From assembly GCF_000425465.1 (NCBI RefSeq), contig NZ_AUDM01000003.1:1-64000 (forward strand): DNA of 64,000 bases, given 5' to 3'. Position 1 is the stretch's first letter; each line of letters opens with the position of its first letter. Both the position numbers and the translations under genes were made by a program. Below are positions 1 through 64,000 of the stretch, piece by piece. The notes below the pieces were generated by a model. It ran no database searches. It was not told the origin of the DNA and saw only the letters and a program-made list of their open reading frames with translations. The stretch is from Flavobacterium filum DSM 17961 (lineage in GTDB: Bacteria; Bacteroidota; Bacteroidia; Flavobacteriales; Flavobacteriaceae).

Positions 1-1725
1 CCTACTATGGTTACCTCAAAACTAGACTCCGCTGTACATGCTCCACTAGTGGCTAAAATGTAAATCGTTTGAGTGGTTGTCACTTCACTACCCGCTTGTA
101 ACTGCGTACCGGTTCCATTTGGTCCCGTGTAGTAAACATTACCCGCATCCAATGTAGGTAATACAAAACCTCCACACTCCTGTACATCCGATAACTCTTG
201 TGCTACTACCTCAACAACCGTTACCGTAAAGCTGCTCTCAGCCGTACAATTTGGTACAGTGCCCGATTGTGCATAAATATATATCGTCTGTGAACTAGAA
301 ACCGTTGATCCTTCAGCTAAACTCAATCCACTTCCGTTTGGACCCGTGAAATAAGAGTTGCCCGATGATAAGGCTGGAAGGGTGTATCCACCATCTGCCA
401 AACATACTGTTACATTTTGAATCACATCAACCGAAGGAGCTGTATTAACATTAACCGTAAAGCTTGTTTCTGCTGTACAATTTGGTGTTGTTCCGGTTTG
501 TGCATAAATGTAAATAGTTTGTGTTGACGTTATGGAAGTACCTACTGCCAACTGAATACCACCTCCATTTGGTGCAGTATAATAGGCATTGTTTGCACTC
601 AATCCTGTTAAGACATAACTATCACAAACCGTAACATTTTGTCTTATATCTGCCGTAACACTATTTACCGTTAACACAAAACTTGTTTCAGTAAAACAAT
701 TTGGTATAGTTCCACTTTGAGCAAATACATAAATCGTTTGAGAGGATGTTAACACTTGACCTACTGCCAATTGCGTTCCGGTTCCTCCCGGACCGGTATA
801 ATAGTTACCAATTGTAAGGTTTGGAAGAGTGTAACTATCACAAACCGTAACATTTGTGATGGGTAAAACTTGTGGTGTGGTATTAACTGTTACCACAAAA
901 CTACTCTCTGCAACACAATTTGGAATTGTTCCTGATTGTGCATAAATGTAAATGGTTTGTGAAGTGGTGATTAAATCTCCTGCACTTAACTGTGTGCCTA
1001 AACCACCCGCTTCTGTATAATATCCATTGTTCGCACTTAACACAGGTAATTGATAACTATCACAAACCGCAATGTTAGGCAAATTATCTACCACTACAGA
1101 ATTAATTGTAACGGTGAAACTAATTTCATCTGAACATGTTCCATCTGCTGCAAAAACATAAATTAACTGGGTCGTTTCAATACTGTCACCCTCATTTAAC
1201 TGTAAACCTAATCCTCCTGCTTGGGTATAATAATTCCCTTGTGGTAATGCAGGTAATATATAACTATCACAAGCCGTAACGTCTGCAATTGGATTAAGTA
1301 CTAATGTTCCAATTGTTACCACAAAACTACTCTCCTCAACACAATTCGGAGTTGTTCCCGATTGTGCATAAATATAAATCGTTTGAGAAGTGGTGATTAA
1401 ATCTCCCGCATTTAATTGTGTTCCTAAACCTCCTGCTTCTGTATAATAAGCATTGTTAGCACTTAATGCAGGTAATTGATAACTATCACATGCCGAAATA
1501 TTTGGTAACACATCAACTATTACAGAATTAATTGTAACCGTAAATACTTCCTGATCTGTACAATTTTCATTGGCGACAAACACATAAATTGTAGCGTTTT
1601 CAGTAATAACTGTACCTGATGGAATAATTTCGCCTTGTCCATTAGCTTCTGTATAATAATTCCCCACTGTTAATTCAGGTAAGATAAATTCATTACAAGC
1701 AATTACATCTTGAACTGGATTTAAA
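1..1725 (-). repeat. Eight tandem ~70-residue repeats within the adhesin
   Basis: Translated on the minus strand, this stretch is seven complete repeats and one partial, of 69, 73, 69, 73, 73, 73 and about 76 residues. The consensus begins with a Val-x-x-Cys-Asp-Ser-Tyr-x-Leu-Pro-x-Leu strand, continues YYT-x-x-GG-x-GT-x-L, and ends TIYIYAQSGT-x-PNC-x-x-ESSFVVT. Each unit has two conserved cysteines. Units 2 and 4, counted from the N-terminal side, are nearly identical, and 1 and 3 share the shorter 69-residue form, so a two-repeat block seems to have been duplicated. Confidence 0.88.
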
Positions 1726-4700
1726 TTAATAAATGGAACAACAGTAACAGTTGTTGTCGCTTGTGCTGTACATCCTCCAAAATCAACAACAACTTGATAA
1801 ATTCCTCCAGTTAATGCTGATAAAACATTAGAAGTTTCATTCAAAACATTTCCATCTAAAGTCCAAGTATAAGTAACTTGATCATTAGTGTAATTAACAG
1901 GAGTCACAACAATAGAACCTTCTTGACCTTCACAAATTGAAAAATCAGGTGTAATAGTGAATTGTGGAGTTAGATCTTCAACAATCAATTGGAAAGAACT
2001 AATGCCAAAACAACCTGCACTTAAATCAAATACTCTAACATAAACCGTTTGAGGATTTGAAGTATTTACGTAACTGGTAGGATTTGGTATAGCATTTGTA
2101 TTCGCCTGTGCATCTGCTAATGAAGTGAAAACTGTAACACCAAAGTTTGAACCAAGTGGAGCAGTTAGTAATGTATTGTTTGATGTTAAATCAAAAGTTC
2201 CAACTCCTGTTGCACTACAGAAATAAAGATTATTTGGAGTGCCAGGTACAACTTCATCAAAATATTCAATTGTTATTGAATCAGTCGCCACACATGTAGT
2301 ATTAATATATTGAGCTTGAACTGAATAAACTCCGGGTGAAGTTACAGTCAATGATTGTGAAGTTTCATTAGGAATAACTTGACCATCTTGTAACCAAGTA
2401 AATGTGAATGTTGAAGGGCTTAATCCAGAATTTATTACCACAGAATCTCCTGCACAAACAGCATTCCCTTGAGAAACTAAAAAGTCATCACCCAGTTCTA
2501 TATTTCCAATATTAAAACTTCCACCATTTAAAAATACAGCTGAATCAAATAAAGTATCTTGTCGATCAGCAATTACAAGTTTAATTCTATATGAAGTGTT
2601 AGGAATAACTGTTGCAGAAGCTGTCATCGGAACGGTCATACCATTGAAATTAATTGGAGCTCCTAATGGACTTGAACCATTATCCCCAAAAAATTCTCCA
2701 AAAAATTCTTCATTAACTGACCCACAATCATCATTATATAATTGATCTCTAATCGTCACAACTGAAATTGGTGTGTTTGTATTAGGAACTACAGCTAGAT
2801 TAGTGGTAACTCCAGTTGCATTATTTGTCAATAAAAATGCAAAAGCATCTGAAAAAGTACATTGGAAAGTACCATATTCTTCCGATGCAAAAATAAAATC
2901 AAAACTGATAAAATCTGTTAGAGGAATAAAATCAAATTCTAATCTAGTAGCATTTCTGGAATTCATAGGCTGTCCGGTTGCTGCCAAAATTATCGCTTCT
3001 AAATCAGCATCTCCAGTCCATGTAGTAGCCCCTTCACTTAAAACTGTTAGATTAGGTCCGGGAGAATTAGCCGCATTTCCTGTTGATAGTACAACTCCAT
3101 CTTCAAAAGGAAATGAAGAACCATTTTGTGTAAAATAGCCAATCCCGTTTGTTGATCCAAAATTTGTTCCTGTCGAGAAGGTAATGTTAGAAACAGAAGC
3201 ACAAGTTGTATTCAATAAAATGTCTTCAACTAGTTGCTGTGGAGTGTATTGTGTGGTATTCGCAGCAATTGGTGGTGGAATTGTTCCAACACAAACCGTA
3301 AAAATACTTGTTTGGTTTTGAGTTGCCGTCCATGTATATATTCTGATTTTATAAGTTTGTCCTATAATTAAGTTTGTTGCAACACTTTGATTTGGATCAC
3401 TACAATATAATTGGGTTAGACTATTACAATCACTACCTTGGTATAGTACGTGATATAAATCTGCGGTTGAACCGGAAATATTTAATAAATCAATGGAATG
3501 TGTAGTAGCAGTTGCTACAAACTCAAACCAAACATCATCATCTGCAGTACCTGCACAAGTTGAAGGTACATTTGAAGCTGTTGCCCCTAATACTGTTCCA
3601 TTTGTCGTTAATGCACAAGAAGTGTCAGGATTTACAGGAACAACTATTGCATTACCACAATTATCATTTGCAATTTGGGTCACAAATGCTCTTGGACCTG
3701 ACCAGTTACTTAAATCATTTTCTGCACACAATGCTCTAACATAAAAAACATAAGAAGTCCCTGGATTAAGGTTTGAAACGACATATGAATTTGTAGTTAC
3801 AATCACACCTGTATCTGTTGGAAGTGGTGCCGGTGAACCAGCAGGTAATACTATTACTTCCCATGAAGTAGCCGTTCCAACCTCGTTCCAACTTAATGTT
3901 GCTCCTGTTTGATTAATCAAAGTTACAGTCAAATTATTTGGTTTAGGACAAGTTGGCGGTGTACAATTCACAAAACCATTGAATAAAACTGTTCCTATTA
4001 AATTTGAAGAGTTGAATCCCATCACATACATTGATTCACTAAATGGATCAATAATTTCCACTCCTACTTCTGTTGGGAAAGTACCTCCTACACTCCAGAA
4101 CAAATCAAAAGGTATACCATCACACAAAGGTACTTGAACATCAATTGGTCCTGCTCCTGCATTGAAGGTTGCTCCAATAGTTGCAATTACAATTCCGTTT
4201 TGTCTGACTTGCATTCTGGCTCCATTCCATCCGTCACCAAAACTATCTCTCATTCTAAAGGTATACAAACATTGGTTTGCTACTTCACACAATGTCGTAT
4301 TGAATGTAGTTACCGGTGTCCAGTTACTTGGTAATGGTGTTGCACAAATCGCTCTAACATACACATCATATAACGTTGCTGAAGTTAATCCGTTTATCGT
4401 AAATGGATTGTTTGATGTTACCGTTCCTGTTGAAGCTGCCGTTGGTGCAGGTGATCCGGCCGGTAAAACAATCACTTCATATTGTGTTACTGTTGGTATT
4501 GGAGTCCAACTAACTTGTGCCGATGTCCCTCCAATATTGGATACTGTTACACCGCTTGGTGGTATACATGCAGGATTAAAACAATCAACTGTACCGGAAT
4601 ATAATACCGTGTTAACCAATCCGGCAGATGCCGTGGTCATGTTGTATAAAGTTTGATTAAATGGTGCTGGATTAATTATCTGAACCCTTACCTCTGTTGG

Positions 4701-6437
4701 GAATGTTCCTCCTGCATTCCAGAATAAATCAAATGGTAATCCGTTACAAAGTGGTACTGTAATATTGATTGGTCCACCACCTGCCGTGAAAGTTGGCCCT
4801 AATGTTGCCACAACGATCCCATTTTGTCTTACTTGCATGGTAGCTCCATTCCATCCGTCACCAAAACTGTCTCTTAATACAAAGGTATAGTTACATTGCT
4901 GACTTGGTTCACAAATTGTAGTATTGAACGGGAAGGGTCCTGCCCATGCACTAAATGTTCCATCTCCACAATCTCTTCTAACCCAATATTGATATTGAGT
5001 AGCCGCTTGAATAGGCGTTCCGTCTAATAAATTTGTAACGTTAACATTTTGGAAAGCATTAGTTTGAACACCTGAACCGGTTGGAATAACCCCTCCTAGT
5101 AACTGAACTGCATATTCCCAAGATGTTGCTCCGTTTGCATCCCAATTTAAAATTGCACTGGTTTGACCACCAAGTGCTCCTAAATTGGTTGGAGGTGCAC
5201 AGTTTACAACTTGAATAGATAAAGTATAAGGAATCGTGTTAGGATTCCCATTAGTAGAAATTACAATATAATACGTTTGCCCAACTACAACCGGTAAATC
5301 TATAACCAAAGGAGCACCATTTGTACTAACTGTTCCAGCAACACAACTTACACCAACATTCGTACAACTGTTATAAACAAACATACCTGAATTGTTTCCT
5401 GTTGGTGTCATCGTTAAATTAATCACACCGGTAGCAGTTGCAGTATAACTATAATAAACGTTGTTTCCATTTAAAAAATTCCCTGCTGTTCCACAACCTG
5501 TAGCTCCCGGGCTTCCGTCAATATCATCTTGATAATTTGAAGTATTATCAGTGGTTGAATAAGGTAAAGAAGGTACTTGTATTGCTGAATTACACGCTGC
5601 TCCCGGTGTAGTAGTAATAAAGTTAACCGGTCCTACCCAAGCACTATTGCTCTGTGAACAAACCGCTCTTACATAAACTTGATATTGTGTGGTTGGGGAT
5701 AAACCATTTGCTACATATGGACTTGGCCCTGTTAAAACACCCACTCCTGTTGGAGCATTTGGAACCTCAACAACCTCTACTTCAAACTGTGAAGCTCCAC
5801 CAGGGTTTAACCAACTGATACTAGCACTATTCTGAGTAATCCCTCCAACAGTAATGTTGGTTGGATCTATACATTGTTCTACAAATCGTATATCATCTAC
5901 AATCCATCTGTCGCCGGTTAATGTTGCTGCTGGTTGGTTCATCACAACAACAAAAGCAATATATACCTGTTGACCCGCTAAACCAGCTAAAGGAACTGTT
6001 TTCTCCTCACAAATATTAAATACCGCTGTTAAATCCGTATCAGCCCATGACTGAATCGTTGTAAAACTATTGATATCCGTTTGTGAGGTCGTAGAATAAC
6101 GAACTTGATACGTAGTATTATCCGGTCCATTAATCGTTGAACGCGTACTGAATATCAATTGCCCATTAGTAGGAACTGTTATCAGTGGCGTTACTAAATA
6201 ATTTTGTGAAGTATTGCCCGCTCCAATATTCTGACGAGCGTTCATAAAGGCTGATGTGGTGCCTTCACAAACCGTTGGCGGAGTGGTTACCGCACTAGTC
6301 GTGGTCCATGTATTGCCACCAATACCATTGTTAAATACTGCCCATGTTCCCGGTATACCACTCTCGAAATTCTCCGTCTGTGAATACCCAAAACCCGTTA
6401 GCATTAACAATAGTAAAACTAAAGTAATTCTTTTCAT
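1..6437 (-). CDS. Giant modular surface adhesin, N-terminal part (runs off left edge)
   Basis: The frame is open from an ATG at 6437 to the window edge (2145 full codons) with no stop, so the C terminus is missing. Residues 1-20 form a signal peptide ending Gly-Tyr-Ser-Gln. In order I read: a choice-of-anchor J/MAM-like module (about 21-180), fibronectin III-like modules near 185-270, 405-500, 610-690 and 820-900, PPC-like sandwiches near 275-400 and 905-1045, two ~115-residue modules each with DSFGDGWNG, a choice-of-anchor L module (about 1060-1320, with FDFIFASEEY), Ig/PKD-like stretches to about 1560, then eight ~70-residue repeats to the edge. Such architecture is typical of T9SS-exported Bacteroidota adhesins, often with a gliding-type (type B) sorting domain; that end is not visible, so the export route is inference. 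It is transcribed away from the lpxH-like gene, with 183-210 bp between them. Confidence 0.88.
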   Translation of the reverse strand, partial: MKRITLVLLLLMLTGFGYSQTENFESGIPGTWAVFNNGIGGNTWTTTSAVTTPPTVCEGTTSAFMNARQNIGAGNTSQNYLVTPLITVPTNGQLIFSTRSTINGPDNTTYQVRYSTTSQTDINSFTTIQSWADTDLTAVFNICEEKTVPLAGLAGQQVYIAFVVVMNQPAATLTGDRWIVDDIRFVEQCIDPTNITVGGITQNSASISWLNPGGASQFEVEVVEVPNAPTGVGVLTGPSPYVANGLSPTTQYQVYVRAVCSQSNSAWVGPVNFITTTPGAACNSAIQVPSLPYSTTDNTSNYQDDIDGSPGATGCGTAGNFLNGNNVYYSYTATATGVINLTMTPTGNNSGMFVYNSCTNVGVSCVAGTVSTNGAPLVIDLPVVVGQTYYIVISTNGNPNTIPYTLSIQVVNCAPPTNLGALGGQTSAILNWDANGATSWEYAVQLLGGVIPTGSGVQTNAFQNVNVTNLLDGTPIQAATQYQYWVRRDCGDGTFSAWAGPFPFNTTICEPSQQCNYTFVLRDSFGDGWNGATMQVRQNGIVVATLGPTFTAGGGPINITVPLCNGLPFDLFWNAGGTFPTEVRVQIINPAPFNQTLYNMTTASAGLVNTVLYSGTVDCFNPACIPPSGVTVSNIGGTSAQVSWTPIPTVTQYEVIVLPAGSPAPTAASTGTVTSNNPFTINGLTSATLYDVYVRAICATPLPSNWTPVTTFNTTLCEVANQCLYTFRMRDSFGDGWNGARMQVRQNGIVIATIGATFNAGAGPIDVQVPLCDGIPFDLFWSVGGTFPTEVGVEIIDPFSESMYVMGFNSSNLIGTVLFNGFVNCTPPTCPKPNNLTVTLINQTGATLSWNEVGTATSWEVIVLPAGSPAPLPTDTGVIVTTNSYVVSNLNPGTSYVFYVRALCAENDLSNWSGPRAFVTQIANDNCGNAIVVPVNPDTSCALTTNGTVLGATASNVPSTCAGTADDDVWFEFVATATTHSIDLLNISGSTADLYHVLYQGSDCNSLTQLYCSDPNQSVATNLIIGQTYKIRIYTWTATQNQTSIFTVCVGTIPPPIAANTTQYTPQQLVEDILLNTTCASVSNITFSTGTNFGSTNGIGYFTQNGSSFPFEDGVVLSTGNAANSPGPNLTVLSEGATTWTGDADLEAIILAATGQPMNSRNATRLEFDFIPLTDFISFDFIFASEEYGTFQCTFSDAFAFLLTNNATGVTTNLAVVPNTNTPISVVTIRDQLYNDDCGSVNEEFFGEFFGDNGSSPLGAPINFNGMTVPMTASATVIPNTSYRIKLVIADRQDTLFDSAVFLNGGSFNIGNIELGDDFLVSQGNAVCAGDSVVINSGLSPSTFTFTWLQDGQVIPNETSQSLTVTSPGVYSVQAQYINTTCVATDSITIEYFDEVVPGTPNNLYFCSATGVGTFDLTSNNTLLTAPLGSNFGVTVFTSLADAQANTNAIPNPTSYVNTSNPQTVYVRVFDLSAGCFGISSFQLIVEDLTPQFTITPDFSICEGQEGSIVVTPVNYTNDQVTYTWTLDGNVLNETSNVLSALTGGIYQVVVDFGGCTAQATTTVTVVPFINLNPVQDVIACNEFILPELTVGNYYTEANGQGEIIPSGTVITENATIYVFVANENCTDQEVFTVTINSVIVDVLPNISACDSYQLPALSANNAYYTEAGGLGTQLNAGDLITTSQTIYIYAQSGTTPNCVEESSFVVTIGTLVLNPIADVTACDSYILPALPQGNYYTQAGGLGLQLNEGDSIETTQLIYVFAADGTCSDEISFTVTINSVVVDNLPNIAVCDSYQLPVLSANNGYYTEAGGLGTQLSAGDLITTSQTIYIYAQSGTIPNCVAESSFVVTVNTTPQVLPITNVTVCDSYTLPNLTIGNYYTGPGGTGTQLAVGQVLTSSQTIYVFAQSGTIPNCFTETSFVLTVNSVTADIRQNVTVCDSYVLTGLSANNAYYTAPNGGGIQLAVGTSITSTQTIYIYAQTGTTPNCTAETSFTVNVNTAPSVDVIQNVTVCLADGGYTLPALSSGNSYFTGPNGSGLSLAEGSTVSSSQTIYIYAQSGTVPNCTAESSFTVTVVEVVAQELSDVQECGGFVLPTLDAGNVYYTGPNGTGTQLQAGSEVTTTQTIYILATSGACTAESSFEVTIV
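3955..4920 (-). repeat. Two DSFGDGWNG modules within the adhesin
   Basis: Two copies of a ~115-residue module lie about 630 bp apart with a fibronectin III-like module between them. Each starts with Cys-x-Tyr-Thr-Phe, has DSFGDGWNG, then an Arg-Gln-Asn-Gly-Ile-Val turn and a LPFDLFW strand. The DNA encoding the DSFGDGWNG core is close to identical in both copies. The module is common in Bacteroidota surface proteins; its ligand is unknown to me. Confidence 0.75.
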
Positions 6438-6623
6438 GTGTAAAATTTTGGTTAGTTGTTTATTAGCTAACTAAAGTATAAAATAAATTTTACAAATCTT
6501 TTCAAGGCTTTTAGAATTTAGGTCAATTTCGATAAAAATCACATAAAAACGATGAAATGTTAATTATATAAAAATCAGAAGTCTGTTTTGTATGATTTTC
6601 AAATGGATAAATGAACATTTTTG

Positions 6624-6631
6624 TATATTTG
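6624..6631 (+). promoter_or_regulatory. Candidate -7 element of the lpxH-like gene
   Basis: TATATTTG matches the Bacteroidota -7 consensus TAnnTTTG and lies 16 nt before the TTG at 6648. No good -33 TTG is seen at the usual spacing. Its position makes the in-frame upstream TTG at 6621 an unlikely start. Confidence 0.5.
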
Positions 6632-6647
6632 GCATCATACTATTATT

Positions 6648-7394
6648 TTGAAAACAAAAATTTACTTCGCATCCGATCAACATTTTGGTGCTCCAACTCC
6701 AGAAGCTAGTTTTCCTAGAGAACAAAAATTTGTGGCTTGGTTAGATGAAATTAAGCACGATGCTACAGCACTTTTTTTATTAGGAGATTTGTTTGATTTT
6801 TGGTTTGAATATAAAACTGTTGTACCTAAAGGTTTTGTTCGTGTTTTAGGAAAACTTGCCGAACTTCGCGACAACGGAATTCCCATTTATTTTTTTGTGG
6901 GAAATCATGATTTATGGATGAACGATTATTTTGAAAAAGAATTAAATATTCCTGTTTTTCATGACAATCAAGAATATACATTTAATGGAAAAACCTTTTT
7001 AATCGGTCACGGCGACGGAAAAGGCCCCGGTGACAAAGGCTACAAACGCATGAAAAAAGTGTTTACCAATCCGTTTTCAAAGTGGTTGTTTCGATGGCTT
7101 CATCCGGATATCGGGGTGAAATTAGCCCAATATCTTTCCGTTAAAAACAAATTAATTTCCGGTGCCGAAGATGTTAAATTTTTAGGCGAAGAAAACGAAT
7201 GGCTCGTGCAATATGCCAAACGAAAACTGACTTTCAAACACTATAATTATTTTATTTTCGGACATAGACATTTACCCATGCAATTGGAAGTAGGCGAAAA
7301 TTCAACCTATATCAACCTAGGTGATTGGATTGGTTATTTTACGTATGGCGTTTTTGATGGAGAAAAATTTGAGTTGAAAGAATTCAAGAACTAA
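6648..7394 (+). CDS. lpxH: UDP-2,3-diacylglucosamine diphosphatase, LpxH-like metallophosphoesterase
   Basis: This 248-residue calcineurin-like phosphoesterase probably removes UMP from UDP-2,3-diacylglucosamine to make lipid X in lipid A synthesis, on the cytoplasmic face of the inner membrane. The metal-binding motifs are in family order: SDQHFG near the N terminus, GDLFDFW, GNHDLWM, a central GHGDG, and GHRHLP near residue 215. I chose the TTG at 6648 (reading Met-Lys-Thr-Lys-Ile-Tyr-Phe) over the TTG at 6621, because the -7 box overlaps the latter and family members start just before the first motif. Its stop overlaps the stop of convergent recJ by 4 bp. LpxH and the related LpxH2 group are hard to separate by eye. 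Confidence 0.85.
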   Translation: MKTKIYFASDQHFGAPTPEASFPREQKFVAWLDEIKHDATALFLLGDLFDFWFEYKTVVPKGFVRVLGKLAELRDNGIPIYFFVGNHDLWMNDYFEKELNIPVFHDNQEYTFNGKTFLIGHGDGKGPGDKGYKRMKKVFTNPFSKWLFRWLHPDIGVKLAQYLSVKNKLISGAEDVKFLGEENEWLVQYAKRKLTFKHYNYFIFGHRHLPMQLEVGENSTYINLGDWIGYFTYGVFDGEKFELKEFKN

Positions 7395-9079
7395 CGAACA
7401 TCTTTTGCTCTCAATTGAACCATTACATTGCCATTGAATTCATTTTCATCAATACAAAATGCCATTTCAAACGGTTGATGATTTTTGGTTAGCTCCAATT
7501 TTTTTCCTAACCCAAAACCTATTACACCAAAACCCTCTGAGTTATTTTGTTTGACAAATAATTTCAAATGATCATCGTTTTGACCAAGCGTTTTTCCGTA
7601 ACCGGTATCAACTACATTTTTTGCCATAAAAACCGGGGTCATATTTTCAGGCCCAAAAGGTTCAAATTGTTGTAAAAGGCGAATTAATTTTGGATTAATT
7701 TCTGTTAAATCTATTTCGGCATCAACCGATATTTCCGGAATTAATAAATCGGGATGAATGGTTTCCTGAACCACTTTTTCAAACGCATCTTTAAATTGTA
7801 AATAATTCTCCTCTTTTAATGTCATTCCGGCCGCATACATGTGTCCGCCAAATTGCTCTAAATGTTCGGAGCATTTTTCCAAGGCATTATACACATCAAA
7901 ATCTTTAACAGAACGAGCTGAAGCGGCTAATTTATCACCACTTTTTGTAAAAACTAACGTCGGCCGATAATACGTTTCCGTTAATCGAGAGGCCACAATT
8001 CCAATTACACCTTTGTGCCAATTTTCATTATAAACAACAGTAGTGAATTTTTCTTTTTCGTTGTTTTCTTCAATTTGAGCCAACGCTTCAACGGTGATTT
8101 GTTTGTCTAAATCTTTTCTATCTGCATTATATCCTTCAATTTCAGAACCAAATTGTTCCGCTTGTTCTAAATTAAATTCAGTCAATAATTCAACCGCATG
8201 ATTTCCGTGCTTAATTCTTCCGGCGGCATTAATTCGAGGTGCGATGATAAAAACAACATCGGTTATCGTAAGTACTTTTTTCTTTACATTTTGAATCAAC
8301 GCTTTTATTCCGGGTCGAGGGTTGGAATTGATGACTTCTAAACCAAATTTGGCTAAGATGCGATTTTCTCCCGTCATCGGAACAATATCAGCGGCAATGG
8401 CTGTGGCAACCAAATCTAAATACGGCATTAAATCGTCAATCGTTTCGCTTCTATTTTGTGCCAATGCCTGAATTAATTTAAACCCAACTCCGCAACCACA
8501 AAGTTCGTCATACGGATAAGTACAATCGATTCTTTTTGGATCTAAAACAGCAACGGCTTCGGGTATATTTTCACCCGGTCGATGGTGATCACAGATGATG
8601 AAATCAATGTTTTTTCCCTTCGCATAAGCCACATGATCAATTGATTTTATTCCGCAATCTAAGGCAATGATTAAAGAAAAACCATTATCGTCGGCAAAGT
8701 CAATTCCTTTATATGAAATGCCGTAACCTTCGTCATATCGATCCGGAATATACGTGGCAACATTAGGATAAAAACTTCTTAAATAGGATGAAACCAATGA
8801 AACAGCTGTGGTTCCATCCACATCATAATCGCCAAAAACTAAAATATTTTCTTGATTGGCGATGGCTTTTTCAATTCGTTGAACGGCTTTGTCCATATCT
8901 TTCATCAGATACGGATCATGTAAATCGTTTAAAGACGGTCTGAAAAATTGTTTCGCTTGATTAAAAGTAGAAATTCCTCTTTGTACTAAAAGTGAGGCAA
9001 TGAGCTTGCTAACATTAAGTTCGGTAGCTAATTGCGAAACCAAATGAGGTTCCGGCTTGGGTTTGATATTCCAACGCAT
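7391..9079 (-). CDS. recJ: Single-stranded-DNA-specific 5'-3' exonuclease RecJ
   Basis: RecJ (562 residues) degrades single-stranded DNA 5' to 3' in recombinational and mismatch repair. The DHH-superfamily motifs are present: DYDVDGTTA near residue 85, Asp-Cys-Gly about 50 residues later, DHHRPG near 165, and the DHHA1-type GGHMYAAG near 405, followed by a C-terminal OB-type region. The length is normal for Bacteroidota RecJ. The gene lies 21 bp downstream of the OsmC-like gene on the same strand with no terminator between, so the two are probably cotranscribed. Confidence 0.95.
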   Translation of the reverse strand: MRWNIKPKPEPHLVSQLATELNVSKLIASLLVQRGISTFNQAKQFFRPSLNDLHDPYLMKDMDKAVQRIEKAIANQENILVFGDYDVDGTTAVSLVSSYLRSFYPNVATYIPDRYDEGYGISYKGIDFADDNGFSLIIALDCGIKSIDHVAYAKGKNIDFIICDHHRPGENIPEAVAVLDPKRIDCTYPYDELCGCGVGFKLIQALAQNRSETIDDLMPYLDLVATAIAADIVPMTGENRILAKFGLEVINSNPRPGIKALIQNVKKKVLTITDVVFIIAPRINAAGRIKHGNHAVELLTEFNLEQAEQFGSEIEGYNADRKDLDKQITVEALAQIEENNEKEKFTTVVYNENWHKGVIGIVASRLTETYYRPTLVFTKSGDKLAASARSVKDFDVYNALEKCSEHLEQFGGHMYAAGMTLKEENYLQFKDAFEKVVQETIHPDLLIPEISVDAEIDLTEINPKLIRLLQQFEPFGPENMTPVFMAKNVVDTGYGKTLGQNDDHLKLFVKQNNSEGFGVIGFGLGKKLELTKNHQPFEMAFCIDENEFNGNVMVQLRAKDVR

Positions 9080-9100
9080 AGTGTATTAATTTTGAATGGC

Positions 9101-9523
9101 TTATACTTTTGAATGGTACTCAATTTTCACATCCACTTGGGCAAATTTACGAAACATTTCCATAACACCACAATATTTTTCAACCGATAAATTGACAATT
9201 TTTTGCAATTTCTCTTTTTCTAAGTCATCGCCATAAAAATGATAAACCACTCGAACGGTATGATAATATTTGGGATGTTCTTCGGTTAAATCACCTTCTA
9301 CATCAATATGAAAAGTGTCAACTGCAACTTTCATTTTGGGCAACAATGAAGCTACATCAATTCCTGTGCAACCCGCCAATGCATCCAACATCAGAGCCTT
9401 TGGACGAAGCCCGTTGTTTGTTCCACCAATTTCAATATCGGCATCAATTTTAAAATTTCCACCGGGATTGGTCGCTTCAAACGCCATTCCACCCAACCAT
9501 TTTGTTGAAATTTGATGTGTCAT
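9101..9523 (-). CDS. OsmC family peroxiredoxin-like protein
   Basis: This 140-residue protein has the OsmC/Ohr fold signature: a Gly-rich N-terminal β-hairpin, then LRPKALMLDALAGCTGIDV with the first conserved cysteine at the helix start, and a second cysteine in KYCGVMEMF. OsmC/Ohr proteins reduce organic hydroperoxides through such a cysteine pair in the cytoplasm. Substrate and subgroup (OsmC, Ohr or YhfA-like) cannot be fixed by eye; the lone Cys-Thr-Gly and the size suggest the YhfA-like group. A TAnnTTTG box lies 15 nt upstream of the ATG. Confidence 0.88.
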   Translation of the reverse strand: MTHQISTKWLGGMAFEATNPGGNFKIDADIEIGGTNNGLRPKALMLDALAGCTGIDVASLLPKMKVAVDTFHIDVEGDLTEEHPKYYHTVRVVYHFYGDDLEKEKLQKIVNLSVEKYCGVMEMFRKFAQVDVKIEYHSKV

Positions 9524-9537
9524 GTTGTACTTTTTTT

Positions 9538-9545
9538 CAAAGATA
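9538..9545 (-). promoter_or_regulatory. Candidate -7 element of the OsmC-like gene
   Basis: On the minus strand this reads TATCTTTG, an exact TAnnTTTG match, 15 nt before the ATG at 9523. The predicted leader is only about 9 nt. A TTTG about 25 bp further upstream (9571-9574) is a wide-spaced -33 candidate. Confidence 0.5.
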
Positions 9546-9583
9546 ATGATTTTTTAAAAATTTTTTAATCCAAAAAAATATCG

Positions 9584-9591
9584 TACATTTG
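9584..9591 (+). promoter_or_regulatory. Candidate -7 element of hipBA
   Basis: TACATTTG matches TAnnTTTG. The expected transcription start near 9597 places the palindrome at 9604-9615 immediately downstream of it, suiting autorepression. Confidence 0.5.
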
Positions 9592-9603
9592 TTGCATATT
9601 TGC

Positions 9604-9615
9604 TTCATTAATGAA
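9604..9615 (+). promoter_or_regulatory. Candidate HipB operator (12-bp palindrome)
   Basis: TTCATTAATGAA is a perfect palindrome between the predicted transcription start and the hipB ATG. XRE-type antitoxins repress their own operons through such dyads. The 12-mer GCTTCATTAATG around it recurs in the hairpin after hipA, which supports it being a specific element. Confidence 0.5.
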
Positions 9616-9629
9616 TAAAATTAAGAATA

Positions 9630-9953
9630 ATGTATCAAAATAGTTACTACAAAAATTGGTATGCAATGACAGATGCCGCTGTTGTTCGATCGCTTTGTTC
9701 TAGTTTGAAACAAATGCGACTAAACAAAAACATCTCTCAAGAAGAACTTGCTGAACAATGTGGTTTAAGCCGAATTACCATCAGTCGTATGGAATCCGGG
9801 AAAGCTATCAATTTGTTAACCATGGTGCAAGTAATGCGTGCGTTGGGAAAACTAGACCTATTTAATTACCTCAACGAAGAACCGGAAATTAGTCCGCTAC
9901 AAGTGATGGAAGAACGTTCAAAATACCGTAAGAAAGCTTCTCCCTCTAAATAA
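9630..9953 (+). CDS. hipB: HipB-like XRE-family antitoxin
   Basis: The 107-residue protein has a Cro/C1-type helix-turn-helix at about residues 20-80: a Leu-Lys-Gln-Met-Arg helix, then ISQEELAEQCGLSRITISRMESG. A basic Ser-Lys-Tyr-Arg-Lys-Lys tail follows. Its ORF ends 2 bp before hipA, the standard hipBA layout, in which HipB binds HipA and represses the operon. I kept the ATG at 9630; an internal ATG at residue 13 would also retain the whole helix-turn-helix. Confidence 0.88.
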   Translation: MYQNSYYKNWYAMTDAAVVRSLCSSLKQMRLNKNISQEELAEQCGLSRITISRMESGKAINLLTMVQVMRALGKLDLFNYLNEEPEISPLQVMEERSKYRKKASPSK

Positions 9954-9955
9954 AT

Positions 9956-11245
9956 ATGAATACTGTTGCTTCTATAAAAATTTGGGATCGCAAAGTTGGT
10001 GCGGTGCTATGGGACGAATCTAAAAATGTTGGTGTTTTTGAATTTGATAAAAATTTTATTGACTCCGGTTTAGATTTATCGCCCATTACACTTCCATTGT
10101 CTGAAGCGAGCAAAGGACGACGTGTTTTTTCATTTCCCTTTTTAAATTTTGAAACGTTCAAAGGGTTGCCTGGTTTATTGGCAGATAGTTTGCCGGACAA
10201 ATTTGGAAATCAGGTTATCGATGCGTGGTTGGCTCAACAAGGTCGGTCGGCACAAAGCTTCAACCCGGTTGATCGACTTTGTTATATTGGCAAACGCGGT
10301 ATGGGAGCATTAGAATTTGAACCTGAATCCGGCTCATCAACCATCCCATCAAATAAATTAGAAATAAACGCTTTAGTTGAATTTGCTAAAGAAGTTTTGG
10401 CGGAACGAGCTTCGTTTCAAACCAATTTGAAAGACGAAAAAGGGTTTTCAGATATTCTTCAAGTGGGAAGTTCTGCCGGTGGAGCTCGTGCAAAAGCCAT
10501 CATTGCCTACAATCAAAAAACAGGCGAAGTTCGCTCCGGTCAAATTGATGGATTAGATGGTTTTGATTATTGGTTAATAAAATTTGACGGCGTGACCAAT
10601 CATCAATTGGGCGACCCAAAAGGCTATGGCAACATTGAATATGCTTATTATTTGATGGCAACCGCTGCCGGAATCAACATGATGGAAAGCGAATTAAAAA
10701 TTGAAAATCAGCGAGCTCATTTTATGACGAAGCGTTTTGATCGCGTGAACAACCAAAAAATGCACATGCAAACGTTGTGTGGTTTGGCACATTTTGATTA
10801 TAATATGCCGGGTTCGTATTCGTATGAACAAGCTTTGATGGTGATGCGAGAAATGCAATTGCCCTATCCTGACATGGAAGAATTATTTAGAAGAATGGTT
10901 TTTAATGTGATGGCGAGAAATCAAGATGATCACACCAAAAATATTTCATTTTTGATGAATTCGGAAGGGAAATGGTCGCTTTCGCCAGCTTATGATGTGA
11001 CTTTTGCTTTCAATCCGTCTAATTTTTGGTTAAAAGCTCACCAAATGACGGTTAATGGAAAAAAAGAAAATATCGAGTTGAACGATGTTTTATCGCTAGC
11101 CAAAAACGTCAACATCAAAAAGCCACAACAAATTATTGATGAATGTCGGGAAGCCATTTTAAAATGGGATGAATTTGCCGAAAAAGCAATCATTCCTTCG
11201 GCTCAACAAAAAGAAATAAAAAGCTTATTTAATTTATTAATGTAA
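9956..11245 (+). CDS. hipA: HipA-like serine/threonine kinase toxin
   Basis: The 429-residue protein has a HipA N-terminal subdomain 1 (about 1-110, with GLPGLLADSLPD) and a HipA-like kinase core: a Gly-rich GSSAGGARAKA loop near residue 170, the catalytic NQDDHTKN near 322-329 with the probable catalytic Asp at 324, and SPAYDVTF for the DFG-like metal site. In the family, HipA phosphorylates glutamyl-tRNA synthetase or related targets to stop growth. All core motifs are intact, so it is probably active, but the target cannot be inferred. A strong hairpin follows the stop. Confidence 0.93.
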   Translation: MNTVASIKIWDRKVGAVLWDESKNVGVFEFDKNFIDSGLDLSPITLPLSEASKGRRVFSFPFLNFETFKGLPGLLADSLPDKFGNQVIDAWLAQQGRSAQSFNPVDRLCYIGKRGMGALEFEPESGSSTIPSNKLEINALVEFAKEVLAERASFQTNLKDEKGFSDILQVGSSAGGARAKAIIAYNQKTGEVRSGQIDGLDGFDYWLIKFDGVTNHQLGDPKGYGNIEYAYYLMATAAGINMMESELKIENQRAHFMTKRFDRVNNQKMHMQTLCGLAHFDYNMPGSYSYEQALMVMREMQLPYPDMEELFRRMVFNVMARNQDDHTKNISFLMNSEGKWSLSPAYDVTFAFNPSNFWLKAHQMTVNGKKENIELNDVLSLAKNVNIKKPQQIIDECREAILKWDEFAEKAIIPSAQQKEIKSLFNLLM

Positions 11246-11252
11246 CTTTATT

Positions 11253-11287
11253 GCTTCATTAATGCTTTAAATAAGCAATAATGAAGC
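11253..11287. terminator. Hairpin between convergent hipA and rsmI
   Basis: Two 14-nt arms (11253-11266 and 11274-11287) pair with one mismatch around a 7-nt loop. A clear T-run is lacking, so it may act as a bidirectional structural stop. The left arm begins GCTTCATTAATG, identical to the sequence overlapping the hipB operator. Confidence 0.55.
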
Positions 11288-11301
11288 TTATTTGTTACAA
11301 T

Positions 11302-11979
11302 TTATTTTGATGATTTTCCGCCAACTACTACCACAATTTCACCTTTGGCGGGTTTAGCTTCAAAATGTTTTAAAACGTCAGCGGCCGTTCCGCGAACGGT
11401 TTCTTCGTGCAATTTTGATAATTCTCTGGAAACGGAAACTTGTCTTTCTGCTCCAAAATACTGCACAAATTCGGCTAACGTTTTGTTCAATTTGTGTGGC
11501 GAAACATAGAAAATCATCGTTCTAGTTTCTTCAGCTAAAGCTAAAAAACGAGTTTGTCTTCCTTTTTTATCGGGCAAAAAACCTTCGAACACAAATTTAT
11601 CATTTGGCAAGCCACTGTTCACTAATGCGGGAACAAAAGCAGTTGCTCCAGGCAAACATTCTACTTCAATATTGTTTTCCACACAAGCTCGCGTGAGCAA
11701 AAATCCCGGATCGGAAATGGCTGGCGTTCCGGCATCGGAAATTAAAGCAATGGTTTCTCCGGCTTGCAAACGTTTAATCAAACCTTCCACGGTTTTGTGT
11801 TCGTTATGCATGTGGTGACTTTGCATGTGCGTTCCTATCTCGAAATGCTTCAACAATTTTCCGCTGTTTCGAGTGTCTTCGGCTAAGATGCAATCTACTT
11901 CTTTGAGCACTTTGATGGCTCTGAAAGTCATGTCTTCTAGGTTGCCGATGGGTGTGGGAACGATGTAGAGTTTGCTCAT
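11302..11979 (-). CDS. rsmI: 16S rRNA (cytidine(1402)-2'-O)-methyltransferase RsmI
   Basis: RsmI (225 residues) 2'-O-methylates C1402 of 16S rRNA using S-adenosylmethionine. The tetrapyrrole-methylase fold signature is clear: LYIVPTPIGNLEDMTFRAI at the N terminus, LAEDTRNSGKLL, the Gly-rich ISDAGTPAISDPG near residue 85, and CLPGATAFVPALV. It is shorter than the ~280-residue E. coli protein, as is usual when the extra C-terminal domain is absent. It is convergent with hipA and downstream of the acidic unknown gene on the same strand. Confidence 0.94.
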   Translation of the reverse strand: MSKLYIVPTPIGNLEDMTFRAIKVLKEVDCILAEDTRNSGKLLKHFEIGTHMQSHHMHNEHKTVEGLIKRLQAGETIALISDAGTPAISDPGFLLTRACVENNIEVECLPGATAFVPALVNSGLPNDKFVFEGFLPDKKGRQTRFLALAEETRTMIFYVSPHKLNKTLAEFVQYFGAERQVSVSRELSKLHEETVRGTAADVLKHFEAKPAKGEIVVVVGGKSSK

Positions 11980-12049
11980 GGTAAAGTTTTAAAAAATCAA
12001 ATAATGAGATCTCTCCTTCGTCGAGATGACAAAATCGGGGAGAAAATGT

Positions 12050-13015
12050 TTATACAAACTTCTTCTCCACCAAATTCATAAAACGATCCGCGTATTCTTC
12101 TTTTCCTTCCCAATTATTGTAATCAGGTTTCACCATATCTACAATAAATTGTTGCACTTCTTCAAACGAATCATAGGTGCTGATTTGTGAAATTACACGG
12201 TTAAAATCTTCGTTGCTTCCGCCAAATAAATGTTTTACAAACGCAATTCTGTCATTCAAACCAATATTGATTCCTTTGATTAAGGTATCGTTTAAGGAAG
12301 ATATTTTGTGTTCGGTTTTTACTGTAAAGGTTTCCGTTTTGGTTTCGATTTTAACCTCCGGAATGATGGTTTCTTCTACTTTTTCAAATGAAATTTCGGT
12401 TACTTTTTCCACTTCTTGCGGAACATCATTCACTTTTACAAATTCCGGTTCTTTATAATCTGTTCCCAGTAAATCTTCAAATGAAATTTGTTTTTGTTCC
12501 ATTTTAGCAACCGGTTTTTCTTCTTCTTCTGTTGCTAATTCAAATAACGGACTAAAAACAGACACTTCTTTTTCTTCTTTTGTTTCTTCTTGAACGGGTT
12601 CTTCTTCTTGCGTTTTAGCTATGATTTCTTCAACAAAAACTTCTTCTTTCACTTCATCTTCCGCTACAACTTCCTCTTCTTCCTCAATTATTTCTTTTTC
12701 AATTGTTTCTTCAGCAACGACTTCTTGAATAGGTTCTTCTTCAACAGTTTCAGCTTGAACTTCTACCTTTACTTCCTCTTCTTTTACAACAATTTCAGGC
12801 TGAGCAGGAACTTCGGCAAAGAGTTTTTCTTCTAACTTTTCTTCCGAAATTTCATCTTTCAACACATTGATATTTTCTTCATAAAACCGAAGAACCGCTA
12901 ATTTTTCATATAATTTTTGAGCTTCCTGATGCAATTGAACGACATCTTCTTTTCCTTTTAATTTTAAAACACGGTGTGCAATACTAATTAAATCTGCTTC
13001 TAACTTTTTCTTCAT
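12050..13015 (-). CDS. Conserved acidic protein of unknown function, Glu-rich middle
   Basis: I chose the ATG at 13015 (start Met-Lys-Lys-Lys-Leu-Glu-Ala-Asp), giving 321 residues; the frame is open 20 codons further but the extra stretch looks non-coding. Residues 1-70 are predicted helical, 80-240 are a low-complexity Glu/Val-rich linker, and about 255-321 form a compact basic/aromatic domain containing LNDRIAFVKHLFGG and a DYNNWEG segment. No signal peptide or membrane segment is seen. The layout of two folded ends with a long acidic linker suggests a cytoplasmic scaffold, but I do not recognise a function. Confidence 0.75.
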   Translation of the reverse strand: MKKKLEADLISIAHRVLKLKGKEDVVQLHQEAQKLYEKLAVLRFYEENINVLKDEISEEKLEEKLFAEVPAQPEIVVKEEEVKVEVQAETVEEEPIQEVVAEETIEKEIIEEEEEVVAEDEVKEEVFVEEIIAKTQEEEPVQEETKEEKEVSVFSPLFELATEEEEKPVAKMEQKQISFEDLLGTDYKEPEFVKVNDVPQEVEKVTEISFEKVEETIIPEVKIETKTETFTVKTEHKISSLNDTLIKGINIGLNDRIAFVKHLFGGSNEDFNRVISQISTYDSFEEVQQFIVDMVKPDYNNWEGKEEYADRFMNLVEKKFV

Positions 13016-13117
13016 AACTTTTACAATTATATTGAATTTAGCGAATGGAATTTTATAAATTTGTTTCTGATACAAAATAACATAAAATATGTTATTCTTT
13101 AGCTAGAAAAGTAGAAA

Positions 13118-13738
13118 ATGTTTCTTGAAAATACCGTAAATCATAAAGAACAATTTGGCTGGATTGAAGTAATCTGCGGTTCAATGTTCTCGGGAAAGAC
13201 CGAAGAACTGATTCGCAGACTCAAAAGAGCTCAGTTTGCCAAACAAAAAGTGGAGATTTTTAAACCGGCCATCGATACGCGTTATCACGATGAAATGGTG
13301 GTTTCACACGATTCAAATGAAATTCGTTCTACACCTGTTCCGGCTGCAGCCAATATTCGTATTTTGGCTCAAGGTTGTGATGTGGTGGGTATTGATGAAG
13401 CTCAATTTTTTGACGATGAAATTGTTGCCATTTGTAATGATTTAGCCAATTCAGGCATTCGGGTAATTGTAGCCGGATTGGATATGGATTTTAAAGGCAA
13501 CCCTTTTGGCCCAATGCCTGCTTTGATGGCAACAGCCGAATATGTCACCAAAGTGCACGCCGTTTGCACTCGAACCGGAAATTTAGCCAATTACAGTTTC
13601 AGAAAAGCTGACAATGATAAATTAGTTATGCTAGGCGAAACCGAAGAATATGAACCGTTAAGCAGAGCCGCTTACTATCATGCTATGCGTGAACAAGCCG
13701 AACACAAAATTGAAGCGGAAAACAAATCAAAAACCTAA
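13118..13738 (+). CDS. tdk: Thymidine kinase (TK1-like)
   Basis: This 206-residue enzyme phosphorylates thymidine to dTMP with ATP in the salvage pathway. It has the P-loop GSMFSGKT (residues 21-28), the Walker B-like DEAQFF near 93-98 and the lasso-region [13 protein letters not shown]1-type enzymes usually bind zinc through four cysteines in the lasso; here only one of the first pair remains, and the C-terminal pair is replaced ([11 protein letters not shown]), so the structural zinc site seems to be lost. The murF-alr gene begins 3 bp after its stop and is surely cotranscribed. Confidence 0.93.
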
Positions 13739-13741
13739 GCC

Positions 13742-16183
13742 GTGAGTCTCGTTGTCAACGATATTATCCCTCAACTTCAAGCTGAATTTTTCGGAAATCA
13801 TCCTGATAACAGTATTCAAAACGTTTCCATCGACAGCCGTTCGTTGCAAAACAATACTTATACCTTGTTTTTTTGCTTGATTGGACCGAATAATAACGGA
13901 CACGCTTATATTAATGAACTCATTGAAAAAGGTGTTTGTAATTTTGTGGTTTCTGAAAATGTAGAAGTTATTGAAGGTGTCAATTTTCTGAAAGTGGAAA
14001 ACACCTTGCTTGCTCTTCAACAATTCGCGGCATTTTATCGAAAAAAATTCAGTTTCCCCATCATTGGCATTACCGGAAGTAACGGAAAAACCATCGTAAA
14101 AGAATGGCTCAATTTTTTATTGAGTCCCGATTATAATATCATCCGAAGTCCAAAAAGTTATAATTCACAAGTTGGTGTGCCGCTTTCTGTGATTGGGATT
14201 AACGAACAACATAATTTAGGCATTTTTGAAGCAGGAATTTCCACTGTAAACGAAATGCAATTTCTTGAACCAATCATTCAACCCACCATTGGAATTCTAA
14301 CCAATATTGGTTCTGCTCACGATGAAGGTTTTGAGAATTTGGGTCAGAAAATCAAAGAAAAATTAAAACTTTTTCCTAATGTAGAAGTACTGATTTACAA
14401 CAAAAATAAATCAATTGACGCTTTTTTAAATCCAAACATCAAAACGTTTTCTTGGAGTTCGAGTGATCAATCTGCCGATGTGTTGGTTCATCATAAAACC
14501 ACGAACGACAAAACGTGTTTGAATGTAACCTATAACAAAACGTGTTTTAAAATCAACATTCCCTTTTCGGATGAGGCTTCTATTGAAAATGTGATTCAGT
14601 GTTTAATGGTCATGTTTTATTTTAAGTATGATTTAGATACCATCCAAAATAGATTGTCGCTTTTATATCCAATCGAAATGCGATTAAAAGTGAAAAAAGG
14701 CATCAACAATACCACCATTATCGACGATAGTTATAGTTCCGATTTTCAATCACTAAAAATCGCATTGGATTTTTTGGAAAATCAAAAACAACACCATAAA
14801 AAAACACTGATTTTATCGGATATTTTTCAAAGTGGATTACAAAATGATGAGTTGTATTCACGCGTTTCTCAAATGGTTATTTCCAACAAAATCAGTCGTG
14901 TAATTGGTGTGGGCGAAACCATTTCAAACTATAAAAATAAATTTCTAAACGGAATTACCTTTGCCACTCAAGCCGAATTTCTAGCTCATTTTGAAAGTTT
15001 GAATTTTGAAAATGAAACGATTCTCATCAAAGGAGCACGAAGTTTTCATTTTGAAGAAATTGTTTCGTTGTTAGAAGAAAAAACACACGAAACCGTTTTG
15101 GAAATTAACCTCAACGCCATTTCACATAATTTGAATTTTTACAAAGCTAAACTTAAACCTGAAACCAAAATTATGGTGATGGTCAAAGCATTTGGCTATG
15201 GAAATGGCGGACTGGAAATTGCCAAATTGCTAGAATACCACAAAGTAGATTATTTAGGTGTGGCTTTCGCCGACGAGGGAATTGCTCTCAAAAGCAACGG
15301 AATTCAATTACCGATTATGGTTTTGAATCCTGAATCAACTAGTTTTGAAGCCATTATTCAGCATCAATTGGAACCCGAAATTTATAGTTTGAAAGGATTA
15401 AATGCCTTTTTAAAAATTGCTAAACAAAAGCATTTGAAGCATTTTCCCATTCATCTAAAAATTGATACCGGAATGCATCGATTGGGTTTTGAAGAATTGC
15501 ATTTGGAAGAATTAATTTCGATTCTAAAAAACTGCAAAACCGTTCAAGTAAAAAGTATTTTATCGCACATGGCAACGAGCGATGATTTAGCACACAACGA
15601 TTTTGCTTTGGAACAAATTGAAAAATTCAACCGTATTTCTACTCATATAAGTACGGCATTAGAAATTAATCCGATTCGGCATATTCTGAACACTTCGGGA
15701 ATTTCAAATTATCCGCAAGCACAATTCGACATGGTTCGATTGGGAATTGGTTTATATGGCATTTCAAACGATGCCAACGAGCAAAAGTTTTTGGAAAATG
15801 TGGGGACTTTAAAATCCATTATTTCCCAAGTAAGAACCATTCAAGCCGGAGAAAGCGTGGGTTACGGCCGACGATTTGTTGCCGAAAAAGAAACCCGAAT
15901 TGCAACCATTCCAATTGGTTATGCCGACGGAATCAGAAGAAGTTGGGGCAACGGACTCGGTTTTGTAATGATTAATAACCAAAAAGCAATGATTGTTGGC
16001 AGTGTTTGTATGGATATGTTGATGGTGGATGTCACTACAATTCCGTGTATCGAAGGAAATGAAGTGATTGTTTTGGGCGAAAATCCTTCTGCAACGTTAA
16101 TGGCCAATCAGTTGAATACTATTCCGTATGAAATTCTGACCGGAATTTCACAACGCGTGAAGCGAATTTTCTACAGAGAGTAA
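13742..16183 (+). CDS. Bifunctional MurF (D-Ala-D-Ala adding enzyme) - alanine racemase fusion
   Basis: This 813-residue protein begins with GTG. Residues 1 to about 445 are MurF: the ATP loop ITGSNGKT near 110, a DDSYSS segment and ILSDIFQSG. MurF adds D-Ala-D-Ala to UDP-MurNAc-tripeptide. Residues from about 450 are alanine racemase: VMVKAFGYGNG carries the PLP lysine, followed by HLKIDTGMHRLGF, SVGYGRRF with the catalytic Tyr, and SVCMDMLMVDVT. PLP-dependent racemisation of L-Ala supplies the dipeptide consumed by the first half. The fusion is known in Bacteroidota. It lies directly after tdk and before mscL. Confidence 0.96.
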   Translation: MSLVVNDIIPQLQAEFFGNHPDNSIQNVSIDSRSLQNNTYTLFFCLIGPNNNGHAYINELIEKGVCNFVVSENVEVIEGVNFLKVENTLLALQQFAAFYRKKFSFPIIGITGSNGKTIVKEWLNFLLSPDYNIIRSPKSYNSQVGVPLSVIGINEQHNLGIFEAGISTVNEMQFLEPIIQPTIGILTNIGSAHDEGFENLGQKIKEKLKLFPNVEVLIYNKNKSIDAFLNPNIKTFSWSSSDQSADVLVHHKTTNDKTCLNVTYNKTCFKINIPFSDEASIENVIQCLMVMFYFKYDLDTIQNRLSLLYPIEMRLKVKKGINNTTIIDDSYSSDFQSLKIALDFLENQKQHHKKTLILSDIFQSGLQNDELYSRVSQMVISNKISRVIGVGETISNYKNKFLNGITFATQAEFLAHFESLNFENETILIKGARSFHFEEIVSLLEEKTHETVLEINLNAISHNLNFYKAKLKPETKIMVMVKAFGYGNGGLEIAKLLEYHKVDYLGVAFADEGIALKSNGIQLPIMVLNPESTSFEAIIQHQLEPEIYSLKGLNAFLKIAKQKHLKHFPIHLKIDTGMHRLGFEELHLEELISILKNCKTVQVKSILSHMATSDDLAHNDFALEQIEKFNRISTHISTALEINPIRHILNTSGISNYPQAQFDMVRLGIGLYGISNDANEQKFLENVGTLKSIISQVRTIQAGESVGYGRRFVAEKETRIATIPIGYADGIRRSWGNGLGFVMINNQKAMIVGSVCMDMLMVDVTTIPCIEGNEVIVLGENPSATLMANQLNTIPYEILTGISQRVKRIFYRE

Positions 16184-16187
16184 TTTT

Positions 16188-16221
16188 TTTGTTGTATGTG
16201 TTAAAATTTTAACTAACTTCG
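16188..16221 (+). promoter_or_regulatory. Candidate mscL promoter
   Basis: A TTTG/TTG cluster (16188-16194) and TAACTTCG (16214-16221, one mismatch to TAnnTTTG) are spaced by 19-22 bp, as in Bacteroidota promoters. The mscL ATG follows at 16250. Confidence 0.45.
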
Positions 16222-16249
16222 TTTTAACAAAACTTTAAAAACTAAAATT

Positions 16250-16657
16250 ATGTTGAAAGAATTTAAGAATTTTATCATGACCGGCAATGTTATTGAATTT
16301 GCCGTTGCAGTAATTATGGCGGGTGCTGTAGGTGCTGTAGTGAATGGATTTGTAAATGATATTGTAATGCCAGTTGTTGGGATGCTTACAGGTGGCGTTG
16401 ATTTTTCAGAAATGAAAATCGTTTTACAGGCTGCAGTAGCAGAATCAGAAGGCGTTGCTGCCGTACCGGAAGTAGCCATTCGTTGGGGAGCTTGGGTAAA
16501 TACCTTAGTGAACTTGGTAATTGTAGGTTTTGTAATGTTTATCATCATTAAAGGTTACAACAAAATGAGAAAGCCAAAAGAAGAAGCACCAGCACCTCCG
16601 GCAGGACCAACACAAGAAGAATTATTGGCTGAAATCAGAGATTTATTGAAAAAATAG
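16250..16657 (+). CDS. mscL: Large-conductance mechanosensitive channel MscL
   Basis: MscL (135 residues) is the pentameric inner-membrane channel that opens under membrane tension to release osmolytes during hypo-osmotic shock. The N-terminal amphipathic helix (LKEFKNFIMTGNVIEFAVA), TM1 with the small-residue packing AVIMAGAVGAVVNGFVND, a periplasmic loop and TM2 (LVNLVIVGFVMFIII) followed by the charged helix NKMRKP are in the family order. A Pro/Ala-rich hinge and a short C-terminal helix end the protein, giving the normal length. A strong terminator follows. Confidence 0.97.
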   Translation: MLKEFKNFIMTGNVIEFAVAVIMAGAVGAVVNGFVNDIVMPVVGMLTGGVDFSEMKIVLQAAVAESEGVAAVPEVAIRWGAWVNTLVNLVIVGFVMFIIIKGYNKMRKPKEEAPAPPAGPTQEELLAEIRDLLKK

Positions 16658-16687
16658 TCGTTCCGCTACACTATATATTCTAACTAA

Positions 16688-16715
16688 ACCCCGACTTGTT
16701 CGGGGTCTTTTTTTT
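16688..16715 (+). terminator. Rho-independent terminator of mscL
   Basis: ACCCCGA (16688-16694), a 5-nt loop and TCGGGGT (16700-16706) form a perfect stem followed by CTTTTTTTTT. Confidence 0.9.
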
Positions 16716-16984
16716 GTATCCACGAATTACAAAAAATAATATTGTTCAAAACTGTTTACTGTTATTTCAAAATTTTACTTTAACTTTTAATAGCCACGAA
16801 TTGCACGAATTTGCACAAATTAATTCGTGTAAATTAGTGTAATTCGTGGCGAAACATTAATTTAAAATAATAAAATTCGTGCAAAAACAAAAAAATTGTG
16901 TTCAAACAATAAATTCTATTTTAGTATCTATTTTACAAAAAACCAAAATTTTGTGAAACAGACTTTTTTCACCTTAATATTCTA
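16716..16984. other. Gene-free stretch between mscL and asd
   Basis: No credible ORF is present. It is A+T-rich and holds the inverted repeat at 16793-16850 plus stray fragments of the same sequence on both sides (CCACGAATTAC near 16720, ATTCGTGCAAA near 16875), and then the asd promoter. Confidence 0.6.
16793..16850. repeat. 58-bp imperfect inverted repeat
   Basis: The arms start GCCACGAATTGCAC and end GTGTAATTCGTGGC, pairing almost throughout around an AAATTAATT-like centre. I recognise this style of sequence as a dispersed intergenic repeat in flavobacterial genomes. Its function is unknown; it could fold in RNA or act as a transposable palindromic unit. Confidence 0.65.
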
Positions 16985-16992
16985 TACTTTTG
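16985..16992 (+). promoter_or_regulatory. Candidate -7 element of asd
   Basis: TACTTTTG matches TAnnTTTG, with the asd ATG 25 nt further on at 17017. It overlaps an in-frame upstream start codon, which argues for the downstream ATG. Confidence 0.55.
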
Positions 16993-17016
16993 CATTTTAA
17001 ATCTAAAAATTCACAC

Positions 17017-18006
17017 ATGAGAGTTGCAGTTGTTGGTGCTACCGGAATGGTTGGCAAAGTTATGCTTCAAGTTTTAGCGGAGAGAAATTTTCCGATTACG
17101 GAATTAATTCCGGTTGCTTCGGAAAAGTCGGTTGGAAAAGAAATTGAATTCAAAGGAAATAATTACAAGGTCGTTGGATTGCAAACCGCCGTTGAAATGT
17201 GTCCGGACATTGCGTTATTTTCTGCCGGAGGAGAAACTTCCTTGGCTTGGGCTCCCAAATTTGCTGAAGCCGGTACAACCGTAATTGACAATTCTTCCGC
17301 TTGGCGAATGGATCCAACCAAAAAATTAGTGGTTCCTGAAATCAATGCTTCTGAATTGACCAAAGACGATAAAATCATTGCGAATCCTAACTGTTCAACG
17401 ATTCAAATGGTGATGGTTCTAAATCCATTACATAAAAAATACAACGTGAAACGAGTAATTGTTTCCACGTATCAATCCATTACCGGAACGGGTGTAAAAG
17501 CAGTGCAACAATTGGAAAATGAATATGCCGGAGTGAAAGGCGAAATGGCGTATCCGTACCCAATACACCGAAATGCCATTCCGCAATGTGATGTGTTTGA
17601 AGACAACGGCTACACCAAAGAAGAAATGAAATTGGTTCGTGAAACGCAAAAAATTATGGGCGATAGAAGCATTGCCGTAACAGCAACTGCCATCCGAATT
17701 CCGGTTGTTGGCGGACACAGTGAAGCCGTAAATGTTGAATTTTCAAATGATTTTGATGTGAATGAAGTGCGTGCACTTTTACACAACACAGCAGGCGTTA
17801 CCGTTCAGGATAATTTAGACACCAAAACCTATCCAATGCCCATTTATGCTCAAGGAAAAGATGATGTTTTTGTGGGTAGAATTCGCCGTGATGAAAGTCA
17901 GCCCAATACATTAAATATGTGGATTGTAGCGGATAATTTACGCAAAGGTGCAGCAACAAATACAGTGCAAATTGCGGAGTATTTGGTGGTAAATAAATTA
18001 GTGTAA
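17017..18006 (+). CDS. asd: Aspartate-semialdehyde dehydrogenase
   Basis: The 329-residue enzyme reduces aspartyl phosphate to aspartate semialdehyde with NADPH, feeding lysine/diaminopimelate, threonine and methionine synthesis. It has the Rossmann motif VAVVGATGMVGK at residue 3 onward, the active-site PNCSTIQM with the catalytic Cys near 126, and GGHSEAVNVEF with the acid-base His. I chose the ATG at 17017 because the frame's earlier start overlaps the promoter and family members begin right before the Rossmann motif. A terminator follows its stop. Confidence 0.96.
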   Translation: MRVAVVGATGMVGKVMLQVLAERNFPITELIPVASEKSVGKEIEFKGNNYKVVGLQTAVEMCPDIALFSAGGETSLAWAPKFAEAGTTVIDNSSAWRMDPTKKLVVPEINASELTKDDKIIANPNCSTIQMVMVLNPLHKKYNVKRVIVSTYQSITGTGVKAVQQLENEYAGVKGEMAYPYPIHRNAIPQCDVFEDNGYTKEEMKLVRETQKIMGDRSIAVTATAIRIPVVGGHSEAVNVEFSNDFDVNEVRALLHNTAGVTVQDNLDTKTYPMPIYAQGKDDVFVGRIRRDESQPNTLNMWIVADNLRKGAATNTVQIAEYLVVNKLV

Positions 18007-18019
18007 GATAATTTATTAT

Positions 18020-18116
18020 AGTAAGAAGCTCCTTTTTAGGGGCTTTTTTTGTTTGTTGTTTTACAAGAAATCTTGATATTATTAAGATGTTGCCGAATTT
18101 TTATTATTTTTAATTA
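18020..18116. repeat. Direct repeat, left copy, containing the asd terminator
   Basis: Positions 18020-18092 are identical to 18683-18755 (73 of 73), and similarity continues to about 18116 with a few changes. The two copies bracket the toxin-antitoxin pair exactly. Confidence 0.93.
18026..18050 (+). terminator. Rho-independent terminator after asd
   Basis: AGCTCCT and AGGGGCT pair with one G-T wobble around TTTT, followed by a T-run. Confidence 0.85.
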
Positions 18117-18144
18117 AATTTGTTAATCATAAACATTTGAAAAT

Positions 18145-18312
18145 ATGACTTTAATAATAAATAAATCCAACTCCAAAAATATAGCTAAGCTTTTGACGGA
18201 AAAATTAAAAAAAGAACCAAAAAAGGGAAATTTAGCCAAACATTTTGGGAAATTGAAGAGAAATTTAGATGGCTTGAACTATCAGACCAAAATAAGAGAA
18301 AATGAAGATTGA
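18145..18312 (+). CDS. Small putative antitoxin of a PIN-toxin pair
   Basis: This 55-residue ORF (start Met-Thr-Leu-Ile-Ile-Asn-Lys) overlaps the PIN-domain gene by 11 bp, the spacing seen in vapBC operons. It is Lys-rich with predicted helices (about 10-25 and 30-45) and has KHFGKLKRNLDGL near its middle. I recognise no named antitoxin family. A short, charged protein immediately upstream of a PIN toxin is usually the antitoxin, which binds the toxin with its C-terminal part and the promoter with its N-terminal part; that role is inferred from position. Confidence 0.75.
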   Translation: MTLIINKSNSKNIAKLLTEKLKKEPKKGNLAKHFGKLKRNLDGLNYQTKIRENED

Positions 18313-18667
18313 TTTTATAGCTGATACAAATTTCTTGGTTTACATTCACGAAGGAAATCCTAACGTAGAACCTTTCTTGAACTATAATTTTGGAATATCT
18401 TTTATTTCAGAAGTTGAATTACTTGGTTTTAAAGGAATCAAAAAAACGGAAGAAATAAAATTAAAAGAATTAATAAGTGACACTTTTAACATAGATTGGA
18501 ATTTAAAAATTAAAGAACAAACTATTGAATTAAGAAAAAAGTATAGTATAAAATTACCTGACGCAATTATTGCTTCAACATCCCTAGTATATGGTTTACC
18601 TTTGGTAACAGCTGATAAAGGATTTTCAAAAATAGATGAGTTAGATTTAATATTAGTTGAATTTTGA
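18302..18667 (+). CDS. PIN-domain ribonuclease toxin (VapC-like)
   Basis: The 121-residue protein has the four acidic positions of PIN nucleases: ADTN at residues 7-10, Glu in SEVELLGF near 37-43, Asp in KLPDAIIA near 90-95 and Asp in TADKGF near 105-110. VapC toxins cleave RNA, often initiator tRNA or 23S rRNA, with Mg2+. All catalytic residues are present, so it is likely active when freed from the antitoxin. The target cannot be inferred. The base composition is markedly A+T-rich compared with asd, and the pair is flanked by direct repeats, consistent with acquisition as a cassette. Confidence 0.88.
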   Translation: MKIDFIADTNFLVYIHEGNPNVEPFLNYNFGISFISEVELLGFKGIKKTEEIKLKELISDTFNIDWNLKIKEQTIELRKKYSIKLPDAIIASTSLVYGLPLVTADKGFSKIDELDLILVEF

Positions 18668-18682
18668 ATATAATATTATCAA

Positions 18683-18780
18683 AGTAAGAAGCTCCTTTTT
18701 AGGGGCTTTTTTTGTTTGTTGTTTTACAAGAAATCTTGATATTATTAAGATGTTGTGGAATTTTTGTTATTTTTTAATTA
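18683..18780. repeat. Direct repeat, right copy
   Basis: This copies the left repeat at an offset of 663 bp, including the terminator hairpin at 18689-18713 and the following ~60 bp. It differs only near the end (two adjacent bases, one substitution and one extra T). Confidence 0.93.
18689..18713 (+). terminator. Second copy of the asd-type terminator, after the PIN toxin
   Basis: The same stem (AGCTCCT/AGGGGCT) and T-run as at 18026-18050; it would end the toxin-antitoxin transcript. Confidence 0.85.
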
Positions 18781-18838
18781 ATTTTTTTTACAAATTAATA
18801 ATTTTATAAAAAGAAAATACATTTACAGTTAGAGAGAT

Positions 18839-19282
18839 ATGAAAAAAGCAGTTTTAATTTATAATGCATTAGTGTTTGTTTTTTGTTTTATTATTAGTTT
18901 AGTTGATATTTTTACATCAAGTTTTAAAATCGAAACTATATTACTTATTACTTTTTCTATTTTATTTTTATTACCAATATTTTTTATTTTTGAAAAGAGG
19001 CATTTAAAAAAATCTTTAAATAGTTTAGCTATAATTAACTTGATACAAGCTTTTAGTATTATTTTTTTTGGAATAACTTATAAATTAGTAATTGGTCCAG
19101 ATTTAACACTATATTTCATTAGTTCAGGCGATAAAATAATGCAGTTTTCTTTTAAATTTTTCAACATATTTTCATATTTTAATTATATTAAAAATGATAA
19201 TACTTTGGCACTTGGTATTAATTTTACTCACCTATTTATGTTTATATATTTTTATTTAGAAGCAAAACAAATTAAGGAATAA
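18839..19282 (+). CDS. Small integral membrane protein of unknown function
   Basis: This 147-residue protein has four hydrophobic segments (about 5-25, 30-50, 62-82 and 125-140) with short Lys-rich connections such as EKRHLKKS. It is extremely rich in Phe, Ile and Leu and strongly A+T-rich, like the toxin-antitoxin cassette just before it. I do not recognise the family. It lies right after the right-hand direct repeat and may be part of the same acquired material, although it is outside the repeats. Confidence 0.6.
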   Translation: MKKAVLIYNALVFVFCFIISLVDIFTSSFKIETILLITFSILFLLPIFFIFEKRHLKKSLNSLAIINLIQAFSIIFFGITYKLVIGPDLTLYFISSGDKIMQFSFKFFNIFSYFNYIKNDNTLALGINFTHLFMFIYFYLEAKQIKE

Positions 19283-19361
19283 AAAAAACTTCTTTGTAAA
19301 TCAAAAAGATTCCAACTTCCTAAACTATTCCTAAAAAAATCACTTTAAGCACCTTTTTCCC

Positions 19362-19369
19362 TACCTTTG
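19362..19369 (+). promoter_or_regulatory. Candidate -7 element, possible leaderless transcript
   Basis: TACCTTTG is an exact TAnnTTTG match ending only 6 nt before the ATG at 19376. Transcription would start at or next to the start codon. Confidence 0.5.
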
Positions 19370-19375
19370 CACCCA

Positions 19376-19714
19376 ATGAAAAAGAAATTAGCCATACTAA
19401 ACCTGTATTTAATGTCGGCAGTATTGTTCACGATACTGTTTCAGTCATTGCATACCTATCAATATTTAGTGGCTGATGATGTTGAGGAAACCGAAGTGTG
19501 TCATCATTCTCACGATGGTTTTTCGCATCAACATTCGGAAGAGGATTGTTCCATTTGTGACTTTCATTTTTGGTTTTATATCCAGCCGGAAGTTTTAACC
19601 TATCGATTTGATTTCCCGATTAAACCTGTTCCCTATTTAATTAAGGAACAAGCCATTATTTCTACCTTTTCAGGTTCCCTTTTTTCGCATCGCGGACCGC
19701 CGCAAACCGTTTAA
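19376..19714 (+). CDS. His/Cys-rich small exported protein, probable metal-uptake accessory
   Basis: This 112-residue protein begins with a hydrophobic signal or anchor segment (LAILNLYLMSAVLFTILF). It then has a cluster of likely metal ligands: Cys-His-His-Ser-His, Asp-Gly-Phe-Ser-His-Gln-His, and Cys-Ser-Ile-Cys-Asp-Phe-His-Phe. A basic C terminus ending Ser-His-Arg-Gly-Pro-Pro follows. I chose the ATG at 19376, since the TTG three codons upstream lies inside the -7 box. It immediately precedes a TonB receptor and a lipoprotein on the same strand, so a periplasmic metal (zinc or copper) binding role is a reasonable inference, not shown. Confidence 0.65.
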   Translation: MKKKLAILNLYLMSAVLFTILFQSLHTYQYLVADDVEETEVCHHSHDGFSHQHSEEDCSICDFHFWFYIQPEVLTYRFDFPIKPVPYLIKEQAIISTFSGSLFSHRGPPQTV

Positions 19715-19790
19715 AATTTTAGAAACAAAAAATAGTCATTTGCTACATCAATAGTAATGACTCCATGTGTTTTATATTTTGAACCGGAAA

Positions 19791-22172
19791 ATGCGATACT
19801 TAATTATCCTTTTCTTCTTGTTATGGTTTGGATTTTCGAGTTATGGTCAATTCACATTAAGTGGAACAATCACCAACGAAAAAAACCAACCGCTAACCGG
19901 AAGTCACATTCATACCAAGTACCTGAATACGGCCAGTAATCCAATTGGCGAATTCGAAATCAACGGTTTGCCCAAAGGCGAATTGCGGGTTTATATTTCC
20001 TATTTGGGCTATACAACCTGCGACACGTTGGTGGATATGACCGAAGATGTGGTGCTGAATGTACAATTGAAACCTTCCGAAACGAAATTAGAATCGGTTA
20101 CCGTTAAGCAAAAAACGACCAAAGTCAGCAGTAGTTTATCGGAACAACGCATTTCAAAAGCTTCAATCGAGCGAAATAGTTCCAAAACATTAGCAGATGC
20201 ATTGAAGGAAGTCCCGGGCGTTTCACTTTTACGTACCGGAACGACCATTGTCAAGCCGGTGATTAACGGTCTGCACAGCAGTCGAGTGCCCATTTTTTCC
20301 AATCAAGTTCGCTTAGAAGACCAACAATGGGGAACGGAACACGCTCCGAATTTTGATTTGAATGCGGCCGGAAAAATTTCGGTTGTCAAAGGAGCTTCAG
20401 GTTTGCAATACAGTGGCGATGCGGTGGGCGGAATGGTGATTATCGAGTCAATGAGTGTGAAGCAAGATACGTTGTTTGGTAAAACGATTGTCAGCGGTTC
20501 ATCCAATGGTCGTGGCGGAACAATAAGTTCGAGTATTCACAAAGGAAATTTGAAAGGTTGGCGATGGAATGCGTTGGGAACATTCACTTATTTTGGTGAT
20601 CGGGAAGCTCCTGATTACATTTTATCCAATTCCGGAAATCGAGAACTGAATTTTTCAGGCGATGTTTCGTATATAAAAGAAAACTATGAACTTTCTGCTT
20701 TTTACAGTTTGTATAATGCCACGATTGGAATTTTAAGTGCTTCGCATATTGGAAATGTGACCGATTTGTATAATTCCATCAACAATCAAGTTCCGTATAG
20801 AATTGATGATTTTACGTATTCGATTGAACAACCCAGACAAGCCATTCATCATCATTTATTTAAGTTCAATTATTTGCAAAGATTTGATGAAAGCAGTTCG
20901 ATTTCTACTTTTTATTCGCTTCAATTCAACAACCGAAATGAATTTGACATCCGTAGAGGAGAAAATGTCAACAAATCGGCTTTGGATTTGGAATTAACAA
21001 CACATTCTCTTCAATCGGATTACAAAAAAGAATGGGAGCGATTTACGTTGAAAACCGGAATCAGCGGATTATTTCAAAATAATTTTGCCAATCCAAGAAC
21101 CGGTGTGCGACCATTAATTCCAACTTATGTTCGATTTGATGGAAGTGGGTATGGCATCGGAACCTATGAAATCAAAGAGGATTTGATTGTAGATGGTGGC
21201 ATTCGTTATGATTTTTCAACCATCGAAGCAACGAAATATTATTTGAAATCCCGTTGGGACGAACGCGGTTATCAAGGTGATTTTGGTGACATTATTATAG
21301 GTGAAGCGGCAAGCCAATGGTTGACCAAACCAAGGTTTACCTTTCATAATGTTTCTGCGAGTTTAGGTGTACGAAAAGATTTTCAATCGGATTGGAAATG
21401 GTTGAATAACTTGAGCTTATCCAACAGAAATCCCAATCCATCTGAATTTTTCTCGGATGGTTTGCATCATTCTACCGGACAAATTGAGTTGGGTGATTTA
21501 CGTTTGAAAAAAGAAGAATCACTTAAATTTTCTTCTTCTTTATCGAAAAATGGAAAGTCTTTTTCAATGGAAATCAACCCGTTTTTGCATTACATTTCCA
21601 ATTTTATGTATTTGCGACCCATTGGTTTTGAAACTACGATTCGCGGAGCTTTTCCAGTTTGGGAATTTCAACAAACCAATGCTCGTTTAATGGGACTCGA
21701 CTTTCATTCGACTTGGAACATCCATTCCAATTGGCAACATAAATTTTCGTTTGCCTACGTAAACGGCGAAGATGAATCCAAAAATCAACCGTTGATAGAC
21801 ATGCCGCCGATGACGATTTCTTCTTCCATCGACTTTAAAAAACCGAAGTGGAACGGATTGCTTTTAGAGCTTCAATCAGAGACCGTTTTTCGTCAAAACC
21901 GTTATCCGAACTTCAATTTTGAAACGGATATTGTTTTGGATGGCGAATTTGTTCCGGTTTTGGTTGACATCAGTACTCCGCCAAAAGCGTATCAATTGTT
22001 TCATTTTTATTCGGAAATGAAGGTGAAGACTTTCAAAAATTTGGATACAACAATCGCATTATCCATTCAAAATATATTCAACACAAACTACCGTGACTAC
22101 TTAAATCGCCAACGTTTTTTTGTTGATGAAATGGGTAGAAACATACAATTACAAGTAAAATTTAATTATTAA
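19791..22172 (+). CDS. TonB-dependent outer-membrane receptor, probably for a metal
   Basis: The 793-residue protein has a signal peptide (RYLIILFFLLWFGF, ending Ser-Tyr-Gly-Gln), a carboxypeptidase-like regulatory domain (about 22-105), a TonB plug with ADALKEVPGVSLLR and the segment QQWGTEHAPNFDL, and a β-barrel ending in a terminal aromatic strand (Val-Lys-Phe-Asn-Tyr). The GTEHAP segment is a feature I associate with ZnuD-like zinc and related metal receptors. I chose the ATG at 19791 over an upstream in-frame start for its better signal peptide. With the His/Cys-rich gene before it and the lipoprotein after it, it looks like one metal-uptake operon. Confidence 0.88.
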   Translation: MRYLIILFFLLWFGFSSYGQFTLSGTITNEKNQPLTGSHIHTKYLNTASNPIGEFEINGLPKGELRVYISYLGYTTCDTLVDMTEDVVLNVQLKPSETKLESVTVKQKTTKVSSSLSEQRISKASIERNSSKTLADALKEVPGVSLLRTGTTIVKPVINGLHSSRVPIFSNQVRLEDQQWGTEHAPNFDLNAAGKISVVKGASGLQYSGDAVGGMVIIESMSVKQDTLFGKTIVSGSSNGRGGTISSSIHKGNLKGWRWNALGTFTYFGDREAPDYILSNSGNRELNFSGDVSYIKENYELSAFYSLYNATIGILSASHIGNVTDLYNSINNQVPYRIDDFTYSIEQPRQAIHHHLFKFNYLQRFDESSSISTFYSLQFNNRNEFDIRRGENVNKSALDLELTTHSLQSDYKKEWERFTLKTGISGLFQNNFANPRTGVRPLIPTYVRFDGSGYGIGTYEIKEDLIVDGGIRYDFSTIEATKYYLKSRWDERGYQGDFGDIIIGEAASQWLTKPRFTFHNVSASLGVRKDFQSDWKWLNNLSLSNRNPNPSEFFSDGLHHSTGQIELGDLRLKKEESLKFSSSLSKNGKSFSMEINPFLHYISNFMYLRPIGFETTIRGAFPVWEFQQTNARLMGLDFHSTWNIHSNWQHKFSFAYVNGEDESKNQPLIDMPPMTISSSIDFKKPKWNGLLLELQSETVFRQNRYPNFNFETDIVLDGEFVPVLVDISTPPKAYQLFHFYSEMKVKTFKNLDTTIALSIQNIFNTNYRDYLNRQRFFVDEMGRNIQLQVKFNY

Positions 22173-22183
22173 AAAACACAAAA

Positions 22184-22738
22184 ATGAAAAATTTAAAAAT
22201 CATGGCTTTGGCCTTAACAGCAATCTTTACGTTCAATTCATGTAGTAATGACGATTCTCCGGTGAACGAAGAAGAGGTAATTACCACCGTAATTGCTCGA
22301 TTTGTGGGAGGCGGGCAAATCATTACTCTAACGTCAAGAGATGCAGACGGAGATGGACCAAATGCTCCGACAGTTACAGTAAGTGGCAATTTTGCAATAT
22401 CAACAACCTATACCGGTACAGTTCAATTTTTAAATGAATTGGAAAATCCGGCTGAGGACATCTCTGAAGAAGTAGCAGAAGAAGATCTAGAGCACCAAGT
22501 TTTTTATCAAATTTCAAATAGTTTAGGTAATTTTAACTACGTTGATTTTGATTCCGAAGGTAAACCACTTGGGTTAGAATTTACCTTTACAACAGGAATA
22601 AATCCGGGTACAGGAAATATTACTGTCATCTTGAGACATTTATTAAACAAAAGTGCAGCAGGAGTTTCAACAGGTGACATAACCAATGCCGGCGGTTCAA
22701 CCGATGCTGAAGTTTCTTTCCCAGTAGTTGTTGAATAA
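22184..22738 (+). CDS. Lipoprotein associated with the TonB receptor
   Basis: This 184-residue protein has a type II signal peptide with lipobox FNSC followed by Ser-Asn-Asp-Asp-Ser, the acidic pattern of surface-exposed flavobacterial lipoproteins. The body is β-rich, with EHQVFYQISN near residue 105 and a GLEFTFTTG strand. Similar lipoproteins with HQVFY/F often sit beside metal TonB receptors in Bacteroidota; some databases call the fold a type 1 periplasmic binding-like domain. It starts 11 bp after the receptor. A terminator follows, closing the operon. Confidence 0.8.
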   Translation: MKNLKIMALALTAIFTFNSCSNDDSPVNEEEVITTVIARFVGGGQIITLTSRDADGDGPNAPTVTVSGNFAISTTYTGTVQFLNELENPAEDISEEVAEEDLEHQVFYQISNSLGNFNYVDFDSEGKPLGLEFTFTTGINPGTGNITVILRHLLNKSAAGVSTGDITNAGGSTDAEVSFPVVVE

Positions 22739-22759
22739 AACCGCTACATTCCATTACAA

Positions 22760-22796
22760 AAAAGCAAATTCAAAATAATGAATTTGCTTTTTTTAT
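22760..22796 (+). terminator. Terminator after the lipoprotein gene
   Basis: AAAGCAAATTC (22761-22771) pairs perfectly with GAATTTGCTTT (22780-22790) around an 8-nt loop, followed by a T-run. Confidence 0.85.
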
Positions 22797-22876
22797 TTCA
22801 TATTGTGATTTTTATAATGTATTTTTTATTAATTTAGACAATTTAATAGCGATTTCTAACCAAAAACACATTTATT

Positions 22877-23251
22877 ATGAATTCACAATTTACTAAATTA
22901 ATGAGAATTTTACTTGGGGCTATTCTTGTTATTTTCGGTTTGAACAAGTTTTTAAACTTTATACCGGCTCCTGAACTACCAGACAACGCTGCAGAATTTA
23001 TTAATTCGCTAGCTTCAACCGGTTATGTTTTACAAGTAGTAGGAATTGTAGAAATTATTATTGGCACTTTTTTACTGCTGAATAAATGGGTTGCTTTTGC
23101 TTTAATTGTTTTGGTTCCAATTTCCGTTAATATTTTACTTTTTCATTTGTTTTTAGATATTCCCGGAATAAGTGGAGCATTATTAGTAGCGGTAATAAAC
23201 GGTGTTTTGATGTACAAATTATGGCCCAAATACAAACCTTTATTTAACTAA
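22877..23251 (+). CDS. DoxX-like integral membrane protein
   Basis: This 124-residue protein has four predicted transmembrane helices: about 8-28 ([13 protein letters not shown]), 48-68 ([17 protein letters not shown]), 72-92 and 97-115. The N-terminal GLNKF and the central Glu in a VGIVEII helix resemble the DoxX/DoxD family. Such proteins are poorly understood; some affect redox or membrane stress. It stands alone between a terminator and the promoter of the prolyl oligopeptidase gene. Confidence 0.75.
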
Positions 23252-23270
23252 AATTAACAACTCGATTGTT

Positions 23271-23278
23271 TACATTTG
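23271..23278 (+). promoter_or_regulatory. Candidate -7 element of the prolyl oligopeptidase gene
   Basis: TACATTTG matches TAnnTTTG and lies 21 nt before the ATG at 23299. Confidence 0.5.
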
Positions 23279-23298
23279 TACATCAATCAATTATTTCA

Positions 23299-25404
23299 AT
23301 GAAAAAATCTTTATCAACAATTGCAATTGTTTGTGTGATGAGTATGAATGCACAAACCAGTTCTCCTATTCAATATCCTGAAACAAAAAAAGTTGACGTA
23401 AAAGACACTTATTTTGGTACGGAAGTAAACGACCCTTATCGTTGGTTGGAAGACGATCGCTCAAAGGAAACAGAAGATTGGGTAAAAACCCAAAATGAAG
23501 TGACTTTTAAATTTTTAAACACCATTCCTTATCGTAATCAAATTAAAGAACGATTAGGAAAATTGTGGAATTACGAACGCATTTCTGCTCCTTTTAAAGA
23601 AGGAAATTATACCTATTTTTATAAAAATAACGGTTTGCAAAATCAATCCGTTTTATACCGAAAAGACAAATCAGGTAAAGAAGAAATTTTTTTAGACCCT
23701 AATACATTTGCAGCGGACGGAACAACTTCGTTGGCCAATTTAGAATTTTCAAAAGATGGTTCGCTCGTGGCTTATTCTACTTCGGAAGCCGGAAGCGATT
23801 GGAACAAAATCATCATTATGGATGCTTTTTCAAAAAAAGTGCTGGAACAACCCATAGTTGATGTAAAATTCAGCGGCATTTCTTGGTTAGGAAATGATGG
23901 TTTCTTTTATTCTAGTTATGACAAACCAGAAGGAAGCGAACTTTCTGCCAAAACCGATCAACATAAATTGTATTACCACAAATTAGGCACTTCTCAAAAA
24001 GAAGACAAAGTCATTTTTGGACTAAACGAAAAGAGACGTTATGTGGGTGGTGGTGTTTCTGAAGACCAACAATACTTGATTATCACGGCGGCTAACTCTA
24101 CAACCGGGAACGAGTTATATATTAAAGATTTAAGTAATCCAAATAGTAAGTTAGAAACGATTGTAGATAATTTCAATAGTAATAATTATATAATTGATAA
24201 TGTTGGTTCAAAATTATACATCGTAACGAACTTGAATGCTCCTAACCAAAAAATTGTAACGGTGGATGCAAAAAACGCCAAGCCTGAAAACTGGAAAGAT
24301 TTTATTCCGCAAACGGATTATGTGTTATCTCCTTCAACCGGTGGCGGATACATTTTTGCCAATTATATGAAAGATGCGATTTCACAAATTGTTCAATACG
24401 ATTATAATGGAAAAGCAATTCGCGACATTAAATTACCTGGCGTAGGTTCTGCCGGAGGTTTCGGTGGAAAAAAGACGGAAAAAGAATTATACTTCTCTTT
24501 TTCCAATTATGTCACACCCGGAACCATTTACTCTTTTGATCCCAAAACCGGAACATCAAAAGAATACCAAAAACCGAAAGTAGATTTCAATTCTACGGAT
24601 TATGAAAGTAAGCAAGTGTTTTACACTTCTAAAGACGGCACAAAAATTCCGATGATTATTACCCATAAAAAAGGAATAAAATTGGATGGTAAAAACCCTA
24701 CCATTCTTTATGGATATGGTGGATTCAATGTAAGCTTAACACCAAGTTTCAGTATTACCAATGCTGTTTGGATGGAAAATGGCGGAATTTATGCGGTGGC
24801 TAATTTACGTGGTGGCGGTGAATACGGTAAAAAATGGCACGATGCCGGAACACAATTGAAAAAGCAAAACGTATTTGACGATTTTATTGCTGCCGGCGAA
24901 TATTTAATCGCTCAAAAGTATACGTCATCTGATTATTTAGCTATTCGCGGTGGTTCTAACGGTGGATTATTGGTGGGAGCGGTAATGACGCAACGTCCGG
25001 ATTTAGCAAAAGTCGCTTTACCGGCGGTAGGCGTGTTAGACATGCTACGTTACCATACGTTTACAGCAGGAGCAGGATGGGCGTATGACTACGGAACAGC
25101 TAACGATAATAAAGATATGTTTGAGTATTTAAAAAACTACTCGCCAGTTCACAATGTAAAAAAAGGAGTAAAATACCCTGCTACTTTAGTAACAACCGGT
25201 GACCACGATGATAGAGTTGTTCCTGCACACAGTTTTAAATTTGCAGCTGAATTACAAGACAAACAAGCGGGTGAAAATCCGGTGTTGATACGAATTGATG
25301 TGAATGCCGGACATGGTGCCGGAAAACCAATTTCCAAAACCATTGAGGAAAATGCCGATATACAAGCTTTTACGTTGTTTAATATGGGGATAAAGAAAAT
25401 CTAG
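23299..25404 (+). CDS. Prolyl oligopeptidase family serine peptidase (S9A), exported
   Basis: The 701-residue enzyme has a signal peptide ([19 protein letters not shown]), an N-terminal S9A signature ([17 protein letters not shown]), a seven-bladed propeller (about 80-420) and an α/β-hydrolase domain. The catalytic triad is visible: Ser in RGGSNGGLL near 555, Asp in DHDDRV near 637, His in NAGHGAGKP near 672. These peptidases cut short proline-containing peptides after Pro, here probably in the periplasm. I chose the ATG at 23299; an upstream start would add an implausible leader lying in the promoter. A 28-bp palindrome follows its stop. Confidence 0.94.
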
Positions 25405-25426
25405 CTTTCAACATTTTTTTTCATAT

Positions 25427-25490
25427 AACCATTAAGAAATTAAGGTTCATTAAGAAGTTTGACTTAATGAACCTTAATTTCTTAATGGTT
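25427..25490. repeat. Perfect 28-bp inverted repeat between convergent genes
   Basis: Arms 25427-25454 and 25463-25490 are exact reverse complements around an 8-nt loop (AAGTTTGA). The arms are themselves repetitive (ATTAAG-type words). It lies between the ends of two convergent genes and could serve as a bidirectional terminator or be a dispersed palindromic repeat. Confidence 0.85.
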
Positions 25491-25505
25491 TAATACTATT
25501 TGATT

Positions 25506-26186
25506 CTAATACTCAATCTTCCCCAAATAACTCATTTGTCTAACAATTTTATTCTTTCTACGATTGATGTAATTGGAAGAATTAGTTGCTTTAAATTTTC
25601 TTGGATTAGGTAAAATTGCTGCAATTCCGGCAGCTTCACGTGGAGTCAAGTTAATCGCGTCTTTTCGATACCATACGCGTGATGCTTCTTGTGCTCCATA
25701 AACCCCGTTACCCATTTCAATACTATTTAAATAGACTTCCATGATGCGTTCTTTTCCCCAAATCAATTCGATTAAAACAGTGAAATAGGCTTCCAAACCT
25801 TTTCGTAAATAACTTCTTCCTTGCCATAGAAAAACGTTTTTGGCCGTTTGTTGCGAAATGGTACTACCGCCACGCAGTTTTTTTCCTTTTTTGTTGGCTT
25901 CCATTGCTTTTTCTATCGCTTCAAAATCAAAACCATTATGCGTTAAAAAATGACCGTCTTCACTGGCAATCACCGCTTTTTGAAGATTAATCGAAATTTC
26001 TTCTATCGGCACCCAATCGTGACTGCATATCATTTCTTTGCCTTCCTTTTTTTGTTCGAAGGCTCTTATTCCCATTAAAGGTGTAAAAGGAACCGGAACA
26101 AATTTATAGAGAATGACCATAAAAATAGAAATTCCAAAAAACCACAACATTGCTTTCCAAAGGAAACGGAATATTTTTCTTATCAT
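25506..26186 (-). CDS. mtgA: Monofunctional peptidoglycan transglycosylase MtgA
   Basis: The 226-residue GT51 protein polymerises lipid II into glycan strands at the inner membrane. It has an N-terminal membrane anchor (LWKAMLWFFGISIFMVIL), the catalytic-Glu motif ASEDGHFLTHNGFD near residue 85, RGGSTISQQTAKNVFLW near 110-125, a GKERIMEVYLNSIEMG motif and AAGIAAILPNPRKF. No transpeptidase domain follows. I chose the ATG at 26186 because the frame's upstream TTG start lies in a TAnnTTTG promoter box. Confidence 0.93.
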   Translation of the reverse strand: MIRKIFRFLWKAMLWFFGISIFMVILYKFVPVPFTPLMGIRAFEQKKEGKEMICSHDWVPIEEISINLQKAVIASEDGHFLTHNGFDFEAIEKAMEANKKGKKLRGGSTISQQTAKNVFLWQGRSYLRKGLEAYFTVLIELIWGKERIMEVYLNSIEMGNGVYGAQEASRVWYRKDAINLTPREAAGIAAILPNPRKFKATNSSNYINRRKNKIVRQMSYLGKIEY

Positions 26187-26204
26187 ACAAAATGAATTAT
26201 TCTC

Positions 26205-26212
26205 CAAAAGTA
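26205..26212 (-). promoter_or_regulatory. Candidate -7 element of mtgA
   Basis: On the minus strand this is TACTTTTG, 19 nt before the ATG at 26186. Confidence 0.5.
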
Positions 26213-26257
26213 AATAGAAAAATAGAAAATGTTGTTTTATTTATGTTTTTATCAAAG

Positions 26258-27643
26258 CTACTCCTTCACCAACCTATAACTCCCCACTAATTTGCCATTA
26301 TTTTTTACTTCAACGATATATACTCCTATTGCATAATCACTAGTATTCAATTGATATTCTTTTATCCCTTCTGCTTCTTGATTCAAGAGTATTCTTCCTG
26401 CAAAATCATATACTTTTAGCGATACCTTTTCAAGGGTATTTTTAAAATAAAGGGTTGTAGTTTCTTTAGCCGGATTAGGAGCAATAACAACCGGAATTTG
26501 TTGAAAATCACTAATCGACAATGTGCAACCCTCCACAGGAATATACAATGGAGTAGGTGATGTAGTTGTCGTACCATTGCCATACTGCCCAAATTGATTG
26601 TTACCCCACGCCCATAGTGAGCCATCTGATTTTAACGCAACTGCGTGAAAGGTACCGCCTGCTACCGCTACCCAATTGGAATCAGTACCAATTTGAACCG
26701 GAGCATTACGTTGAGTAGTGGTGCCATCGCCTAATTGACTTTGGTCATTTCTACCCCAAGCCCATAGTGTACCATCAGATTTAATAGCATAAGAAGATTG
26801 GAAACCTGCTGAAACATACATCCAAAATTCTTCCCCTAGTCTTCTGGCTATGAATTGATTAAATCCCGTACCGGCTTGACCGTTTGCATTACCTCCGAAA
26901 GTCCATAATTCACCATTGGTTTTAAGACCTAATAAATGATTAGCACCAACGGATATATACTCCCAGTCGTTGCCCGGCCATAATTGAGTCGGGTTGTTGA
27001 TTGTAGAGACCCCTGAATCACCTAACATACCCCCATTAGTACCCCAACCCCAAAGCGTTCCATTTTCTTTGATGGCTATACCATTTCTTACATGACTAGC
27101 TTCTACTTGTTTCCAATCGGTATCAGGGTTAATTTGAACGGGTGACAATACATTACTACAACAAGTTACCGCACTTCCCATTTGTCTGCCATCGTTTTGA
27201 CCCCAACCCCATAAAGTGCCGTTGGTGCGAATCCCGAACGTATGAGCAGTACTAGATATGTGTTTCCATGTAGCATTCCCAATTTGAGAAAATGTTGATT
27301 GACCTACAATAGCACTTCCAACTCCCAATTGACCATATTGATTTGCACCAATTCCCCATAAAGTACCGTCATTCCTCAAAACAAATGTATTTTCTGATCT
27401 ACCTGCAATTACAGACAACCAATTAGTTTCTGTTGATAATTGTATTGGAGTTAATTCAGGAATAAAATTTTCATTACCCATTTGATAACCATTGTCAGAA
27501 CCCCAGGTCCAGAAGCTATTATTAGTCTTTAATGCAACAATATGATAAAGACCTGAACTTATCTTCGTAAAGCATTGAGAATATATATAGTTATTTAGTA
27601 ATATAATTAAACTAAATACAATCTTTTTTAAACATATTTTCAT
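26258..27643 (-). CDS. Secreted RCC1-repeat β-propeller protein with T9SS sorting domain
   Basis: The 461-residue protein has a signal peptide ending Tyr-Ser-Gln, then about seven RCC1-type repeats (about 25-370), each with a LKTNGTLWGWG-like strand and GQLG(D/V)G turn. A C-terminal T9SS type A sorting domain follows (about 385-461): IAPNPAKETTTLYF, VYDFAGRILL, GVYIVEV and a basic end. RCC1 propellers bind proteins or carbohydrates; secreted bacterial ones are mostly uncharacterised. It lies 58 bp downstream of another T9SS cargo gene on the same strand and may be cotranscribed. Confidence 0.88.
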   Translation of the reverse strand: MKICLKKIVFSLIILLNNYIYSQCFTKISSGLYHIVALKTNNSFWTWGSDNGYQMGNENFIPELTPIQLSTETNWLSVIAGRSENTFVLRNDGTLWGIGANQYGQLGVGSAIVGQSTFSQIGNATWKHISSTAHTFGIRTNGTLWGWGQNDGRQMGSAVTCCSNVLSPVQINPDTDWKQVEASHVRNGIAIKENGTLWGWGTNGGMLGDSGVSTINNPTQLWPGNDWEYISVGANHLLGLKTNGELWTFGGNANGQAGTGFNQFIARRLGEEFWMYVSAGFQSSYAIKSDGTLWAWGRNDQSQLGDGTTTQRNAPVQIGTDSNWVAVAGGTFHAVALKSDGSLWAWGNNQFGQYGNGTTTTSPTPLYIPVEGCTLSISDFQQIPVVIAPNPAKETTTLYFKNTLEKVSLKVYDFAGRILLNQEAEGIKEYQLNTSDYAIGVYIVEVKNNGKLVGSYRLVKE

Positions 27644-27701
27644 CTTGTAATTTTTAAATGATTAAACAAAGCTGATGACTTAATCAACAGCTTTGTGATT
27701 T

Positions 27702-28394
27702 TTATTGTTTTACAACTTTATGTTGTGATACAATCTGCCCATTGTTCTTTATCACAGCCACATAAATCCCACTCGGTAATGCATTCATATCAATCGTGTA
27801 GTGTCCTTTTTCTTCCTTGATTTCTTTAGAATAGATTAGTCTTCCGGTCAAATCAAATAAATAAAGTTGACTATTCATTTTAACGTTTTCAAAATCAAAA
27901 TACAGTATACCTGTAGTTGGGTTGGGTGTAAAAGCCACTTTTGATTGAATGTAATTGTAGTTGTCTTTTTGGGTTTCAACAAGCTTTTCAGTAGTATTGT
28001 TTTCCACACAACTCGGTATGAATAATTTGAAATCATATAAACAGACTCTGCCTTCGGCGTCTGTTCCGGTGAGTAGAAATTCAACATCTCCCCCTTGATA
28101 ATTGCCTAAGGGTACAATTGTAAATGTGTAAGTTGTTACCCCCGGTGTTATGGTAAAAGCAGCCGGTGTAATAATCATATTTGGTTGAGAGGAAAAAACT
28201 GCATTCAAGGTTTGTGTGCTGTTAATCTCAAGTTGAATGACATAACTACAGAATTTGTTTTCTTCTCTTGTAATGTCTCTTTTTTCTACTTCTAATTCGC
28301 ATTTATCATCACTTCCATCCCATTGAATTGAAATAGCTGTGTTGTTTTGAGCAAAATTTGCTTGAGTAGTAATCAAAAAATAGAAACCAAACAT
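27702..28394 (-). CDS. Small secreted protein with T9SS type A sorting domain
   Basis: The 230-residue protein has a signal peptide (FYFLITTQANFAQ), a β-sandwich-like region (about 20-135) with the paired cysteines Cys-Glu-Leu-Glu, Phe-Cys-Ser-Tyr, Val-Cys-Leu-Tyr and Pro-Ser-Cys, and a T9SS type A domain (about 150-230: FTPNPTTGILYFDF, LFDLTGRLIY, ALPSGIYVAVI). The cargo part matches nothing I know. It precedes the RCC1-repeat gene; both may be secreted together. Confidence 0.78.
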   Translation of the reverse strand: MFGFYFLITTQANFAQNNTAISIQWDGSDDKCELEVEKRDITREENKFCSYVIQLEINSTQTLNAVFSSQPNMIITPAAFTITPGVTTYTFTIVPLGNYQGGDVEFLLTGTDAEGRVCLYDFKLFIPSCVENNTTEKLVETQKDNYNYIQSKVAFTPNPTTGILYFDFENVKMNSQLYLFDLTGRLIYSKEIKEEKGHYTIDMNALPSGIYVAVIKNNGQIVSQHKVVKQ

Positions 28395-28494
28395 TATTTA
28401 AAAGAATTAAGTTAAGTGTTTTAATTTGTTCGATGTTGGATGTTCGAGAAGTGGTAATCTTACATTCATAAAAAGTTGTTTAGTAGTTAACATT

Positions 28495-29685
28495 TCAAAT
28501 ATAAGAAAAGAAATACAAAAAACAAACAAATTTTTTTGCTAATTTTCTAACATTCAAGGAAGTAATTTTTTTTCCTACTAAATCTGCTAATTCTTTACCC
28601 ACCAAGCTACCAATCGCAACCCCCATTCCGCCAAGACGAACACCACAAAAAACATTTTCGCTTAACTGTTTCACAATTGGCTTTTTATGATTGCCAACGC
28701 CCATAATTCCGCTCCAGCGATGTTCAATTTCAAACGATTGGTTGGGCAAAATTACTTCTTTTAGCAATTGCTCCAACTTGTTTTGAATTATTTCTGTTTG
28801 AGCTAATGCTGTTGTGGTTTCTCCATCAAAATCTAAATTTCTTCCTCCACCGAGTAGTATTCTATTTTCAAAATTTCTAAAATAATAATAGCCTTTATCC
28901 AAATGAAACGTTCCTTTGATATCTAAATTAGGAATTGGTCTAGTAATCAGAACTTGAGCTCTTGCCGGTTTTACTTCTCCATTGATCAGTTCCTTCGCAA
29001 ATCCGTTTGTAGCAAAAAACAATTTTTTGGTTGGAAAGGAAAAATCTTCTAACTCAACTTCTACTGCATTATTTTTTTCAATAAACGAAGAAACAGTTTG
29101 TTGATTTAAAATTAGAATATTGTTTTGAACTGCTAGTTTCAACAATTGTTGCATCATGTTTCCGGTATCAATCTGAGCTTCATAAGGATTGAAAAGTACA
29201 TATTCTTGTATTCCCTGAAAAGCAAATCGATCCACTTCTTTCGAAAAAACATCATTTTTAAACAACGGTTTCAACAATTCATTGATAAACGGTAGTTTCT
29301 GCAAACATTCTTCATACGTAGATTCATCTTCTTTCAAAAACAATTCATATCCGCCAAAAGGTTTCAAATCTAACGCTTCATCACCAATTCGCTTACGAAG
29401 TAATTGTAATCCTTCCCATCTTTTTTGAACCAATTGCAACACTTCTTCTTCTGTATGCGAATGCAAATCGTCCAAGATTTCAGAAACGGAACCAAAGCAG
29501 GCAAATCCAGCATTTTTTGTACTCGCTCCTTGCGGAAGAACACCTTTTTCGAGTACTAAAATTTTAGCAGAAGGAAATTTTTCCCGTAATTCAAGTGCAC
29601 AATGTAATCCTACAATTCCACTACCTACAATGGTAAAATCCACATTTGTAAACCAATTTTTAAGTTCCCAAAAACTAAGTTGCAT
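28495..29685 (-). CDS. FAD-dependent oxidoreductase (DAO family)
   Basis: The 396-residue protein has the FAD Rossmann motif FTIVGSGIVGLHCALEL at about residues 17-33, a Glu-Lys at the end of strand 2, STKNAGFACFG (a substrate/flavin loop typical of the glycine oxidase-like group), YEAQIDTGNMMQ, and a C-terminal GIMGVG and GVRLGGMGVAIGS that closes the FAD site. The family oxidises amines or amino acids, giving an imine and peroxide. The substrate cannot be read from the sequence. The gene stands alone, with 100-240 bp on either side. Confidence 0.88.
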   Translation of the reverse strand: MQLSFWELKNWFTNVDFTIVGSGIVGLHCALELREKFPSAKILVLEKGVLPQGASTKNAGFACFGSVSEILDDLHSHTEEEVLQLVQKRWEGLQLLRKRIGDEALDLKPFGGYELFLKEDESTYEECLQKLPFINELLKPLFKNDVFSKEVDRFAFQGIQEYVLFNPYEAQIDTGNMMQQLLKLAVQNNILILNQQTVSSFIEKNNAVEVELEDFSFPTKKLFFATNGFAKELINGEVKPARAQVLITRPIPNLDIKGTFHLDKGYYYFRNFENRILLGGGRNLDFDGETTTALAQTEIIQNKLEQLLKEVILPNQSFEIEHRWSGIMGVGNHKKPIVKQLSENVFCGVRLGGMGVAIGSLVGKELADLVGKKITSLNVRKLAKKFVCFLYFFSYI

Positions 29686-29888
29686 CTTTTTGAAAAATTT
29701 TCATAAATGTACTTTTTATTTTCTTGTTTGAAAATATTTTCAAGAAAAGGCATCATTTTTTGTATTGAAGTCATTGTAATATTTGAATTTTAACATTATG
29801 CTTGTTATTATAATAAGAAATCAATCACTATTTTTTAAAATTGTTAATAAAATAGTAAAATCATCTATTAACAGCATGAAAATAATTT

Positions 29889-29896
29889 TACATTTG
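29889..29896 (+). promoter_or_regulatory. Candidate -7 element of the reprolysin-like protease gene
   Basis: TACATTTG matches TAnnTTTG, 27 nt upstream of the ATG at 29923. The 237-bp gap before it holds no ORF. Confidence 0.5.
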
Positions 29897-29922
29897 AATT
29901 TAATTAACTTAAATATTTAACC

Positions 29923-32900
29923 ATGAAACTTAAATTACTCTGTGTCTCACTGTTGGCAAGTATAAGTTTTTCTGTTGCCCAAAGTACTTCTCCTTGGACA
30001 AAAGTTTCAACTTTTTCTTCCGGAGTGTTGGAAAGTCGTCTTGATCTTCCCCAACAAAATTTATTTAACTTAAACGTAGAGGCTGTGAAGCAGTCTTTAA
30101 ACACCGTTCCTAACCGATTTTCGTCTCAAAAAAACGGTATCGTAATGGAATTTCCAAATGAAACGGGGAAAATGGAACGCTTCAGTGTTTTTGAAAATTC
30201 ACAAATGGAAGCTGCTTTAGCTGCACAATATCCTGAGATTAAATCGTATATCGGAATTGGGATTGATAATCCTACCTCAACCATTTATTTCAGTATTTCT
30301 CCATTAGGATTCAAATCAATGCAACTAAACGCAGGAAAATCAGCTGTTTTTATTGAACCTATTTCTTCTGATTTGACCACTTATACCGTATATCGCAAAG
30401 CAGATAAAGTAAAACACTTTTCTCCTTTTGAATGTGGTGTAATTGACACGGTAAATGAACAAATTGACCCTTCTACATTACGTCCAAATGCTGATGATAG
30501 TACATTAAGAACTTTTCGTTTAGCTTTATCATGTACTGGAGAGTATGCAACCTATTTTGGCGGCACAACGGCTTTAGCTTTGGCCGCTATGAACAATACA
30601 ATGACTCGAGTAAATGGCGTTTTTGAAAAAGATTTTGCCATCAGAATGGTTTTGGTTGCCAACAATAACTTGGTTATTTATACAAATGCTTCAACTGATC
30701 CATATTCTCCTGCTACAAGCATGTCGAATTGGAATAATCAATTGCAAACTACTTTAACCAATGTTATTGGAGAAGCCAATTATGATGTTGGTCACTTATT
30801 TGGTGCTACTGGTGGTGGTGGAAATGCCGGTTGTATTGGCTGTGTTTGTGTAAACAATCAAAAAGGTAGAGGTTATACTTCTCCAGCAAATGGCGTTCCG
30901 TCTGGCGACACCTTTGATATTGATTATGTTGCTCACGAATTTGGTCATCAATTTGGTGCTAACCATACGTTTTCAATGAGCAACGAAGGAACCGGAGCGA
31001 ATATGGAGCCAGGTTCTGGATCAACTATTATGGGTTATGCCGGAATTACAAGTCAAGATATTCAACCCAACTCAGATGCTTATTTTCATGCTATTAGTAT
31101 TCAACAAGTAACCAATAATGTGAAAGGAAAAACCTGTCAAACCAATACAGCAACAGGAAATGCGGTGCCTACTGCCAATGCAGGATTAGATTACACCATT
31201 CCGAAAAGCACGCCATTTATGTTAACCGGTTCAGGAACCGATGCTAACGGCGATGTGTTAACATTTAACTGGGAGCAATTTGACAATGCGGCATCAACCG
31301 CAACTGGTGCAAGTTCTGCAGCAAGTGCTACAAGAACTACAGGGCCTACTTTCAGATCTTACAATTCAAGTACTTCTCCTGTTCGTTACTTCCCAAGAAT
31401 GCAATCTGTTTTAGCGGGTGCAACTACAACAGCAGGTACAGAAATTACTGTTGAAGCCTTACCATCAGTAGCCAGAACAATGAATTTCAGATTAACTGTT
31501 CGTGACAACAGAGAGGGTGGTTCTGCTAACAACAGTGACGATATGGTTGTGACAGTTAATGCAACAGCTGGACCATTTACAGTAACTTCACCAAACGCAG
31601 CTGTTTCATATGCCGGTGGAAGTTCACAAACTGTAACATGGAACGTAGCCGGAACAACGGCGAACAATGTAAATTGTGCCAATGTTGATATTTTAATTTC
31701 AACAGACGGTGGAAATACTTGGACAACTTTATTAACTGCTACACCTAATGATGGTTCACAAGCGGTAACAATGCCAAACGTGAGTAGCTCTACCTGTCGC
31801 ATTATGGTGAAAGGAAATAATCACATTTTCTTTGATGTTTCTAATGCTAATTTTACGTTGACAACAGCTGTAGCTGATACTACTGCACCAACGGCACCAA
31901 CGAATTTAACCGCTGCCGGTACAACTCAAACTTCCACAAATTTATCTTGGACAGCCTCTACAGATAATGTAGGTGTGACTGGTTATGATGTATATAGAGA
32001 TGGTTCATTACTTGCTTCTGTAACCGGAACAACTTATACTGCAACAGGTTTAACCGCATCAACGACTTATTCTTTCTTTGTTCGTGCAAAAGACGCTGCC
32101 GGAAATGTTTCTGGTAACAGTAACACCGTTTCAGTAACTACTCAATCTGCTCCTGCTCCTGATACAACGGCTCCAACAGCTCCTACATTATCAGCTTTAG
32201 GAACTACACAAACTTCAACAAATTTATCATGGTCTGGTGCAACCGATAATGTAGGTGTCACTGGTTATGATGTGTATCAAAACGGAACTTTCTTAGCATC
32301 AACAACAGCAACTACCTATGTTGCAACAGGTTTAACAGCTTCAACCGCTTATACTTTTAATGTTAGAGCAAAAGATGCTGCCGGAAATATTTCGGTGAAT
32401 AGCAATACGGTTAGTGTAACTACTTTGGCTAATACTACTGTAACTTATTGTGCTTCAAGAGGAAATAGCACAGCGGATGAGTTCATCAATAGAGTACAAC
32501 TAGGTTCTATAAATAATTTATCGGGTAACAATGGCGGATATGGTAACTTTACTAATTTATCAACTAATTTAGTAAGAGGAACTAGTAATGCAATTACAAT
32601 TACACCGGGATGGACCGGAACTGTTTACAGTGAAGCATATCGTGTTTGGATTGATTGGAATAGAGATGGTGATTTTGCCGATGCTGGCGAACAAGTTTTC
32701 AACAGAAATCGCACAACAGCAACTCCAATTTCGGGAAGTTTTACGGTGCCAACAACGGCTCTTTTAGGTCAAACCAGAATGAGAGTTTCAATGAAATACA
32801 ATGCTTCTCCAACTTCTTGTGAAACATTCTCATTTGGTGAAGTAGAAGATTATACGGTTAACGTTGTTTCTTCCGGTAGAGAAGGTGAAGTAGAAATTGA

Positions 32901-33138
32901 ACCTATCGTGAGTAGCAGCATTAAATTATATCCAAATCCGGTGAAAGATGGAAACTTATTCATTTCATCAGAAACGGTTTATTCGCAATTCAGAATTATT
33001 AACGTAATGGGTCAAGTGGTGCAAACCGGAACTTTATCTGAAAACACAGTGAATGTTTCCTCGCTAACAACGGGTACTTATTTACTTGAATTAGTAAACG
33101 AAACGAGTTCAGAGACAAAACGTTTCATTAAACAATAA
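29923..33138 (+). CDS. Secreted reprolysin-like zinc metalloprotease, T9SS cargo
   Basis: The 1071-residue protein has a signal peptide (ending Ser-Val-Ala-Gln), a propeptide-like region (about 20-180), a zincin domain (about 190-400) with AHEFGHQFGANHTF, zinc ligands near His338, His342 and His348, and the Met-turn STIMGYAG. Next come a PKD-like segment and a BNR-like strand region, two fibronectin III modules (about 645-735 and 745-840), a GEVED module ending FSFGEVEDYTV (about 845-985) and a T9SS type A domain (1000-1071). Cysteines in the zincin domain suit disulphides. The likely role is digestion of external protein. Confidence 0.93.
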   Translation: MKLKLLCVSLLASISFSVAQSTSPWTKVSTFSSGVLESRLDLPQQNLFNLNVEAVKQSLNTVPNRFSSQKNGIVMEFPNETGKMERFSVFENSQMEAALAAQYPEIKSYIGIGIDNPTSTIYFSISPLGFKSMQLNAGKSAVFIEPISSDLTTYTVYRKADKVKHFSPFECGVIDTVNEQIDPSTLRPNADDSTLRTFRLALSCTGEYATYFGGTTALALAAMNNTMTRVNGVFEKDFAIRMVLVANNNLVIYTNASTDPYSPATSMSNWNNQLQTTLTNVIGEANYDVGHLFGATGGGGNAGCIGCVCVNNQKGRGYTSPANGVPSGDTFDIDYVAHEFGHQFGANHTFSMSNEGTGANMEPGSGSTIMGYAGITSQDIQPNSDAYFHAISIQQVTNNVKGKTCQTNTATGNAVPTANAGLDYTIPKSTPFMLTGSGTDANGDVLTFNWEQFDNAASTATGASSAASATRTTGPTFRSYNSSTSPVRYFPRMQSVLAGATTTAGTEITVEALPSVARTMNFRLTVRDNREGGSANNSDDMVVTVNATAGPFTVTSPNAAVSYAGGSSQTVTWNVAGTTANNVNCANVDILISTDGGNTWTTLLTATPNDGSQAVTMPNVSSSTCRIMVKGNNHIFFDVSNANFTLTTAVADTTAPTAPTNLTAAGTTQTSTNLSWTASTDNVGVTGYDVYRDGSLLASVTGTTYTATGLTASTTYSFFVRAKDAAGNVSGNSNTVSVTTQSAPAPDTTAPTAPTLSALGTTQTSTNLSWSGATDNVGVTGYDVYQNGTFLASTTATTYVATGLTASTAYTFNVRAKDAAGNISVNSNTVSVTTLANTTVTYCASRGNSTADEFINRVQLGSINNLSGNNGGYGNFTNLSTNLVRGTSNAITITPGWTGTVYSEAYRVWIDWNRDGDFADAGEQVFNRNRTTATPISGSFTVPTTALLGQTRMRVSMKYNASPTSCETFSFGEVEDYTVNVVSSGREGEVEIEPIVSSSIKLYPNPVKDGNLFISSETVYSQFRIINVMGQVVQTGTLSENTVNVSSLTTGTYLLELVNETSSETKRFIKQ

Positions 33139-33158
33139 AAAAATAATATCCTTTTTTT

Positions 33159-33190
33159 AGAACCATCTCTTTATCGGAGATGGTTTTTTT
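33159..33190 (+). terminator. Terminator after the metalloprotease
   Basis: AACCATCTC (33161-33169) pairs with GAGATGGTT (33177-33185) and is followed by a T-run. Confidence 0.9.
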
Positions 33191-33232
33191 ATGCAAAAAA
33201 CGTTACTTTTATACTTTTAATTTTTTTATGCA

Positions 33233-35137
33233 ATGAAAAAAAGTATCATTATTTTCACTTTATGTATGGGAATTCAAACACTAGCCGCCCAAGAAGTTTT
33301 AACACCTGAAACCTTATGGAAATTAGGTCGAGTTTCGCCTTTAGGTATTTCGAAAGATGGTAAAAATATACTTTATAAAGTTTCTATTCCTTCAGTGGAA
33401 GAAAACAAATCGAATTCGAAGACATTCAGCATTCCAGTTAACGGAGGAACGGCTACTGAAATTACCGATACCAAAGAACTATTAGTGGATAAAAATCTTT
33501 CGCCAGACGGTAAATATAAACTCTCAAACAAAGAAGTTAAAGTTGAAAAAATCAATGGAAAAGATGTACATCCCGATTTAAAAAAATCAGATGTTCAAAT
33601 TTACAATGGTTTAAATTATCGCCATTGGGATACTTGGAACGAAGGAAGTTATAACCATGTCGGCTTTTCTGAAGTTGATAAAGAAAAATCATTTGTTGAC
33701 ATCATGAAAGACGAACCTTTCGATTCTCCTCAAAAACCATTTGGTGGAGACGAAGATTATGTTTGGTCCAAAGATGGTAAAAGTATTATTTATGTATGTA
33801 AAAAGAAATCGGGAACTGCGTATGCCGTTTCTACCAATACCGATTTATACGAATACAACTTAGAAACCAAAACCACAACAAACCTAACCGAAAACAATTT
33901 AGGTTACGACACTCATCCCACCATTTCTCCAAATGGTGAATTATCGTGGTTACAAATGAAACGGGATGGTTATGAAGCCGATATAAATGATATTATCGTA
34001 CGTTTCAAAGGAATGGACATGAACTTAACCGCCAATTGGGACGGAACAGTGGACAGTTTCACTTGGAGTTCCGATGGTAAAAAAGTCTATTTTTTAGCTC
34101 CGGTTGATGGCACCAAACAACTGTTTGAAGTGAACTTTCCGGGATTAACTCGAATAGCCATTACGGTGCGTCAAATTACCTCAGGTGATTTTGATGTGAC
34201 GGATATTGTTGGCTTTTCAGGAGACAAAGTTATTGTTGGAAGAACTGATATGAACCATGCTAAAGAAATTTATTCCTATGATTTTAAGAAAAAAACATGG
34301 TTACAAATCACCAAAGTAAACAATGAAACGTACAACAAATTAGCTTTACCCAAATTTGAAAAACGATATGTAACTACAACTGATGGAAAAAAAATGTTGG
34401 TTTGGGTCATTCTTCCTCCCAATTTTGATGCAACAAAAAAATATCCGACTTTATTGTATTGCCAAGGTGGGCCACAAAGTGCCTTGTCACAATCGTATTC
34501 CTTCCGTTGGAATTTCAGTTTAATGGCTTCACAAGGTTATGTAGTGGTAGCACCAAACCGTCGCGGAATGCCGGGTCATGGTGTAGCTTGGAACGAACAA
34601 ATCAGTAAAGATTGGGGCGGACAAGTAATGGATGATTATCTTTCTGCCATTGATGATGTTTCCAAAGAAAATTATGTGGACAAAAACCGTTTGGGAGCTG
34701 TTGGTGCAAGTTACGGTGGTTATTCCGTTTTCTATTTAGCCGGAATACACAACAAACGTTTTAAATCATTTATCTCTCATTGCGGTGTGTTCAATTTAGA
34801 AAGTATGTATGGAACAACAGAAGAAGTGTTCTTTACCGATTGGGACTTAGCCGGACCCTATTGGGATAAAACCAATGCTTTGGCACAAAAAACCTATTCA
34901 CAATTTAATCCCATTAAAAATGTAACCAAATGGGATACACCAATCTTAATTATTCAAGGTGGAAAAGACTACCGTGTGCCAATCGGGCAAGGACAAGAGG
35001 CGTTTCAAGCGGCTCAATTGCAAGGCATCAAAAGTAGATTTGTTTATTTCCCGGAAGAAAACCATTGGGTACTCAAACCCCAAAATGCGATAGTTTGGCA
35101 ACGCGAGTTTTTTGGATGGTTGAAAGAGACGTTATAA
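33233..35137 (+). CDS. S9 family serine peptidase (DPP/acylaminoacyl peptidase type), exported
   Basis: The 634-residue protein has a signal peptide (KKSIIIFTLCMGIQTLAAQ), an eight-bladed-like propeller with repeated Ser-Pro-Asp-Gly-Lys or Ser-Lys-Asp-Gly-Lys blades (about 25-370) and a hydrolase domain (about 385-634). The triad is Ser493 in GASYGGY, Asp in GGKDYRVP near 578, and His in EENHWVL near 610. S9B/S9C enzymes release dipeptides or blocked residues in the periplasm, complementing the prolyl oligopeptidase at 23.3 kb. It is a separate unit between two terminators. Confidence 0.93.
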   Translation: MKKSIIIFTLCMGIQTLAAQEVLTPETLWKLGRVSPLGISKDGKNILYKVSIPSVEENKSNSKTFSIPVNGGTATEITDTKELLVDKNLSPDGKYKLSNKEVKVEKINGKDVHPDLKKSDVQIYNGLNYRHWDTWNEGSYNHVGFSEVDKEKSFVDIMKDEPFDSPQKPFGGDEDYVWSKDGKSIIYVCKKKSGTAYAVSTNTDLYEYNLETKTTTNLTENNLGYDTHPTISPNGELSWLQMKRDGYEADINDIIVRFKGMDMNLTANWDGTVDSFTWSSDGKKVYFLAPVDGTKQLFEVNFPGLTRIAITVRQITSGDFDVTDIVGFSGDKVIVGRTDMNHAKEIYSYDFKKKTWLQITKVNNETYNKLALPKFEKRYVTTTDGKKMLVWVILPPNFDATKKYPTLLYCQGGPQSALSQSYSFRWNFSLMASQGYVVVAPNRRGMPGHGVAWNEQISKDWGGQVMDDYLSAIDDVSKENYVDKNRLGAVGASYGGYSVFYLAGIHNKRFKSFISHCGVFNLESMYGTTEEVFFTDWDLAGPYWDKTNALAQKTYSQFNPIKNVTKWDTPILIIQGGKDYRVPIGQGQEAFQAAQLQGIKSRFVYFPEENHWVLKPQNAIVWQREFFGWLKETL

Positions 35138-35149
35138 AGTAAATAACAA

Positions 35150-35178
35150 AAAATCCCAAGCTCAACACTTGGGATTTT
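35150..35178. terminator. Bidirectional terminator
   Basis: AAAATCCCAAG (35150-35160) and CTTGGGATTTT (35168-35178) pair perfectly, giving A/T tails in both directions; it serves the S9 peptidase and accC, which converge here. Confidence 0.88.
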
Positions 35179-35182
35179 CTAT

Positions 35183-36529
35183 TTATTCCGGATCGTTCAT
35201 TTTAAAACTCTCCATAAATTTTGTGGTATAATTTCCGGCTACATAATCCGGCTCGTCCATTAATTGTCGGTGAAATGGTATGGTGGTTTTAATTCCTTCG
35301 ATATAAAACTCATCTAAAGCACGTTTCATCTTGTTTATTGCTTCCTCACGGGTTTGAGCTGTGGTAATCAATTTGGCTATCATCGAATCATAATTTGGTG
35401 GAATCGTGTAACCTGCATACACGTGTGTATCTAGACGAACGCCATGTCCACCCGGTGCATGAAGTACCGTGATTTTTCCCGGTGAAGGTCTAAAATCATT
35501 GTACGGATCTTCTGCATTAATACGACATTCAATTGAATGTAATTGAGGTAAATAATTTTTACCGGAAATTGGCACACCTGCTGCTACTAAAATTTGTTCT
35601 CGAATCAAATCGTAATCAATAACTTGTTCCGTAATTGGATGTTCAACTTGTATACGTGTGTTCATTTCCATGAAGTAGAAATTTCGGTGTTTATCCACCA
35701 AAAATTCAACCGTTCCGGCCCCTTCATATTTAATGAACTCTGCGGCTTTTACAGCAGCTTCTCCCATTTTTTGACGCAATTCATCGGTCATAAACGGAGA
35801 AGGAGTTTCTTCTGTTAATTTTTGATGACGACGTTGAACGGAGCAATCTCTTTCGGATAGGTGACACGCTTTTCCATAAGCATCTCCTACTACTTGTATT
35901 TCAATATGTCTTGGTTCTTCAATCAATTTTTCCATGTACATACCATCGTTTCCGAAGGCTGCAGCAGATTCTTGACGAGCACTTTCCCAAGCTTTGAGAA
36001 GATCTTCTTTTTTCCAAACAGCACGCATACCTTTACCACCACCACCGGCAGTAGCTTTAAGCATCACAGGATAACCCATTTCTTTCGCTATCTTTTCGGC
36101 TTGTTCATACGATTCTAAAATTCCGTCAGAACCGGGAACACAAGGAACACCTGCTGCTTTCATTGTGGCTTTAGCAGTAGCTTTATCTCCCATTTTATCA
36201 ATCATTTCAGGAGAAGCACCAATAAACTTAATGCCGTGTTCTTGACAAATTTTAGAAAACTTAGCATTTTCAGATAAAAATCCGTAGCCTGGATGAATCG
36301 CATCAGCATTGGTAATTTCTGCTGCTGCAATAATATTCGACATTTTTAAATAGGACAAATTACTAGGTGGAGGACCAATACAAACGGCTTCATCGGCAAA
36401 CTTTACGTGAAGACTTTCTGCATCGGCCGTAGAATAAACCGCCACAGTTTTAATCCCCATTTCCCTACAGGTTCTAATCACACGTAATGCAATTTCTCCA
36501 CGGTTGGCTATTAATATTTTTTTAAACAT
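35183..36529 (-). CDS. accC: Acetyl-CoA carboxylase, biotin carboxylase subunit
   Basis: AccC (448 residues) carboxylates the biotin on BCCP with ATP and bicarbonate, the first half of malonyl-CoA synthesis. It starts [15 protein letters not shown], has the ATP-grasp loop [12 protein letters not shown] near residue 160, the active-site [14 protein letters not shown] near 285, and ECRINAEDP near 330. I chose the ATG at 36529; the longer frame adds 21 residues of hydrophobic noise and overlaps a repeat-rich spacer. It is the last gene of the fabH-accB-accC unit. Confidence 0.97.
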
Positions 36530-36621
36530 ATTTTTTTCAATTAGATAATTAGACAATGTGTCAATTAGACAATTAAGAAGAAAGAAAAACATCTAACTCC
36601 CAACTTCTAACTTCTAACTTT

Positions 36622-37116
36622 TTATGACGGATCTACTAAGAATAAAGGTTGATCAAATTCAACAGGAGACATGTCGTCTACTAAAATTTTGACAATTTTA
36701 CCTGAAAATTCAGATTCAATTTCGTTGAATAATTTCATTGCTTCCACTACACATACAACATCACCTTTTGAAATTGTTGAACCAACTTCAACAAAAGGAG
36801 CTTTGTCTGGTGCTGGTTTTCTGTACAAGGTACCAATCATTGGCGATTTAATTGTAATGTATTTTGAATTGTCTTCAACCGGTGCACTTGCAGGAGCTGG
36901 AGTACTTGCCGGTGCAGGAGCTGCGGGAGCAACAGGTTGTTGCATCATTGGTTGCATAGGTTGAGCGGCTGGATAATGTTGAAAATAAGACGCTTCAGCT
37001 GCACCTGCTTCAGTTGTTTTGATGGTGATTTTAAAATCATCCATTTCTAATTTAACTTCGGTAGCACCTGATTTTGCTACAAATTTGATTAGGTTTTGAA
37101 TTTCTCTAATATCCAT
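36622..37116 (-). CDS. accB: Acetyl-CoA carboxylase biotin carboxyl carrier protein
   Basis: BCCP (164 residues) carries the carboxybiotin between the two ACC half-reactions. An N-terminal domain (1-45) is followed by an Ala/Pro-rich hinge (about 48-80) and the biotinyl domain (86-164) with VVEAMKLFNE, biotin-attachment Lys128. Length and order are standard. The gene lies 24 bp after fabH and 92 bp before accC; that second gap contains short repeated words (AATTAGACAA twice, TTCTAAC twice). Confidence 0.97.
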   Translation of the reverse strand: MDIREIQNLIKFVAKSGATEVKLEMDDFKITIKTTEAGAAEASYFQHYPAAQPMQPMMQQPVAPAAPAPASTPAPASAPVEDNSKYITIKSPMIGTLYRKPAPDKAPFVEVGSTISKGDVVCVVEAMKLFNEIESEFSGKIVKILVDDMSPVEFDQPLFLVDPS

Positions 37117-37140
37117 GATATTCTAGTTTAGTTTAGTTTT

Positions 37141-38139
37141 TTATTTTTTGTCGTATGCCCATTTAAGATAAATAGAACCCCAAGTAAATCCACCTCCAAA
37201 GGCAGCAAAAATGAGGTTATCTCCTTTTTTTAACTTGTGTTCAAAGTCGCTTAACAAGAGTGGAAGTGTAGCAGAAGTTGTATTTCCATATTTTTCAATA
37301 TTGACTAATACTTTGCTTTCATCTAATCCCATTCTGCCGGAAGTTGCATCAATAATTCTTTTGTTGGCTTGGTGGGCAACTAACCAATTTACATCATCAT
37401 GTGAAAGATTGTTTCGTTGCATAATTTTTTCACTCACATCGGCCATTCCGGAAACTGCATATTTGAAAACAGTTTTACCGTCTTGAAATACAAAATGTTG
37501 CTTATTTTTTACAGTCTCTTCAGATGGAGGAAGGATGGAACCTCCTGCATCAATTTTTAAAAATTCTCTACCAATTCCGTCACTTCTTAAGTACTCATCT
37601 TGAAATCCTAATCCTTCATGGTTAGGCTCAAAAAGAACAGCACCTGCACCATCTCCAAAGATAATGCAGGTAGCTCGGTCAGTATAATCAATAATGGAGG
37701 ACATTTTATCCGCACCAATTAAAAGTACTTTCTTATATCTTCCTGATTCTATGTAGGCTGAAGCAGTGGACATTCCGTAAAGGAAACTCGAACAGGCGGC
37801 TTGCAAATCATAGGCGAATGCATTTGTAGCACCAATTTGAGTGGCAACATAAACCGCTGTTGAAGCAACCGGCATGTCAGGAGTTGCAGTTGCAACAATA
37901 ACTACATCAATTTCTTCAGGATTTAGTTTTCTTTTTTCAATTAAATTTTGAGCTGCTTTTATAGCTAAAAAAGATGTTCCTTGACCTTCTTCTTTTAATA
38001 ATCTTCTTTCTTTAATTCCAGTACGTGAAGTAATCCATTCATCATTTGTATCCACCAATGTTTCAAGAACTTGGTTAGACAACACAAAATCAGGAACATA
38101 AGCACCCACGGCGGTAATAGCGGCTGTTGTTTTACTCAT
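37141..38139 (-). CDS. fabH: 3-oxoacyl-ACP synthase III
   Basis: FabH (332 residues) condenses acetyl- or branched acyl-CoA with malonyl-ACP to start fatty-acid chains. The thiolase-fold triad is present: Cys116 in DLQAACSSFLYG, His in VAHQANKRII near 250, and Asn in KYGNTTSATLP near 280; the C-terminal FAAFGGGFTWGS closes the site. In Flavobacteriaceae the substrate is often a branched CoA ester, which cannot be read here. It begins the fabH-accB-accC run, separated from rpmF by a terminator-like hairpin. Confidence 0.96.
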   Translation of the reverse strand: MSKTTAAITAVGAYVPDFVLSNQVLETLVDTNDEWITSRTGIKERRLLKEEGQGTSFLAIKAAQNLIEKRKLNPEEIDVVIVATATPDMPVASTAVYVATQIGATNAFAYDLQAACSSFLYGMSTASAYIESGRYKKVLLIGADKMSSIIDYTDRATCIIFGDGAGAVLFEPNHEGLGFQDEYLRSDGIGREFLKIDAGGSILPPSEETVKNKQHFVFQDGKTVFKYAVSGMADVSEKIMQRNNLSHDDVNWLVAHQANKRIIDATSGRMGLDESKVLVNIEKYGNTTSATLPLLLSDFEHKLKKGDNLIFAAFGGGFTWGSIYLKWAYDKK

Positions 38140-38250
38140 AGGTTATATTTGTTTTCTCTTCCTTTAAAAGGCTAAAAGAGGTGGAAATTACAAAAAAAAA
38201 TCGATATTTAATTCTTTTAAAATGCTAATTTTCAAGAAATATAGGTATAA

Positions 38251-38278
38251 CAAAAAAACTCCCACAAGGTGAGAGTTT
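38251..38278 (-). terminator. Hairpin with T-run between rpmF and fabH
   Basis: On the minus strand AAACTCTCA pairs with TGGGAGTTT (one T-G wobble) around a 5-nt loop and runs into TTTTTTTG. It would end or attenuate DUF177-rpmF transcription before fabH. Confidence 0.75.
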
Positions 38279-38300
38279 ATCTGTATTCGATAAGTAATTT

Positions 38301-38495
38301 TTAAGCAACAGCTTCTGTTTTATCAATCACTACTTGACCACGGTAGTACATTTTACCTTCATGCCAATAAGCTCTGTGGTATAAATGTGCTTCACCTGTA
38401 ATTGGGCAAGTTGCAATTTGTGCAGCAGTTGCTTTATAATGAGTTCTTCTTTTGTCTCTTCTGGTTTTCGAGGTTTTTCTCTTTGGATGTGCCAT
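38301..38495 (-). CDS. rpmF: 50S ribosomal protein L32
   Basis: L32 (64 residues) begins [20 protein letters not shown], the basic N-terminal tail of the family, with [18 protein letters not shown] in the body. Only one cysteine remains of the usual zinc-ribbon set, so this is a zinc-independent type. It starts 9 bp after the DUF177 gene, the conserved DUF177-rpmF pairing. Confidence 0.98.
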
Positions 38496-38504
38496 TTTAC
38501 TATA

Positions 38505-39044
38505 TTATTTATCCGTTAATAGTTTTTTTAATTCATCCCATCTGGGATCCGTTTCATGCTCTTTTTTGTCTTCTTTTTTCTCTTTAACTTTCTGATGATC
38601 TTGGTTTTCTATTGCATTTGATTTCAAACTTCCGTCTTTTACACCGGGATGAACTCTCTTAAAAGGAATTGACAACACAATCATTTCATAAATATATTGT
38701 GCAATATCAATTTGATGTTCTCCATGAGGAAGAATTAACAATTCTTCATTTTCATCATTAAAAACATCTCCAAACTGAACAACCAAACGAATCTTTCCTT
38801 TAATAGGCAAGTCAAATGACTCACCGGTCAAGTCACAAGGCACATTTACAGTACCGTTATGTTTAAAATGAAGTTCAAGCATCGTTGTTTTCTTTTCTAA
38901 AACAACATCAACTTTTACATCACATTTTTCAAACTCATCATATTCAAAGCGATCAAAGAACGTTTTATCTATCTGATAGTCAAATTGGTGTTTTCCTAAC
39001 TTTAATCCGATAAACGGAATCAAATATTCTTTAGATACTTTCAT
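38505..39044 (-). CDS. DUF177 (YceD-like) protein
   Basis: This 179-residue protein starts Met-Lys-Val-Ser-Lys-Glu-Tyr-Leu-Ile-Pro-Phe; an adjacent ATG at 39047 is also possible. The centre has VPCDLTGESFDLPIKG, the DUF177 core in which the usual first cysteine is kept, then an acidic strand. The charged C-terminal tail ends DPRWDELKKLL, another family hallmark. YceD-type proteins are linked to 23S rRNA accumulation in other bacteria. A TAnnTTTG box overlaps the upstream part of the frame, ruling out the longer start. Confidence 0.9.
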   Translation of the reverse strand: MKVSKEYLIPFIGLKLGKHQFDYQIDKTFFDRFEYDEFEKCDVKVDVVLEKKTTMLELHFKHNGTVNVPCDLTGESFDLPIKGKIRLVVQFGDVFNDENEELLILPHGEHQIDIAQYIYEMIVLSIPFKRVHPGVKDGSLKSNAIENQDHQKVKEKKEDKKEHETDPRWDELKKLLTDK

Positions 39045-39077
39045 CATCAACACAATTTGTCCCGAAAATTCGGATTG

Positions 39078-39085
39078 CAAAGATA
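39078..39085 (-). promoter_or_regulatory. Candidate -7 element of the DUF177-rpmF unit
   Basis: On the minus strand this is TATCTTTG, an exact TAnnTTTG match, 31-34 nt before the two possible ATG codons. Confidence 0.55.
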
Positions 39086-39128
39086 TAAAATAATCGCAAT
39101 TCCAAAACAGTTATAAACATTTTTTTGT

Positions 39129-40178
39129 TTAAAACTGTTTTTCTTTTGTTTTCATTGGTTTTTCGGTCAATTCTTGATACTCATTTCGGGCATTATAAAT
39201 GTCAATTGCCAAAAAAACAGCTTCCTTAAAGGAGTTAAAATCGGCTTTGTCTTTTCCGGCAATTTCAAAAGCCGTTCCATGATCAGGTGACGTTCTGATT
39301 TTATTTAAACCTGCTGTGTAATTTACACCATGCCCAAACGACAATGTTTTAAAAGGAACTAAACCTTGATCGTGATAACAAGCAATAACCGCATCAAACT
39401 GTTCGTGTTGCCCATTTCCAAAAAAACTATCTGCTGCATAAGGCCCAAAAACAAATGTTCCTTGTTCAAACATTTTTTTTAAGGTTGGGCGAATAATTTG
39501 GTCATCTTCTTTCCCAATTACTCCATTGTCACCACAATGTGGATTTAATCCTAAAACTGCAATTTTTGGTTTTCCTATTTTAAAATCCTGAACCAAAGAT
39601 TGTTTTACTGTTTTTATTTTTTTAATAATTAATTCCTCTGTAATGTGTTTGGCAACTTCTGTTACCGGAACATGGTCCGTTAACAACCCAACTCTCAGAT
39701 TATCACTAACCATTAACATTAATGCATCTCCTTCTAATTCTTGGTTTAAATAATCCGTATGACCGGGAAATTTAAATTCATCTGATTGGATATTATATTT
39801 GTTTATTGGTGCTGTAACTAGCACATCAACCAAACCGTCTTTCAAAGCTTTTGTGGCTTCAGTAAACGATTTTATAGCATATTTACCGACAACATCATCT
39901 GAAACACCATATTCCAAGTTAAAACTCTCTTTCCAAAGATTCAACACATTAATTTTTCCGGGTACAATTTGTTCTAATTTGTCAATTCCGTGAAGAGTTG
40001 CAGTTGATTCGAAGCTTTTTTTGAGATAAGAAAGCATTTTTACATTAGCAAAAATTACAGGTGTGCAAAATTCTAACATTCGAGCATCTTCAAATGTTTT
40101 TAAAACCACTTCACTGCCAATTCCGTTTAAATCTCCAATTGAAATTCCTACGAGAATATTTTCTGCTTTTTTAACCAT
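39129..40178 (-). CDS. pdxA: 4-hydroxythreonine-4-phosphate dehydrogenase
   Basis: PdxA (349 residues) oxidises 4-phosphohydroxy-L-threonine with NAD+ in the DXP-dependent route to pyridoxal phosphate. It shows ISIGDLNGIGSEV at the N terminus, TAPINKYNIQ near residue 125, FPGHTDYL, then LGLNPHCGDNGVIG, CYHDQGLVPFK and TSPDHGTAFEIAGK with the metal-binding histidines. I chose the ATG at 40178, since the longer frame is antisense to the ribE leader. Its start is 58 bp from divergent ribE. Confidence 0.95.
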   Translation of the reverse strand: MVKKAENILVGISIGDLNGIGSEVVLKTFEDARMLEFCTPVIFANVKMLSYLKKSFESTATLHGIDKLEQIVPGKINVLNLWKESFNLEYGVSDDVVGKYAIKSFTEATKALKDGLVDVLVTAPINKYNIQSDEFKFPGHTDYLNQELEGDALMLMVSDNLRVGLLTDHVPVTEVAKHITEELIIKKIKTVKQSLVQDFKIGKPKIAVLGLNPHCGDNGVIGKEDDQIIRPTLKKMFEQGTFVFGPYAADSFFGNGQHEQFDAVIACYHDQGLVPFKTLSFGHGVNYTAGLNKIRTSPDHGTAFEIAGKDKADFNSFKEAVFLAIDIYNARNEYQELTEKPMKTKEKQF

Positions 40179-40236
40179 AACTAGTGATAATTTATTGCTA
40201 ATTTTGAGGTGCAAATTTAAGAAAATAAAACCACAT

Positions 40237-40827
40237 ATGTTTACAGGAATTATAGAAACTCTAGGAAGAATAAAATCCATCGAAAAAGAACAAGATAACA
40301 TCCATATTTCAATTTCTTCAGATATTACAAATGAGTTAAAAATTGATCAAAGTGTGGCTCATAATGGAATTTGTTTGACCGTTGTAGCGATAGAAAACGA
40401 TTGCTACACAGTAACCGCCATCAAAGAAACCATAGAAAAAACAAATTTGGGACACTGGAAAACCGGAGATTTTGTAAATTTGGAAAGAGCCATGCGATTA
40501 GGAGATCGATTGGACGGGCACATTGTTCAAGGCCATGTTGACCAAATAGGCAAATGCATCAACGTTGAAAACGCCAACGGAAGTTGGTATTATACTTTTC
40601 AATATGATTCTTCTCTGAACAACATCACCATAGAAAAAGGTTCCATAACTGTTAATGGTGTGAGTTTAACAGTCGTAAATTCTAAACGAAATGAATTTAG
40701 TGTTGCTATTATTCCTTACACGTATGAACACACCAACTTTCATGCAATTAAGAAAGGTTCTGTGATAAACTTAGAATTTGATGTGATTGGAAAATATGTT
40801 TCCCGACTACAGGAACTAAGAGGATAA
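40237..40827 (+). CDS. ribE: Riboflavin synthase, alpha chain
   Basis: The 196-residue enzyme dismutates two 6,7-dimethyl-8-ribityllumazine molecules to riboflavin. Two homologous lumazine-binding domains are visible: MFTGIIETLG with HNGICLTVV (1-95), then GHIVQGHVDQIG with VNGVSLTVV (96-190). I chose the ATG at 40237 because family members begin exactly with Met-Phe-Thr-Gly and the upstream frame overlaps pdxA. No FMN riboswitch is evident in the short 58-bp gap upstream. A strong terminator follows. Confidence 0.96.
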   Translation: MFTGIIETLGRIKSIEKEQDNIHISISSDITNELKIDQSVAHNGICLTVVAIENDCYTVTAIKETIEKTNLGHWKTGDFVNLERAMRLGDRLDGHIVQGHVDQIGKCINVENANGSWYYTFQYDSSLNNITIEKGSITVNGVSLTVVNSKRNEFSVAIIPYTYEHTNFHAIKKGSVINLEFDVIGKYVSRLQELRG

Positions 40828-40858
40828 AAAAAACGCTGAAATAATTCAGCGTTTTTTT
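40827..40858. terminator. Bidirectional terminator after ribE
   Basis: AACGCTGAA (40832-40840) pairs with TTCAGCGTT (40845-40853), flanked by an A-run on the left and a T-run on the right. The stop codon of the convergent small gene lies inside the stem. Confidence 0.92.
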
Positions 40859-41073
40859 GTATTTTGATAAGTTGTGAACTTATAATAAGCAAATAACAAT
40901 CCGGCACATAACAAAATTACCAATCCACCATCAATTGGCAATCCCGGTGGGGGCGGCGTAGGTGGGGGCGGATTCTGATTAACACTACCAACAGAAGCAA
41001 GAGAAGTTAATGTAAACATTCCCATTAAGCAGATCATTAAAGTAGTTAACAATTTATTTGGAACAATTCTCAT
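40846..41073 (-). CDS. Small exported protein with Pro-rich linker and C-terminal Pro-Ile-Asp/TM/basic signal
   Basis: I chose the ATG at 41073 (start Met-Arg-Ile-Val-Pro-Asn-Lys), giving 75 residues; the longer frame has no plausible leader. Residues 8-28 are a signal peptide, 34-44 are PPPPTPPPPGLPIDGG, then a transmembrane segment (LVILLCAGLLFAYYKF) and a basic tail (Asn-Thr-Lys-Lys-Arg). This tripartite end resembles the PID-CTERM class of sorting signals in Bacteroidota, though almost no cargo lies between signal peptide and sorting segment. The biological role is unknown. Confidence 0.7.
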   Translation of the reverse strand: MRIVPNKLLTTLMICLMGMFTLTSLASVGSVNQNPPPPTPPPPGLPIDGGLVILLCAGLLFAYYKFTTYQNTKKR

Positions 41074-41309
41074 AGGGTGTAAAAGTAAATAAATTTTTCT
41101 TTTAACAAAATATTTCGACAAATAAAATAAAAATCCTCCTAAAACAAAAACCTTGTCTTCATTTTTTTGAGATAATTCTTTTAAAATCAAAAAACCTCGG
41201 CAAAAGTACATCTTTTTTATTAATCAATTCTATTTCAAAATTATATTAACGTAAAATATTGTGTTTTGGTTTGAAAGAAGTGAAAAATAATTTTAATTTA
41301 TAACACATA

Positions 41310-41339
41310 AAAAATAAAACCTCCCGTTTGGAAGGTTTT
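41310..41339 (-). terminator. Terminator downstream of the tRNA
   Basis: On the minus strand AAAACCTTCC pairs with GGGAGGTTTT (one wobble) around AAAC, followed by ATTTTTTA. It starts 2 nt after the tRNA 3' end. Confidence 0.75.
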
Positions 41340-41340
41340 G

Positions 41341-41414
41341 TGGTCCCACTTGGGCTCGAACCAAGGACCACCTGATTATGAGTCAGGTGCTCTAACCAAC
41401 TGAGCTATAGGACC
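41341..41414 (-). tRNA. tRNA with CAT anticodon (elongator Met or Ile2)
   Basis: The minus-strand sequence folds as a 74-nt cloverleaf: acceptor GGTCCTA with TGGGACC and discriminator A, D-arm AGCTCAGTTGGTTAGAGC, anticodon arm CCTGA-CTCATAA-TCAGG with anticodon CAT, and T-arm CTTGGTTCGAGCCCAAG. The CCA end is not encoded. An elongator Met or a lysidine-modified Ile2 tRNA both fit; the acceptor is not typical of initiator Met. Two damaged copies lie just upstream in the transcription direction. Confidence 0.92.
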
Positions 41415-41428
41415 ATTATATTTCTTTT

Positions 41429-41489
41429 ACCACCTGTCCCGATAGCTATCGGGAGAGTCAGGTGCTCTAACCAACTGAGCTATAGGACC
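41429..41489 (-). pseudogene. Broken tRNA copy with palindrome in the anticodon loop (copy 2)
   Basis: The first 35 nt of the CAT tRNA (41455-41489) match exactly. Then, in place of the 5-nt ATAAT of the anticodon loop, there is the perfect palindrome TCCCGATAGCTATCGGGA (41437-41454), followed by the 3' anticodon-stem strand ACCACCTG (plus strand, 41429-41436). The T-arm and 3' acceptor are replaced by AT-rich sequence. It cannot make a functional tRNA. Confidence 0.9.
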
Positions 41490-41503
41490 ATTATATTTCT
41501 TTT

Positions 41504-41564
41504 ACCACCTGTCCCGATAGCTATCGGGAGAGTCAGGTGCTCTAACCAACTGAGCTATAGGACC
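41504..41564 (-). pseudogene. Broken tRNA copy with palindrome in the anticodon loop (copy 3)
   Basis: This is identical to copy 2 at an offset of exactly 75 bp, including the AT-rich spacer. The palindrome is at 41512-41529. The two units plus the intact tRNA form a three-member tandem array. Confidence 0.9.
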
Positions 41565-41695
41565 GGCCTAGAGAGTGCAATATTACTACTATTTTTGTTT
41601 TACTCAAAATATAAATTAATTTTATTGCTGACTTTCCTTTTGATAATCCGAAACAACATCTCAAATTGTTGATTTAGAATTAGTCAAAAAGTACT

Positions 41696-41703
41696 TACTT
41701 TTG
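41696..41703 (+). promoter_or_regulatory. Candidate -7 element of the arsC/spx-like gene
   Basis: TACTTTTG matches TAnnTTTG, 14 nt before the ATG at 41718. Confidence 0.5.
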
Positions 41704-41717
41704 CAAAAAAATGTACA

Positions 41718-42074
41718 ATGCGTAAAATTTTCTACCTTAAAACGTGTGATACGTGTAAAAGAATCATCAAATCACTTCCAAATACAAACGGTTTTATATT
41801 CCAAGACATTAAAGAAGAAACAATAACTGTTAAGCAATTGGAAGAAATTCATCAACTTACCGGAAACTACGAAGTGCTTTTTAGTAAAAGAGCCAAATTA
41901 TACAAAGAAATGGGCTTGAAAGACGAAAAACTCTCCGAACCCGATTTCAAACGATACATTTTAGAACATTATACTTTCCTAAATCGTCCGGTTATTGTGA
42001 TTGATAAATCTATTTTTGTTGGAAATAGTCCTAAAACCGTTCAAGCTGCCATTGATTTTTTAGCAAATGAGTAA
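41718..42074 (+). CDS. ArsC/Spx family thioredoxin-fold protein
   Basis: The 118-residue protein has CDTCKRI (residues 10-16) at the active-site position of the ArsC/Spx fold, then a helix-strand layout with VLFSKRAKLYKEMG and the C-terminal FLNRPVIV with the cis-Pro region. Some members are arsenate reductases, others are regulators or unknown oxidoreductases. Because the Cys-x-x-Cys is present and arsenic genes are absent nearby, a general redox role is possible. It overlaps the EamA transporter gene by 8 bp, so the two are translationally coupled. Confidence 0.85.
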   Translation: MRKIFYLKTCDTCKRIIKSLPNTNGFIFQDIKEETITVKQLEEIHQLTGNYEVLFSKRAKLYKEMGLKDEKLSEPDFKRYILEHYTFLNRPVIVIDKSIFVGNSPKTVQAAIDFLANE

Positions 42075-42960
42075 AAGACATTGGGCGTTAATGGCGGCCA
42101 CCTTGGTTTCCATTATTTATGGGGTTACATTTACCATTGCCAAAGATGTAATGCCGGAATTTATTGAACCTTTTGGCTTCATTGTACTTCGAGTTGGTGG
42201 TTCTGTTTTATTATTTTGGATGATTTCCTTTTTTGGACAGAAGGAAAAAATTGCAAAATCTGATTTCCCCAGAATAATTGCTGCTGCATTTTTTGGAGTA
42301 GCGTTAAACATGCTTACGTTTTTTAAAGGGTTAAGTTATACCTCACCAATAATGGGAGCGGTTTTGATGGTTACCACTCCTATGATTGTTCTGATTCTTT
42401 CGGCAATTATCATGAAAGAACGGATGCTAAAAAGAAAAGTTTTTGGCATCGTTTTAGGTTTGGCCGGAACCATTTCGCTCATTCTATATGGCAAATCGAT
42501 GATTAATGCACCCAACGAAATGTTGGGGAATTTGTTGGTGTTTATCAATGCTATATCGTATGGTTTTTATCTTATCATTGTAAAAAAATTAATGGATAAA
42601 TACAATGCTTTTACCTTTGTAAAATGGATTTACAGCTTTGGCTTTTTAATGGTTTTACCTTTTGGCTGGAATGAATTTGATGCCGTAAATTGGGCTTTAG
42701 TTCCTGCTGACATTTACTGGAAAATTGGTTTCGTGGTTGTTTTTTCAACCTTCTTAACCTATTTATTAAACTTGGTTTCCATGCGGGAATTAAAACCTAC
42801 AACTGTTGCCGTTTTTATCTATCTTCAACCTTTATTTGCTACTATTTTTGCCATCAGTTTAGGAAAAGATGAATTGAGTTGGGTGAAAATTGGTTCTGCT
42901 ATTTTGATATTCACTGGAGTTTATTTGGTAACACAAAAAAAGAAAGTAATTAGTGAATAG
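42067..42960 (+). CDS. EamA/DMT-family transporter
   Basis: This 297-residue protein has ten predicted transmembrane helices in two five-helix EamA repeats (about 5-140 and 150-290). Features include IYGVTFTIAK in TM1, SYTSPIMGAVLMVTTPMIVLIL in the first repeat and KPTTVAVFIYLQPLFATIFA in the second. EamA proteins export amino acids or other small metabolites across the inner membrane. The substrate is not predictable. A long stem spans its stop codon. Confidence 0.9.
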   Translation: MSKRHWALMAATLVSIIYGVTFTIAKDVMPEFIEPFGFIVLRVGGSVLLFWMISFFGQKEKIAKSDFPRIIAAAFFGVALNMLTFFKGLSYTSPIMGAVLMVTTPMIVLILSAIIMKERMLKRKVFGIVLGLAGTISLILYGKSMINAPNEMLGNLLVFINAISYGFYLIIVKKLMDKYNAFTFVKWIYSFGFLMVLPFGWNEFDAVNWALVPADIYWKIGFVVVFSTFLTYLLNLVSMRELKPTTVAVFIYLQPLFATIFAISLGKDELSWVKIGSAILIFTGVYLVTQKKKVISE

Positions 42961-43014
42961 TAATTAGTAATTGGCGAATAATGCTATATTGCTAGTCACT
43001 ATTCACTCATTACT
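42945..43014. repeat. Imperfect 22-bp inverted repeat over the EamA stop codon
   Basis: Arms 42945-42966 and 42993-43014 pair with three mismatches around a 26-nt loop. The left arm includes the last codons of the EamA gene. It could terminate transcription before yicC or be a repeat remnant. Confidence 0.6.
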
Positions 43015-43056
43015 AATCACTTTTTAATTATCTTTGAAAACATTTTTTATACAAGC

Positions 43057-43917
43057 ATGATACAATCAATGACTGGTTTTGGAAAAGCATCAAAGCAACT
43101 TTCAACCAAAAAAATAACCGTAGAAGTAAAATCGTTAAATAGTAAAGGATTGGATTTGAATGTTCGAATGCCTTCTGTTTATCGTGAAATGGAGTTGGGT
43201 TTGCGTAACTTGATTTCGCAAAAATTAGAGCGTGGAAAAGTTGATTTTTCAATTTTTATTGAAGTTACCGGCGAAGAAACTTCTTCCAAAATCAATGTGC
43301 CAATTGTGAAAGGTTACATCAATCAAATGAAAGTGGTAATTCCAAATGCTGATGAAACAGAATTGATGAAAATGGCAGTTCGAATGCCGGATGCTTTAAA
43401 AACCGAACGTGACGAAATTGATGAAAACGAATGGAATGAAATTCTAAAAGTGGTTGATGATGCTATGAAAAACATTGCTTCGTTCCGTATTGATGAAGGA
43501 AAATCGCTAGAAAACGAATTTATCATGCGAATCGAAAACATTCGAAATTTTATGAATCAAGCGGTGAGTATGGATACCGAACGAATTGAAACCGTAAAAA
43601 ACAGACTTCGAACCGCTTTAGCAGAATTGGAAGCCAATGTGGAAGAAAACCGTTTTGAACAAGAGTTGATTTTTTATCTAGAAAAATATGACATTACCGA
43701 AGAACGGGTTCGCTTAGAAAATCACCTCAATTATTTCATCGAAACTATTGCCGGAACGGAAGCGAATGGAAGAAAATTAGGTTTTATTACCCAAGAAATC
43801 GGTCGTGAAATTAATACGATGGGCTCCAAATCCAATCATTCTGAAATGCAAAAATTGGTAGTGATGATGAAAGACGAATTGGAAAAAATTAAGGAACAAG
43901 TTTTGAACGTTTTATAA
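43057..43917 (+). CDS. YicC family endoribonuclease
   Basis: The 286-residue protein has the family start IQSMTGFGKAS, VEVKSLNSKGLD and RGKVDFSI in its N-terminal domain (1-150), and the DUF1732 C-terminal region with NFIETIAGTEANGRKLGFITQE and REINTMGSKSN. YicC proteins have been shown to be RNA-cleaving enzymes in Escherichia coli. The gene leads a run with a lipoprotein gene, gmk and nadD, separated by 4-13 bp or overlapping. Confidence 0.94.
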   Translation: MIQSMTGFGKASKQLSTKKITVEVKSLNSKGLDLNVRMPSVYREMELGLRNLISQKLERGKVDFSIFIEVTGEETSSKINVPIVKGYINQMKVVIPNADETELMKMAVRMPDALKTERDEIDENEWNEILKVVDDAMKNIASFRIDEGKSLENEFIMRIENIRNFMNQAVSMDTERIETVKNRLRTALAELEANVEENRFEQELIFYLEKYDITEERVRLENHLNYFIETIAGTEANGRKLGFITQEIGREINTMGSKSNHSEMQKLVVMMKDELEKIKEQVLNVL

Positions 43918-43930
43918 AATAACTGCTTCG

Positions 43931-44629
43931 ATGCCATTATTTAAATTTACTAAAGATTTCAAAAGTTACGCCTATATTTTATTTTTATTAACATTGTTTT
44001 CTTGCGGGAGTGCAATTAAAACATTGGTGGGTTTTAAAAATCCAAAAGTAGAAACCAAAGCATCACTTTTGAGTTATTTATCTGAAGTAAAAGAAAATGA
44101 AACTACTTATTTTTTGAAAGCGGATAAAATTGGAGATAGTGCTACCGTTTACAGAAATTTTTTGTTCGGATTTAATTCGGATATATTTATGTTTAGTAAA
44201 AACGGTCAAAAATTTTGTTATCAAGGAACCGAAGAATGTTCTGGAATTCAAATGACAAATGCTTTTAAAAATTTTAATGAAAATTATGCTCCCTGCGTGA
44301 ATGATTCAGAAACAACGCTTTCCTCTTTAATAAATAAATTGGTTGATATAAATGGAAAAGCATTAAATATAAACGATTTGCCATCAGCAGAGTATTATAT
44401 TTTTCAAAGTTGGAATAAATATTCATCATCAACAAAAAGATTGAAAGAAGATATTAATTGGTTATATGATTTGAAGAAAAACTCAACTATTCCAATAGAA
44501 ATTGTTTTGGTAAATACCGATTTATTAGAAGATTGGGGTTTAGAAAAAAATGGAGAATTACCTGTGAAATTTAAAAAAGAAGGAAAAACCATTGATGTGA
44601 CTTTTGGTAAATTACCTTTAAAAAAATAA
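43931..44629 (+). CDS. Lipoprotein of unknown function
   Basis: The 232-residue protein has an N-terminal basic stretch and membrane segment with lipobox LFSC (Cys near residue 26) followed by Gly-Ser-Ala, so it is probably anchored but not by the acidic surface-export pattern. The body is a mixed α/β sequence; CYQGTEEC has a close cysteine pair. A central AEYYIFQSWNKYS and PIEIVLVNTDLL give a weak thioredoxin-like impression, but I do not recognise a family. It lies 13 bp after yicC and 4 bp before gmk, inside a conserved run, and appears A+T-rich. Confidence 0.75.
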   Translation: MPLFKFTKDFKSYAYILFLLTLFSCGSAIKTLVGFKNPKVETKASLLSYLSEVKENETTYFLKADKIGDSATVYRNFLFGFNSDIFMFSKNGQKFCYQGTEECSGIQMTNAFKNFNENYAPCVNDSETTLSSLINKLVDINGKALNINDLPSAEYYIFQSWNKYSSSTKRLKEDINWLYDLKKNSTIPIEIVLVNTDLLEDWGLEKNGELPVKFKKEGKTIDVTFGKLPLKK

Positions 44630-44633
44630 AAAA

Positions 44634-45212
44634 ATGACTAGAGGAAAACTACTTGTCTTCTCTGCACCATCCGGCTCGGGAAAAACCACAATTGTCAGAC
44701 ATTTGTTGGCTCAACCTGATTTGAATTTAGAATTCTCTGTTTCTTGTACCACTCGAGAACCAAGAGGTGAAGAAGTGCACGGAAAAGATTATTATTTTAT
44801 ATCGCTCAAAGAATTTAAAAACCACATCAAAGCCGAGGAATTTGTTGAATGGGAAGAGGTTTATCGCGATAATTTTTATGGCACCTTAAAAAGTGAAGTC
44901 GAACGCATTTGGGCCAAAGGAAAAAATGTGATTTTCGACATTGATGTAGCGGGTGGGTTGCGTATAAAAAAGAAATTTCCTCAAGAAACTTTAGCTGTTT
45001 TTGTAAAACCGCCAAGCATTGACGAGTTAAAAATTCGACTAAAAAAACGCTCCACCGAAAGTGAAGACAAAATTAATATGCGAATTGCCAAAGCATCTGT
45101 TGAATTAGCAACCGCACCACAATTTGATAAAGTGATTAAAAATTATGATTTAGAGGTTGCGAAAGCGGAAGCATATGAATTGGTGAAACAATTTATAAAT
45201 CAAAATGATTAA
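44634..45212 (+). CDS. gmk: Guanylate kinase
   Basis: Gmk (192 residues) phosphorylates GMP to GDP with ATP. It starts with the P-loop FSAPSGSGKTTIV at about residues 8-20, has VSCTTREPRGEE and GKDYYFIS for GMP binding near 38-60, VIFDIDVAGGLRIK near 100, and the lid arginines in RLKKRSTE near 135. The length is normal. Its end overlaps the possible nadD start by 8 bp. Confidence 0.97.
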   Translation: MTRGKLLVFSAPSGSGKTTIVRHLLAQPDLNLEFSVSCTTREPRGEEVHGKDYYFISLKEFKNHIKAEEFVEWEEVYRDNFYGTLKSEVERIWAKGKNVIFDIDVAGGLRIKKKFPQETLAVFVKPPSIDELKIRLKKRSTESEDKINMRIAKASVELATAPQFDKVIKNYDLEVAKAEAYELVKQFINQND

Positions 45213-45213
45213 A

Positions 45214-45795
45214 ATGAAAATCGGATTATATTTCGGCACCTTTAATCCTATTCATGTGGGGCATTTAATCATAGCCAATCACATGGCGGAATATTCTGAT
45301 TTAGATCAGGTTTGGATGGTGGTTACACCTCACAATCCGCACAAACAAAAAAGTACGTTGTTAGACGATTACCATCGATTGGAAATGGTGCATTTGGCGA
45401 CCAAAGATTACCCAAAAATCAAACCGTCAGACATCGAATTCAAACTACCTCAACCAAATTATACCGTCAATACGTTAGCTCATCTTCAGGAAAAATATCC
45501 GAAGTATGAATTTGCTTTAATTATGGGCGAAGACAATCTGAATTCACTTCATAAATGGAAAAATTACGAAGTCATTTTGCAAAACCATGATATTTTTGTC
45601 TATCCTAGACTGAATTCCGGAGTCATTGACGAACAATTTATCAATCATCCAAAAATTCATCGTGTGGGTGCTCCTGTGATTGAATTATCTTCTACTTTTA
45701 TTCGCGAAAGCATTAAACACGGCAAAAATGTGAGAGCCGTTTTACCGGAACATGTGTGGGCTTTTTTAGACCATAATTTGTTTTATAGGAAGTGA
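45214..45795 (+). CDS. nadD: Nicotinate-nucleotide adenylyltransferase
   Basis: NadD (193 residues) adenylates nicotinate mononucleotide to deamido-NAD+. It has the nucleotidyltransferase signature GLYFGTFNPIHVGHLIIAN at the N terminus, VVTPHNPHK near residue 40, LIMGEDNLNSLHKWKNYE near 103, and the C-terminal ISLSSTFIR-like segment (IELSSTFIRESI). I chose the ATG at 45214 (Met-Lys-Ile-Gly-Leu), although an ATG at 45205 overlapping gmk is equally in frame. Confidence 0.95.
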   Translation: MKIGLYFGTFNPIHVGHLIIANHMAEYSDLDQVWMVVTPHNPHKQKSTLLDDYHRLEMVHLATKDYPKIKPSDIEFKLPQPNYTVNTLAHLQEKYPKYEFALIMGEDNLNSLHKWKNYEVILQNHDIFVYPRLNSGVIDEQFINHPKIHRVGAPVIELSSTFIRESIKHGKNVRAVLPEHVWAFLDHNLFYRK

Positions 45796-45796
45796 A

Positions 45797-46204
45797 ATGA
45801 GAGTTAATTTTCCTATATTGAAAATTAGCGATGATAATTGGAATGAAATGGAAGATGATGGAATGCCATTTCTTTTTCAAAAATTTTATTTTTCTAAAGA
45901 CAAAGATTTATTTAAAAAACTCTATTTAAATAAAGAGTTTGTAGATAAAAATGGAACTGTTTTTAAAATAACCGGTTTGTCTGAATTGTCATTTTGGTTG
46001 TATGGTTTACTATCATTACTTCCAATGGTTCCTAAATCTGAATTTATTTTTATAAATACAGGAAAATCAATTGAACTCAATGAATTGAAATTGTTTTTGA
46101 TAAAGAAAATAAAAAACATTCCAGACTATGGATTTAACCAAAAATGGATTTCTGAAATTGAAAAATGTAAAACAATTGAAGAAATTTTAAATATTGAAGT
46201 TTAA
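45797..46204 (+). CDS. Hypothetical protein after nadD
   Basis: The 135-residue protein starts 1 bp after nadD ends, so it is probably translated with it. It is A+T-rich, has no signal peptide, is acidic at the N terminus (Asn-Glu-Met-Glu-Asp-Asp-Gly) and rich in Phe, Leu and Lys. Its central LSELSFWLYGLLSLLP is hydrophobic but interrupted. I recognise no family. Its size and acidic start are reminiscent of toxin-immunity or small adaptor proteins, but nothing nearby supports that. Confidence 0.65.
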   Translation: MRVNFPILKISDDNWNEMEDDGMPFLFQKFYFSKDKDLFKKLYLNKEFVDKNGTVFKITGLSELSFWLYGLLSLLPMVPKSEFIFINTGKSIELNELKLFLIKKIKNIPDYGFNQKWISEIEKCKTIEEILNIEV

Positions 46205-46240
46205 TCATTTTCTTGTATTCTCTTAACACTCCTTTACCAC

Positions 46241-46268
46241 TTGTTCCTTTAATCGTTTTGTAACTTTG
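46241..46268 (+). promoter_or_regulatory. Candidate promoter of the alcohol dehydrogenase
   Basis: TTG (46241-46243) and TAACTTTG (46261-46268) are spaced by 17 bp. The ATG is at 46331, giving a leader of about 55 nt. Confidence 0.5.
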
Positions 46269-46330
46269 TTACCGTTTAAGCTTTAACCCTTTTAAACTCT
46301 TAAACAAATAACCTTTAAAACAATTTTACA

Positions 46331-47497
46331 ATGACAAACTTCGAATTATACAACCCAACCAATTACATTTTTGGAAAGGGTCAAATAGCCAAATTATCCG
46401 AGTTAATTCCGAAAAACAGCAAAATTCTATTGGCATATGGTGGTGGCAGTATTTTCAAAAATGGTGTTTACGATCAAGTGAAATCAGCTCTTTCCGGTTT
46501 TGAAATTGTTGAATTTGGTGGTATTGAACCTAATCCGCGTTATGAAACATTGATGAAAGCGGTAGAAATCATTCGCAATGAAAAAATCACGTTTATTTTG
46601 GCCGTTGGAGGCGGAAGTGTGATTGATGGCGTGAAATTTATCTCGGGAGCCGTTAATTTTGAAGGTGATGCGATTGAAATTTTGAAAAAACGCATTTTAT
46701 TCAAAGATATTTCCAAAGTAATTCCGTTTGGAACAGTTTTAACTTTACCTGCAACCGGAAGCGAAATGAACTCGGGTGCGGTAGTGACCATCGAAGCTAC
46801 GCAAGAAAAATTAACCTTGGGTGGAAGTGCGTTGTTTCCAAAATTCTCCATTTGCGACCCAACTGTGGTGGCTTCATTACCAAAAAGACAATTAGAAAAT
46901 GGCGTGGTGGATGCTTTTACACATGTGATGGAACAATATTTAACCTATCCGCATGATGCTTTGTTGCAAGACCGCTTTGCCGAAAGTATTTTGCAAACGT
47001 TGCTTGAAATTGGTCCCGACGTGGTGCAAAACCCATCGGATTATAAATTGGCTTCTAATTTTATGTGGTGTGCCACAATGGCCTTAAACGGATTGATTCA
47101 AAAAGGAGTGCCAAGCGATTGGGCAACACACATGATCGGACACGAATTGACCGCTTTATACGAAATTGATCATGCTAGAACGTTAGCCATTATTGGTCCT
47201 AATTTGTACCGTGTTTTATTTGAAACCAAAAAAGAAAAATTAGCTCAATATGGCGAACGCGTTTGGAAAGTAGAAGGAAATTCTATTGAAGAAAAAGCAA
47301 CCCAAGCGATTGAAAAAACAGTTGAATTTCTTCATAAAATGGGAATGGAAACCAAACTATCTAACTATACCTCTGATTATGAAAAAGCTTCCGATTTTAT
47401 CGTAAATCGTTTTGAAGAAAGAGGCTGGAAAGCGATGGGCGAAAAACAAAATATCACGTTAGAAAAAGTGAGACAAATTGTTGAGATGAGTTATTAG
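46331..47497 (+). CDS. Iron-containing alcohol dehydrogenase (YqhD/butanol dehydrogenase type)
   Basis: The 388-residue enzyme has the NAD(P)-binding GGGS and AVGGGSVIDGVKFI motif near residues 95-105, TLPATGSEMNSGAVVT near 140 and an iron site including DAFTHVMEQYLT near 195 and MIGHELTALYEIDHARTL near 265-280. The family reduces aldehydes or oxidises alcohols; the whole length matches the NADH-dependent butanol dehydrogenase group. Substrate unknown. It is flanked by its own promoter and terminator. Confidence 0.93.
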   Translation: MTNFELYNPTNYIFGKGQIAKLSELIPKNSKILLAYGGGSIFKNGVYDQVKSALSGFEIVEFGGIEPNPRYETLMKAVEIIRNEKITFILAVGGGSVIDGVKFISGAVNFEGDAIEILKKRILFKDISKVIPFGTVLTLPATGSEMNSGAVVTIEATQEKLTLGGSALFPKFSICDPTVVASLPKRQLENGVVDAFTHVMEQYLTYPHDALLQDRFAESILQTLLEIGPDVVQNPSDYKLASNFMWCATMALNGLIQKGVPSDWATHMIGHELTALYEIDHARTLAIIGPNLYRVLFETKKEKLAQYGERVWKVEGNSIEEKATQAIEKTVEFLHKMGMETKLSNYTSDYEKASDFIVNRFEERGWKAMGEKQNITLEKVRQIVEMSY

Positions 47498-47616
47498 AAA
47501 GAGTGGCTGAGTGGCTGAGTGACTGAGAAAAAAATTCAATCATTATTGTATTCATTAGATACTCAGGTTTTCATTCACTTAACATCTCAACTTTTCAGCT
47601 AGTCAAAAAATAAATC

Positions 47617-47655
47617 AAAAAGGCGTTCCCGAATCAACTTCCGGAACGCCTTTTT
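47617..47655. terminator. Terminator between convergent genes
   Basis: AAAAAGGCGTTCC (47617-47629) pairs perfectly with GGAACGCCTTTTT (47643-47655), with A- and T-rich flanks that work in both directions. The rest of the 270-bp gap (47498-47767) holds a short GAGTGGCT-type tandem near 47503-47525 and no ORF. Confidence 0.92.
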
Positions 47656-47767
47656 TTCAAAACACCAAAACAAAATTTAACTAACTCTAACTTGACTTGT
47701 ACAAGTGATTTTAGTCATTAACGTCAGTTTTTTTGTTTTATTGTTTTGATTAACAATATTTTATGAT

Positions 47768-49819
47768 TTACCAGATTTTTACTCTTTTCTCTTCCACAAG
47801 ATACATTCCGTCACCCGGTTTGATGTTAAACGCTTCGTAAAAAGCATCTACATTTTGAAGCGGAACATACGCTCGGTATTGACCGGGTGAATGAGGATCC
47901 GTTTTTACTTGATTTTTAATCGCTTCATCTCTTGCTTTACTTCTCCAAATAGTGGCCCATGAGATAAAGAAACGTTGTTCTGGGGTGAATCCGTCAATTA
48001 ATCCCGGATTTCCTGTTTGTTTTAAATGAATTCTCAACCCGTCTAAAGCAGCACTCACTCCACCTAAATCACCAATGTTTTCTCCTAATGTAAATTTTCC
48101 ATCCACAAAAATTCCCGGTAAAGGTTCCAATTGTGAGTATTGATCTGCCAAAGCTCCTCCCAATTCGGTAAATTGTTTTAAATCTTCGTCACTCCACCAG
48201 TTTACTAAATTACCATCAGCATTGTAACGTGAACCACTATCGTCAAAACCATGTGAAATTTCGTGACCGATTACAGCTCCAATTCCACCATAATTTACAG
48301 CTTCATCTGCTCTGTAATCATAAAAAGGTGGTTGAAGAATTGCAGCAGGAAATACGATTTCATTAAACGAAGGGTTATAATATGCATTCACTGTTTGAGG
48401 GGACATTCCCCACTCTGTCTTGTCAACGGGCTTGTTTAGTTTAGCAAAATTCTCAGCATTTCTCCATTTGGTAATGTTTTTCATATTATCAAAATAGGTT
48501 CCGCCTTGAGTTGGTGAAACAATTACCACTTTTGAATAATCTTTCCATTTGTCAGGATATCCAATTTTTACATTGATTTTATTCAATTTAGCAATGGCAT
48601 TTTCTCTAGTAGATTTAGCCATCCAAGGCAAATTATTGATTCTGTTTTCATACGCTAAGAAAACATTTTGAATCATCTTTCTGGCCTTTTCTTTGGCCTC
48701 CGCAGGGAACATTTTTTCAACATAAATTTTTCCTAATGCTTCACCTAACGCTCCATTTGCTGTTTGCAAAGCACGTTCTTCAAAAGGACGTTGTTTGATG
48801 GCTCCTGTCAAGGTTTTTCCGTAGAATTCCCAATTGGCATTACCGATTTCAGTAGATAACATTCCAGCGGAACGGTTTAACAACGTCCAACGCATATAAG
48901 CTTTCCAATGGTCAACTTTATTTTCTTTAAAAATGGTTTCCACTTCAGTCATGTAGCGAGGTTGTGAAACAATTAAAGTGTCTACAACCGGAAGTCCAAC
49001 TTTAGTTAAATAGGTGGTCCAATTTACAGATGGCGTTAATTTTTGCAACTCAGCTATTGTCATTGGATTATACGTTTTTCTTCTGTCTCGTCTTTCTACA
49101 CGATCCAATCTTGGTTTGGCCATAGCCGTTTCTAATTCCAATACTTTTTGAGCATTTGCTTGTGCAACGGCCGGTTTTTCACCTAAATAGGCAAACATTC
49201 TTGCCACATGAGCCACATATTTTTCTCTTTTTTCTTTACTGTCTTTGTCTTCAGAAACATAATAATCTCTGTCGGGTAATCCTAAACTTCCAAGTCCAAC
49301 ATTGATAACATTTCTATTGCTGTTTTTGGCATCCGTTCCCACACCAACACCAAAAAAACCTATTCCGCCTTGGGTTTCCATTTCGATTAATAAATTGTTC
49401 AAATCAGCTACTGATTTTACAGCATTTATTTTATCCAAATAAGATTTTAAAGGTTTTACACCTTGTTTATTTCTCGTGATAGTATCCATCACCGAACGAT
49501 ACAAGTTTAACGCTTTCCCTTGATCAGAATCAGCAGTATAAGCAGGATTTTTTAAAGCTTCCTTTAAAATTTCCATCATGTCTTTGTCTGTTTTTTCACG
49601 TAACTCATCAAAACTTCCCCATCTAGTTCTATCGGCAGGAATTTCGGTATTGTCTAACCACGTTCCGTTTACATATCTAAAAAAATTATCACTTGGCTTA
49701 ACTGTTTTATCCATGTGATTCAAATTGATTCCGATAGTTTCTTTTGCTTTTTCTTGTGCTGTAATGGTTAAAAATCCTCCTGAGAGAAGAATTATAAGGG
49801 AAAAAATATTCTTTTTCAT
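47768..49819 (-). CDS. M13 family (neprilysin/PepO) zinc metallopeptidase
   Basis: The 683-residue protein has a signal peptide (KKNIFSLIILLSGGFLTITAQ), the family N-terminal domain (DDFFRYVNGTWLDN-like, near 35-60) and a C-terminal catalytic domain: the substrate-binding NAYYNPSFNEIVFPAAILQ near 475, the zinc motif GHEISHGFDD with His519, Glu520 and His523, then ENIGDLGG with the third ligand, and WATIWRSKAR. M13 enzymes cut short peptides outside the cytoplasm. It lies 2 bp after the long BNR-repeat gene, so the two are cotranscribed. Confidence 0.96.
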   Translation of the reverse strand: MKKNIFSLIILLSGGFLTITAQEKAKETIGINLNHMDKTVKPSDNFFRYVNGTWLDNTEIPADRTRWGSFDELREKTDKDMMEILKEALKNPAYTADSDQGKALNLYRSVMDTITRNKQGVKPLKSYLDKINAVKSVADLNNLLIEMETQGGIGFFGVGVGTDAKNSNRNVINVGLGSLGLPDRDYYVSEDKDSKEKREKYVAHVARMFAYLGEKPAVAQANAQKVLELETAMAKPRLDRVERRDRRKTYNPMTIAELQKLTPSVNWTTYLTKVGLPVVDTLIVSQPRYMTEVETIFKENKVDHWKAYMRWTLLNRSAGMLSTEIGNANWEFYGKTLTGAIKQRPFEERALQTANGALGEALGKIYVEKMFPAEAKEKARKMIQNVFLAYENRINNLPWMAKSTRENAIAKLNKINVKIGYPDKWKDYSKVVIVSPTQGGTYFDNMKNITKWRNAENFAKLNKPVDKTEWGMSPQTVNAYYNPSFNEIVFPAAILQPPFYDYRADEAVNYGGIGAVIGHEISHGFDDSGSRYNADGNLVNWWSDEDLKQFTELGGALADQYSQLEPLPGIFVDGKFTLGENIGDLGGVSAALDGLRIHLKQTGNPGLIDGFTPEQRFFISWATIWRSKARDEAIKNQVKTDPHSPGQYRAYVPLQNVDAFYEAFNIKPGDGMYLVEEKRVKIW

Positions 49820-49821
49820 GT

Positions 49822-52800
49822 TTATTTTTTTATTATTCTTTGTGTAAACTGTTGATTTTCTGTTTTAATTTTTACAAAATAAATACCTTGTGCATATTTT
49901 TCAAGGTTCAATTTTAATTGTCTATCTTGAATGAAAAATTGATTTTGAGTATGAATTAACTTTCCGGAAATATCATAAATTTCGATTTCCTTTGGTTCGT
50001 TTTGTTCTAGATATACGGTAATTTCACCAGAAGTTGGATTAGGAAATACAACCACTTTTTGAATTGCATTATCCACAGTACTCAACGTTCCTTCAATTAC
50101 AAAATCATCAATAATTACACCTTCTTGATTTACCGATTCATCGGAATGAAACACAAATCGAAACATGATGTTTGAAGCAGAAGAAAATTGATCAAGTGCA
50201 TAACTATACTCCGAAAGTGTAGCATTTGTTCCTGTCCATTGAGCTCCCGGACAATTAAAACAATTGTTCCCATTTTGATTATTTTGACTACTGTTGTACC
50301 AATTGGAATCATTTGCAGAACCTAGAACCGTCCAGTTTTCTCCTAAATCGGTGGAATATTGAACATATAAAATATCCCAGTTTGTTTCTAAATCATAAGC
50401 CATTTTAAATTTCATCACCGGATTGATAATTTCTGTCAAATTATAACATTGTGAATACAAAAAGGCTTGTGTGTTATCGGTATAATTTCCATTTAAATTA
50501 GTCCCATATACTTTTGTTCCAGAAGTTGTGGTATTTAAAAGGGTTCCTGATGGAACACCTCTTTGCCAAAGCGTACTGCTTCCCTCTTGTGAAGTTAACA
50601 AAAAAGAATCATCCGTTTCAAAAGTATTTACTACACCAACGGTTCCGGAATCATTATTTAAAAATGAGATTGAAACTGAATTATTATTAGAAAAAGTATC
50701 ATTCGCAAAAATTACATTTGCATTAATGGTCGTATTTCCTCTAATCCAATTTTCATTGGTAACAACAACTTGAATTGTTTCATTAGGTTGTAATGTTCCA
50801 TTCCAAATATAGTTGAAATCTTGTCCGTTTACTGTGTAATCAATTTGAAAAGAGGATATTGATTCGGTTCCTAAATTTCTAACTAAAAAAGTTAAATCAC
50901 TTCCTCCACAATTAATAACTTCTAAAGAAGGAGTAGCAACACCCAACAGTGCAATTTCATTTGGCACAACTGCTTCGGGAATTGATGATTGCCAAACACC
51001 TCTTCCATAAGTAGAAGCAATAATTTTTCCGTCAAGCGGATGAATTTCTAAATCGGTAACTGAAACGTTAGGCAAATTTGTGTCAAACGGTATCCAGCTC
51101 GATAAGGTATTGTCGCGATAGTAAACCCCTAAACTTGTACCAATGTAAACCGGATCATCAGGATGATTAGGTTGATGAACGATTACATTCCTACCAATAT
51201 TCGGTAAGCCTAGATGAAAAGCAGAAAATCCTTGACCTCCATCAACAGATTTAAAAACGCCTCCTGTCAATCCTGAAGTTGTTACATATAAAATTGAGTT
51301 GTTATTATTATTTACAGCCATACCCGTTATAGCAGAACCGAATGAATACAATAAACTGAAGGAAACCCCTCTATCGAAACTTTTATATAAATCATTTCCA
51401 TCGCCAACATACATAATATCATCATTTGTTGGATCAATCATCATTTTTTCAATATTCCCCGAGGTAAAAGTGTTTGTTGAAAGTAACGTCCAAGCATTAT
51501 TTACTAATTTATACACACCGGTAAAACCTGAAAATAATTCTCCGGATGAATTGATAACTAGCGGAGTAACCCAGTTTCCTTCTTGACCTTCAGGTGCATC
51601 AACAGAGCCGGACAAATTTGAACCGGCATTGTTAGAATAATATAATCCTCCGCCATTTTGAATAAAACCATAGTATTTATTGCTGTTGGTAGGATCAATT
51701 GCTGTTTCCATTCCGTCGGCACCATAGAAGTTTTTCCACAAATTAGAACTCAAAGCATAACCACCATTGTCTTGTAAACCTCCAGCAATTTTTGAAGAAG
51801 TTTGTTTAGAAACGGATATTTTATAAAACTGTCCTATTTGAGCAGTTGCGGTTAAATCGGTAAATGATACTCCATTATTGGAGGAAACGTAAATACCACC
51901 ATCGCTTCCACAGTATAAAACACCATTATAAAAACGTAAAAAATGGATGTCTGCATGTGTATAAGTAGCTTGAAACGGGTTGGACCAATTATTGATTTTA
52001 ACAAAAGAATTTCCTCCGTTTGTAGATTTCCAAACGTTTAGAACACCGGTATATACTTCTTCCGGATTTGTATCTGAAACTGCTAAAGCGAGCGTAAACC
52101 ATGCTTGATTTGCTTCAAATATATCTGTGTTGTTGTCTGTTTTTGTGAAATTTACTCCTGAATTTACTGATTTATAAAGTCCTTGGTGACTCCAATTTGT
52201 TCGAGCACTTAACACATATACATATTCAGGATTGGCGGGTGTAACATCAATTGTTAATCTACCGGAATTAGAAGGCATTCCGGATGTAATTTGCGTAAAA
52301 GAATCTCCTCCATTTGTAGAACGATGAAAACGATTTGTCGTAACCGCATACACTATATCCGGATTACCGGGTTTTAATTTGACATCTTTTACATTTCCAT
52401 TGAGGGTTTTTGTCCATGATACTCCGGCATTAGAAGTTTTGTATAATCCAGCACTCGTAGCCACCCACAATATATTCGGATTTGTTGGATGCATAAACAT
52501 ATCAGCAGCCACTGTAGAGGTATTGGTGAATGTTAATCCGGTAGTATTCCATGTCATTCCACCATCTGTGGATTTCATAACACCAACAGAATAGGTGTCA
52601 TTAGCATCTTTATCACCTGTGGCAATGTAAATGATATCAGAATTGGAATGGTCAACTACAATCCCTGAAACCCCAATTTGAGGTAAATAATCTGAAAGTG
52701 GTATCCAATTCATTCCAGCATCTGTGGATTTCCATATTCCACCGGCGGGTGTGCCGATATAGATTGTATTAGCATTATTTGGATCTACAACTATAACATT

Positions 52801-53199
52801 TACGCGTCCTTGACCAGAAGACCAAGAGCCAGTATTAACATGATTAAAAGGCCCAAGAGGTTCCCAATTACTCTCAACATCTTGAGCTGAACGCAACATT
52901 TGGCTTTGCTTTTTTTGATTCCAAGCTTGCCACATTTGTTCGGGTGTTAACAAAAAGCCGTTTTGATTCACTTTATTTTGCCAATGGGTTTCCCAACGCA
53001 TAAAAGGTTTGTAGCCACTCCCTTTCTTTTTATAATCTCTTTCGGCCCAATAGCTTTCAAAAGCCATTTTAATATCATTGAGCGATGCTTCTCCATTTTG
53101 ATTTTTAGCAACATTATCCATCCAAGGAGCAGAAGGATTAAACTGTGCAAAAACCACAATGAACTGAAAATAAAAGAATAAGAACGCAATTTTTTTCAT
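49822..53199 (-). CDS. Large BNR/sortilin-like β-propeller protein, T9SS cargo
   Basis: The 1125-residue protein has a signal peptide (ending Val-Val-Phe-Ala-Gln), then about 14 Asp-box/BNR-type strands (Ser-x-Asp-x-Gly-x-x-Trp) in two propellers (about 110-480 and 480-800), as in VPS10/sortilin-like proteins. A CARDB/Ig-like region (about 755-850), a jelly-roll module with a conserved Cys pair (about 870-1030) and a T9SS type A sorting domain (about 1045-1125) follow. Similar proteins are secreted in many Flavobacteriia; role unknown, possibly glycan binding or hydrolysis. It is divergent from the SCO gene. Confidence 0.9.
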   Translation of the reverse strand: MKKIAFLFFYFQFIVVFAQFNPSAPWMDNVAKNQNGEASLNDIKMAFESYWAERDYKKKGSGYKPFMRWETHWQNKVNQNGFLLTPEQMWQAWNQKKQSQMLRSAQDVESNWEPLGPFNHVNTGSWSSGQGRVNVIVVDPNNANTIYIGTPAGGIWKSTDAGMNWIPLSDYLPQIGVSGIVVDHSNSDIIYIATGDKDANDTYSVGVMKSTDGGMTWNTTGLTFTNTSTVAADMFMHPTNPNILWVATSAGLYKTSNAGVSWTKTLNGNVKDVKLKPGNPDIVYAVTTNRFHRSTNGGDSFTQITSGMPSNSGRLTIDVTPANPEYVYVLSARTNWSHQGLYKSVNSGVNFTKTDNNTDIFEANQAWFTLALAVSDTNPEEVYTGVLNVWKSTNGGNSFVKINNWSNPFQATYTHADIHFLRFYNGVLYCGSDGGIYVSSNNGVSFTDLTATAQIGQFYKISVSKQTSSKIAGGLQDNGGYALSSNLWKNFYGADGMETAIDPTNSNKYYGFIQNGGGLYYSNNAGSNLSGSVDAPEGQEGNWVTPLVINSSGELFSGFTGVYKLVNNAWTLLSTNTFTSGNIEKMMIDPTNDDIMYVGDGNDLYKSFDRGVSFSLLYSFGSAITGMAVNNNNNSILYVTTSGLTGGVFKSVDGGQGFSAFHLGLPNIGRNVIVHQPNHPDDPVYIGTSLGVYYRDNTLSSWIPFDTNLPNVSVTDLEIHPLDGKIIASTYGRGVWQSSIPEAVVPNEIALLGVATPSLEVINCGGSDLTFLVRNLGTESISSFQIDYTVNGQDFNYIWNGTLQPNETIQVVVTNENWIRGNTTINANVIFANDTFSNNNSVSISFLNNDSGTVGVVNTFETDDSFLLTSQEGSSTLWQRGVPSGTLLNTTTSGTKVYGTNLNGNYTDNTQAFLYSQCYNLTEIINPVMKFKMAYDLETNWDILYVQYSTDLGENWTVLGSANDSNWYNSSQNNQNGNNCFNCPGAQWTGTNATLSEYSYALDQFSSASNIMFRFVFHSDESVNQEGVIIDDFVIEGTLSTVDNAIQKVVVFPNPTSGEITVYLEQNEPKEIEIYDISGKLIHTQNQFFIQDRQLKLNLEKYAQGIYFVKIKTENQQFTQRIIKK

Positions 53200-53263
53200 T
53201 AGAAATAATTTTATCCAAAAATAAATAAACCATTTTAATTGTACGTAAGAATTTAACAGTTAA

Positions 53264-53278
53264 TTAGAAACATTCTAA
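53264..53278 (+). promoter_or_regulatory. 15-bp inverted repeat upstream of the SCO gene
   Basis: TTAGAA-ACA-TTCTAA is a perfect dyad about where the -33 element of the SCO promoter would lie, 13 bp before the TACCTTTG box. It may be a regulator site serving either divergent gene. Confidence 0.4.
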
Positions 53279-53291
53279 CTTTTTTACTTTT

Positions 53292-53299
53292 TACCTTTG
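53292..53299 (+). promoter_or_regulatory. Candidate -7 element of the SCO gene
   Basis: TACCTTTG matches TAnnTTTG, 13 nt before the ATG at 53313. Confidence 0.5.
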
Positions 53300-53312
53300 T
53301 AAAAAATAAAGT

Positions 53313-53981
53313 ATGAAGATTTCAAAAAGCGTAAAATATTATGCAATTGGTGTTGTTCTTTTTTCGGTGGCGTTTTTAGCCATCGCTTATCAATTGCTAA
53401 AACCTCAAAAAACACTCCCTATTTACAATCCATCTGATGTCAATCCTGAATTAGTTGACAGTACAGTTCAACACGTAAGTAAATATCATACGATTGCCGA
53501 TTTTAAATTCACTAACCAAAATGGTGAAACCGTAACCCAAAAAAAATATGAGGGAAAAATTTATGTAGCCGATTTTTTCTTCACCACTTGTCCAACCATT
53601 TGTCCGATTATGCAGGATAATATGGTTGTTTTGCAACAAGAATTTAAAGACAATCCTAACGTAATGCTTTTGTCACACACAGTAATGCCTCACATTGATA
53701 GTGTTCCGGTTTTAAAAAAGTATGCTATAGAAAAAGGCGTCATCGATTCCAAATGGAATTTAGTTACAGGTGACAAAAAAGATATTTTTTATATCGCACG
53801 AAAATCCTATTTAGCCGTAAAAACGGAGAACGAAGGTGAATTATATGATATGGTTCACACCGAAAATTTTATTTTGGTTGATGAACAAAAAAGAGTGAGA
53901 GGTTTTTATGATGGCACTAACAAAGAAGAAATTAAACGTCTTTCTGAAGACATTCGTTTTTTGTTGGAGGAAAAAAAATAA
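53313..53981 (+). CDS. SCO1/SenC family copper chaperone-like protein
   Basis: The 222-residue protein has an N-terminal membrane anchor (IGVVLFSVAFLAIAYQLL), a thioredoxin-fold periplasmic domain, the copper-binding TTCPTICPIM with Cys93 and Cys97, and the third ligand His in YDMVHTENFILV. SCO proteins deliver copper to, or reduce the cysteines of, the CuA site of cytochrome oxidase. There are no oxidase genes in the window, so the partner is unseen. It is followed by feoA with a separate promoter. Confidence 0.93.
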   Translation: MKISKSVKYYAIGVVLFSVAFLAIAYQLLKPQKTLPIYNPSDVNPELVDSTVQHVSKYHTIADFKFTNQNGETVTQKKYEGKIYVADFFFTTCPTICPIMQDNMVVLQQEFKDNPNVMLLSHTVMPHIDSVPVLKKYAIEKGVIDSKWNLVTGDKKDIFYIARKSYLAVKTENEGELYDMVHTENFILVDEQKRVRGFYDGTNKEEIKRLSEDIRFLLEEKK

Positions 53982-54022
53982 TGCATCCTGATTTTTATCA
54001 ATTTAATTTGAGTAAAAAAACC

Positions 54023-54030
54023 TAACTTTG
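54023..54030 (+). promoter_or_regulatory. Candidate -7 element of feoAB
   Basis: TAACTTTG matches TAnnTTTG. A TCTAAAT heptamer lies just downstream at 54044-54050, in the leader, close to an imperfect dyad (TTTATTCTAAA). Confidence 0.5.
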
Positions 54031-54055
54031 TATTTATATTTATTCTAAATAAGTT

Positions 54056-54289
54056 TTGCAAACTACAATTGACCAATTAAAAAAAGGAGAGAAGGCAATT
54101 ATTGTCGATTTCAATATTGAAACCATTCCATTAAAATTAGTGGAATTGGGTTGCATGGAAGGTCATTTGGTAGAACTCAAACAAATTGCTCCTATGGGCG
54201 ACCCCTTATTTTTAGATTTAAACGGAACGCAACTGGCTATTCGAAAAGAAATGGCTAAAGATATTGTTGTAGAAATTATTCAAAATTAA
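54056..54289 (+). CDS. feoA: Ferrous iron transport protein FeoA
   Basis: This 77-residue SH3-like protein starts at TTG (54056); no ATG fits. The FeoA pattern is present: a Leu-x-x-Gly-Glu-Lys-Ala start, ELGCMEGHLVELKQIAPMGDPLFLDLNG and ALRK-like LAIRKEMA. FeoA is a cytosolic partner that promotes Fe2+ uptake by FeoB. The gene ends 6 bp before feoB. Confidence 0.93.
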   Translation: MQTTIDQLKKGEKAIIVDFNIETIPLKLVELGCMEGHLVELKQIAPMGDPLFLDLNGTQLAIRKEMAKDIVVEIIQN

Positions 54290-54295
54290 ATCAGA

Positions 54296-56401
54296 ATGCC
54301 AAATTCTACGATCAAAGTTGCACTTATTGGCAATCCAAATACCGGAAAAACATCGCTTTTTAATCAGCTTACCGGACTAAACCAACAAGTTGGAAATTAT
54401 CCCGGAATTACTGTGGATAGAAAAATCGGGCAATGTAATTTATACCAAAACCAAAAAGCGACCATACTAGATTTACCTGGAACGTATAGTTTAAATGCGA
54501 ATTCATTAGATGAAAATCTTGTCGTAGAATTATTGTTAAACAAAAATGACAAAGATTTTCCAGATGTTATTGTTGTGGTAACCGAAGTAGAAAATCTTAA
54601 AAGAAATTTATTGCTTTTTACCCAGATTAAAGACCTTGAAATTCCAACAATTTTAGCCATTAACATGGTTGATCAAATGGAATTAAAAGGAATTTCATTA
54701 GATATTCCAAAATTAGAAGAAGGTTTAAAAACGAAAATAGCCTTAATCAGCTCCAGAAAAAGTATAGGCATTGAAAATTTAAAGCAACTTATTCTTTCGT
54801 ATGAAGAAATTTCTACTGAACCCTGTTTAAATGCCTCAGAAATTGACCCGGAATATTTTGGTAACTTAAGACGAATTTATCCTAATCAACAGTTGTATAA
54901 ACTTTGGTTGGTCATTTCTCAAAATGTGAACTTTGGTGATTTAACCAAAAACATCATTCAACATCAATCATTTGCTAAAACAGATAGTGAATTAAAAAAA
55001 TTACAACATCAGGAAACAGTCAAACGTTATCAATTTATTAATGCTTTATTGAAAGAAACCAAAAAAGTTGACAGCTCCAAAGCAAAAGATATTCAAAGCC
55101 AATTAGATCGAATTTTAACGCATAAAATCGGTGGTTATGCGATCTTTTTTGGTGTTTTATTCTTGATTTTTCAATCCGTTTTTGATTGGTCAAGCATTCC
55201 AATGGATTTTATTGATGAATCTTTTGCTTCTCTCAGTTCATGGGTTAGCGAAAACCTGCCTGCCGGAAAGTTAAACGATTTAATTTCACAAGGAATTGTA
55301 CCGGGAATTGGTGGCGTAGTTATTTTTATTCCTCAAATTGCCTTTTTATTCCTTTTCATTTCTCTTTTAGAAGAAAGTGGCTACATGAGTCGAGTTGTGT
55401 TTTTAATGGATAAAAGCATGCGACGTTTTGGTCTAAACGGTAAAAGTGTGGTACCCTTAATTTCGGGAACAGCTTGTGCCATTCCGGCAATTATGGCAAC
55501 GCGTAATATTGAAAATTGGCGTGAGCGATTAATCACCATTTTGGTTACGCCTTTTACAACTTGTTCGGCCAGAATTCCGGTTTATACAATTTTAATTGCT
55601 TTGGTCATTCCTGAAAAAAAGCTGTTTGGCTTTTTAAATCTGCAAGGACTAACCTTAATGTTGCTCTATTTAATCGGTTTTTTTGCGGCCATTCTCTCGG
55701 CTATGATTCTAAATAAAATACTGAAATTTTCTACCAAAAGTTATTTTGTTATTGAAATGCCGAACTACAAAATACCCTTTTATAAAAATGTAGGTTTAAA
55801 TGTAATTGAAAAAACAAAAGCGTTTGTGTTTGGAGCGGGAAAAATCATCATTTCCCTTTCCATTATTTTGTGGTTTTTAGCTTCTTACGGACCGAATGAA
55901 AATTTTGATAACGCAGAAAAAATCATTTCTTCACAACCGGAAACAAAGACGTTATCTGAAGATGAAATGCAAAATAAGATAGCCTCTTTTAAATTAGAAA
56001 ACTCGTATATCGGCATTATCGGAAAATCTATTGAACCCGTAATTCGACCGTTGGGTTATGATTGGAAAATCGGAATTGGAATTGTTGCTTCATTTGCCGC
56101 AAGAGAAGTTTTTGTGGGAACATTGGCTACGATTTATAGTGTTGGCAGTCATCAAGACGAAGAAGGCACCATCAAACAACGCATGAAAGACGAGATTCAT
56201 CCGGTAACAGGAAAACCAATTTATACCTTTGCTTCCGGCATTTCACTTTTACTCTTCTATGCATTTGCCATGCAATGTATGAGTACGTTAGCTATCGTAA
56301 AAAAAGAAACCAATTCATGGAAATGGCCAATGATTCAACTTTTTTTCATGAGTGGATTGGCATACTTACTCTCACTTACTGTTTTTCAATTCTTGAAATA
56401 A
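54296..56401 (+). CDS. feoB: Ferrous iron transporter FeoB
   Basis: FeoB (701 residues) imports Fe2+ across the inner membrane. The N-terminal G domain has G1 GNPNTGKTSLFN (9-20), G3 DLPGTYSL near 61 and G4 NMVDQ near 122, then a helical GDI-like domain to about 260. The membrane part has two Gate regions: MSRVVFLMDKSMRRFGLNGKS... CAIPAIMATRN and the second with FAAREVFVGTLATIY near 600. It is the standard long single-chain type with complete motifs. Confidence 0.97.
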   Translation: MPNSTIKVALIGNPNTGKTSLFNQLTGLNQQVGNYPGITVDRKIGQCNLYQNQKATILDLPGTYSLNANSLDENLVVELLLNKNDKDFPDVIVVVTEVENLKRNLLLFTQIKDLEIPTILAINMVDQMELKGISLDIPKLEEGLKTKIALISSRKSIGIENLKQLILSYEEISTEPCLNASEIDPEYFGNLRRIYPNQQLYKLWLVISQNVNFGDLTKNIIQHQSFAKTDSELKKLQHQETVKRYQFINALLKETKKVDSSKAKDIQSQLDRILTHKIGGYAIFFGVLFLIFQSVFDWSSIPMDFIDESFASLSSWVSENLPAGKLNDLISQGIVPGIGGVVIFIPQIAFLFLFISLLEESGYMSRVVFLMDKSMRRFGLNGKSVVPLISGTACAIPAIMATRNIENWRERLITILVTPFTTCSARIPVYTILIALVIPEKKLFGFLNLQGLTLMLLYLIGFFAAILSAMILNKILKFSTKSYFVIEMPNYKIPFYKNVGLNVIEKTKAFVFGAGKIIISLSIILWFLASYGPNENFDNAEKIISSQPETKTLSEDEMQNKIASFKLENSYIGIIGKSIEPVIRPLGYDWKIGIGIVASFAAREVFVGTLATIYSVGSHQDEEGTIKQRMKDEIHPVTGKPIYTFASGISLLLFYAFAMQCMSTLAIVKKETNSWKWPMIQLFFMSGLAYLLSLTVFQFLK

Positions 56402-56450
56402 TTTCATTTTCAATCCATTATAAAATAATTCAAAAAAACGTTATTTATAA

Positions 56451-56482
56451 TTTGTCTAAATTAATTTTAGATTATATTTTTG
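56451..56482 (+). promoter_or_regulatory. FecA-like receptor promoter with a dyad operator in its spacer
   Basis: TTTG (56451-56454) and TATTTTTG (56475-56482) form a Bacteroidota -33/-7 pair with a 20-bp spacer. The perfect inverted repeat TCTAAA-TTAAT-TTTAGA (56455-56471) fills most of the spacer, where a repressor would block sigma binding. A further TCTAAAT lies at 56497-56503. The binding protein (DtxR-family or Fur) is inferred. Confidence 0.6.
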
Positions 56483-56507
56483 CAGTGTAGAATTAATCTA
56501 AATAAAA

Positions 56508-58736
56508 ATGAAAAACAGTTTTTCCTTAATTTTCTTCTCTTTCATTGTTACATTGAATGCTTTTAGTCAACAAGAACAACCAACCGACACTTTAAAATTA
56601 GATGGAGTTATTTTAGAACCCAAAAAAAATAGTCCGGAAAGAATGCCGGAAATCAAACAAAATATTTTGTTTTCAGGTAAAAAAAATGAAGTGTTACATT
56701 TATCCAAAATCAATGGAAATTTCACCACTAATAATAGTAGAGAAATTTTTTCAAGAATTCCTGGTGTTACCATTTGGGAAAATGAGGGTTCGGGAATTCA
56801 AATTAATGTGGGAGTTCGTGGTCTTAGTCCAAATAGAAGTTGGGAATTAAATACGCGTCAAAACGGATATGATATTTCGTCAGATGTATTTGGTTATCCC
56901 GAAGCATATTATAATCCACCTCTAGAAGCGGTTGAAACCATTGAATTAGTTCGTGGTGGTTCTTCTTTACAATTCGGCCCTCAATTTGGCGGTATGTTGA
57001 ATTATGTCTTAAAAAGAGAAACGAAAAAGAAATTTTCATTTGAAACCCAAAACACAGTAGGAAGTTATGGCTTGATGAGTAGCTTTAATGCCATTGGCGG
57101 TAATTTTAAAAAATTTTCCTATTATGTTTACAACCATTCACGTAGTGCAGACGGTTGGAGAGAAAATAGTGAATATACGGTTCGAAACACACACGCTTTT
57201 GTGGAATATCGCTTTACAGAAAACACCAAATTGTCTGCAGAATATACCAACATGGATTACCAAATGCAACAAGCAGGTGGTTTAACCGATGAGCAATTTA
57301 AAGATAATCCGAGACAATCCCTAAGAGAACGAAATTGGTTTGGAACGCCCTGGAATGTGTTTTCATTGAATTTTGATACAAAAATTAATGACAATTTTAC
57401 TTCAAACATAAAACTTTTTGGACTAATTGGCGAAAGAAACAGTGTTGGATTCACAGCTACTCCAAATGTTGAAGATGTTATCAATCCTGCAACAAATGAT
57501 TATGCTAATAGAAGAGTAGATCGCGATTTTTACGAAAATTATGGATTGGAAAATCGAAACATTTATAAGTACAAACTTGGAAAAACAAATAACAACCTTG
57601 CTTTTGGTGTGCGTTTGTATAAAGCAAATACACAACGGGTTCAGGATGGAAGAGGCACAACGGGCTCTAATTTTGATTTATCAATTGACGGAAGATTTGC
57701 CCGAGACATTAATTTTACTACAGAAAACGTAGCGGTATTTGCTGAGAATCAAGTTAAAATAACTGAAAAATTTAGCGTTACTCCGGGAGTACGATATGAA
57801 TACATCAAAAACACTGGCGAAGGAAGATTCGGAATCAGTAATGGTAATGATATTGCATTTCCTGATAAAACCATTTCAAGAAGTCAACCCTTGTTTGGAT
57901 TAGGAATGGAATACAAATTTACAACAACCAATATTTATGCAAATATTACTCAAGCCTACAGACCTGTTCTATTCTCAGATTTAACTCCCCCTGCTGTAAC
58001 CGATGTTATTGACCCAAATTTAAAAGATGCCAGTGGTTTTAATGCCGATTTAGGTTTCAGAGGAACCTACAAAAACTACTTAAATTTCGATTTCAGTCTA
58101 TTTTATTTAAGTTACAACAATAGAATTGGCGGAATGAGACAATTTGTAAACAACGACCCAACACAAGGAACCTTTATTTACAGAACCAACTTGGGTGAAA
58201 CCGTAAACAAAGGAATCGAAGGGTTTTTTAATCTGAATTTTACGAAATTATTCGAAATTGATAAACCTTATGGTAATTTAGATTTATTTGCCTCTGTAAG
58301 TTTTATTGACAGTCGCTACACCGATTTCAGAATTTTTAACACATCAGGAACAGCACCAAATGTTACCATAACAGAAACGAATCTAGATGGAAATCGAGTT
58401 GAAAATGCACCACGCTATATTCATAATTTTGGGCTTTCTTGGAGTAATAACAACTTCTCATCTACTTTACAATATAGAATGTCCGGTAAAATATTTACGG
58501 ATGCTAATAACACAAAAACCCCATCAGCTAATGGTGTTACCGGACTTTTAGGCGATTATCGCGTTTTTGATTTATCTACTGAATATAGATTTTTGAAAAA
58601 TTATAACATTCGAGCCGGAATCAACAACTTACTTAACGAAGATTATGCCACTCGAAGAGCCGGTGGTTATCCCGGTCCGGGTATTCTTCCCGGGGAAGGT
58701 AGAACATTCTATATTTCTGTAGGAGCTAAACTTTAA
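56508..58736 (+). CDS. TonB-dependent siderophore receptor (FecA-like)
   Basis: The 742-residue protein has a signal peptide (FSLIFFSFIVTLNAFSQ), a short acidic leader, a plug domain with SREIFSRIPGVTIWENEG and INVGVRGLSPNRSWELNTRQNGYD split over residues 75-120, ELVRGGSSLQFGPQFGGMLNYV near 145-165, and a β-barrel ending FYISVGAKL. The Trp-Glu-rich plug resembles FecA-type ferric dicitrate/siderophore receptors. It lies between feoB and the FeoB-associated gene with its own operator-like promoter. The ligand remains to be inferred. Confidence 0.93.
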   Translation: MKNSFSLIFFSFIVTLNAFSQQEQPTDTLKLDGVILEPKKNSPERMPEIKQNILFSGKKNEVLHLSKINGNFTTNNSREIFSRIPGVTIWENEGSGIQINVGVRGLSPNRSWELNTRQNGYDISSDVFGYPEAYYNPPLEAVETIELVRGGSSLQFGPQFGGMLNYVLKRETKKKFSFETQNTVGSYGLMSSFNAIGGNFKKFSYYVYNHSRSADGWRENSEYTVRNTHAFVEYRFTENTKLSAEYTNMDYQMQQAGGLTDEQFKDNPRQSLRERNWFGTPWNVFSLNFDTKINDNFTSNIKLFGLIGERNSVGFTATPNVEDVINPATNDYANRRVDRDFYENYGLENRNIYKYKLGKTNNNLAFGVRLYKANTQRVQDGRGTTGSNFDLSIDGRFARDINFTTENVAVFAENQVKITEKFSVTPGVRYEYIKNTGEGRFGISNGNDIAFPDKTISRSQPLFGLGMEYKFTTTNIYANITQAYRPVLFSDLTPPAVTDVIDPNLKDASGFNADLGFRGTYKNYLNFDFSLFYLSYNNRIGGMRQFVNNDPTQGTFIYRTNLGETVNKGIEGFFNLNFTKLFEIDKPYGNLDLFASVSFIDSRYTDFRIFNTSGTAPNVTITETNLDGNRVENAPRYIHNFGLSWSNNNFSSTLQYRMSGKIFTDANNTKTPSANGVTGLLGDYRVFDLSTEYRFLKNYNIRAGINNLLNEDYATRRAGGYPGPGILPGEGRTFYISVGAKL

Positions 58737-58740
58737 CAAA

Positions 58741-58772
58741 TAAATGGTTTTCAATTACCTGAAAACCATTTA
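58741..58772 (+). terminator. Perfect 13-bp hairpin after the FecA-like gene
   Basis: TAAATGGTTTTCA (58741-58753) pairs perfectly with TGAAAACCATTTA (58760-58772) around a 6-nt loop, then CTTTTAC. It could be a weak terminator or mRNA 3'-end stabiliser ahead of the next small gene. Confidence 0.65.
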
Positions 58773-58782
58773 CTTTTACATC

Positions 58783-58905
58783 ATGATACAAACAATAATT
58801 GTTTATATTTTAGTAGCTTTTGCTATAATTTTTCTTTTAAAACCTTTATTTGTAAAGAAAAAATCGAAGAAAAATTGCGGTGACGATGATTGTGGTTGTC
58901 ATTAA
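58783..58905 (+). CDS. FeoB-associated Cys-rich membrane protein
   Basis: A 40-residue protein, too short for most gene callers: one transmembrane helix (IIVYILVAFAIIFLL), a basic segment (VKKKSKKN) and a Cys-rich tail (Cys-Gly-Asp-Asp-Asp-Cys-Gly-Cys-His). This is the pattern of the FeoB-associated Cys-rich membrane protein family, which accompanies feoAB. Here it is separated from feoB by the FecA-like receptor gene. Its stop overlaps the convergent ZIP gene by 4 bp. The role, perhaps iron delivery at FeoB, is not established. Confidence 0.85.
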   Translation: MIQTIIVYILVAFAIIFLLKPLFVKKKSKKNCGDDDCGCH

Positions 58906-59723
58906 CTTCCCAAAGCCACATCCAAACTCATCATCACAACAAATCCACCAATAAATCCAAGCGTTGCAATATCCGTATGTTTGTCTTGTTGTGTTTCCGG
59001 AATTACTTCTTCCACCACTACAAAAATCATAGCTCCGGCTGCAAAAGCAAGTGCGTAAGGCAAAATTGGGGTAAAAAAAGTTACTGCAACTGCTCCCAAA
59101 ACGCCGGCAATAGGTTCAACTAAAGCAGAAGATTGTCCGTATAAAAAACTCTTTTTTCTACTCATTCCCATTCGTCGTAACGGCATGGAAACTGCTATTC
59201 CTTCCGGAAAATTTTGAATTCCGATTCCAATCGCTAAAATGCTAGCTCCGGCTATCGATGCTTCTGGAATTCCGGCGGCAACTCCACCAAACAAAACCCC
59301 AACCGCCAAACCTTCCGGAATGTTGTGTAATGTTATGGCCAAAACCAAAAGTGTTGTTTTTTGCCAAGGCGATTTTACGCCTTCCGTTTCTTTAAAATTA
59401 ATATGTAAATGAGGCAAAACCTTATCTAAACCAAATAGAAAAAAAGCTCCTAACATAAAACCGATTGCAGCGGGCATTACTTTTGCAAAACCTTCTCCTT
59501 CGGACATGGCGATGGCAGGTGCAAGCAAACTCCAATAACTCGCTGCAACCATCACACCACCAGTAAAACCAAGCATTCCGTCTAATGCGGCACGATTCAT
59601 CGTTTTAAAAAAGAACACGACCGATGCTCCCAAAGCCGTTAAAAACCAAGTAAATAACGTGGCATACAAGGCTGCTAAAATAGGATCTATACTCGATAAA
59701 TAAGCTACAATTTCATCAAACAT
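58902..59723 (-). CDS. ZIP family metal transporter
   Basis: The 273-residue protein has eight predicted transmembrane helices and the ZIP metal-site motifs in TM4 (LHNIPEGLAVGV, near 133-143) and TM5 (IGIQNFPEGIAVSM, near 168-180), plus a His-containing loop (PHLHINF). ZIP transporters bring Zn2+, Fe2+ or Mn2+ into the cytoplasm. Its start is 1 bp after the DtxR-type regulator's stop, so the two are one operon, suggesting regulation by the metal it imports. Confidence 0.93.
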   Translation of the reverse strand: MFDEIVAYLSSIDPILAALYATLFTWFLTALGASVVFFFKTMNRAALDGMLGFTGGVMVAASYWSLLAPAIAMSEGEGFAKVMPAAIGFMLGAFFLFGLDKVLPHLHINFKETEGVKSPWQKTTLLVLAITLHNIPEGLAVGVLFGGVAAGIPEASIAGASILAIGIGIQNFPEGIAVSMPLRRMGMSRKKSFLYGQSSALVEPIAGVLGAVAVTFFTPILPYALAFAAGAMIFVVVEEVIPETQQDKHTDIATLGFIGGFVVMMSLDVALGS

Positions 59724-59724
59724 A

Positions 59725-60378
59725 TTATATCAATTTAACATAAAGATTACTGGCAATTTTATTTGAAATCAAAATTTGTCTGTTGTTGATTAAAATACTT
59801 AACGAATGATCAAAGGATTCTTTATTTACCACTTCAATTTCTGATCCCAATGCAATTTGATGTTTGTCAAGGTATTTTAAAAAACTAGGCGAGCTATCTT
59901 TTACCCCCAAACAAATAACTTTTTTTGATGGCAAAATTTCAGAAAGTAACTGTTTATCAACTTTAACCAATTGTCCGTATCGATCAGGAATCGGGTCACC
60001 ATGGGGGTCTTCCTTTGGAAATCCTAAATATTCATCCAATCGATTGATTAATTTCTCGGATTTAATGTGCTCTAATTCTTCGGCTAAATCGTGTACTTCA
60101 TCCCACGTAAAATCTAGTTTTTCTACCAAAAAAACTTCCCACAAACGATGTTTCCTTACAATCATTTTTGCAGCATGAAGTCCTTTTTGAGTCAATGTTA
60201 CTCCTTGGTATTTTTGATAATTTACTAATTCCTTATCTGCTAATTTTTTCAGCATGTCCGTAACGGAAGAAGCTTTGCTTTCAATCATTCCGGCAATTGC
60301 ATTCGTATTGATTCCTTTGGGCGAAACCAACGACAAATGATAAATTACTTTGATATAATTTTCTTCCGAATAAGTCAT
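59725..60378 (-). CDS. DtxR family metal-dependent transcriptional repressor
   Basis: The 217-residue regulator has an N-terminal winged helix-turn-helix (YSEENYIKVIYHLS... SKASSVTDMLKKL, 3-60), a dimer domain with metal ligands (LAEELEHIKSEKLINRLDEYLGFPKEDPHGDPIP, 95-130) and a C-terminal FeoA/SH3-like domain (about 150-217). DtxR/MntR/IdeR proteins repress metal-import genes when loaded with Fe2+ or Mn2+. The neighbouring ZIP, feo and TonB genes are its likely targets. It is divergent from the TonB receptor gene at 60465; that shared region has promoters facing both ways. Confidence 0.94.
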   Translation of the reverse strand: MTYSEENYIKVIYHLSLVSPKGINTNAIAGMIESKASSVTDMLKKLADKELVNYQKYQGVTLTQKGLHAAKMIVRKHRLWEVFLVEKLDFTWDEVHDLAEELEHIKSEKLINRLDEYLGFPKEDPHGDPIPDRYGQLVKVDKQLLSEILPSKKVICLGVKDSSPSFLKYLDKHQIALGSEIEVVNKESFDHSLSILINNRQILISNKIASNLYVKLI

Positions 60379-60397
60379 ACATTCAACTAATTGAAAA

Positions 60398-60405
60398 CAA
60401 ATATA
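60398..60405 (-). promoter_or_regulatory. Candidate -7 element of the DtxR-ZIP operon
   Basis: On the minus strand this reads TATATTTG, an exact TAnnTTTG match 19 nt before the ATG at 60378. Confidence 0.5.
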
Positions 60406-60414
60406 GTAAGATAA

Positions 60415-60452
60415 TTTGATATGAGTAAAATAATTTTTAGTTTTGTCTAAAT
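60415..60452 (+). promoter_or_regulatory. Promoter of the second TonB receptor, with a TCTAAAT site
   Basis: TTTG (60415-60418) and TAGTTTTG (60438-60445) are spaced by 19 bp. TCTAAAT (60446-60452) directly follows the -7 element, at the expected transcription start, and matches the half-site in the FecA-like promoter. Confidence 0.55.
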
Positions 60453-60464
60453 TTATTTTTTGGT

Positions 60465-62765
60465 ATGAAAAAAATTCTGCTTTTAGTTGTTTTATCTTTT
60501 ACACTACTTTCACAAGCTCAAGAAAAAGGAACGGTTGTGGGTCATATTTTGTCTGAAGGTCAAGCTGTTCCGTTTGCCAACATTCTTATAAAAAATGCAA
60601 CAACAGGAACATCGTCCGATGAAAACGGAAATTATTCCATTGAAGTTCCGGCCGGAAAACAAACCATCATCGTACAAGCAATCGGTTTTAAAAACCAAGA
60701 AAAAAACATAAATGTTCCTTCCGGAGGAAAAATTCATTTGGATTTTAATTTAGAAGAAAGTGTTTTCGGACTCAATCAAGTGGTGGTTTCTGCCACTCGT
60801 GGATTGCAAAAAAGAACCGAAGCTCCGGTGATTGTTACCGTTACCAATTCAGAAGTATTGCAAAAAGCACAAGCCATTAGTTTATCAGAAGGTTTGAGTT
60901 TTCAACCCGGTTTGCGAATGGAAACCAATTGCCAGAACTGCGGATTTTCTCAAGTTAGAATGAATGGATTAGACGGTGCTTATTCTCAAATTTTAATGGA
61001 TAGCCGACCAATTTTTTCCGCTTTAAATGGGGTGTATGGTTTAGATCAAATTCCGACTAATATGATAGAACGAATTGAAGTGGTTCGTGGTGGCGGTTCG
61101 TCTTTATATGGGTCGAATGCGATTGCGGGCACCATCAACATCATTACCAAAGATCCAATTGAAAATTCGTTTGAAATTAATTCGCATTTAGGTTTAATTG
61201 ACGGAAATGTGCCCGACAAAGCATTAACGTTAAACGGAACCGTTTTGTCAGACGATTTGAATTTAGGAATTCAACTTTTTGCGATGCTTCGTGATCGTGA
61301 TGCTTTTGATGCAAATGATGACAATTTTACAGAAATTACAACAATGCAAAATCGAACTTTCGGATTCAAATCATTTTATCGTCCGTTTGAACGAAGTAAA
61401 ATTACTGCCGAATTTCATACGGTAAATGAGTTCAGAAGAGGTGGTGAAAATCGGTTTGATTTGCAACCGTTTGAAGCTCTTACCACAGAACAAATTACTT
61501 CCAAAATGGTGGGTGGTGGACTCACATTTGAAAATTATTCGGAAGATGAAAAAAACAAATATGCGGTTTACATCAACACCCTACAATCTAAAAACGACAA
61601 CTTTTATGGCGGTCGAGCCGATGATGAATTTGGTAATATAGATTACCAAGAAAGCATTCGTGGTTTTGGAAATACCGAAGTGCTCACTTGGATTGGTGGA
61701 GCTCAATATAACCGAAAACAAGCATCTTTTTTGGGAGGTTCAGGAACGTTAACCACCGGAGCCGAGTACAAAAAAGAAAAGATGATGGATGCCAAACCGG
61801 GTTATAATGCATTTGTTAATCAAACCTTAGATATCCTAGGGATTTATGCTCAACAAGAATGGAAAGTCAATGAAAAATTGAAAGTTTTAGGCGGATTACG
61901 AGCCGATTTTCATAATGCCGCCGATGAAGATGTAATTTTTAATCCGAGATTGAATATTCTTTATAATTTTAAAGAAAATTTGCAATGGCGAAACTCTTAT
62001 GCCAAAGGTTTTAGAGCTCCACAGGTTTTTTCGGAAGACATTCACGCCCGAATTGCCGCCGGAGAAGTAGCTTTGGTTGAATTAGCAGATGGATTACAAT
62101 CGGAAACATCACATTCATTTTTAACTTCGTTAGATTGGAGTAAAATTTCTCCCAATTCGGAAGCTGGATTAACGTTTGAAGCATTTTACACCAGATTAAA
62201 CGATCCATTTGTATTGGAACAACTTACAGAAACTATCTGGGAAAAACGCAATGGAAAAGGAGCCGATGTTTACGGAATAAACTTAGAAGCCAAATATGCT
62301 CCTGGACAAAAATGGCAATTTCAAGCGGGAGCAACGATTCAAAAAGCATTGTATGACGAAGCGGTTCAATGGAGTGAAAATTTGACGAACACCAATCGAA
62401 ATTTCTTTCGTTCACCAAATGTGTATGGAAATTTGATGGCAACATTTTCTCCTAAAAAAGCATTTCAAAACAATCTGTCATTGATTTACACCGGAAAAAT
62501 GTATGCTCAACACTTTGCCGGATTTATTCCAGAAGACCGTTTGGAAACTACTGTAGATTTTTATGAAATCAATCTAAAATCATCTTATACGTTTGTGGTA
62601 AAAGAAAAATTGCATCTTCAATTAAGCGGTGGAATTCAGAATATTTTCAATCAATATCAAAACGATTTTGACTTGAGAGTAAACCGTGACGCTAATTATA
62701 TTTATGGTCCATCTCGACCAAGAACCATCTTTATTGGATTAAAAATTGGAACGGATTTGTTGTAA
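60465..62765 (+). CDS. TonB-dependent receptor (cobalamin/heme/metal type)
   Basis: The 766-residue protein has a signal peptide (KKILLLVVLSFTLLSQAQ), a carboxypeptidase-like domain (about 22-105), a TonB plug (about 110-230) with TRGLQKRTEAPVIV, METNCQNCGFSQVRMNGLDG and MDSRPIFSALNGVYGLDQIP, and RGGGSSLYGSNAIAGTINI, then a β-barrel ending Ile-Phe-Ile-Gly-Leu-Lys-Ile. The Asn-Cys-Gln-Asn-Cys-Gly stretch in the plug is distinctive of a Bacteroidota group that includes heme/metal receptors; ligand unproven. Divergent from the DtxR gene. Confidence 0.93.
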   Translation: MKKILLLVVLSFTLLSQAQEKGTVVGHILSEGQAVPFANILIKNATTGTSSDENGNYSIEVPAGKQTIIVQAIGFKNQEKNINVPSGGKIHLDFNLEESVFGLNQVVVSATRGLQKRTEAPVIVTVTNSEVLQKAQAISLSEGLSFQPGLRMETNCQNCGFSQVRMNGLDGAYSQILMDSRPIFSALNGVYGLDQIPTNMIERIEVVRGGGSSLYGSNAIAGTINIITKDPIENSFEINSHLGLIDGNVPDKALTLNGTVLSDDLNLGIQLFAMLRDRDAFDANDDNFTEITTMQNRTFGFKSFYRPFERSKITAEFHTVNEFRRGGENRFDLQPFEALTTEQITSKMVGGGLTFENYSEDEKNKYAVYINTLQSKNDNFYGGRADDEFGNIDYQESIRGFGNTEVLTWIGGAQYNRKQASFLGGSGTLTTGAEYKKEKMMDAKPGYNAFVNQTLDILGIYAQQEWKVNEKLKVLGGLRADFHNAADEDVIFNPRLNILYNFKENLQWRNSYAKGFRAPQVFSEDIHARIAAGEVALVELADGLQSETSHSFLTSLDWSKISPNSEAGLTFEAFYTRLNDPFVLEQLTETIWEKRNGKGADVYGINLEAKYAPGQKWQFQAGATIQKALYDEAVQWSENLTNTNRNFFRSPNVYGNLMATFSPKKAFQNNLSLIYTGKMYAQHFAGFIPEDRLETTVDFYEINLKSSYTFVVKEKLHLQLSGGIQNIFNQYQNDFDLRVNRDANYIYGPSRPRTIFIGLKIGTDLL

Positions 62766-62933
62766 AAACATAACTTTTGAGGATTTGATTCCGTAAAAAA
62801 CATGACTTTTTTGGATTTGAAGATAAATCCAACTAAAAATTTGAGAAATTTTTAATTCAAATTGTAGTTGACTAACTATTCCATCATAACAAATCTTTAT
62901 GATTGAAATCATCAAATGAAAATGAAAACTTAG

Positions 62934-62941
62934 TAACTTTG
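62934..62941 (+). promoter_or_regulatory. Candidate -7 element of the bacilliredoxin gene
   Basis: TAACTTTG matches TAnnTTTG. The ATG follows at 62988, a leader of about 40 nt. The 222-bp gap before the gene otherwise holds no ORF. Confidence 0.5.
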
Positions 62942-62987
62942 CAAAATCGAAAAATCAAACATCAACAATCATAAATCTTAAATAATT

Positions 62988-63398
62988 ATGTATCCAGAAG
63001 AAATGGTAAAACCCATGAGAGCCGAGTTATCGGAAGTAGGTTTTCAAGAATTATATAGTGCAGAAGCGGTTGAAAATGCAATTTCACAAAAAGGAACAAC
63101 ATTGGTAGTTGTAAATTCCGTTTGCGGATGTGCTGCCAGAAATGCAAGACCGGGAGCAAAAATGAGCTTAGACGGTGCAAAAAAACCAGATCAATTGGTA
63201 ACCGTTTTTGCCGGTGTTGACAAAGAAGCGGTTGATGCCGCAAGACAACATATGTTTCCTTTTCCACCATCATCGCCAAGTATGGCTTTGTTTAAAGATG
63301 GTGAATTAGTACACATGTTAGAACGTCACCACATTGAAGGCCGTCCTGCGGAAATGATTGCAGAGAATTTAAAAGATGCGTATAACGAGTTTTGTTAA
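62988..63398 (+). CDS. BrxA/BrxB family bacilliredoxin
   Basis: This 136-residue thioredoxin-like protein has the family CGC motif (Cys46-Gly-Cys48) in [14 protein letters not shown], followed by [18 protein letters not shown] and HHIEGRP. Bacilliredoxins remove bacillithiol from S-bacillithiolated proteins. Flavobacteria are thought to make bacillithiol-like thiols, so the role is plausible but inferred. A terminator closes the gene. Confidence 0.93.
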
Positions 63399-63419
63399 AT
63401 AAAAATCGTTTCTAAAATG

Positions 63420-63455
63420 ACCCTCTCAAAATCAGAATTTGAGAGGGTTTTTTAT
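63420..63455 (+). terminator. Terminator after the bacilliredoxin gene
   Basis: ACCCTCTCAAA (63420-63430) pairs perfectly with TTTGAGAGGGT (63438-63448), followed by a T-run. Confidence 0.9.
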
Positions 63456-63476
63456 TTCCAATTTCTAAATAAATAC

Positions 63477-63484
63477 TACTTTTG
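63477..63484 (+). promoter_or_regulatory. Candidate -7 element of trhO
   Basis: TACTTTTG matches TAnnTTTG; the ATG follows at 63542. Confidence 0.5.
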
Positions 63485-63541
63485 CATCGAATTCTTCCAT
63501 TTAGAATTCAATTTATTGTAAAACCCAAAAACGTTTATAGC

Positions 63542-64000
63542 ATGCAACTGTATAACACGATGAGGGCAGAAGAAAGAGCCGAGCTTATTGATCAAGCCGG
63601 CAAACAACGACTTACGTTGTCTTTTTATGCCTATGCCAAAATTGAAGACCCAAAAAAATTTAGAGATGATTTGTTCTTAGCCTGGAATCCTTTGGATGTC
63701 TTAGGCAGAATCTATGTAGCTCACGAAGGAATTAATGCCCAACTTTCCTTGCCGGCAGATTATTTTTATCAATTTAAAGATACGCTGGAAGTATATGATT
63801 TCATGCAAGGCATTCGATTGAATGTGGCTCGTGAGCAAGACGATCATTCTTTTTTAAAATTGACCATAAAAGTACGTCATAAAATTGTAGCCGATGGCTT
63901 AGATGATTCTACTTTTGATGTTACCAACAAAGGGATTCACTTAAAAGCGAAGGAATTCAACCAACTTTTAGAAGACCCAAACACCATTGTGGTTGATTTT
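63542..64000 (+). CDS. trhO: tRNA uridine(34) hydroxylase TrhO, 5' part (runs off right edge)
   Basis: The first 153 codons are present. The protein starts Met-Gln-Leu-Tyr-Asn-Thr-Met and contains RLTLSFYAYAKIEDPKKFRD, VLGRIYVAHEGINAQLSLP and LKLTIKVRHKIVADGL, the N-terminal domain of the TrhO/YceA rhodanese family. The enzyme hydroxylates U34 in certain tRNAs using O2. The rhodanese domain with the catalytic cysteine lies beyond the window edge. An extra ~25-residue segment precedes the first domain, as in other Bacteroidota members. Confidence 0.92.
   Translation, partial: MQLYNTMRAEERAELIDQAGKQRLTLSFYAYAKIEDPKKFRDDLFLAWNPLDVLGRIYVAHEGINAQLSLPADYFYQFKDTLEVYDFMQGIRLNVAREQDDHSFLKLTIKVRHKIVADGLDDSTFDVTNKGIHLKAKEFNQLLEDPNTIVVDF

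Follow-up and report, generated by a model that had tools for sequence, protein, structure and literature searches.

Why does a tRNA gene that is probably essential stand behind two broken copies of itself, each with a palindrome in the anticodon loop? The question is raised by a short array in the window, by which we mean the whole stretch of 64,000 nucleotides of Flavobacterium filum DSM 17961 analysed here (contig NZ_AUDM01000003.1, positions 1 to 64,000). The first-pass annotation had described two identical 75-bp units, with a palindrome in place of ATAAT, upstream of an intact CAT tRNA gene, and repeat analysis and ARAGORN both bear this description out. As origins it had offered a palindrome insertion followed by tandem duplication, a decoy for tRNA-cutting toxins and an assembly artefact.

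We consider it highly probable that a tRNA-gene homing element left this array as its scar, with the working and the history proposed below. The array is not a lone oddity, as the same junction and the same kind of hairpin recur at many other tRNA genes.

Anatomy of the array

The array occupies 41,316-41,640 and reads on the minus strand in the order of leader, half tRNA, palindrome, stub and spacer, half tRNA, palindrome, stub and spacer, intact tRNA and terminator-like hairpin. Its 75-nt direct repeat lies at 41380-41454 and 41455-41529 with 100% identity, and a further 35-nt copy lies at 41530-41564. On the minus strand, each 75-bp unit comprises tRNA nt 1-35, the 18-bp palindrome, CAGGTGG and a 15-nt spacer. 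The copy number of two units is as assembled in a draft genome of 50 contigs.

The native leader at 41565-41640 is promoter-like, with TAATATTGC about 20 nt before the first copy. Similar leaders of the TAATATTGC type also precede the CAT tRNA in several relatives, and one with hardly any change stands ahead of the intact tRNA in the orthologous locus L339 described below. The two tRNA 5′ halves at 41530-41564 and 41455-41489 both match nt 1-35 of the intact tRNA at 100% identity. The palindrome TCCCGATAGCTATCGGGA follows each of them, at 41512-41529 and 41437-41454, and replaces ATAAT of the intact gene right after C34 of the CAT anticodon.

Behind the palindrome, the broken units (41490-41511 and 41415-41436 for these parts) contain the stub CAGGTGG at 41505-41511 and 41430-41436 and the spacer TAAAAGAAATATAAT at 41490-41504 and 41415-41429, and nothing else of the tRNA, its 3′ half being absent. 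The spacer has no counterpart that we could see in the L339 locus. The intact CAT tRNA at 41340-41414, the single intact tRNA of the array by ARAGORN, scores 72.6 bits with the Rfam tRNA model. A terminator-like hairpin with a T run closes the array at 41316-41339.

The 35-nt half, searched with up to 2 mismatches, occurs in its own genome only at the three array sites; of the other 59 genomes searched, 39 have a single match and 20 have none. The CAT tRNA is an elongator Met or an Ile2 tRNA and is probably essential. As this pattern search found the intact gene as the sole copy of its kind in the genome, transcription of a probably essential tRNA would have to cross two broken copies if it starts from the shared leader.

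Within the window, the palindrome with up to 3 mismatches occurs at the two array sites and nowhere else (mean of 0.02 in 100 shuffles). A six-frame search of the window found no GIY-YIG ORF, so the link from the array to a nuclease element comes through comparison with other loci. We class the window as a scar and not as a working element.

The CAT junction in other genomes

We scanned 84,980 species for the junction GACTC[TCCCGA N2-10 TCGGGA]CAGGTGG and obtained 35 junctions in 24 stretches. As many as 20 of the 35 follow a small GIY-YIG nuclease ORF, intact or fragmented, at a distance of no more than 160 nt. Seven stand ahead of an intact CAT tRNA (L321, L322, L324 twice, L325, L329 and L330), and a tRNA 5′ half as in the window is recognised in four of these (L321, L324 twice and L330), the remaining three being more altered. 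Hence the layout of 5′ half, hairpin, stub and AT-rich spacer ahead of an intact tRNA recurs in L321, L324 and L330. Another four junctions have a tRNA 3′ end with no GIY-YIG ORF found, and the last four fall in no class (L328, L334 twice and L338). The window junction itself is shared with L339 and L337.

The closest relative found is the Flavobacteriales MAG UWPOB_FLAVO1, whose locus L339 is orthologous to the window over more than 7 kb (96.3% over 5132 bp and 92.5% over 2394 bp). Its order is leader, intact tRNA, terminator T1, GIY-YIG ORF, AGCACCTGACTC[hairpin]CAGGTGG...GGGACCAC and terminator T2. The 38 bp around its hairpin are identical to both window units, and its T2 is the terminator of the window. 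Seen side by side, the two loci would be what is left of a single two-sided insertion, each having kept the part that the other lacks.

Target sites are found both occupied and empty among relatives. Loci of tRNA-Val occur with and without a GIY-YIG gene. At the CAT locus, L339 has the gene and none was found in the 20 CAT loci L001-L020, which include that of the window.

A tRNA-linked family of GIY-YIG genes

For a survey, we built a profile (A1) from 18 tRNA-linked proteins and called an ORF tRNA-type at 75 bits or more. The non-redundant set has 129 such ORFs, at least five of them from loci chosen for the palindrome, and a tRNA lies within 260 nt upstream on the same strand in 90. The lower-scoring small GIY-YIG proteins of the same genomes are, unlike these, not tRNA-linked, with a tRNA upstream in 4 of 60, in a group that includes decayed fragments of the tRNA type. 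Because A1 was made from tRNA-linked proteins, the label is partly circular, and a set drawn from the score list was therefore counted apart. Its source was a list of about 150 places, of which 30 were already loci and 59 were added, while arrays already sampled and one contig-edge place were skipped. Among its 87 ORFs, 67 have a tRNA upstream and 78 a remnant, and 74 of these 78 remnants contain an inverted repeat.

The family layout is tRNA, T1, ORF, partial tRNA and T2, often in tandem, for example at a tRNA-Pro with five ORFs. The partial tRNA was found behind 116 of the 129 ORFs; for 11 none was found, and two lie too near a contig end. The upstream tRNA and the remnant have the same isotype in 78 of 81 pairs. 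In the three discordant pairs, the upstream calls are hairpin-bearing pseudo-copies (L212 and L220) or the remnant seems assigned to a wrong tRNA (L215).

The family is spread across the phylum, being found at E 1e-18 in 90 of 247 genomes and in 58 of 121 genera. At the more permissive limit of E 1e-12, which lets in the other small GIY-YIG group as well, 301 of the 398 genomes of the genus have a match.

A hairpin-bearing 5′ copy, as in the window, stands ahead of 16 of the 83 intact Val, Ala and Asn tRNAs that have a GIY-YIG ORF behind. It begins at the first bases of the tRNA in 14 of the 16, and 12 of these 16 loci carry a downstream hairpin copy too. For the other 67 no upstream copy was found, so the two-sided structure may have arisen secondarily by duplication.

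Tandem arrays of five or six similar GIY-YIG genes with a period of about 350-380 bp were seen in L122 (G022 C1:180300-184500), L123 (G007) and G637 (C1:541830-543977). In L122, a tRNA-Pro remnant and a terminator stand behind each gene of the array. The genome of the window has an open tRNA-type GIY-YIG ORF of its own behind a tRNA-Phe (L119, C10:142689-143062). Its remnant stops after GGTTC, where relatives have the hairpin, and unrelated sequence follows.

Hairpins in the tRNA remnants

The remnants were compared with 1724 random control windows, matched in length and drawn from the same loci. A perfect inverted repeat that has a stem of at least 6 and occurs in no intact tRNA was found in 109 of 116 remnants and 109 of 1724 controls; one of these remnants, L262, was counted through another inverted repeat, its own hairpin lying outside the tested region. 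With a stem of at least 7, the counts are 94 of 116 and 44 of 1724, and for hairpins of the CCG..CGG type 106 of 116 and 36 of 1724. A 40% G+C filter, which hid TTCCGAT hairpins, gives 94 of 116 against 52 of 1232, and the count without the filter is 109 of 116 against 285 of 1728; the clean counts are those with 1724 controls. The seven remnants lacking the repeat have a decayed hairpin (L167, L267, L293 and L296) or a tested region that ends short of the hairpin (L131 and L257), or belong to the tRNA-Phe locus L119.

The hairpin sequence is variable (TCCCGATAGCTATCGGGA, CCCCGAAAGCTTTCGGGG, TTCCGATTTTTCATCGGAA, TCCGCCGTGGCGGA and others), while its position, given as the first tRNA base after the hairpin, is recurrent. 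It is nt 48 for fMet in 4 of 4 ORFs (3 loci), nt 46 for Pro in 11 of 11 (4 loci, two being overlapping fetches of one array) and nt 62 for Phe in 5 of 8, with 3 not placed. For Ala, it is nt 45 in 19 of 27, with one only at 63 and 7 not placed, and for Val nt 44-46 in 32 of 37, with 5 not placed. For Asn, it is nt 51 in 26 of 35, with 3 at 56-57, 2 only at 63 and 4 not placed. The three Asn remnants with the hairpin at 56-57 (L172, L174 and L294) have proteins in a separate and well supported clade of four, and for the fourth protein, L285, no remnant was found.

Among the 12 distinct variants of the Asn stems, 3 of 7 pairs show changes on both sides, a value reached in 18 of 500 shuffles. The covariation score, 0.335 against 0.136 when shuffled, was reached by none of 500 shuffles. 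These stems show no excess of further pair types, a count that 401 of 500 shuffles reached. The hairpin pairing is thus kept, by selection or by template switching. As covariation within perfect palindromes can come from template switching, it needs no selection.

Outside the genus, 13 loci were inspected by eye. A clear hairpin is present in six (L304, L305, L310, L312, L314 and L319) and an imperfect one in L309. The right arm alone lies next to the ORF end in L303, L313 and L315, and no hairpin was seen in L316, L317 and L318.

Two variant arrangements were met on the way. In L129 (G346, 2344-2830), L130 (G106, 1185-1668) and L262, a hairpin takes the place of the variable loop in full-length tRNA-Asn copies, giving the look of a long variable arm, and in L129 and L130 such copies lie in arrays beside intact ones. 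In L270 (G295, near 1341), a hairpin is nested in the loop of another hairpin within a tRNA-Phe remnant, as TCCCG[TCCCGAAGCTTCGGGA]TCGGGA.

The nuclease protein

A tree of 118 of the 129 proteins, with duplicates, short and unlabelled ones left out, needs 8 changes of tRNA isotype, where the minimum possible is 7 and the shuffled mean 66.9. The Ala, Phe and fMet proteins form one group each, and Val, Asn, Pro and Asp take two or three changes. The single CAT protein (G305) lies within the Asn group on a long branch.

Changes in the nuclease ORF are under strong purifying selection. Among ORFs of equal length, 32 pairs were chosen greedily, and dN/dS lies below 1 in all 32 of them, with a median of 0.11. 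The Y, Y, G, R and E columns of the GIY-YIG site are kept in 128-129 of the 129 proteins. The match to PF01541 is over the cut-off, with E 2.0e-11 for the protein on contig C10 of the own genome. Weaker are the NCBIfam matches to group I intron endonucleases, sub-threshold for 2 of 4 proteins, and a single PHROGs match to an endonuclease for one of 3 proteins.

By sequence, the nearest solved structures are UPF0213 GIY-YIG proteins and SLX1, at E 2.4e-12 for 1zg2, 1.6e-10 for 1ywl and 3.5e-5 for SLX1. SLX1, a structure-specific nuclease, has a further domain and a partner. A phage origin was considered and rejected, as one protein of the Asn type had no match in 50,697 phage records.

Terminators and the cassette

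The T2 of the tRNA-Val locus L161 closely resembles the terminator of the GIY-less tRNA-Val genes L181 and L186, and the T2 of L146 that of the GIY-less L190, L192 and L200. The T1 type before the ORF is common to L125, L146 and L161. At L146 and L161, a native-like T2 behind the remnant and a common T1 together fit a cassette that entered the tRNA gene and displaced its native end. The terminator evidence is mixed, as the L125/L161 type of T1 is also seen behind tRNA-Val in L185, L195 and L206, where a quick test saw no GIY-YIG gene, although L185 may hold a decayed one and L206 was masked. The tandem cassettes that we read take about 350-400 bp per unit, and their one small ORF is the GIY-YIG gene and not an integrase.

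The palindrome outside tRNA genes

Counting the palindrome over the whole genome, as the first-pass annotation had proposed, gives five exact copies of TCCCGATAGCTATCGGGA, two of them in the array. The relative G006 has 40, and 18 of 60 genomes have at least one. The palindrome therefore behaves as a dispersed repeat in having many identical copies at unrelated sites. Its insertion is however not independent of the host gene, as the position in the remnants tracks the isotype and the protein clade.

A pattern of a tRNA D-arm followed by the palindrome matches in 21 of 398 genomes of the genus. By reading, 11 of the 21 matches are tRNA remnants, mostly of tRNA-Asn and some in tandem, with one other CAT remnant. 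A small GIY-YIG ORF is nearby in six of the palindrome loci read (L059, L060, L067, L068, L076 and L079).

We also considered the palindrome as a general seeker of hairpin loops. This was rejected, as a flanking stem of at least 6 occurs at 2 of 51 distinct non-tRNA sites, against a shuffled mean of 2.4. In 4 of 13 loci searched (L027, L028, L032 and L039), the palindrome lies inside or adjoins a match to Flavo-1 RNA (RF01705).

A homing model for the array

The model draws on the anatomy, the isotype linkage, the recurrent hairpin positions, the purifying selection and the orthologous nuclease locus, all of them read from DNA. A complete element would have on its left the tRNA 5′ half, a hairpin, a short 3′ stub, an AT-rich spacer, an intact tRNA of the same kind and T1. 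On its right would follow the GIY-YIG nuclease gene, a short 5′ stub, a hairpin, the tRNA 3′ half and T2.

The nuclease would cut the cognate tRNA gene in one loop, which for the CAT tRNA would be the anticodon loop just after C34. Donor-templated repair would then copy the cassette into the break, splitting the host tRNA gene, while a working tRNA would arrive with the cassette. The hairpins would fill the cut site in both halves, and we propose that this keeps the halves from a second cut and from maturing into tRNA.

Recombination between the repeated tRNA parts may later trim one side. L339 would have lost the left half and kept the nuclease. The window would have lost the right side, namely T1, the nuclease and the right half, so that its intact tRNA now directly precedes a terminator equal to T2 of L339. 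We infer that its left unit was duplicated after the loss of the nuclease.

Some observations count against the model. The presumed target site is still present in the intact tRNA that lies next to the nuclease gene. T1 is not uniform, as L104, L124 and L167 have other sequences. Moreover, G006, with its 40 palindrome copies at non-tRNA sites, has no strong tRNA-type GIY-YIG match (best E 1.4e-13).

A wider reading is possible but tentative, and we would not yet favour it. The loci may represent a phylum-wide class of mobile elements inside tRNA genes, in which a structure-specific, SLX1-like GIY-YIG nuclease works with hairpins as the cassette ends. A whole replacement tRNA would let an essential gene be split harmlessly, and the hairpins would be functional ends or target marks under selection.

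Other explanations of the array

The array could instead be neutral decay, in which a redundant tandem tRNA copy took up a dispersed palindrome and was duplicated again, the GIY-YIG genes nearby being incidental. The dispersal of the palindrome in the genus suits this, and so do the identical and hence young tandem copies. One of the courses that the first-pass annotation had offered, palindrome insertion and then tandem duplication, survives to this extent, as the palindrome is in the anticodon loop, the unit is duplicated and the palindrome is dispersed in the genus. The insertion was however not a random one, since the junction recurs in a GIY-YIG/tRNA element across the phylum. Random insertion would scatter, whereas the positions follow isotype and protein clade, the junction is the same across genera with more than half of its cases behind a GIY-YIG ORF, and CCG..CGG hairpins are far more frequent in the remnants than in the control windows. 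Already weakened by the recurrent positions and the orthologous GIY-YIG locus L339, neutral decay is unlikely.

A role in RNA has a slimmer chance still. The hairpin-bearing copies would be made as RNA and serve as decoys or resistant tRNAs against tRNA-cutting nucleases, and the GIY-YIG protein might itself act on tRNA. The copies stand behind a tRNA leader and hence are probably in the tRNA transcript, ARAGORN recognises as tRNA some full-length Asn copies in which the hairpin forms a long variable arm, and the hairpins occupy loops that tRNA nucleases can cut. Septu, for one, is reported to cut the variable loop of tRNA-Tyr (PMC13096335). Yet the window units lack the tRNA 3′ half and most downstream remnants the 5′ part, and the window and L339 differ by a cassette at one locus, which points to insertion or loss of DNA. 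The GIY-YIG enzymes known to us act on DNA. Nothing that we found requires the toxin decoy of the first-pass annotation, and we give it just as little credence.

An assembly artefact, also raised there, would be easiest to imagine in a draft of 50 contigs. The junction, however, is present in the assemblies of the close relative, of another genome of the genus and of other genera, and in L324 the upstream unit is likewise duplicated. Arrays of hairpin-bearing tRNA copies also occur in genomes of one contig, such as G346 and G412. As the junction recurs in other assemblies, we judge an artefact very unlikely and set it aside in favour of the homing element.

Relation to known systems

In the phages T4 and T6, the free-standing GIY-YIG homing endonuclease SegB is encoded in a tRNA region. 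It is reported to cut inside tRNA genes and to cause a tRNA segment to be amplified in tandem (PMC13096335; PMC2988022). The likeness is a small GIY-YIG nuclease gene beside tRNA genes. The reported SegB motif RAWTSGAAC reads GTTCSAWTY on the opposite strand, and this T-loop stretch is interrupted here by the hairpins of Phe and by several second hairpins. Unlike SegB, the family here is chromosomal, in Bacteroidota and of about 80-100 aa, and its relatedness follows the tRNA isotype. It also differs in the whole tRNA lying inside split tRNA halves at some loci and in the hairpins at recurrent positions.

Two other kinds of repeat or element invite comparison. REP- and HIP-type repeats are dispersed palindromes, as is the 18-bp palindrome here, but the hairpin in the tRNA remnants varies in sequence and recurs in position. 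Integrase-type elements integrate at tRNA genes and restore their 3′ end, so that targeting of a tRNA gene and restoration of tRNA function are common to both. The short cassette here, in contrast, has no room for an integrase and restores a whole tRNA gene, and its direct repeats are tRNA stubs around a hairpin.

Among the matches listed in a search of the open-licence literature, we found no description of a chromosomal, isotype-specific GIY-YIG family with a cassette tRNA between hairpin-marked halves. Besides the work on SegB and T4, no title among them concerned a chromosomal tRNA-linked GIY-YIG family or hairpin-bearing split tRNAs.

If the homing model is true, the hairpin-marked split tRNA genes seen throughout Bacteroidota were left by a mobile element that is common, has apparently not been described before, and both cuts and replaces essential tRNA genes. 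Such an element would be a chromosomal counterpart to the SegB-driven tRNA amplification in phages and would explain both the broken tRNA copies and the tandem arrays of small nuclease genes. It would also offer short, testable substrates for the target choice by a small GIY-YIG enzyme.

As to taxonomic range, either a binning error or a transfer may lie behind L343, a CAT-type element with a GIY-YIG ORF on a contig filed under a Limnohabitans MAG, outside Bacteroidota.
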